DNA from: a virus
Reading direction: 5' to 3' (one strand)
DNA length: 22,334 bases
Virus record (IMG/VR): IMGVR_UViG_3300031974_000328
Coordinates: 1 to 22,334 of that record
Below the pieces are notes generated by a model. It searched no databases. It saw only the letters and a list, made by a program, of their open reading frames with translations, and was not told the origin of the DNA. Shown one piece after another: positions 1-22,334 of this stretch. The first letter of the stretch is position 1. The number at the start of each line of letters is the position of its first letter. Made by a program: the position numbers and the translations under genes.

Positions 1-136
1 CTAAGAGTAGTTTAAGTGATGAAGAACTAAGAGCAGCTTGTGAGAGATACCCGTAGTAAAAACTATCATCATTCATCTTTTCTAATAACTCTTTCTTATC
101 CCAAGTAGAACCATCTAATAAAGTAATACTGCTCAT
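1..136 (-). CDS. Probable PD-(D/E)XK / exonuclease-type phage protein, N-terminus only
   Basis: This is a partial gene: 45 codons are visible from the ATG at 136 before the window ends at base 1. Its ATG overlaps the TGA of the ParB-like gene as ATGA, so the two are translationally coupled. The N-terminus contains a YYGYLSQ stretch followed by LSSSSLKLLL at residues about 28-45. From memory this resembles the start of phage PD-(D/E)XK exonucleases (RecE/YqaJ-like, DUF3799 type), where a D/E-YYG-x-L...LS-SSLK-LL segment precedes the nuclease domain. The catalytic residues would lie outside the window, so the call is an inference. It fits the context: the neighbourhood is rich in nucleases and DNA-metabolism genes. 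Confidence 0.5.
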   Translation of the reverse strand, partial: MSSITLLDGSTWDKKELLEKMNDDSFYYGYLSQAALSSSSLKLLL

Positions 137-855
137 CTCTTTAATTGTTTCTTAGCTTTTAAATAAATATCCTTCATATATCTGTACTGATCTGATTCAT
201 TCGAGTATGCAGTAATGTAATTCTTTCTGGTCATATATTCAATAACATCTAAGTTAAGACCATCAAAATCATAGTAAAGCATCTTAAGTACTCGTACAAT
301 CTTCTGACCGTAAGGAGTTGTACCCATATCAAGTTCACTCATAATCTGTACTGCCTCATATACTTTTCTAAGACATTGTTCATTGATAGTGTATTCTCCG
401 TTTCTTAGTTTAGTTCTAAGTCCAGATGAGTTTCTACCATCCATAAGTAACTCGATAGTTCTAATAACAGAAAACTTTTTATTTGAGTCTTGATATAAGT
501 CCTCAGCTATCTCTAAAGCTGTCTTGCAAGAAATATCTCCTTTAGCTGCTCGACTCTTACAGAAGTCCATAGCTGTCCACTTACGACTCTCTTGTAACCC
601 GTCTATATGTGATTTATTAGCTCTTCCAGATACAATATAAGGCACTACTAATTCATTTCTTCTTAGTGCGATAAATCTGTGCTGACCCTCAATGATCTCA
701 TAAGAATCGTTCACTACGATAGGAACTTGAACCCCTATCTTTAAAATCGACTCCTCAATCTTTTTAAGATTCGATTCGTTAATGTCTCGGTTGCTGTCGA
801 TAAACTTAAACTTATCATAAGCCTTAGTTTCTCCTAAATACCAATTTGTCTTCAT
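133..855 (-). CDS. ParB/Srx-like nuclease-fold protein
   Basis: A 240-residue protein whose first 100 residues match a ParB N-terminal (ParB/sulfiredoxin) domain. A helix at about 27-40 (ESNLKKIEESILKIG) is followed by a VPIVV strand and the EGQHR motif at 56-60, the counterpart of the G-x-HR box that binds CTP in ParB and contributes to nuclease activity in phage relatives. The remaining 140 residues are helical and basic and could bind DNA, but I recognise no helix-turn-helix with certainty. No ParA or centromere-like repeats are visible, so a role in plasmid-style partition is not supported. In phages, proteins of this type are often regulators or DNA-modifying or nicking enzymes. The gene sits between a 50-residue ORF and a probable nuclease with which it overlaps by 4 nt. 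Confidence 0.75.
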   Translation of the reverse strand: MKTNWYLGETKAYDKFKFIDSNRDINESNLKKIEESILKIGVQVPIVVNDSYEIIEGQHRFIALRRNELVVPYIVSGRANKSHIDGLQESRKWTAMDFCKSRAAKGDISCKTALEIAEDLYQDSNKKFSVIRTIELLMDGRNSSGLRTKLRNGEYTINEQCLRKVYEAVQIMSELDMGTTPYGQKIVRVLKMLYYDFDGLNLDVIEYMTRKNYITAYSNESDQYRYMKDIYLKAKKQLKR

Positions 856-865
856 TTGTTTTGAT

Positions 866-1018
866 TTAATTATTAAGAATTGATTTAATTAATTGCTTTG
901 CCTTGTGCCACCATTGAAGTTTTCTGAACTCCCACTCCATAGGTTCGTAGGCTCTGATCTTTAATACTCCGTTTTCTAATTCTCGTACCACCGTAATACC
1001 CGATGATAGTTTAGTCAT
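866..1018 (-). CDS. Small hypothetical protein (50 aa)
   Basis: An ATG at 1018 opens a 50-codon frame ending in TAA at 866. It starts with MTKLSSGITVVREL and contains a Trp-rich basic middle (EPMEWEFRKLQWWHKAKQ). Its start overlaps the end of the upstream 103-residue gene by 8 nt, and 10 nt separate its stop from the ParB-like start. This fills the otherwise empty gap between two genes in the same orientation. No family is recognised. The junction spacing, like that elsewhere in this operon, is the main support. Confidence 0.55.
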   Translation of the reverse strand: MTKLSSGITVVRELENGVLKIRAYEPMEWEFRKLQWWHKAKQLIKSILNN

Positions 1019-1322
1019 TCCCTGTTGTTTCATTGTCAAATTTGTTGTTTAATTCTATATCGTCTAATTTTTCTTGTAATTCTCTAATCTTAATCTTTAA
1101 AGCGTTCTTAGATTGGTGCTGCTCTGAGATGATGTGTTCGTAAGCTCGTCTGTTGATGTGTAAGCTGTTTACATAATACACAATCTCTAAACAAGTAGAA
1201 ATCATCTTATCGACTATCTCTGAAGGTTTGTTCTCCTTCTGCTTCTTTAAGATAGAGAGGAGATACTCCATATTCGCAGAGTACTCCATCTCTTTGTAAG
1301 GTTCTAATCTATCGTACATCAT
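1011..1322 (-). CDS. Hypothetical helical protein (103 aa)
   Basis: A 103-residue, almost entirely helical protein. The N-terminal half is predicted amphipathic and rich in Met, Tyr and Glu. Residues about 60-92 form a likely coiled coil (heptad-like Ile/Leu spacing in SKNALKIKIRELQEKLDDIE), and the tail is acidic and Asn-rich. Two ATG codons lie back to back at 1322 and 1319; either could be the start, and the 54-residue gene upstream stops one base before the first. I recognise no family or catalytic motif. It belongs to the leftward operon that may begin near the putative promoter at about 1520-1550. Confidence 0.65.
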   Translation of the reverse strand: MMYDRLEPYKEMEYSANMEYLLSILKKQKENKPSEIVDKMISTCLEIVYYVNSLHINRRAYEHIISEQHQSKNALKIKIRELQEKLDDIELNNKFDNETTGND

Positions 1323-1323
1323 A

Positions 1324-1488
1324 CTAAGATAAAGGGATAGTGTTAAATAGCTTCTTAGCTTCCTCGTAAGTTCTAAAGGATACTGATTCTAATCTTGCTA
1401 CACCATCATCCCATACTTTGTACTCGACATCGTAAAATTGACCATCGTTTACAACTGTAAGGGTTGGAGAATAAATGTAAGGTTTCAT
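1324..1488 (-). CDS. Small hypothetical protein (54 aa)
   Basis: A 54-codon ORF from ATG at 1488 to TAG at 1324, leaving one base before the next start. The sequence begins MKPYIYSPTLTVVNDG and reads like a small beta-rich fold (VEYKVWDDGVARLES) followed by a short helix (TYEEAKKLF). The pattern resembles small phage proteins of unknown role. It is the first gene downstream of the putative promoter and AT-rich gap at 1489-1564. Function unknown. Confidence 0.6.
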   Translation of the reverse strand: MKPYIYSPTLTVVNDGQFYDVEYKVWDDGVARLESVSFRTYEEAKKLFNTIPLS

Positions 1489-1518
1489 AAATCTGTTTTT
1501 TAAATTTGTAATTATACT

Positions 1519-1550
1519 GCAATATAGTAAACATTTGTTAAATACAAAAA
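1519..1550 (-). promoter_or_regulatory. Putative promoter, Bacteroidota type (imperfect)
   Basis: In the 75-bp gap upstream of the 54-residue gene, the minus strand carries TTTTTG (1550-1545), then about 18 bp, then TATATTGC (1526-1519). This is one step from the Bacteroidota -7 consensus TAnnTTTG with a matching TTG -33 element. The gap is very AT-rich and lies between otherwise overlapping genes, which favours a promoter that restarts transcription of the nuclease/ParB-like operon. The -7 box is not perfect, so this is tentative. Confidence 0.35.
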
Positions 1551-1564
1551 TTTAGATAAAAAAA

Positions 1565-2236
1565 TTACAGTTGCACATTTATACTAAGTGCCAAGTAGGT
1601 ATTTATCTGATTGAACAAAGGCTGTGAGTGAATGAACTTGTTATTGGAATAAAACACAAAGAAGTGAGCTACTCCGAACTTATCCTTGTACTTAGTTATC
1701 TTTTCCTGATCGAACTCCTTTGCTCTGTTCTGGTGCGGTGAACTCATAAAGTGATACGATTCTGGTTTGATCTGAAGTCCGAATAAAAGTTTTCCATTAG
1801 AGTACGCTTCCCAATCCGTACAATACTCTTCATCAACTTCGTAGGTAGTCTTTCTAAAATCTATATTCGGAAACCACTCTTGTAAGTGATTAATACAATT
1901 TACCTCATTCATCATTCCGTTCCAAGTCTGACCGACTACTCTGAATAAAACATACTCCGCAGCTTCGTGCATCTCTAAGCGATACTTGTCAGCTATAAAG
2001 TGAGCAGGTGCTACTAAGTTTTGTCGATCGACTCCTGCTAAGTAGTACTCAGTCCATCCTTCCTTAGTTACTTTACCTTTTACAGATTGATAGTACTTAT
2101 CGAATATCTGGACACACTTACCTACTCTACTCGAATAGAAAAATCGTGCTAAGAGGCGATCTCTATTAAACTGCTTGTATAGGTAAGCAGGTATAGGATT
2201 CTCAAAAAACTCTACTTTCTCCATTGAACCGCACAT
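1565..2236 (-). CDS. MjaI-like restriction endonuclease-type protein (PD-(D/E)XK)
   Basis: A 223-residue protein (219 if translation starts at the internal ATG at 2224, which gives a shorter overlap with the upstream gene). Residues about 105-160 carry the probable nuclease core: a helix with Glu111 (GMMNEVNCI), then a Thr-Asp-Trp-Glu strand around Asp141, then LFGLQIKP with Gln155 and Lys157. This D...Q-x-K arrangement followed by P-x-SY is the pattern I associate with the MjaI restriction endonuclease family, a PD-(D/E)XK branch. No methyltransferase lies nearby, so it is not an ordinary restriction-modification system. It could degrade host or rival DNA if phage DNA is modified, or act in recombination. 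Family assignment is by eye only. A putative promoter lies immediately downstream of its stop. Confidence 0.5.
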   Translation of the reverse strand: MCGSMEKVEFFENPIPAYLYKQFNRDRLLARFFYSSRVGKCVQIFDKYYQSVKGKVTKEGWTEYYLAGVDRQNLVAPAHFIADKYRLEMHEAAEYVLFRVVGQTWNGMMNEVNCINHLQEWFPNIDFRKTTYEVDEEYCTDWEAYSNGKLLFGLQIKPESYHFMSSPHQNRAKEFDQEKITKYKDKFGVAHFFVFYSNNKFIHSQPLFNQINTYLALSINVQL

Positions 2237-2349
2237 ACCGCTAATCTCTGAGCGTTGTTAGGATATTCACTTTTCATTACTGAATCGCTCATACATCTGC
2301 GGATAAACTCCTCTCTTTCTTCTGTTGGTGTTGGTTTAGGTAGTGGCAT
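2212..2349 (-). CDS. Small CxxxW-type phage protein (45 aa)
   Basis: A 45-codon ORF from ATG at 2349 to TAG at 2212. It starts MPLPKPTPTEEREEFIRRCM and ends with LAVCAVQWRK. This is a widespread phage/bacterial small module: a Pro-rich start, a helix ending in R-C-M, a short segment with an aromatic residue and Pro, then a Q-R-x-A-V-C-x-x-x-W motif. In other phages it occurs free-standing or fused to the N-terminus of head proteins such as proteases. Its biochemical role is unknown to me. It begins 2 nt after the stop of the upstream nuclease-like gene and overlaps the MjaI-like gene by 13-25 nt. Confidence 0.75.
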   Translation of the reverse strand: MPLPKPTPTEEREEFIRRCMSDSVMKSEYPNNAQRLAVCAVQWRK

Positions 2350-2351
2350 AG

Positions 2352-2768
2352 TTATTTATTTAAATTAGTTATTAAGGCTTGTGATTCTTCTAAGAGATAT
2401 ACTCTTTTAGGTTTCTTATCTTGCTCCCATAGCGTAGTAGTAGGGCATTGTAATTCAACAGCATTACCAAGTACAATATCGTTTAACCAGAACAAGTAAT
2501 TAGCTTTTGGGTCATTTACAAAATACAACTTAACTACATCTTTAGGTTCTCGCATCATCATATCGTACTTGTACTTCTCAAGCATCTTGTTCTCGTAGTA
2601 CTTATTCCTAAACTTCATTTCGATAATACACTTGTAGCCTTTAGGAGTAAATCCCTTTGCATCATAATGCTCGTAACCACCTCCGCACCATTCAAGCTGC
2701 CATCCATCAAATGTGTTATACAAATGCACTATGCTCTGCTCAAGCTTATGTACTCTATCAATCGTCAT
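2352..2768 (-). CDS. Putative PD-(D/E)XK nuclease / resolvase-like protein
   Basis: A 138-residue protein with a likely minimal PD-(D/E)XK core. Asp36 lies in HYDAKGF, followed by a hairpin and the strand CIIEMKFR, giving Glu50-x-Lys52. The N-terminus is a helix with a Trp-rich strand (DGWQLEWCGGGY), consistent with an alpha-beta-beta-beta nuclease fold. The second half has alternating hydrophobic strands (VVKLYFVNDP, YLFWLNDIVL). Size and layout suit a small phage endonuclease or Holliday-junction-resolvase-like enzyme. It overlaps the upstream 61-residue gene by 11 nt. The exact family is not recognised. Confidence 0.5.
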   Translation of the reverse strand: MTIDRVHKLEQSIVHLYNTFDGWQLEWCGGGYEHYDAKGFTPKGYKCIIEMKFRNKYYENKMLEKYKYDMMMREPKDVVKLYFVNDPKANYLFWLNDIVLGNAVELQCPTTTLWEQDKKPKRVYLLEESQALITNLNK

Positions 2769-2943
2769 TCAGTTTATCTAATTGTCCTATTATTTCTTTA
2801 ATCGTACTTGGACAAGCACACGGTACTTTATGTTTCGCTCCGTAGTACTTAGTCATTAGATCAGCCATTACAGTCCTCTGATAGTAAGTAGCTGTTCTTT
2901 TAGGTCTTACTTCTTCCCAGAGTAATTTATCCTCCTCACTCAT
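2758..2943 (-). CDS. Small hypothetical protein (61 aa)
   Basis: A 61-residue ORF. The frame also reads from a GTG at 2946, but the ATG at 2943 is preferred; it overlaps the end of the Cys-rich upstream gene by 8 nt. The protein is basic in its first half (VRPKRTATYYQR) and has a CACPSTIKEIIGQLDKL segment with two Cys around residues 42-44. No family recognised. Tight coupling to neighbours and near-constant presence of such small genes beside phage sigma-like genes support it being real. Confidence 0.65.
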   Translation of the reverse strand: MSEEDKLLWEEVRPKRTATYYQRTVMADLMTKYYGAKHKVPCACPSTIKEIIGQLDKLNDD

Positions 2944-3121
2944 CACATTCCTCTTTACAGGTTAAGCAGTTCAGATAAAGTTCTCGCTTATGACATCCGC
3001 AATCCTCTTTACCGAACTGTCTTGCAATCCAAAAAGCGACCCGATACGCATTACCAAAAGTAAGCAGCTCAGTAATTGCGTGTACCATTGTTCCAAGTTT
3101 AACATAACATCCTATTTTCAT
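2936..3121 (-). CDS. Small Cys-rich protein (61 aa)
   Basis: A 61-residue protein with six Cys: one near the N-terminus and five in the C-terminal third, arranged as DCGCHKR...LNCLTCKEECDE. The CxC and CxxC-like pairs plus His suggest metal binding, probably zinc. The first 38 residues form a helix typical of the small phage module with a C-G-C-x-x-R-x-x-x-L-N motif. Function unknown. Its ATG overlaps the TGA of the sigma-like gene as ATGA, so its expression is coupled to that regulator. Confidence 0.65.
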   Translation of the reverse strand: MKIGCYVKLGTMVHAITELLTFGNAYRVAFWIARQFGKEDCGCHKRELYLNCLTCKEECDE

Positions 3122-3588
3122 ATTTTGTCTTTTAAGTATTTCTTTACCTTCTTGTAAGTGTTGTAGAGTGAGTAATAACTGATATTTGTTTTTCTACTAA
3201 GCTCTGAGATACTCTCTCCTGATTCTATGATCTCGTAAACCTTCTTATCGTACCAATACATATTCTCAAGTTCCTCTAAGATAATATCGTACTTCTTTTT
3301 GTATTCCACCTCTTGCTCATCTTCTATATCGTAGTTATCAAAGTCAAACTCTCCTTCTTTTCGTTCCCTTCTTTTGTGGTCTAAGAAAATACTTGTAAGT
3401 GTTCTAAAGATATAAAAGTGATTCACATCGTTACCGAAAGTAATATCCTTTCCACTTGCGACTAACTTACCGATTTTAAGGTACATCTCTTGTACGATGT
3501 CCTCTGCGGTTTCTGGATTACACCCAAAGGACTGTACTATATCGCACCAATCTTTATGTCTTTCGAATAGCTTTTTTAAGATTTCCAT
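3118..3588 (-). CDS. Sigma-70-like (ECF-type) RNA polymerase sigma factor
   Basis: A 156-residue protein with the two-domain plan of small sigma factors. Region 2-like helices span about 10-78, including TAEDIVQEMYLKI and FRTLTSIFLDHKRRE, which mirror the core-binding and -10-recognition helices. An acidic linker covers 79-97. A C-terminal helix-turn-helix at about 113-152 (SISELSRKTNISYYSLYNT) corresponds to region 4. It probably binds host core RNA polymerase and redirects it to a subset of phage promoters, or acts as a regulator built on this fold. It overlaps the upstream 63-residue membrane protein gene by 13 nt. Sequence similarity is by eye, but the architecture is clear. Confidence 0.75.
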   Translation of the reverse strand: MEILKKLFERHKDWCDIVQSFGCNPETAEDIVQEMYLKIGKLVASGKDITFGNDVNHFYIFRTLTSIFLDHKRRERKEGEFDFDNYDIEDEQEVEYKKKYDIILEELENMYWYDKKVYEIIESGESISELSRKTNISYYSLYNTYKKVKKYLKDKI

Positions 3589-3767
3589 ACAGTAACGATT
3601 AGAGCAAAGAGGGTTAGCAAGACTGTGTGCCTTTCAAAATAATCTTCTTCGTCTATCTCGTCTGCGTCTGGTTCTTGTAGTGGGTTGTAGAACAGATACC
3701 CAAGTGCTAATCCGTAGGTCGGTACGAACTGAAAGTGCATCTGCGTATTCCCAAAATTAATTATCAT
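3576..3767 (-). CDS. Small membrane protein (63 aa)
   Basis: A 63-residue protein with an aromatic N-terminal half, an acidic stretch at about 33-43 (DADEIDEEDYFE) and one predicted C-terminal membrane helix (HTVLLTLFALIVTVW). It sits between the ATPase gene (2-nt gap) and the sigma-like gene (13-nt overlap). An anti-sigma role is tempting for a small membrane-anchored protein next to a sigma-like gene, but nothing in the sequence shows it. Function unknown. Confidence 0.6.
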   Translation of the reverse strand: MIINFGNTQMHFQFVPTYGLALGYLFYNPLQEPDADEIDEEDYFERHTVLLTLFALIVTVWKS

Positions 3768-3769
3768 AT

Positions 3770-4669
3770 TTAGTTGGTTAGGGATTGCTTTATATGTTGG
3801 ACTAAGTTTCTTCCTTCTATCTCGTATCCTACATTGTTTTTAACTGACCGCAGTTTAATAGGTTCATCCATCATTGTAGGCTTACCTCCTGTGTCGATAT
3901 CCTTAATCTTCTTAATGTGAATGTTTGAGTACATCCAATCAGTAGGGTGAGCCAAATACCTATGAATTACCAAAAAGTCATTAGCACGGTTGATAAACTT
4001 ACCCCCTCCTTCTACATCTGAAGCCATTGGAGGTATTGGATGTCCTGCGTAAGGATGTGAAGCTGTATGTTGCTTTCTAAGTGCTTCTGTGTTAGCGTGA
4101 GTATTTAACCACAAGGCACAATCATTCTCAGTACAGAATTGTCTAAACTCTGTTGTTGCTAAGTAATCGTATTCGTGCTTTCCTAACTTAGCTGCTCCTA
4201 CATCGGTTACCAAAGAGTTATAAGGGTCAATCAAGAATCCATCATAGTTAAACTTCTTTTTAATCTCTTTGGCTTCCGATAATAGGGTTTTGTAAGTGTA
4301 TAAATCTGAAGGGTCGATGATCTGAAAGTTCATTGAGAGCTTAATCAATCGTTTTCTAACCTCATCTTCTGGAATTTTATTAAGTGGTAATCCTGTGTCA
4401 AACTCTATAAGTTTCTTATACAAGGAGTGCGGTGCATTCTCTGAGGAGAAAATGAGCCACTTGATATTATGTTTGAGTGTGTATAGAAACATTAAATAAA
4501 GCATCGTTTGTGTCTTACCTGTATTTGCGTGTCCTAATACTACTGTAAATCCTTTTTTAAATCTGAAGTATGTATCTATTTCTTCTATTCCTAATTTAAG
4601 TCCTTCTTTTATTTTGCCTGTTCGTATGTCGTTAAGTGTCTCAAGTGTCTTTGCTATGTTTACTATCAT
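3770..4669 (-). CDS. RecA/DnaB-like P-loop ATPase (phage replication or recombination)
   Basis: A 299-residue RecA-fold ATPase. Residues 24-45 (LKLGIEEIDTYF...FTVVLG) match the lead-in found in DnaB, KaiC and RadA. Walker A is GHANTGKT at 46-53, followed by a long helix. A probable catalytic Glu is at 77 (SSEN), Walker B at 144-148 (GFLID), and a sensor-like strand (ALWLNTHAN) around 185-195. There is no DnaB N-terminal domain and no zinc finger, so it is a core-only ATPase such as the hexameric helicase-like or RecA-like proteins of small phages. It is separated from the DUF3127 gene upstream by a terminator, suggesting lower or separately controlled expression. Confidence 0.8.
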   Translation of the reverse strand: MIVNIAKTLETLNDIRTGKIKEGLKLGIEEIDTYFRFKKGFTVVLGHANTGKTQTMLYLMFLYTLKHNIKWLIFSSENAPHSLYKKLIEFDTGLPLNKIPEDEVRKRLIKLSMNFQIIDPSDLYTYKTLLSEAKEIKKKFNYDGFLIDPYNSLVTDVGAAKLGKHEYDYLATTEFRQFCTENDCALWLNTHANTEALRKQHTASHPYAGHPIPPMASDVEGGGKFINRANDFLVIHRYLAHPTDWMYSNIHIKKIKDIDTGGKPTMMDEPIKLRSVKNNVGYEIEGRNLVQHIKQSLTN

Positions 4670-4695
4670 TGGTCATTCGTTTGTCTAAATATAAT

Positions 4696-4722
4696 AAAAA
4701 AGGGGGATGGTTAGTCCCCCTT
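4696..4722 (-). terminator. Rho-independent terminator after the DUF3127 gene
   Basis: On the minus strand AAGGGGGA, a 7-nt loop and TCCCCCTT form a perfect 8-bp stem (4722-4700). The stem is followed by six or more T (plus-strand A run 4696-4701). It lies directly between the stop of the DUF3127 gene and the start of the ATPase, so it would attenuate transcription into the ATPase/sigma operon. Confidence 0.85.
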
Positions 4723-4726
4723 GTTA

Positions 4727-5065
4727 TTAAAACGGTAAGTCATCTTCTCTATCTGGAGAGTGATCTTCTACGGTAACTTCTGCTTGAGTACCTCCGATCT
4801 TCCATCCTTGAATGGTATTGAAGTACTTTACTTCTCCTTGTGGTGATGTCCACTCTCTACCTTTTATATTGATTCCTACTTCAACTTGATCTCCTACTTT
4901 ATAGTTGTTTAGAGTTTCGCAGTTGTCTTTAATGAACTCTACTAAGATATCTTGAGGATATTGCTCCTGTGTAGTTACTACTACATCTCGCTTAGTAAAT
5001 CCACTTCCAAAAGTTTTAGTCTGACCAATAACTTTGATTTTTCCTTTGATTTGCATTTTATCCAT
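4727..5065 (-). CDS. DUF3127 OB-fold protein, probable ssDNA-binding protein
   Basis: A 112-residue protein with the signature of DUF3127, a Bacteroidota family with an OB-like fold: an N-terminal IKGKIKVIGQTKTFGSGFTK strand pair, a KRDVVVTT strand, and the conserved GREW-containing hairpin near residue 70. The tail is acidic and ends in DDLPF. This closely resembles the DDDIPF tip by which bacterial SSB recruits partners. Together these suggest it covers single-stranded phage DNA during replication or recombination and docks repair enzymes. It overlaps the next OB-like gene by 8 nt and is followed by a strong terminator. Confidence 0.8.
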   Translation of the reverse strand: MDKMQIKGKIKVIGQTKTFGSGFTKRDVVVTTQEQYPQDILVEFIKDNCETLNNYKVGDQVEVGINIKGREWTSPQGEVKYFNTIQGWKIGGTQAEVTVEDHSPDREDDLPF

Positions 5066-5462
5066 TGTTTATAAAGGTTACGAAATTTCTTGCGGTTGCA
5101 ATCACATCTTGCTCAGAGCTATGACCGTGTGCTTGTAGAGCGTGATAATCAATCGCAGCTTTAATCATTGATTGTCGAATGATGTAGGTCTGCGTGTCTT
5201 CTTTCTTGCTTCCCGAACTTTGAGGTGCAGAATAAGAGCCTTGATTTTGATAGCTATTCTCTCTAATGATTTTTCCTGTTTGGTTACTTTCATTTTTCTT
5301 ATAGGTTAGGTTTTCTCCTACTTCTCCTTTAAAATCACCTACAGCTAAGAAGCTAAGGTTATCACCATTCGCAAAAGTAACTCTGTACTTATTGAAGGTT
5401 CTCTGTCCATTTGACCATTCTCCGTTAGGAATGATTGTTTGAATTCTACTCGTTAATTGCAT
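5058..5462 (-). CDS. Hypothetical beta-rich protein, possibly a second OB-fold DNA-binding protein
   Basis: A 134-residue protein. Residues 1-68 look like a compact beta barrel (LTSRIQTIIPNG, KYRVTFANGDNLSFLAVG, LTYKKNESNQTGKIIRE). A flexible Gln/Ser-rich linker follows at about 69-86, then a C-terminal helical segment (IIRQSMIKAAIDYHAL). Placement directly upstream of, and overlapping, the DUF3127 gene suggests both act on single-stranded DNA. I do not recognise a named family, so the OB-fold idea is inference from strand pattern and context. Confidence 0.6.
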   Translation of the reverse strand: MQLTSRIQTIIPNGEWSNGQRTFNKYRVTFANGDNLSFLAVGDFKGEVGENLTYKKNESNQTGKIIRENSYQNQGSYSAPQSSGSKKEDTQTYIIRQSMIKAAIDYHALQAHGHSSEQDVIATARNFVTFINNG

Positions 5463-5682
5463 TTTGTGCTTGATTTAATTTAAATTCTAAGTTTACGATT
5501 TCGATGTTCAGCTCTTCGATGTGCTTTAGTAAGGCTTCTATACGAGCCTCATTGTAGGTAAGTCGTTTATTTTTCATTTCTATTACCTCAAATAGTCCTT
5601 TAGTGTTCTCATCTCTTAGCGCATCAATCTGCTCTAATTGTTGTTTAAAGGTAAGTTCTTCAAATTTTCTTACTGAATCCAT
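5446..5682 (-). CDS. Coiled-coil hypothetical protein (78 aa)
   Basis: A 78-residue, highly charged helical protein. From about residue 38 onward, regular Leu/Ile spacing (ARIEALLKHIEELNIEIVNLEFKLNQ) predicts a long coiled coil and probably dimerisation. It overlaps the next gene by 17 nt and starts 2 nt after the stop of the 63-residue gene. No catalytic motif; function unknown. Confidence 0.65.
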   Translation of the reverse strand: MDSVRKFEELTFKQQLEQIDALRDENTKGLFEVIEMKNKRLTYNEARIEALLKHIEELNIEIVNLEFKLNQAQNAINE

Positions 5683-5684
5683 AA

Positions 5685-5876
5685 CTAAATACCTATGTGT
5701 TGATTATCCAGATTGTACTCAGTAGTACTTGGTTGAGTAAAAATGTCTAAGATGATCTTGCCATCTTCTAATCTTAATTCGTACTCATTAGGCTTGTAGA
5801 AAGCAGTACGATTAAGTACATCCTCACATACCTCGTATGTGATTAGGCTCTTGTTGTAAAGTGTTTTAATATCCAT
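5685..5876 (-). CDS. Small hypothetical protein (63 aa), first gene of its operon
   Basis: The frame is open from a TTG at 5906, but that codon overlaps the -7 box of a consensus promoter and would precede the transcription start. The ATG at 5876 (MDIKTLYNK...) is therefore the right start, giving 63 residues. The protein has a short helical N-terminus (LITYEVCEDVLNR) and a beta-like C-terminal half (YELRLEDGKIILDIF). No family recognised. As first gene of the transcript it would be made early with the coiled-coil and OB-fold proteins. Confidence 0.65.
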   Translation of the reverse strand: MDIKTLYNKSLITYEVCEDVLNRTAFYKPNEYELRLEDGKIILDIFTQPSTTEYNLDNQHIGI

Positions 5877-5893
5877 CTGTTTGTGATTTTTAA

Positions 5894-5923
5894 CAAAGTT
5901 ATACAACTTTTTGACTCGTGCAA
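5894..5923 (-). promoter_or_regulatory. Consensus Bacteroidota promoter
   Basis: On the minus strand a TTG (-33 element, 5923-5921) is followed after 19 bp by TAACTTTG (5901-5894), an exact match to the -7 consensus TAnnTTTG. It lies immediately after a terminator and about 18 nt before the ATG at 5876, giving a predicted start near 5890 and a short leader. It should drive the operon of ssDNA-binding-type genes down to the terminator at 4696-4722. Confidence 0.8.
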
Positions 5924-5932
5924 GTAATTTCT

Positions 5933-5968
5933 AAAAAAAAAGAGGAGCAGCTATAAAAACCACTCCCC
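5933..5968 (-). terminator. Rho-independent terminator after NinG
   Basis: The minus strand reads GGGGAG, a 15-nt loop (further wobble pairing possible) and CTCCTC, a 6-bp stem with one G-U pair. It is followed by nine T (plus-strand A run 5933-5941). It ends the transcript arriving from the lysis and NinG genes, just ahead of the next promoter. Confidence 0.8.
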
Positions 5969-6033
5969 TAATTACAAACAAAGACAGAATTAAGACTCTA
6001 TAAATATACAAGGTTGGTTAGGTCATTCCAAGC

Positions 6034-6462
6034 CTATTTTAGTTTATTTAACTCCTTTTGATAGTATTCTATCATTTCATTTAATTCGTATGTAGAGAAC
6101 TTTACGATCTCACGGCTTTTTTCCAGAAGCATATCAGAAGTCCCCTCTCCGTAAGTTTTATCTATATACTTAGCATATAAGAACTGCTGACCTTGACCCG
6201 CTACATTACACCCAAAGCATTGAGGAGCGCAGTTCATTTCATCCCATCGTGTAGAATAATGCTTACGAGACATAAAGTGTCCGTTCTGAATTTTCTTTAT
6301 CTCATACTTCCTGCCACAAGTAACACAGGTGCAAAATCCATTCTTTGCATTCTTATAGCGTATATAAAGCGAAAATACTTGATCTAATCTTTGTACTACC
6401 TTAGATCGTGAAGGTTTCTTAGGAGCAGGCTTTTTACTCCTATTGGGCTTTCTTCTTATCAT
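6034..6462 (-). CDS. ninG: NinG/Rap-like recombination nuclease
   Basis: A 142-residue protein that fits the lambda NinG (Rap) family, whose lambda member is a structure-specific endonuclease acting in Red-type recombination. It has a basic Lys/Arg/Pro-rich N-terminus (residues 1-21), a helix, and then the zinc-binding nuclease core. Cys44, Cys46 and Cys49 lie in CTCVTC; the GHFMSRKHYSTRW segment carries His62 and His68; Cys78, Cys82 and Cys85 lie in NCAPQCFGC. A helical tail follows. Spacing of the Cys pairs and the N-G-H-F-x-S-R motif are diagnostic. It overlaps the upstream 80-residue gene by 23 nt, and the terminator at 5933-5968 follows. Confidence 0.9.
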   Translation of the reverse strand: MIRRKPNRSKKPAPKKPSRSKVVQRLDQVFSLYIRYKNAKNGFCTCVTCGRKYEIKKIQNGHFMSRKHYSTRWDEMNCAPQCFGCNVAGQGQQFLYAKYIDKTYGEGTSDMLLEKSREIVKFSTYELNEMIEYYQKELNKLK

Positions 6463-6682
6463 CCTGAGTTCTTAAACAAGCAGAACCTAACCAGAAGTCG
6501 ATATCCTGTACTGCTCGGTAAATAATGCGACTGTTCTTTTTAGTATTCTCTTTCTCAGTCTTTGTAGAATCCGAACCTAAGTTCGTGTACATCTTACAAT
6601 CTATTCTAAATAACTCATCTACCTTTTCTCTATCACTAAGTTTACTCTTTACTACTTGGTCAATCTGTTCTCTTAGTGTCAT
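6440..6682 (-). CDS. Hypothetical protein upstream of NinG (80 aa)
   Basis: An 80-residue, mostly helical and highly charged protein (about a quarter Lys/Arg, with a poly-Lys-like tail). It has an N-terminal amphipathic helix (LREQIDQVVKSKLSDREKVDELF) and a second helix with IIYRAVQDIDFWL. Its start overlaps, as ATGA, the end of an open frame in the region to the right. It overlaps NinG by 23 nt, so the two are likely co-translated. Family not recognised. Confidence 0.6.
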   Translation of the reverse strand: MTLREQIDQVVKSKLSDREKVDELFRIDCKMYTNLGSDSTKTEKENTKKNSRIIYRAVQDIDFWLGSACLRTQDDKKKAQ

Positions 6683-6840
6683 AGGTATATTAAGATTAGA
6701 ATTATGCTTTTATAGTTTGTTGGTTCACAAATGGGTATAGGTTGCCCTACTGTACCATACCCATAAATTATGCTTCCACAGATGTCGGACACATAACAGG
6801 TGTGTATCTTTAATAGGTTAAATACACTCGCTAATTCCAC
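6679..6840 (-). CDS. Possible small ORF (53 aa, start uncertain) within a structured region
   Basis: An uninterrupted minus-strand frame runs from 6915 down to a TGA at 6679 that overlaps the next ATG as ATGA, the junction type used by real genes here. There is no ATG in it. The first usable start is GTG at 6840 (VELASVFNLLKIH...), giving 53 residues with three Cys and a hydrophobic end (SIILILIYL). The frame upstream of the GTG also looks protein-like (LNEGLYFIGEVE), so the true start may be unusual or reached by frameshift from the ATG at 6950. The same bases form strong hairpins, so coding is not certain. Confidence 0.35.
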   Translation of the reverse strand: MELASVFNLLKIHTCYVSDICGSIIYGYGTVGQPIPICEPTNYKSIILILIYL

Positions 6841-6960
6841 TTCTCCTATGAAGTACAGTCCCTCGTTTAGCTTACGGTTGAGGTGGTGCTTTGACTGCTC
6901 CCCATTCTTGCACCTTTATTCTTGTAGCCGAACCGAGTTGTTAGACGCATAAGCTACAAG
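6690..6960 (-). other. Hairpin-rich region, candidate structured RNA
   Basis: This is the longest stretch without a confident gene (6683-6971). On the minus strand it holds a chain of inverted repeats: an 8-bp stem 6953-6960 with 6921-6928; 5 bp 6910-6914 with 6885-6889; a tight hairpin 6850-6854 with 6839-6843 (6-nt loop); 6 bp 6822-6827 with 6802-6807; and 8 bp plus 3 bp with one bulge, 6757-6764 with 6731-6738. A 10-bp direct repeat (6700-6709 and 6766-6775) flanks the last hairpin. A -7 box lies at its head. Base composition is more GC-rich than flanking genes. No tRNA, tmRNA or known riboswitch core was recognised. Confidence 0.4.
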
Positions 6961-6961
6961 C

Positions 6962-6969
6962 CAAATATA
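6962..6969 (-). promoter_or_regulatory. Consensus -7 promoter box at head of the structured region
   Basis: The minus strand carries TATATTTG (6969-6962), a perfect TAnnTTTG, immediately after the holin stop codon. There is no TTG at the expected -33 distance (ATG is found instead), so strength is unclear and an activator or alternative sigma factor may be needed. It could start a transcript covering the hairpin-rich region, the 80-residue gene and NinG. Confidence 0.4.
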
Positions 6970-6971
6970 TA

Positions 6972-7403
6972 CTATTTTTGATTATCTTTCATAGAAGTAC
7001 CAAAATAATATCCAAAGATACTAAGTGATACCCCCTCTACGATACCGATCAGATGATAGAATAACTCTTTATTTGTTTCTGGAATATCTAACATTAGAAT
7101 TGCCCAGATAATCACTCCAAATGCACCTAAGCCTACTAATCCTGTGATATTAAATAACCAATCATTCTTACCTGCCTTAGCTATCTCTACTTCTCTATTG
7201 CGTGCAGAATCTCTATCAGCTACCTCAGCTTTATAAGCCTCTATAAGCGCATTGTGTGCATTTTCTTTCTCTTCGGGTGTCAAAGTATCATCGTTATCTA
7301 TTACGCTCTTTAAAACACCTAATACACCGCCCTCAGGTAATAACCCACTTGCTTTACTTAGCAGCTTACCTACTTTCGTTTCTTTAAAAGGTTTCTTACT
7401 CAT
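6972..7403 (-). CDS. Holin (3TM holin family-like)
   Basis: A 143-residue protein consistent with the phage 3TM-type holin family. A soluble helical N-terminal region (1-80) has a typical segment of acidic/amide helices (LTPEEKENAHNALIEAYKAEVADRDSARNREV). It is followed by two strong membrane helices at about 85-106 and 115-135 and a short charged tail (SMKDNQK). Holins form the inner-membrane lesions that release or activate the endolysin at lysis. Its ATG overlaps the TGA of the M15 endolysin gene as ATGA, the classic holin-endolysin pairing, although here the endolysin is upstream. Confidence 0.8.
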   Translation of the reverse strand: MSKKPFKETKVGKLLSKASGLLPEGGVLGVLKSVIDNDDTLTPEEKENAHNALIEAYKAEVADRDSARNREVEIAKAGKNDWLFNITGLVGLGAFGVIIWAILMLDIPETNKELFYHLIGIVEGVSLSIFGYYFGTSMKDNQK

Positions 7404-7858
7404 ATTATTTTGTATATCGTGCCACCGTTTTCTCTAATGGCTCTTAGGTTTCTTTTTCTATTCGTTTCTTGATCTACATAAGAGATATGTACCCAATCTG
7501 GATTAGAGTCATCTCCAAACTCCCAAATAAGCTGATCGTAGTCTAAATTCTCTTTAATGTACTCAAACATCTCTGCGTTAGTTTTATGACCGTACACATC
7601 GTCTATATCAATCGCTCTACCTTCGCAGTGCTGTGAGCGTTCTGAGCCACCGATAGCTTTATTAAGTTCCTTAGACCTAAAAAAAGAATTGATTTTTATA
7701 GCACCCCCTACCCAATCTCTAAGAGGTTCAAAGATGTGCGTACCTAATACGACCATATTCCACATCTCATACTCATTAGGAATATTACGGATACCGAGTT
7801 TCTTAGCAGTATATGAATGACAAGCCTCTGAGTAAGTTATGTGTTCAGTTAGCTTCAT
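7400..7858 (-). CDS. Peptidase M15-family endolysin (L,D/D,D-carboxypeptidase-like)
   Basis: A 152-residue zinc peptidase of the M15 (VanY/DD-carboxypeptidase-like) group, used by many phages to cut peptidoglycan stem peptides. The zinc ligands are visible: His77 and Asp84 in SQHCEGRAIDID and His124 in DWVHISY. The FRS motif at about 60-62 precedes them as usual. No signal peptide is seen, so it would be cytoplasmic until the holin opens the membrane. The ORF starts with a helix (TYSEACHSYTAKKLG) that is common in phage members. It overlaps the lipoprotein gene by 14 nt and couples to the holin by ATGA. Confidence 0.88.
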   Translation of the reverse strand: MKLTEHITYSEACHSYTAKKLGIRNIPNEYEMWNMVVLGTHIFEPLRDWVGGAIKINSFFRSKELNKAIGGSERSQHCEGRAIDIDDVYGHKTNAEMFEYIKENLDYDQLIWEFGDDSNPDWVHISYVDQETNRKRNLRAIRENGGTIYKII

Positions 7859-8108
7859 TATTCTTTACAGTTCGTTTAGAGATTTCTTTACCCTTTTTTG
7901 TTAACCTTAATTTTACATAATCAGTCGTTAGTTTTTTTTTGATGATAATCTCAACATCCTTGTTAGCATAATGCTTCTGGATAACATTGATAATGGGATT
8001 ATCCTCTGTTGATTCTAACCACTCAGTTCTATCTGTTACATCCTCTTGGTGAATTACTTTTTGAGATGCACAGCTTGTAAAGAGAAGGAAAAGGATTAAG
8101 TATCTCAT
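7845..8108 (-). CDS. Small lipoprotein, candidate outer spanin
   Basis: An 87-residue protein with a short hydrophobic signal and lipobox (MRYLILFLLFTSC), giving a lipidated Cys13 after cleavage. The mature part is about 75 residues, first acidic, then basic (IIIKKKLTTDYVKLRLTKKGK). Lipoproteins of this size beside a holin/endolysin pair are often outer-membrane spanins, but the mature domain is not Pro-rich like Rz1. The spanin role is therefore context-based. It overlaps the thioredoxin-like gene upstream by 4 nt (ATGA). Confidence 0.7.
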   Translation of the reverse strand: MRYLILFLLFTSCASQKVIHQEDVTDRTEWLESTEDNPIINVIQKHYANKDVEIIIKKKLTTDYVKLRLTKKGKEISKRTVKNNEAN

Positions 8109-8419
8109 TGAATTGAAGTTATGTATTCTTGTATTTCTTCTTGTCTAATGTTTAGCTTAAAAGATAGATTAGCTTCCCAATAATGAACCAAATGTCCATC
8201 CTTAAATACTAAAATAGTAGGTACTGCTTTAATCTTCTTTCTTAGACCTTCGGGTTGTTCTTCTAAATAACCAAAGGAAACTCTTGCTCCTCGAATACCA
8301 TTTAGGTCGATATTATTTCTTTCATTCCACTCTGCATTAACCTGCACAATAGAAATCTTTTGAGAGTAAATATTCGCAGTAAATAATGCCCACATTAAGA
8401 ATAACCAAGCTCGTATCAT
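8105..8419 (-). CDS. Exported thioredoxin-fold protein lacking CxxC
   Basis: A 104-residue protein with an N-terminal signal-like segment (residues 1-19, hydrophobic, ending NIYS-Q). The rest follows a thioredoxin fold: strand ISIVQVNAEWN, a helix region, then KAVPTILVFKDGHLVHYW with the conserved cis-Pro at 67 and a final helix (QEEIQEYI). The redox motif is absent: where W-C-x-x-C is expected the sequence reads AEWNERNN, with no Cys in the mature protein. It therefore cannot be an oxidoreductase and may be a structural or binding protein in the periplasm. Its neighbours are lysis and membrane proteins, overlapping by 4 nt on each side. Confidence 0.65.
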   Translation of the reverse strand: MIRAWLFLMWALFTANIYSQKISIVQVNAEWNERNNIDLNGIRGARVSFGYLEEQPEGLRKKIKAVPTILVFKDGHLVHYWEANLSFKLNIRQEEIQEYITSIQ

Positions 8420-8697
8420 TTCTCTACTAATTTAAATAAACGCTCTTCTATCTTATCGAGTTTCTCCCCGTTCTCATCTACCTTCTGTTGAGTATTCATA
8501 ATCGTTTCTCTGATAAGCTCATCCTTTAGGTCATACTCTGTTCTGCTGATCTCTGGTTTAGGTAATTCCTTTGCCTCTTGGATATCAGCTTGCAAAGCAA
8601 ACCACATTCCTGCAAGAGATAATGCTCCTGCTATGATTAATCCTACTGTCTTCAGATCAAGAGTAACCTGCGTGTTTTCATTTATTTCTTGCGCCAT
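8416..8697 (-). CDS. Single-TM coiled-coil protein, candidate inner spanin
   Basis: A 93-residue protein with one membrane helix at about 17-36 (VGLIIAGALSLAGMWFAL) and a long charged helix after it (60-93, QKVDENGEKLDKIEERLF) predicted to form a coiled coil. This is the topology of an Rz-like inner spanin: N-in anchor and periplasmic coiled coil. The lipoprotein two genes downstream could be its partner. Similar membrane-plus-coil proteins in phages of Bacteroidota are usually left as hypothetical, so the spanin idea remains an inference. It overlaps the upstream 60-residue gene by 16 nt. Confidence 0.6.
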   Translation of the reverse strand: MAQEINENTQVTLDLKTVGLIIAGALSLAGMWFALQADIQEAKELPKPEISRTEYDLKDELIRETIMNTQQKVDENGEKLDKIEERLFKLVEK

Positions 8698-8864
8698 TCT
8701 TGTATTTCGTTTTTAATATAGTAATAAGCCTCTTTACCTAATAGACCAAAGAAACCCCCAACTAATCCAATAATAGCTGCGTTTACAAATCCTAACAAGT
8801 TTATTGATGAAATTGCGGTGAAAATATATCCTCCAAAAAATGATATTTTATTGTCTAAGCTCAT
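8682..8864 (-). CDS. Small membrane protein (60 aa), possible second holin or antiholin
   Basis: A 60-residue hydrophobic protein. After MSLDNKISFFGG come one or two membrane helices (about 9-28 and 25-46), rich in Gly, Ala and Ile. A charged C-terminus (KNEIQEWRKK) would face the cytoplasm. Size, Gly-rich helices and place next to the lysis genes suit a small holin-like or antiholin protein. No named family is recognised. It is the first gene after the partial terminator at 8871-8893. Confidence 0.6.
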   Translation of the reverse strand: MSLDNKISFFGGYIFTAISSINLLGFVNAAIIGLVGGFFGLLGKEAYYYIKNEIQEWRKK

Positions 8865-8870
8865 AAGTTA

Positions 8871-8893
8871 AAGGGGAGTTATTCCTCCCCCTT
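8871..8893 (-). terminator. Weak terminator overlapping a stop codon
   Basis: On the minus strand GGGGAG, a 6-nt loop and CTCCCC (8890-8885 with 8878-8873) form a clean stem, followed by TTTAACTT rather than a solid T run. The loop contains the TAA of the 77-residue gene. It probably reduces transcription from the structural block into the lysis block rather than stopping it. Confidence 0.5.
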
Positions 8894-9112
8894 GATTTCT
8901 TCAAAAGAGCCATCCTCTAAGTTCACATTAATCTTACCGTGCTTTTCCTCAATCTCTGCTTTTACTTTCTCTTGCTCTCCTTGAATGTTTGCAAAAGCGT
9001 GTAGTAGATTGTGTTTCTGAGTTTCCAGAACACCAAGATCGTGTAAGATTGCTTGTTTCTTAGATTCTTGCTCTCTTAATTGTTCTACAAAGTTTTCTTC
9101 TAATTGTGGCAT
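8879..9112 (-). CDS. Coiled-coil hypothetical protein (77 aa)
   Basis: A 77-residue protein. Residues about 5-57 form a probable continuous coiled coil (LEENFVEQLREQESKKQAIL then further heptads through EKVKAEIEEKHGK), and the C-terminus is a short acidic hairpin (INVNLEDGSFEEIKGEE). Proteins of this shape next to tail-fibre genes may be fibre chaperones or minor virion parts, but no direct evidence exists. Its stop codon lies in the loop of the weak terminator. Confidence 0.65.
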   Translation of the reverse strand: MPQLEENFVEQLREQESKKQAILHDLGVLETQKHNLLHAFANIQGEQEKVKAEIEEKHGKINVNLEDGSFEEIKGEE

Positions 9113-9128
9113 AATAATAGATTTTCTA

Positions 9129-9452
9129 CTAAGATACCAAATTAAGTGTTTCGTGTGTAGGGTTAGCGATCGCGTCTAATTTAGCGTCAAGTCCTGCTTT
9201 AAGACTTTCTACGTCTAATTTGTCCTCTAACCAATTTTCTACGTCTGAGATCGTAACGTCTTCAAAAGGAATAAATGCATCCGCTTCCGGTGATTCTACT
9301 CCTACTGAGCCATATACATCAGCGATATTACCCTCTGCATCTTCTGCTTGGTATCTCCAATGGATAGATTCAATTACTTTCTCTAATCCTAATTCTTCGT
9401 TGTTTAATTGGGTATGCAGTCCGCTAATTACCCATTGATAAGTGTTTGCCAT
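9129..9452 (-). CDS. Hypothetical phage protein with YQW start, tail-associated by context (107 aa)
   Basis: A 107-residue acidic protein beginning MANTYQWVISGL. A beta-rich N-terminal domain (VIESIHWRYQAEDAEGNIADVYGSV) carries the I-x-W-R-Y-x-A pattern typical of a widespread small phage family of unknown function found next to tail-fibre genes. A helical acidic C-terminal part follows (SDVENWLEDKLDVESLKAGL). One base separates it from the tail-fibre stop. It might be an accessory to the fibre, but its role has not been seen from sequence. Confidence 0.7.
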   Translation of the reverse strand: MANTYQWVISGLHTQLNNEELGLEKVIESIHWRYQAEDAEGNIADVYGSVGVESPEADAFIPFEDVTISDVENWLEDKLDVESLKAGLDAKLDAIANPTHETLNLVS

Positions 9453-9453
9453 T

Positions 9454-11271
9454 TTATTCTTCTATTATTTTTAAAGGTTCTACTATTACTTTTCCATTTT
9501 CATTAGTCCAAGATGTATCGTACATATGTTGGTCGTGTCTTTCTCCAATAACTAACCAAGATACAATAGCATCTGATTCTGAATTTTGACATTCTATTGT
9601 TAAGATATTTCCCTCCACGCTTCCTCTTACCGCATCCCAATCTGATTCGTTAGAAGTATAAGTATGAATATCTCTATTTAATAATACAAAAGTGCCTTCT
9701 GTCATTGTAGATTCCTCATCTAAATTTATAGTAGCAGAACCATTTACAAGTTGAACTTTTCCTCTATATATATTATTTGCTTGAGGTGATTCAACAAAAG
9801 AGTGTACTAAGTGATGTGTATCTTTTTTATTCTCTAACGGATGGTCTATTTTAAAAGAACCCGAACCCTTTGATAAAGAAGCAGAAATATCCACATCTCC
9901 TGTCACTTGTAAAGCTACTTGCGGATTATTATTATTTATGCCCACATATCCCGAACTGTTAATACGCATTCTTTCTGTTGCGGTAGTTCCAAGTATTAAA
10001 TTATTAGTAACGTGGTCATATTCCACATATCCTCTTGCTGCTGCGGCATTATCACCAAAAGCTAAAATACCTGAAGCCGTTTGATTACTTGATATATGAA
10101 TAGTAACATCAGAACCACCAAAATCTGCAACATCTAATTTATAACTTGGAGTTCTACCTATCCCTACATTACCACTTGAGTCGATACGCATTTTCTCAGA
10201 AGAAGTACCCGAATTAGTAGTGTTGAATATTAAACTACCATAATTAGTACCGCCTGCAGTTCTTTTACCTTCAATTCCTGCTAAGTTGATACTTGATGAA
10301 TTGTTGTAAAAATCTATTTTAGAAATAGTATCCTCAGCACTTGGAGCAGTACCCGATAATCTCACATTACCACTTGAGTCTATGCGCATACGCTCTGAGC
10401 TGTTAGTATAGAATAAAGAAGTGTTAATTCCATTGTCATACAAGAAACCTCCTACATAATTAGCATCAGAATCTCCAACCCATACACCACCTAAATTACT
10501 TGTACCTGCCACACAATGCAAATAAGCATTAGATGCAGTGTTTTGAATACTAAGAAGTTGTTGAGGACTCGAAGTACCTATCCCTACATTACCCGCAGAG
10601 TCGATACGCATACGCTCTGAAGAATCATCTCTAAATCTCACATCTTGAGCGTGTATCTGCAAAGGTCTTGCATTACCACCACCTGTTTCAAGAGCGTGTA
10701 TTCTTCTTATTGAATCTGTAGAGTTATAATCTAATCTTACTACTGCACCTGTTGCACTATTGGTATTTACTTGCAATCTACCATTTGCAATATCTACATT
10801 ACCGCTTGAGTCGATACGCATACGCTCTGTAATACCCGTATAGAATGTAAGACCGCTTCCTGCTGCACCAATAGCACCTACCTCTGAACCATCTCTGTTA
10901 ATAGAGAGAATTTGACCATCAGTAGTATTTCTATTTAAATATAAACTTCTATTACCGCTTCTTGATGCTTGAATAGCACCTACTGAACGAACTGAAGCAC
11001 CTGTATCAGTATTCCCAATTCCAACAGTAAGATTCGTTGTACCAAAGCCAACTCCATCTGAAGCAGCATCTACATATAGTGTATTCGTATCTACTGCAAG
11101 GTTGCCTGTTATCGTTACGCCATTTCCCGACCTTCCGACACTAAGAGCCGAAGCATTACCTAAACCATCCTCAATTAAGGTAACACCCGAAACATCTAAA
11201 GCCTCGTTATCTGTTGTTTTTAAAAGACCATCGTATGTGTCTTTAATTTTTGTGTTTGTTAATGTTGCCAT
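9454..11271 (-). CDS. Tail fibre / adhesin with repeated RMRIDSSGNV modules
   Basis: A 605-residue fibre protein. The N-terminus (ATLTNTKIKDTYDGLLKT) is a common short lead-in of phage fibres. The central shaft contains five or more copies of an ERMRIDSSGNV-type motif, spaced 66-74 residues apart, with Gly/Asn/Ser-rich beta segments and GIGTSSP turns between them, a layout typical of trimeric beta-structured fibres. The last 130 residues (from about 475) are a distinct globular domain likely to bind the host surface. They lack the S74 chaperone signature (no clear catalytic Ser-Asp dyad or helical autochaperone tail). It probably decides host range. Upstream is a fibre-related 112-residue gene. 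Confidence 0.85.
   Translation of the reverse strand: MATLTNTKIKDTYDGLLKTTDNEALDVSGVTLIEDGLGNASALSVGRSGNGVTITGNLAVDTNTLYVDAASDGVGFGTTNLTVGIGNTDTGASVRSVGAIQASRSGNRSLYLNRNTTDGQILSINRDGSEVGAIGAAGSGLTFYTGITERMRIDSSGNVDIANGRLQVNTNSATGAVVRLDYNSTDSIRRIHALETGGGNARPLQIHAQDVRFRDDSSERMRIDSAGNVGIGTSSPQQLLSIQNTASNAYLHCVAGTSNLGGVWVGDSDANYVGGFLYDNGINTSLFYTNSSERMRIDSSGNVRLSGTAPSAEDTISKIDFYNNSSSINLAGIEGKRTAGGTNYGSLIFNTTNSGTSSEKMRIDSSGNVGIGRTPSYKLDVADFGGSDVTIHISSNQTASGILAFGDNAAAARGYVEYDHVTNNLILGTTATERMRINSSGYVGINNNNPQVALQVTGDVDISASLSKGSGSFKIDHPLENKKDTHHLVHSFVESPQANNIYRGKVQLVNGSATINLDEESTMTEGTFVLLNRDIHTYTSNESDWDAVRGSVEGNILTIECQNSESDAIVSWLVIGERHDQHMYDTSWTNENGKVIVEPLKIIEE
9945..10830 (-). repeat. In-frame repeated module inside the tail-fibre gene
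   Basis: A DNA motif encoding the RMRIDSSGNV-type sequence recurs with its tacgcat/tgcgcat core at 9963, 10185, 10383, 10605 and 10815. Spacings are 222, 198, 222 and 210 bp, all multiples of three. Copies in the middle share long stretches (ttgagtcgatacgcat), while the copy at 9963 has drifted. Such repeats allow in-frame recombination between fibre alleles. Confidence 0.85.
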
Positions 11272-11290
11272 ATTTTTGTTTATCTAATTT

Positions 11291-11629
11291 TTAAGGCTCT
11301 GAATCCCAGAATCCAATTTTATTGTTTACTTCTCTGATCGCAGCTTCTACCGTTGTAGCACTTATGTTTGTATCTGCATTGTTAAAAGCTACTAACGAAC
11401 CTAACATCTCTGTCTGCATTAAATCAAAACCACTACCATTATAACGATACAAACCCTTTTGTTTGCGGTTAATACCTATAATTCCCGTAGTTGTACGAAC
11501 TAAATAAATATCTCCTTCGTATAACTTATCGACTGAAGCTAAGTCTGAAAAAGTCTCTACTGCTCCATCGACTACATCGTCAATCAAGTAAACAGAACCC
11601 CACCCTATGTTATTTCTTTGGTAACTCAT
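11291..11629 (-). CDS. Tail-fibre-associated protein (112 aa)
   Basis: A 112-residue protein. An N-terminal beta region contains DIYLVRTTTGIIGINRK followed by GLYRYNGSGFDLM, a pattern common in phage fibre and appendage proteins that describe a small beta-sandwich. The C-terminal part (NNADTNISATTVEAAIREV) resembles the segment that joins fibres to the tail and contains the usual S-A-T-T-V-x-A-A-I helix. It probably forms the proximal part of the fibre, attached to the 605-residue protein encoded next. Exact family not named. Confidence 0.7.
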   Translation of the reverse strand: MSYQRNNIGWGSVYLIDDVVDGAVETFSDLASVDKLYEGDIYLVRTTTGIIGINRKQKGLYRYNGSGFDLMQTEMLGSLVAFNNADTNISATTVEAAIREVNNKIGFWDSEP

Positions 11630-11705
11630 TCTTCGCTTGTTGCTTTAAGAATTGCTTTAGTTTAATTATATTTTGACTCTTAGGTTTGTATCCTTTTTCT
11701 TTCAC
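11610..11705 (-). CDS. Tiny basic ORF (31 aa) coupled by GTGA
   Basis: A GTG at 11705 overlaps the TGA of the connector gene as GTGA and opens a 31-codon frame ending in TAA at 11610, within the start of the next gene (20-nt overlap). The peptide is very basic (Lys-rich, including KLKQFLKQQAKNELPKK) and amphipathic. It fills the only gap between the two neighbours. Short length keeps the confidence low. Confidence 0.4.
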   Translation of the reverse strand: MKEKGYKPKSQNIIKLKQFLKQQAKNELPKK

Positions 11706-12202
11706 AGTACCCATCCGTTAAAAGTTGCATCTGTATCTGGGTGAATATCATCGTTAGAGTTCGTATAGTACTCAGGGAATGAAGCTTGATTAAAACTCAT
11801 ATAATCAATAAATCGTCTTGTGTAATACTCTGCGATATCTCTTTCCTTATTAATCAAGAAGTCGATCTCCTCTTTTGTTGCTGACTCACCATTTTCCGAA
11901 GTGTGCTTAAATACTCCTCCGTTCTTAACTTGATAAGCTGCAAAAGGTAAGTAATCCACCATCGCATAGTGAATAAGCATAGGCTGAATAAAGTCGTTTA
12001 CTAATTCTAAATAATCACCGCTCAAAGTACCCGCAATAATATCAGCAGCAATCTTGTTGTATAGATCAGTTCCTAAATAGTTTCTAATATGTATTTCTTG
12101 AGCAATCTTGATGTACTGAATGAACTTATCCGTGTCCACATTACCATCTAAGATGCTATTCTTTACTAAGTCTTGTCTTTTTATAAATAACGCTGTAGCC
12201 AT
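11702..12202 (-). CDS. DUF6712-like head-tail connector
   Basis: A 166-residue, mainly helical protein that matches the layout of a Bacteroidota phage family (DUF6712-like). These proteins resemble gp6/gp15-type head-completion connectors: an N-terminal FIKRQDLVKNSILDGNVD segment, long helices containing QEIHIRNYLGTDLYNKI and DFIQPMLIHYAMVDYLPF, and a C-terminal segment rich in aromatic and acidic residues. Connectors stack under the portal and bind the tail. The gene is directly downstream of the portal (3-nt gap), the normal place for such a protein. Confidence 0.7.
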   Translation of the reverse strand: MATALFIKRQDLVKNSILDGNVDTDKFIQYIKIAQEIHIRNYLGTDLYNKIAADIIAGTLSGDYLELVNDFIQPMLIHYAMVDYLPFAAYQVKNGGVFKHTSENGESATKEEIDFLINKERDIAEYYTRRFIDYMSFNQASFPEYYTNSNDDIHPDTDATFNGWVL

Positions 12203-12205
12203 ATC

Positions 12206-13984
12206 TTATCTTGGGTTTACAAATCCTTCATTCGGCATATCAACAGGTCGCTTTGCTACTAAAGGGTCATTCACAGGAGGAACAAACCCTGCTCTTCTTG
12301 CCTCATTAACTGAAACTTGTTTATCATTCTTTAATCCACTCTCAGGTAAAAATTGTCCTTGAGGATTACGCTTTCTAAAGTAAGTCTTACGCATCCAGAA
12401 GTGATGACATCTTGCTCCACCTTTATATAACCATATATCGTATGTTGCTGCACCGCCTACTCCAAATCCTGCGTTTACCGCTTGACTTGACATTCTCTCG
12501 ATATCCTCTTTGCGATATATCTTCTTAGCGTTTACCATCTTCTGACAAAACTCTCTTGAGTTGCTTGATGCTCTAAGAGGTGCATACTGATATCTTACTT
12601 TAAATAATGCGATATCTTGCTCACTCTCTGCATTAGGTCTTGCTCTACCTGTACTTGCAAGTCCGATCATCTTATCTAATGCTTCTTCTTGCTCGTAATC
12701 TACAGGTCGCTCATCAACTAACTCCCACTCATCTAAATCCTCATCTTCTCCGTACTCTTCTAATGCCTCAAAGATTTTATCAAAGTCATCGTCAGATAAA
12801 TCCTCTTTATCACTTGACATCTTTACTCCTGTCTCTTCTTCTACCTGCTCTTTAGTCATCGCATTATCAAGCTCTGTAAATTCAAGAGGCTGTAGTGTTT
12901 TAAAGTACAGTTTAAGAGAGATATTATTGAAAGCTAATACTGACTCAAAGGCATCAAGTAAAAGTGTCTGAAATGGTCTAATAACCGTGTTATCCATCAA
13001 GGTAGAAGCAGTCTTTAATTCATCTGCGTTGTTACCTAATCCTGTTTGGTCTTTAATACCTAATAACATAGGAGAAACTACTCGGTGAGAAACCATAATC
13101 TTACGCATACTCTCATCGCTTAGGAATTGGTATTGATTATGTGCATCACTTAACTGAACAGGCTCTATAGAAGCTGCTGACTCTGAGTTGTCGTTAAAAG
13201 CTAATATGAACTTACCTGCATTAGATGAACCTGAGAACTTCTGATAGATTCTCTGCTCAATCAAAGTACGCTCTTCCTCATTAGGTACTCCATTATTGAA
13301 GTTAATCAGCATACTCGGAGCAAGTCCGTTCATTATGTTGTTTAGGTGATAGTTTGATATCTCCTCTTCTAATTCTGAGTACTGTAACCCTCCTTGATAA
13401 TCTACAGGTGAGTAGTAATAGAATCCTGCTCTATAAGGCTTTATAAATAGAATCTCTACACCCTCATTTGAGAAACCAAAAGCAGGGATACGCTGAGGCT
13501 TATCTGAAGGCTTCAACTTACTCCAATCTGCCATATAGTAATATCCTTCGATATCTCCATCCTCATTACATTTCTCTGCTCTTAGTGTCTCAACAGGGAA
13601 GTGTTCTACTTGTAAGATTTTAGAGTGATCTTTAGAATACACTACTTGCATCGCTGCACCACCCATTAGTTTTAAATCGTATGCTAACTTACGAACGCAG
13701 TCTTTAGAGAATAAAGACATCATCTGTGCGTACTCATCTGGTTTACGATTAGAGTCAGTAGCATCTAACCCTTTTCCGTAAATCATCTCTGAGATACCGT
13801 TGATAATTGCGTTGTTTGTAGCTGACCCGTTGTATCTATCAATTAAATACTGATAGTAGTTATTGTCCTCTCCGTAATTTACCCAATCACGATTCTTTTG
13901 CTCTGTGATTTTAGGTGATGTGTAAGTACTAAAGTTTACGACTCTTAAATCGTTATGTACCTTATTTTGTGTTCCTCTACTCAT
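12206..13984 (-). CDS. Portal protein
   Basis: A 592-residue portal, the ring at the capsid vertex through which DNA enters and leaves. The N-terminal clip/wing segment has the DWVNYGEDNNYYQYLIDRYNG lead-in common in Bacteroidota phage portals, followed by the GKGLD motif, strands with VEHFPVETLRAEKC, and a conserved helix with RIYQKFSGSSNAGKFIL around residue 240. A long acidic region (about 385-430) follows. The last 90 residues form a separate C-terminal module with Cys/His (YKGGARCHHFWMRKTYFRK) and NEARRAGF. That module is unlike classic portals and may bind scaffold or connectors. Its ATG overlaps the stop of the upstream 133-residue gene as TAATG. Confidence 0.85.
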   Translation of the reverse strand: MSRGTQNKVHNDLRVVNFSTYTSPKITEQKNRDWVNYGEDNNYYQYLIDRYNGSATNNAIINGISEMIYGKGLDATDSNRKPDEYAQMMSLFSKDCVRKLAYDLKLMGGAAMQVVYSKDHSKILQVEHFPVETLRAEKCNEDGDIEGYYYMADWSKLKPSDKPQRIPAFGFSNEGVEILFIKPYRAGFYYYSPVDYQGGLQYSELEEEISNYHLNNIMNGLAPSMLINFNNGVPNEEERTLIEQRIYQKFSGSSNAGKFILAFNDNSESAASIEPVQLSDAHNQYQFLSDESMRKIMVSHRVVSPMLLGIKDQTGLGNNADELKTASTLMDNTVIRPFQTLLLDAFESVLAFNNISLKLYFKTLQPLEFTELDNAMTKEQVEEETGVKMSSDKEDLSDDDFDKIFEALEEYGEDEDLDEWELVDERPVDYEQEEALDKMIGLASTGRARPNAESEQDIALFKVRYQYAPLRASSNSREFCQKMVNAKKIYRKEDIERMSSQAVNAGFGVGGAATYDIWLYKGGARCHHFWMRKTYFRKRNPQGQFLPESGLKNDKQVSVNEARRAGFVPPVNDPLVAKRPVDMPNEGFVNPR

Positions 13985-14385
13985 TAGATTATGATATAGT
14001 CATTATCGTAAGAATCTTCTGTAACATACTCTCCGTTATTTACTGAGTAATCAGCAATCGTTTGATCTGTACAGAATATCTTGTCTTTATATATAACGCT
14101 TGACCCTTCCTTTATTGTCAAATCGTAAAATCTATTTTCAGTCAAAGCATATTCGTTTTGAATAACTAAATATCCCTTGTCCTCATAATATCCTCCTACA
14201 CTATTCCAATTCAAATTTACTGTTTGCCACTCCTCATCGGTATTTTCCCACTCCATTGATTCAAGAGTGTAAGTAGTTTCAGTATTTGTAGAATCGTCTC
14301 TTAAAATAAGAGTAACATCATCTGGATATTCTCTTGGGATAATCCGTATCGTTTGCTCTGCTGTGCTTGTTGTTAGAATTATCAT
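13984..14385 (-). CDS. Hypothetical virion-associated protein (133 aa)
   Basis: A 133-residue, beta-rich acidic protein. It starts with MIILTTSTAEQTIRIIPR and ends in a Tyr/Asp/Asn-rich tail (YDNDYIII). Strands such as TLILRDDSTNTETTY, RFYDLTIKEG and VIYKDKIFCTD suggest a small Ig-like or jelly-roll fold. Its position immediately ahead of the portal, with its own promoter, suggests a structural role, and such proteins are widespread but unnamed in Bacteroidota phages. No catalytic motifs are seen. Confidence 0.65.
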   Translation of the reverse strand: MIILTTSTAEQTIRIIPREYPDDVTLILRDDSTNTETTYTLESMEWENTDEEWQTVNLNWNSVGGYYEDKGYLVIQNEYALTENRFYDLTIKEGSSVIYKDKIFCTDQTIADYSVNNGEYVTEDSYDNDYIII

Positions 14386-14398
14386 TTTAGCTTCTTAT

Positions 14399-14421
14399 AT
14401 CTATATAACGAATCAAATCTA
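14399..14421 (-). promoter_or_regulatory. Promoter for the portal operon with leader motif
   Basis: The minus strand has TAGATTTG (14421-14414), an exact TAnnTTTG -7 box. The -33 region lacks a clean TTG (T-rich sequence from the terminator instead). It is followed by a leader with the 13-mer TCGTTATATAGAT (14411-14399) that recurs before two other structural genes. It sits just after a terminator and 29 nt before the ATG at 14385, consistent with restarting transcription for the portal and fibre genes. Confidence 0.55.
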
Positions 14422-14440
14422 ATTATTTGCATAGGGACAT

Positions 14441-14465
14441 AAAAAAAGGGAGCATATAGCTCCCC
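14441..14465 (-). terminator. Rho-independent terminator after the tube-like gene
   Basis: The minus strand forms GGGAGC, a 5-nt loop and GCTCCC (14464-14459 with 14453-14448), a perfect 6-bp GC-rich stem followed by seven T. It ends the transcript from the 172-residue structural gene and is followed by the portal-operon promoter. Confidence 0.88.
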
Positions 14466-14487
14466 TTAATTATTCTCATATCAAAGA

Positions 14488-15006
14488 TTAAACCGCAGTA
14501 GGTGCAGGTTCAATAGGTGATGAAGCCGAATCAGTAACCGCAGTCGTTAAAAATGCAGGTGGGTCTTTCTCAAGAGCTTCAAAAGTCAAAGTGAATCCTG
14601 AGTAGTCTCCTAAGTTAGCACCCGTTGCTAATGAACCTCCTGTAAGGTCTGCTCCGTGTTCCAATCCGATAACCATTTGCTGACCATTATAGTCCTCTAC
14701 GATAATGTGAGGTCTTGCAGCAGCTAATAGTTTGATTTCGTCTTGAGTTGCAGAGTCAAGAACAGGTAACTGAATGTTTACCGTTTGTGTGTAGAAAATA
14801 GAGTTATTTTCACGAGAACCGTTAATAGAAGTTTCAACAGATGATGCACCTCGTAGGTCGTAACCATACCAAGTACCACCACTAACTGCACCTCCAGAAA
14901 CGCTTAGACCACCGTCAACAAAAGCTGAAAAGAGAATCTTTTTAAGACCTCCTACTGCCTTTGCACAAGGGTATTGTCTTCCCGTAAGTGATAATGAACA
15001 AGCCAT
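14488..15006 (-). CDS. Virion structural protein, candidate tail tube
   Basis: A 172-residue protein, beta-rich with Gly/Ser-rich loops, flanked by two terminators. Such isolation is typical of highly expressed structural genes. The N-terminus (MACSLSLTGRQYPCAKAVGGLKKILF) is followed by a long loop and strands (SRENNSIFYTQTVNIQLPVLD, PHIIVEDYNGQQMVIGLEHG, FTLTFEALEKDPPAFLT). The pattern of a long hairpin with the terminal strand ending in FEALEK-x-PP resembles major tail tube proteins. It is a good tube candidate because no other one is visible, but it could be a minor head protein. Confidence 0.6.
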   Translation of the reverse strand: MACSLSLTGRQYPCAKAVGGLKKILFSAFVDGGLSVSGGAVSGGTWYGYDLRGASSVETSINGSRENNSIFYTQTVNIQLPVLDSATQDEIKLLAAARPHIIVEDYNGQQMVIGLEHGADLTGGSLATGANLGDYSGFTLTFEALEKDPPAFLTTAVTDSASSPIEPAPTAV

Positions 15007-15020
15007 AAGTTTTATAAATT

Positions 15021-15058
15021 AAAAAAGGGCAGGTAGGCTCAAGTCGGCTTACCTACCC
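15021..15058 (-). terminator. Strong terminator after the major capsid gene
   Basis: The minus strand has GGGTAGGTA pairing with TACCTGCCC (15058-15050 with 15035-15027), a 9-bp stem with one T-G wobble and further pairing around a mismatch. It is followed by six T (plus-strand A run 15021-15026). It lies between the capsid and tube-like genes, so capsid transcripts can be ended separately from downstream ones. Confidence 0.85.
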
Positions 15059-15082
15059 TATTTTGTTAGACAATTAAATTAA

Positions 15083-16027
15083 TTAAGCAGTAGGAGTGTA
15101 AAGTACGATATCACCACCGATTCCGTATTGTACACCTGCTGTGAAGCGCATAATTACTCGAACATTTTGCGACCCGTCAAGATCAGCCATATCAAGTAGT
15201 TTAACTTCGTTATGGTCAGATAATAGACCTGTACCGAAGTATAGGTTAGATTTCTGAGCAGCTACGATGTAATCATCATCCATACCTTGAGCTACGAATA
15301 ACTTAACTCCATCAAAAGAAAGACCTCCGTTATTCCACCATTGAGTACCTTGATTGTTTATACCGTTTGCACCTAATCCGTTTGCTCCGTATCCGCCTAA
15401 AGCACGAACATAATCACGAGCAACTGATTGAGAAACATAAAGATATAAATCTTCTTTTCCGTAAAGTGCAGAAGGAATAGCATCTACTACTTTTCCTAAC
15501 TCAGTAATTACATTAGAAGCAGTAATACCACCTGAAACACCTGCTACATCAATTACATCTGAATCAGCAGTCGCAAGAGTAACGATACCGTCAAACTCAC
15601 CTGCGGTTGCAGTTGCACCACCCCAGATGTTTTGCTCTGTTTTCTCAGCTACAAGACCTGCGACGTGAGCGATGATGAAGTCAGAGAAAGCAGGAGGTAG
15701 GCTATCAAATGCAGAGTATCCCATTTGTACAGCTTCCCAATCTGAGTGAAAGTCTTTCTTACAGAATTCTAAGTTTACTTGGAACTCCTCAGGAGCAAGA
15801 ATGCGCTCAGTAAGAGTTACAGTAGCCGTGTCTGTGAAGTCGCAAGTAGCATCTTTGATTACATTAGAATCAGTAGCTACTTTTTTGATAACCTCTTTAA
15901 ATTTTACATTAGGTTTTACCTCGATACCACCGTTTTCGATAGTAGAACCACTTAGAAGAGCAGCAGCGATATATTTACCTGCAAACTCCCCTGCGTAGGT
16001 TGAAGTGATTGAAGTTGTTGTTGCCAT
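15083..16027 (-). CDS. Major capsid protein (HK97-like fold)
   Basis: A 314-residue major capsid protein. The sequence reads as an alpha/beta shell subunit: N-terminal arm (ATTTSITSTYAGEFAGKYI), E-loop strands (VTLTERILAPEEFQVNLEFCKKDF), a spine-helix region (FSDFIIAHVAGLVAEKTEQNI) and a P-domain-like C-terminal half (LYLYVSQSVARDYVRAL, VKLFVAQGM, VRVIMRFTAGVQYGIGGDIV). Length is normal for an HK97-fold capsid. It directly follows the scaffold gene and is followed by a strong terminator, as in many phages. Function is assigned from these patterns and the neighbouring scaffold and protease. Confidence 0.85.
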   Translation of the reverse strand: MATTTSITSTYAGEFAGKYIAAALLSGSTIENGGIEVKPNVKFKEVIKKVATDSNVIKDATCDFTDTATVTLTERILAPEEFQVNLEFCKKDFHSDWEAVQMGYSAFDSLPPAFSDFIIAHVAGLVAEKTEQNIWGGATATAGEFDGIVTLATADSDVIDVAGVSGGITASNVITELGKVVDAIPSALYGKEDLYLYVSQSVARDYVRALGGYGANGLGANGINNQGTQWWNNGGLSFDGVKLFVAQGMDDDYIVAAQKSNLYFGTGLLSDHNEVKLLDMADLDGSQNVRVIMRFTAGVQYGIGGDIVLYTPTA

Positions 16028-16048
16028 TTTGGTTTATTTAAGTTTTAA

Positions 16049-16675
16049 TTATTTAAGATTAGCGAGCTTAGCGAATACTCGATCACGAGTTGATTCTGCT
16101 CTTTTATTTGCGATATTGAAAGCCTCTTTTTGTGCTTCCGCTTCTGGATTGTGCTTAAGTGGAGTAGCAGCAGGAGTAGCAGATAATTCTTCTTTTACTT
16201 GCTGTGCCATTTCTTCTTGAGCTTTAGCCTCATCAACAATTACACGAATCTCGTCAATCATTGATTTAACTTCTTCCATCGCTTCCGCAAATTCCTCTTT
16301 CTTAACATAACCCATCTCTTGAGGCAGTTCCTCTTCAATAGGCATTTCTTCAGCAGCTTCTACTTCCTCTACAGGTGCTTCTTCTGCTTCTGCTTCCGCA
16401 GCCTTTAGTTCCTTAATGATTCCCGCTTCTTCTACAACAAGAATACGACCATCCTCTAAAGCATATTCACCTACAGGTAGAGCGATCTTATCCTCTTCTG
16501 TGATGATGAATACTTCTTTTTCAGGTGCGAACTCCTCTGCTTCGATTACAGTACCATTTTCTAAAGACATTTGAGCTAACTCTACTTTCTCAATAACTTC
16601 TTGTGTTACTTCCTCAGCAGATAACTCAATGCCTAATACATTTTTAATCTGATTTAGCATTTCTGTTGGTTTCAT
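16049..16675 (-). CDS. Scaffolding / prohead core protein
   Basis: A 208-residue, very acidic protein (Glu-rich with Ala and Pro). The N-terminal third contains repeated short beta segments (SLENGTVIEAEEF, EVFIITEEDKIALPVGEYAL, DGRILVVEEAG). This pattern I know from the scaffold-like proteins upstream of Bacteroidota phage capsids. A Glu/Ala-rich low-complexity linker (about 90-118) and a long C-terminal coiled coil (about 122-165) follow, then a basic tail (STRDRVFAKLANLK) that could contact the capsid shell. Scaffolds guide capsid assembly and are then cleaved by the prohead protease encoded upstream. Confidence 0.8.
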   Translation of the reverse strand: MKPTEMLNQIKNVLGIELSAEEVTQEVIEKVELAQMSLENGTVIEAEEFAPEKEVFIITEEDKIALPVGEYALEDGRILVVEEAGIIKELKAAEAEAEEAPVEEVEAAEEMPIEEELPQEMGYVKKEEFAEAMEEVKSMIDEIRVIVDEAKAQEEMAQQVKEELSATPAATPLKHNPEAEAQKEAFNIANKRAESTRDRVFAKLANLK

Positions 16676-16688
16676 ATTTATATAACGA
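16676..16688 (-). promoter_or_regulatory. Conserved leader motif before the scaffold start
   Basis: Minus-strand TCGTTATATAAAT abuts the scaffold ATG at 16675. It differs by one base from the 13-mer before the protease gene and in the portal-operon leader. No promoter -7 box is seen just upstream, which favours a translational rather than a transcriptional role. Confidence 0.4.
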
Positions 16689-16714
16689 TTAGTGATTTTT
16701 ATTTTGCATTTTCG

Positions 16715-16861
16715 TTACTCTGTTCCTCTTGTTCTACCTATGCCCTGCGCCCACAGAGAGCCATCACAGCACTTTTTTGAGTAGGTGTTCTTATCCTTAC
16801 ATAGGCAACCACGAGAACTGCTCTTAGGACTCGAGTATGAAGGTGTTTTATCTTTATGCAT
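16715..16861 (-). CDS. Small Cys-motif protein between scaffold and decoration genes (48 aa)
   Basis: An ATG at 16861, overlapping the TAA of the upstream gene by 8 nt in another frame, opens a 48-codon frame ending in TAA at 16715. After a Ser-rich start comes RGCLCKDKNTYSKKCCDGSLW and AQGIG. The C-x-C...CC-D-G-x-L-W-A-Q-G-I-G pattern recurs as a small protein in many Bacteroidota phages from memory, and may bind metal or form disulfides in the virion. The longer open frame here (16935-16738) has no such match and is a shadow. Good support despite its length. Confidence 0.8.
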   Translation of the reverse strand: MHKDKTPSYSSPKSSSRGCLCKDKNTYSKKCCDGSLWAQGIGRTRGTE

Positions 16862-17489
16862 AACTCTGTGTCTTTTGTATGAAGTATATTATATCCCAAA
16901 CACTCGCAGTTCCTCCGATTGCTTGAATTTTCCACTCTGAACCATTAGACACAAAATTAGAATCAGCATAGTACTGAACCATAAAATGCTCATCGTGTTC
17001 TACATCGTTTCCTTTAGGGAAAGGAATATCAGCACCTACTCTTCTGTAAGGTGTGCCATTTTCAGCATCTAATTGTAATCTTAAAAAGGTTTGGTTTGCA
17101 TTTGGAGCAGATGCCTTAAAAACAACTGTAAATACATATACATCATTTTCGTTATCCGCTAAAACTTTATTTGTAGTGCCATTGTAATAGTCTATACCTG
17201 TATAGCTCCTATATACTGTTGCTGCGTTGTTAGGGAGTGTAATTTCTGTGTCTTGTGCTAAAGACAGCTTATTTGATGAGGTATATTGTCCATCATCGTA
17301 TCTTGTCCATCCAAGACCTGTACCTACTCCTGATTGTGGATATAACTTTACCCACTCTCCATCGTAAACAGTCCATACTCCTGCTGAGGTTGTTACATAA
17401 GCACCTTCTTCAATGTTGTATTGTAGTCTTACCGCTTCGGTATCTACATCTGCTTGTACTTTATAAGATGTGTTGGTTATTGTTGCCAT
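16854..17489 (-). CDS. Putative capsid decoration or head-fibre protein (211 aa)
   Basis: A 211-residue beta-rich protein. It starts MATITNTSYKVQADVDTEAV and contains aromatic strands (VWTVYDGEWVKLYPQ, YRSYTGIDYYNGTTNK, VYVFTVVFKASAPNANQTFL) ending in SVWDIIYFIQKTQSYA, a pattern of jelly-roll domains in phage head and fibre proteins. Its place between the protease and scaffold genes suggests capsid surface rather than tail. A small N-terminal domain (1-65) may attach it, with the rest exposed. No family name is certain. Its start overlaps the 42-residue gene by 1 nt. Confidence 0.65.
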   Translation of the reverse strand: MATITNTSYKVQADVDTEAVRLQYNIEEGAYVTTSAGVWTVYDGEWVKLYPQSGVGTGLGWTRYDDGQYTSSNKLSLAQDTEITLPNNAATVYRSYTGIDYYNGTTNKVLADNENDVYVFTVVFKASAPNANQTFLRLQLDAENGTPYRRVGADIPFPKGNDVEHDEHFMVQYYADSNFVSNGSEWKIQAIGGTASVWDIIYFIQKTQSYA

Positions 17490-17617
17490 TATCTACCTTG
17501 TCCTCTGTATTGTTTCTTATAGTTCTTAGAAGTCTTAGATTTACTCATCTTGGTTTTAGCTTGTAATCCGTGCTTCTTAGTTTTCTTAACCTTTATGTAT
17601 ATCGTCTTCTTAGGCAT
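17489..17617 (-). CDS. Tiny Lys-rich protein (42 aa)
   Basis: A 42-codon ORF joined by TAATG junctions at both ends: its ATG overlaps the protease TAA and its TAA overlaps the next ATG by one base. The peptide is extremely basic, with about 16 Lys plus Arg and no acidic residue (MPKKTIYIKVKKTKKHGLQ, then KSKTSKNYKKQYRGQGR). This charge suits binding to nucleic acid or to the acidic scaffold. The ending Y-K-K-x-Y-R-G-Q-G-R recurs in small proteins of Bacteroidota phages as I recall. Role unknown; reality is well supported. Confidence 0.75.
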   Translation of the reverse strand: MPKKTIYIKVKKTKKHGLQAKTKMSKSKTSKNYKKQYRGQGR

Positions 17618-18651
17618 TACTTAATAGGTACGCAGTTAGGTACTAATCTTCCATTCTTCTCTTTCATTCCTATCATCTCGTATCCTGCTTGACAAGGTTT
17701 TTTAAGGTCAATGAGATCAAGGTCTTTTAGTTTCGCCTCAGCCCAGCGTCTTCCCGCTTTACCACCCCATAGTAAATACGAAATAGTGCCACAAGCACTT
17801 GTATCGCTTTCATCATAGTATTCCTCTGCTCTTGATAAGTAAGAGTACATTCTCTTAATAGTCTCTACAGAAATAGGTTCTCCTTTTGCAAGTTGTTGCG
17901 CTCTGATCTTACCTACTTGAGTAGCACACTTGTTATTATTCTTTTCGTTCAAGTCAATACCTCTCTTAGCATTGTTCTTAACCGCATCTGGATAATCAGA
18001 GTAAGATTCCATTTCTATTTTCTTACCACCCTTTACTCTTTTGTCTCCTTTGATGATTGCTTTTACTTTAGCAAGTAGTGTCTCAGCTTCTTCTTCTTCA
18101 ATCTTACTTAATGATTCTTCAATCGACTCTTGAGGTCTTGGTAGCTTATCCGCAAAGTATCCTTCAATCGAAAAGCCTTTTACTCGACCTGTCTTTACAT
18201 AGTCATTCCAAACCTCCTCATTGTTTACCTTAACCGCACCCATCCAAGTACCTACAGGTACATTCATATCATATACTCTGCTCTTATCCTTATCCTCATC
18301 TTCTACAATCCAAGACTCGACAAGTGATAATCCATTAAGCGGTAATTGGTGTTCTAATGTTGAATTGTTCTGATTCCCCTTCATTAAGAACATCTCAGCA
18401 GTCTTACGGATAGTATCTTTAGAGAAATACACATAGTACTCCTCCTCTCCGTTTTTTCTGTAGATTGGCTTATTAGGTACAAGTAACGCACCCATAAGGA
18501 TACGCTTCTCTTTATCTACCTCAGCAAGTTTAATCTCTTGATTGGCTAATGCTACAAAATCTTCTTCTATTGCAGGGTTCTCTACTACCGAGATAGCTTC
18601 TACTCCTGCTATTTCGTTTTCTTCATCTAAGATGAGTTCAATAATCTTCAT
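17617..18651 (-). CDS. XkdF-like prohead serine protease with C-terminal extension
   Basis: A 344-residue protein with an N-terminal XkdF/S78-type protease domain (about 1-170), which cleaves scaffold and capsid precursors during head maturation. It starts with the usual IIELILDEENEIAGVEAIS. Candidate catalytic residues are His101 in STLEHQL, Ser161 in KGFSIEGYF and acidic Glu112 or Glu163. An acidic and basic linker (170-215) leads to a helical domain (about 218-318; YPDAVKNNAKRGIDLN, CATQVGKIRAQQLAKGEPI, SYLSRAEEYYDESDTSACG) and a final small two-Cys module (CQAGYEMIGMK... VPNCVPIK). The C-terminal module is common in Bacteroidota phage proteases. The gene carries the TCGTTATATAGAT leader and ends in TAATG. 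Confidence 0.82.
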   Translation of the reverse strand: MKIIELILDEENEIAGVEAISVVENPAIEEDFVALANQEIKLAEVDKEKRILMGALLVPNKPIYRKNGEEEYYVYFSKDTIRKTAEMFLMKGNQNNSTLEHQLPLNGLSLVESWIVEDEDKDKSRVYDMNVPVGTWMGAVKVNNEEVWNDYVKTGRVKGFSIEGYFADKLPRPQESIEESLSKIEEEEAETLLAKVKAIIKGDKRVKGGKKIEMESYSDYPDAVKNNAKRGIDLNEKNNNKCATQVGKIRAQQLAKGEPISVETIKRMYSYLSRAEEYYDESDTSACGTISYLLWGGKAGRRWAEAKLKDLDLIDLKKPCQAGYEMIGMKEKNGRLVPNCVPIK

Positions 18652-18664
18652 ATCTATATAACGA
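18652..18664 (-). promoter_or_regulatory. Conserved leader motif before the protease start
   Basis: Minus-strand TCGTTATATAGAT lies directly before the ATG at 18651. The same 13-mer is found at 14411-14399 and, with one change, at 16688-16676 before the scaffold ATG. It is AT-rich and immediately upstream of, or close to, start codons, as expected for a Bacteroidota translation enhancer, or it may be an operator. Confidence 0.4.
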
Positions 18665-18686
18665 CTTTGTTAGTTTGTTTTGTCTT

Positions 18687-20090
18687 TTAAATACTCGCCT
18701 CTCTTACGGTGTTACGCTCAAGAGATTGTGCAGTTGTTACATCACCTGCTACTACATACGCACGAACAGGCTCTTTCTCTTGTCCGCTTATTGTTTGTGC
18801 TAATTGATTGATACTTCCTGCTCCTACTGTGTTAATCTGAGGAGGTGCTGATACTGCGACTCCTGCTCCACCACCGAAGCCTCCACCTGCTGCAACTACA
18901 GGAATAGGTGTTTGTTGCATAGCTCTCACCGCTTGGAATCCAGACGCAAGTACTGTAGCAGTCGATGCAATCTTCTGGATAGTACCAAATGGCTCAGGAA
19001 TAGTAGTAGGGTTTTTAAGAACCTCAGTAACCCCTTGATAAGTGTTTATAATCGCTTGGGCAATACCCGCAGCTTTACCTGCTTTACTATTCTGTCCTAA
19101 GATACCCGCAATAGCTCCAAATGTTTGAGAGGCTAATTGTAATTTCTGATCGGCAGTTATTTCATCTACTTTTTGCTCTTGTTCTTTGCCTGCTTGGTAT
19201 ATTTTTAAACCCTCTGAAATACCCTTTGATTGTAAGCGTGTTTCTGAAGCTATTTTATTTTGAAAGTTAGCTACTGCTAATTCATTCTCATCTTTTATCT
19301 TTTTATTATTCTCTTGTCTATCAGCAAACTCTTTCTTAACTCTTGCTTCCTCTTCAGCTGCTGCTTTATCCTTTCTTGCTTTCTCCTCTTCCGCAATTCG
19401 TGCCTTTTCCTCTTCTGCTGCTTTAGTAGCTGCAACATCTTTTTGAGCTATAAGTACAGCAAGCTGAGTTTGTGCATCAAAGTACTCTTGAGAGCCTTCT
19501 TGAAAAGCAGATAATCGTCTTCTTTGATTCTCTATCTCTAAGTCAATAGTATCTTGACCGTAAGCCTTTAATACCGCTATAGCTCTTTCTGTTTCTTTGA
19601 TCTGTTGCTCGGTTGAGAACTCTGTATAAGACTCTGCTTGTAATCGTGCGAATCTTGCTGCATCACCTAATGATAGAAATATATTTTTAAGACTCGTAGT
19701 TACAGGTACTACATCACCTGTTAACTTAGAAGCATATTTAGCTAATGCACCCGTAGCTGAAACTACCGCAGTAGTAACTAATACCACAGGGTTTGCTAAG
19801 AAAGCAGCGTTAGCTTTTATCTGAGCGACCGTTACCGCAGTAATTCTACCTCTAAATTGTTTATACACCTCTGATACATCTCTTACTCTTGAAGCAAGAC
19901 CACCTGTAGCAGCATCTAATAAACTTATAGCAGCACCCGACTCACCAACTTCTTGACCGAGACCTTTGGTTTCCTCAGTAGCTTGTTCAGCAGCTTTATC
20001 TACTCTTTCCAGAGCATCCTCTACCCGATTAAGACCTTGTACCGCCTGATCGGATTTTACTACTATTTCTATTTCCTTCTTTACTGCCAT
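18687..20090 (-). CDS. Tail tape-measure-like protein (short)
   Basis: A 467-residue protein with the composition of a tape measure, which runs along the tail lumen and sets its length. A helical N-terminus (KEIEIVVKSDQAVQGLNRVEDALERV) is a hallmark segment. Hydrophobic Ala/Val-rich segments at about 90-115 are followed by long charged coiled coils (about 155-290, with an Ala/Glu/Lys-rich low-complexity run). A C-terminal Ala/Gly-rich helix region with GKAAGIAQAIINTYQGVTE and ATVLASGFQAVRAMQ then leads to a Gly-rich tail, as in typical tape measures. It is short for a long flexible tail, so either the tail is short or this is a related internal protein. It overlaps the 46-residue gene by 10 nt. 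Confidence 0.75.
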   Translation of the reverse strand: MAVKKEIEIVVKSDQAVQGLNRVEDALERVDKAAEQATEETKGLGQEVGESGAAISLLDAATGGLASRVRDVSEVYKQFRGRITAVTVAQIKANAAFLANPVVLVTTAVVSATGALAKYASKLTGDVVPVTTSLKNIFLSLGDAARFARLQAESYTEFSTEQQIKETERAIAVLKAYGQDTIDLEIENQRRRLSAFQEGSQEYFDAQTQLAVLIAQKDVAATKAAEEEKARIAEEEKARKDKAAAEEEARVKKEFADRQENNKKIKDENELAVANFQNKIASETRLQSKGISEGLKIYQAGKEQEQKVDEITADQKLQLASQTFGAIAGILGQNSKAGKAAGIAQAIINTYQGVTEVLKNPTTIPEPFGTIQKIASTATVLASGFQAVRAMQQTPIPVVAAGGGFGGGAGVAVSAPPQINTVGAGSINQLAQTISGQEKEPVRAYVVAGDVTTAQSLERNTVREASI

Positions 20091-20221
20091 TTATATATCT
20101 TTTTTTGATGTTTGTAAATCTCAGAGAATGTCTTAGGGAAGTAGTACTTACCCTTTGCGATTCTGATATTCTCAGTTTCTCCTTGTGCTAATTCTAAGAG
20201 TTCTAATATGTTTTTTATCAT
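20081..20221 (-). CDS. Small hypothetical protein between tail genes (46 aa)
   Basis: A 46-codon ORF from ATG at 20221, overlapping the upstream stop as TAATG, to TAA at 20081, which overlaps the tape-measure start by 10 nt. A helical start (MIKNILELLELAQGETENI) is followed by a basic part (KGKYYFPKTFSEIYKHQKK). It fills a gap between tail genes, where many phages have a small tail assembly chaperone, but the size is smaller than usual. Function unknown. Confidence 0.65.
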   Translation of the reverse strand: MIKNILELLELAQGETENIRIAKGKYYFPKTFSEIYKHQKKIYKWQ

Positions 20222-22278
20222 TAGACTACATTTAGTAATTCTAAATCACTCTCTCCTGTGTTGAGGTTAGTAGTGATTGAGTTGATTTTATATTCTCTTG
20301 TTGCTATCTTAAGCGTATCTGCTAATGTGTAACTAATAAGAACCCCAACAGGTAAATAAGCCTTTACTTTTGTTAATCGCCTCTTAGAGTTGAATACATC
20401 TGAAATGTAGTCTTGATAGTAGTTAGCAAATAGCGACCCATCAAAAGTTCCCGTAGGTGTGTACTCGTTAATCTCTACTGAGAAGTGGCAAGTATCATCA
20501 TCTGTTGCTGAATTAGTAGATACTGAATTGCTTGGTATCGTGTAATCGTCTATATCAGTCTGAGAACTTGTTAAGTCATTCAAGAATCGTATCTCAGTAC
20601 CATTTGTAATTTGAATAGGATAGAATAATAAAGGCTGACCAAAATAAGGGTCATCGTTATCATCTACATACCACCCGAATTGTACATCTGTATTAGCACC
20701 TCCGTTTACATCCTTGATGCGTGAGTATTGTGCGTGTTCAAAAGGTAGCGTAACCTTATACACATCTCCATCAAACAATTCATCATCCTCTCCTTTGTAA
20801 TTAATAGTACCCCATCCGATACCTTGCTCTTGTTCGAACTGCTCTGATAACTTACTACCTCTACCCTCGAATCCGAACTCGATCTCTTTAAAAGGTAATG
20901 CTGAATTGACACTACTATTCTCTGTTCCTACATACTCAGTAATATCTCTTTCTGTGCCTCCAGCGTAGAAGTCATCTAATGGTTGAACCTTAATCTCTCC
21001 ATTTTGAGTCTGATAAGCAGTCAGATTAAACATCTTGAATAATCCCGATAGAAAATCAATGATTTTCATATCAGGAAGCTGTTCCGTAGGGTTAAAAGAG
21101 TAGTTAGCCCCTAATGATTGAGGTGCTGAACTATAGTAAATATTACTTTCTCCTAAAAAGGTGTTAGATAGTGTCCAATTTAATTGAAAAGAATCTCCTC
21201 CTGAACCTGTAATGTAAACCTCATATCCAAAAGAAGAATTAGTGAGTGTTCCTGTTAAAGAAGTTGTACCTCCTCCGCTAACTACTTTAGTTGCATAAGA
21301 AACACCATCCTTTTTTATCTCAATAGTATAATCATTTGAAGGTGCAGTAGTAACATTTAGTGTATAATCAATATATTGACCTGCTCCTAATCCAAAAATA
21401 CTCAAAGCAGCAGTATCTAAACTTACCCCTGTCATTGAACTTGAATCTGGAGAAAAAGAAGTGTATAAATCTGTGATATCCTCGTCTTCTTCAAATACAC
21501 TACCCTTCTTACGATGCATCCACATATACAAGTTGTAGAACTGCGGATTATCCGTTTGCTTGATAAAAGAGTCGCTTGTGAAAGTAATTCCTAAGTCAGC
21601 TTCCTCAATAGCTTTTACTATAAGCCATAATCTGATCGCATACTTTAACTCTCCGTAATATACCCCTCTGTGTAAGCTACCCGAAGGATATAAATTACCA
21701 CCCGAAGGGTCAGGATAAGCAGGATAAGATGTACCACTCGAATCGTAGAATAACTGAGTAGTGTGTGTAATTAGTGGGCAAGTAATTGCATCCGTGTAAG
21801 TAGTTGAATCTACGGTTACATCTTGACCTCCACTTGTTAAAATACTTCTAACTTGAGTCGAATCATAGTCTTGAGTGAAATATCCAAGCCAAGCAAGAGC
21901 AGATAACTTTGTCTCCCCTAACTTGTCTTTAAGGTTTACTGTGTTACCGAAAAAGGTAATCTTATATGCATAGGCTTTATTGCCTCTTAAATCTACACCC
22001 TCTAATTTTATCTTACCATCTCTAAAAGGCAAGTGATTGATCTCGATTCTTGCTGTTACTTTCTTTCTCGCATCAAAACCATTATCTATATCAAAATTAT
22101 AGTAGTGTTTAAATATCTTGTTATTAGCTTTAGAAGCAGGAATAGTAAACGACTTAGAGAAGTCTGTAAATACTTTCTCAATATCCCTTACATTCTGGAT
22201 AGTCTGCGTAAGTGAGATAACCTCATCTTTAAACAAATCAATCCGCTCGTTTTCTATATATAGTTGCGTTACTTGCAT
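20221..22278 (-). CDS. Large tail / virion structural protein (685 aa)
   Basis: A 685-residue protein. The N-terminus holds the conserved segment FTDFSKSFTIPASKANNKIF that I recognise from large virion proteins of Bacteroidota phages; it is followed by a beta domain (INHLPFRDGKIKLEGVDL, AYKITFFGNTVNLKDKLG). The central part (about 260-400) is Ser/Gly/Thr-rich and includes a Cys-free jelly-roll-like segment. The C-terminal 300 residues read like a hub or baseplate domain (PDMKIIDFLSGLFKMFNLTAY, GEIKVQPLDDFYAGG) with many aromatic strands. Its position just upstream of the tape measure suggests tail tip or baseplate. Exact role is not certain. Confidence 0.65.
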   Translation of the reverse strand: MQVTQLYIENERIDLFKDEVISLTQTIQNVRDIEKVFTDFSKSFTIPASKANNKIFKHYYNFDIDNGFDARKKVTARIEINHLPFRDGKIKLEGVDLRGNKAYAYKITFFGNTVNLKDKLGETKLSALAWLGYFTQDYDSTQVRSILTSGGQDVTVDSTTYTDAITCPLITHTTQLFYDSSGTSYPAYPDPSGGNLYPSGSLHRGVYYGELKYAIRLWLIVKAIEEADLGITFTSDSFIKQTDNPQFYNLYMWMHRKKGSVFEEDEDITDLYTSFSPDSSSMTGVSLDTAALSIFGLGAGQYIDYTLNVTTAPSNDYTIEIKKDGVSYATKVVSGGGTTSLTGTLTNSSFGYEVYITGSGGDSFQLNWTLSNTFLGESNIYYSSAPQSLGANYSFNPTEQLPDMKIIDFLSGLFKMFNLTAYQTQNGEIKVQPLDDFYAGGTERDITEYVGTENSSVNSALPFKEIEFGFEGRGSKLSEQFEQEQGIGWGTINYKGEDDELFDGDVYKVTLPFEHAQYSRIKDVNGGANTDVQFGWYVDDNDDPYFGQPLLFYPIQITNGTEIRFLNDLTSSQTDIDDYTIPSNSVSTNSATDDDTCHFSVEINEYTPTGTFDGSLFANYYQDYISDVFNSKRRLTKVKAYLPVGVLISYTLADTLKIATREYKINSITTNLNTGESDLELLNVV

Positions 22279-22334
22279 TAGCGTACATTCTGAATCTTAT
22301 CGTAAGCAAAAGCGAAATCAAGAGTATAAGCAAT
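22278..22334 (-). CDS. C-terminal end of an upstream tail gene (partial)
   Basis: Only the last 18 codons are visible (IAYTLDFAFAYDKIQNVR), ending in TAA that overlaps the next ATG as TAATG. The gene starts outside the window and is in the same operon as the large tail protein. The A-x-A-Y-D-K-I-Q-N-V-R ending resembles tail-associated proteins of Bacteroidota phages, but this is too short for a call. Confidence 0.6.
   Translation of the reverse strand: MAYTLDFAFAYDKIQNVR

Follow-up and report, generated by a model that had tools for sequence, protein, structure and literature searches.

A covariation-supported, pseudoknotted RNA between the lysis genes and ninG of an uncultured Bacteroidetes phage

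What occupies the 289-nt gap between the lysis genes and the next genes of an uncultured phage? The window, the whole stretch of DNA analysed, is the IMG/VR virus record IMGVR_UViG_3300031974_000328 (22,334 nt). Nearly all of its genes lie on the minus strand, in the order structural genes, lysis pair, the gap (6683-6971), the small gene g80, the gene for NinG, a terminator and replication genes. A first-pass annotation had suggested that the minus strand of the gap may encode a structured RNA not yet described, and its homologues support this. Judged by the pattern of sequence change, about 263 nt at approximately 6702-6965 on the minus strand are almost certainly selected as functional RNA. 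The gap had also been called the only sizeable gene-free stretch, which is slightly too strong, as 1323-1564 (242 nt) is likewise without a listed open reading frame.

The portal protein of the window and a 685-aa protein are 40% and 30% identical, respectively, to their counterparts in Nonlabens phages P12024S/L. Because of this resemblance the window is assigned to an uncultured phage of Bacteroidetes, which by its protein sequences belongs in all likelihood with the Flavobacteriia; the carriers of the RNA are marine-type phages. The lysis pair consists of a peptidase M15 endolysin (7858-7400, minus strand) and, 3' of it, a small protein (6972-7403, minus strand) described as holin-like from its position and apparent hydrophobic stretches. 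The latter has no Pfam family, its PHROGs matches are solely of unknown function, and its stop codon lies about 10 nt ahead of the first helix of the RNA. The next gene after the RNA, g80 (6440-6682, minus strand), encodes an 80-aa protein with a predicted structure of four helices (pLDDT 91), for which a structure search gave no informative match and no known family. With relatives encoded in 498 IMG/VR stretches, it is a common small phage protein without an assigned function. It is followed by a DNA junction endonuclease of the NinG/Rap family (6034-6462, minus strand; Pfam NinG, 8e-13). About 70 nt past ninG a strong intrinsic terminator (5941-5969, minus strand; a 12-pair stem and a T-run) closes the RNA-g80-ninG stretch, and it is found at the same place in many relatives. 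A second intrinsic terminator (4700-4722, minus strand) stands after the gene for a single-strand binding protein. ARAGORN detected no tRNA and no tmRNA in the window.

Relatives were found in IMG/VR through the neighbouring genes, and from each the sequence separating g80 from the holin-like gene was excised. Most relatives in which g80 is at least 58% identical contain an alignable stretch of about 263 nt, and 15 distinct phage sequences make up alignment A1, with a mean column identity of 91%. The conserved extent is 6702-6965 on the minus strand (model R1, 263 positions; cmsearch 335 bits). At the DNA level the RNA copies are 85-98% identical to that of the window, the corresponding values being 62-82% for the upstream gene region (a range that includes phage L099, where unrelated genes are compared), 69-95% for g80 and 70-79% for ninG. 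Motif searches tolerant of helix variation yielded 18-22 IMG/VR contigs, and all searches pooled place the RNA in about two dozen records, one copy each. It was not found in a DNA search of the catalogued phages of INPHARED, nor in Nonlabens phage P12024S, the nearest isolate examined. One 23-base motif had no match in the bacterial species genomes (genome_contigs), and model R1 had none in 395 Bacteroidia genomes, a sample without a positive control. A scan with R1 of whole contigs, and of phages whose holin-like or g80 genes are related, scored no better than chance outside the known copies; a weak match in L041 (11 bits) was rejected, as its helices fail to pair properly. As far as searched, the RNA thus appears narrow in distribution and confined to one phage group. 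In columns 165-268 of A1, L022 and L026 are mosaics in which a 5' half of one sequence type is joined to a 3' half of the second type, a pattern suggestive of recombination within the RNA.

Eleven helical segments were derived by inspecting compensatory changes (all coordinates below are on the minus strand). The five stems listed by the first-pass annotation were all found where it had placed them and correspond to P1, P2, P5, P6 and P8; compensatory changes occur in the first four, and P8 is nearly invariant, hence neither proved nor disproved. The fold goes beyond these stems by P3, the P4 and P7 hairpins, a pseudoknot between loop 4 and a junction, and a kissing contact of loops 5 and 6. 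P1 (6953-6960 with 6921-6928) shows double changes in three of its eight pairs. P2 (GGUGC/GCACC; 6910-6914 with 6885-6889) is paired in 100% of cells, with a change from GC to AU in L040 and one G-U. P3 (6893-6898 with 6855-6860) is likewise 100% paired, with three double-change pairs, and is the most telling helix, being found as GCAGUC/GACUGU, GCAGAC/GUCUGU, AUAUAC/GUAUAU and GUACAC/GUGUAC. Its 5' arm (GCAGUC) lies within the hairpin loop of P2 and its 3' arm past P4, which makes an H-type pseudoknot of P2 and P3. The P4 hairpin (CCUC...GAGG; 6861-6883) has an invariant stem, which makes it a candidate pairing, and a nearly invariant loop, AACCGNAAGCUAAAC. GCUAA of this loop pairs with UUAGC/U (6867-6871 with 6830-6834); the change here is one-sided, C to U in three sequences (UUAGU) with G-U retained, and there is no double change. 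The P5 hairpin (ACUUC-AUAGGA-GAAGU; 6839-6854) has two double-change pairs (UA/AU/CG and CG/UG/GC/UA). AUAGG of loop 5 kisses CCUAU of loop 6 (6845-6849 with 6813-6817) and is paired in 100% of cells, U-A being replaced by C-G in L023 and L040 (ACAGG/CCUGU). Both belong to one subclade, so that this may be a single event; the kissing contact is supported by covariation and would be either intra- or intermolecular. P6 (GUGUAUUU...AAAGAUACAC; 6802-6827), the hairpin that carries loop 6, has 8 bp including a G-U, and its pair 140/163 occurs as UA, CG, AU and UG among the 15 sequences. Every sequence of A1 pairs in P2, P3, P4, the loop 4-junction helix, P5, the loop 5-loop 6 contact and P6. The P7 hairpin (UUAUG...CAUAA; 6768-6796) pairs in nearly all sequences after realignment fitted to the structure, with a single UA-to-GU change as independent support. 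P8 (GGGUAU...AGG-GCAA-CCU-AUACCC; 6731-6764) is predicted in single folds, and a conserved 3' tail (6702-6730) carries the second copy of AAGCAUAA. The 10-bp direct repeat AAGCATAATT described as flanking P8 is present at 6766-6775 and 6700-6709. All 15 homologues have two copies of its core, AAGCATA, and the bases that follow also look alike in some lineages; it is conceivable that UUAUG of P7 pairs with one copy or the other, as a switch. Two further pairings, of GGUUC in the P1 loop with GAACC in the tail and of UUAUGC with the AAGCAUAA repeat, were rejected since they are lost when one partner changes. The fold as a whole comprises at least eight helices, with the H-type pseudoknot P2/P3, the loop-junction pseudoknot of L4 and the kissing loops L5-L6.

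In A1, 97.3% of pair cells are standard and 11 pairs carry changes in both partners. On every measure the observed value exceeded that of all 500 shuffles, and pairing fell to 29-46% when the 3' partners were displaced by 1-3 columns. Because shuffles ignore the tree, a tree-based null was added, in which the inferred substitutions of each branch were replayed at random variable sites (300 alignments). Helices of at least 4 bp contain 12 fully paired covarying column pairs, where the null alignments averaged 0.41 and never exceeded 3 (n = 300). A few of the 12 fit competing helices (e.g. 13-68, 55-111, 111-128) and most fit the proposed fold. The compensatory change sought in homologues was therefore found, the stems being conserved through double changes. 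Folding energy was the one proposed check that spoke only weakly for the RNA: the window sequence is only modestly better than dinucleotide shuffles (-70.4 vs -63.6 ± 4.9 kcal/mol, z -1.37), with z values of -1.2 to -2.3 among the 15 homologues. The difference is modest because a nested model cannot see pseudoknots. Support for the RNA comes from covariation, and on energy alone the case is marginal.

In P1-P6 and the tertiary pairs, 32 cells are G-U and 2 are A-C. Since G-U far outnumbers A-C, the minus strand is the RNA; function of the plus strand would predict the reverse. This one-strand signature, together with the covariation of the pseudoknots and kissing loop, makes it very improbable that the inverted repeats act in DNA, as an origin, packaging or recombination site, even though the segment adjoins replication genes and the gene of a Holliday-junction nuclease and a direct repeat flanks P8. 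A small gene is the least credible reading of all and can practically be dismissed. The window does contain a 53-aa open reading frame (6679-6840, minus strand), the coding alternative listed earlier, which was rejected because the homologues conserve no frame: all of them have stops in all six frames, and their lengths of 261-265 nt, not in steps of three, break any frame.

That no known RNA class was recognised from the letters agrees with Rfam 15, which gave no match at the gathering threshold in the window and none at E ≤ 5 in the region. In the open literature, a scope that leaves subscription journals and most preprints aside, no account of an RNA of this kind next to ninG was found. The RNA represents a new, narrowly distributed family of structured phage RNA. 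Both the HDV ribozyme and the P3-P7-P8 part of group I introns have the topology of a pseudoknot whose loop contains a hairpin. P2/P3/P4 shares this topology and the unpaired stretches AGAAUGGG and AACCGNAAGCUAAAC are invariant, two features in favour of a self-cleaving or self-splicing RNA that would divide the lysis message from the one downstream. Such a ribozyme is nevertheless improbable: Rfam family models recognised neither a group I intron nor a known self-cleaving ribozyme core (no ribozyme or intron match at E ≤ 5), the intergenic place follows no splice-site logic, and the joining segments are unlike those of HDV or group I cores.

The RNA keeps constant company on its 3' side. In every record that includes the 3' flank, g80 follows on the same strand, its start codon 15-41 nt from the RNA, and the RNA was never seen there without it. 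L099 has a completely different lysis cassette upstream, yet the RNA, g80 and ninG stay together, with TTATATTTGGCTTG retained before P1. There is no terminator between the RNA and g80, and one stands shortly after ninG in the window and in many relatives. Because the constant partner is the downstream g80-ninG and the terminator comes after ninG with none after the RNA, the favoured reading, tentatively held at somewhat less than an even chance, is that of a cis-acting leader or intercistronic control element of the g80-ninG unit. It fits this reading that elsewhere in the group the corresponding boundary carries a hairpin leader of another kind. The RNA would then act as an untranslated leader or intercistronic element of a unit ending at 5941-5969. 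P1-P6 would form a compact 5' core whose binding partner may be a protein, a small molecule or ion, or else the ribosome or the transcribing polymerase. The 3' part, made up of P7, P8 and the tail with its duplicated AAGCAUAA, would relay the state of the core to the translation or stability of g80-ninG. Against a cis-acting leader, L007 and L053 have the holin-like gene, g80 and ninG with other sequence in place of the RNA (g80 of L053 is 90% identical). More distant g80 genes number in the hundreds, and a copy was recognised with none of those searched. The RNA is thus dispensable for g80. Its distance from the start codon varies, the conserved part holds no expression platform (no terminator/antiterminator and no helix sequestering the start codon), and unpaired bases are as strongly conserved as in trans-acting or catalytic RNA. 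At the place of the RNA in L053 (160-354) and in L007 there is a 41-codon frame, conserved at the protein level, which overlaps or abuts the g80 start.

Because an expression platform is lacking, the spacing is variable and L007 and L053 are without the RNA, action in trans is nearly as likely: a phage noncoding RNA with its own -7 box, processed free, that would act on host or phage targets late in infection, for example in regulation, counter-defence or an RNA-protein particle, beside the lysis genes. The absence of a terminator at the 3' end of the RNA makes a leader as possible as a free RNA. The RNA is mostly better conserved than its neighbours and, being replaceable by other sequence, is dispensable like an accessory element. 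A candidate -7 promoter box, TATATTTG, lies directly before P1 (6962-6969, minus strand), as the first-pass annotation had noted, and a box of this kind is retained when the upstream gene is exchanged. The box itself is real, and its role as a promoter is weakly supported. It is perfect in 5 of the 15 homologues, including L099 with its different upstream gene, and degenerate in the other ten, and the window contains no excess of the TANNTTTG consensus (20 sites against 23.7 expected). Its survival of the upstream gene exchange in L099 makes a promoter plausible. Action in trans has against it, besides the missing terminator and the imperfect boxes, the fixed place of the RNA upstream of g80 and the result of a search for antisense targets, which found no complementarity of at least 12 nt elsewhere in the 22-kb window. 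The bolder idea of a new RNA class with a tertiary architecture of its own (two pseudoknots and a kissing loop in about 260 nt), acting in trans as a machine of RNA or an assembly of RNA alone that is produced at lysis, and carried as optional cargo of the lysis/replication boundary, is doubtful.

RNAs of the put/EAR type of HK022 are structured antitermination RNAs ahead of genes with internal terminators. The genes that follow the new RNA contain two conserved intrinsic terminators, and the position of the RNA ahead of them would suit processive antitermination past 5941-5969 and 4700-4722. This is nevertheless unlikely, to much the same degree as a ribozyme: many relatives have the terminators at equivalent positions whether or not they carry the RNA, and the RNA-less L007 and L053 retain both, so that they show no need for it. 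Put/EAR elements are also much shorter.

At the lysis/replication boundary of L003, L004, L018, L019, L027 and L030-L033, which are without the RNA, a different short leader was observed upstream of a gene beginning MTKEEELDREGL/MSKEEELDREGL or similar. It often consists of a TATATTTG-like box and then a hairpin GGGGAGG...CCTCCCC just before the start codon. The stem seems to covary (GGGGG/CCCCC in L027, GGGGAGT/ACTCCCC in L033), and in six of the nine phages there was no Rfam match.

The cis-acting leader favoured here and its alternatives can be tested directly, as natural RNA-positive and RNA-negative phages exist within one group. Few phage RNAs are this rich in tertiary contacts, and for several of them, GOLLD and ROOL included, no function is known. 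The RNA is small enough for crystallography or cryo-EM scaffolding, and its base-pair map is backed by covariation. The intergenic gaps of uncultured Bacteroidetes phages thus harbour RNA families absent from Rfam.

Among known systems, the prohead RNA (pRNA) of phi29 is a phage-encoded structural RNA of 174 nt with loop-loop contacts that belongs to the phi29-type packaging ATPase; the new RNA does not match it, has different helices and shows no link to packaging. By none of the tests made is it a member of manA, wcaG, GOLLD or ROOL. The manA (RF01745) and wcaG (RF01761) RNAs are pseudoknotted domains of marine cyanophages and possible 5' leaders (PMC2864571). They differ in preceding metabolic genes where the new RNA precedes g80 and ninG, and there is no match in sequence or model; alike are the pseudoknotted fold in a marine phage and the possible placement as a leader. 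GOLLD and ROOL are ornate phage RNAs rich in pseudoknots and kissing loops, GOLLD being induced at lysis (PMC12286853). Both are much larger and often lie near tRNA islands, whereas the new RNA is a compact element without an Rfam match, but it shares with them its phage origin and its wealth of loop-loop contacts.
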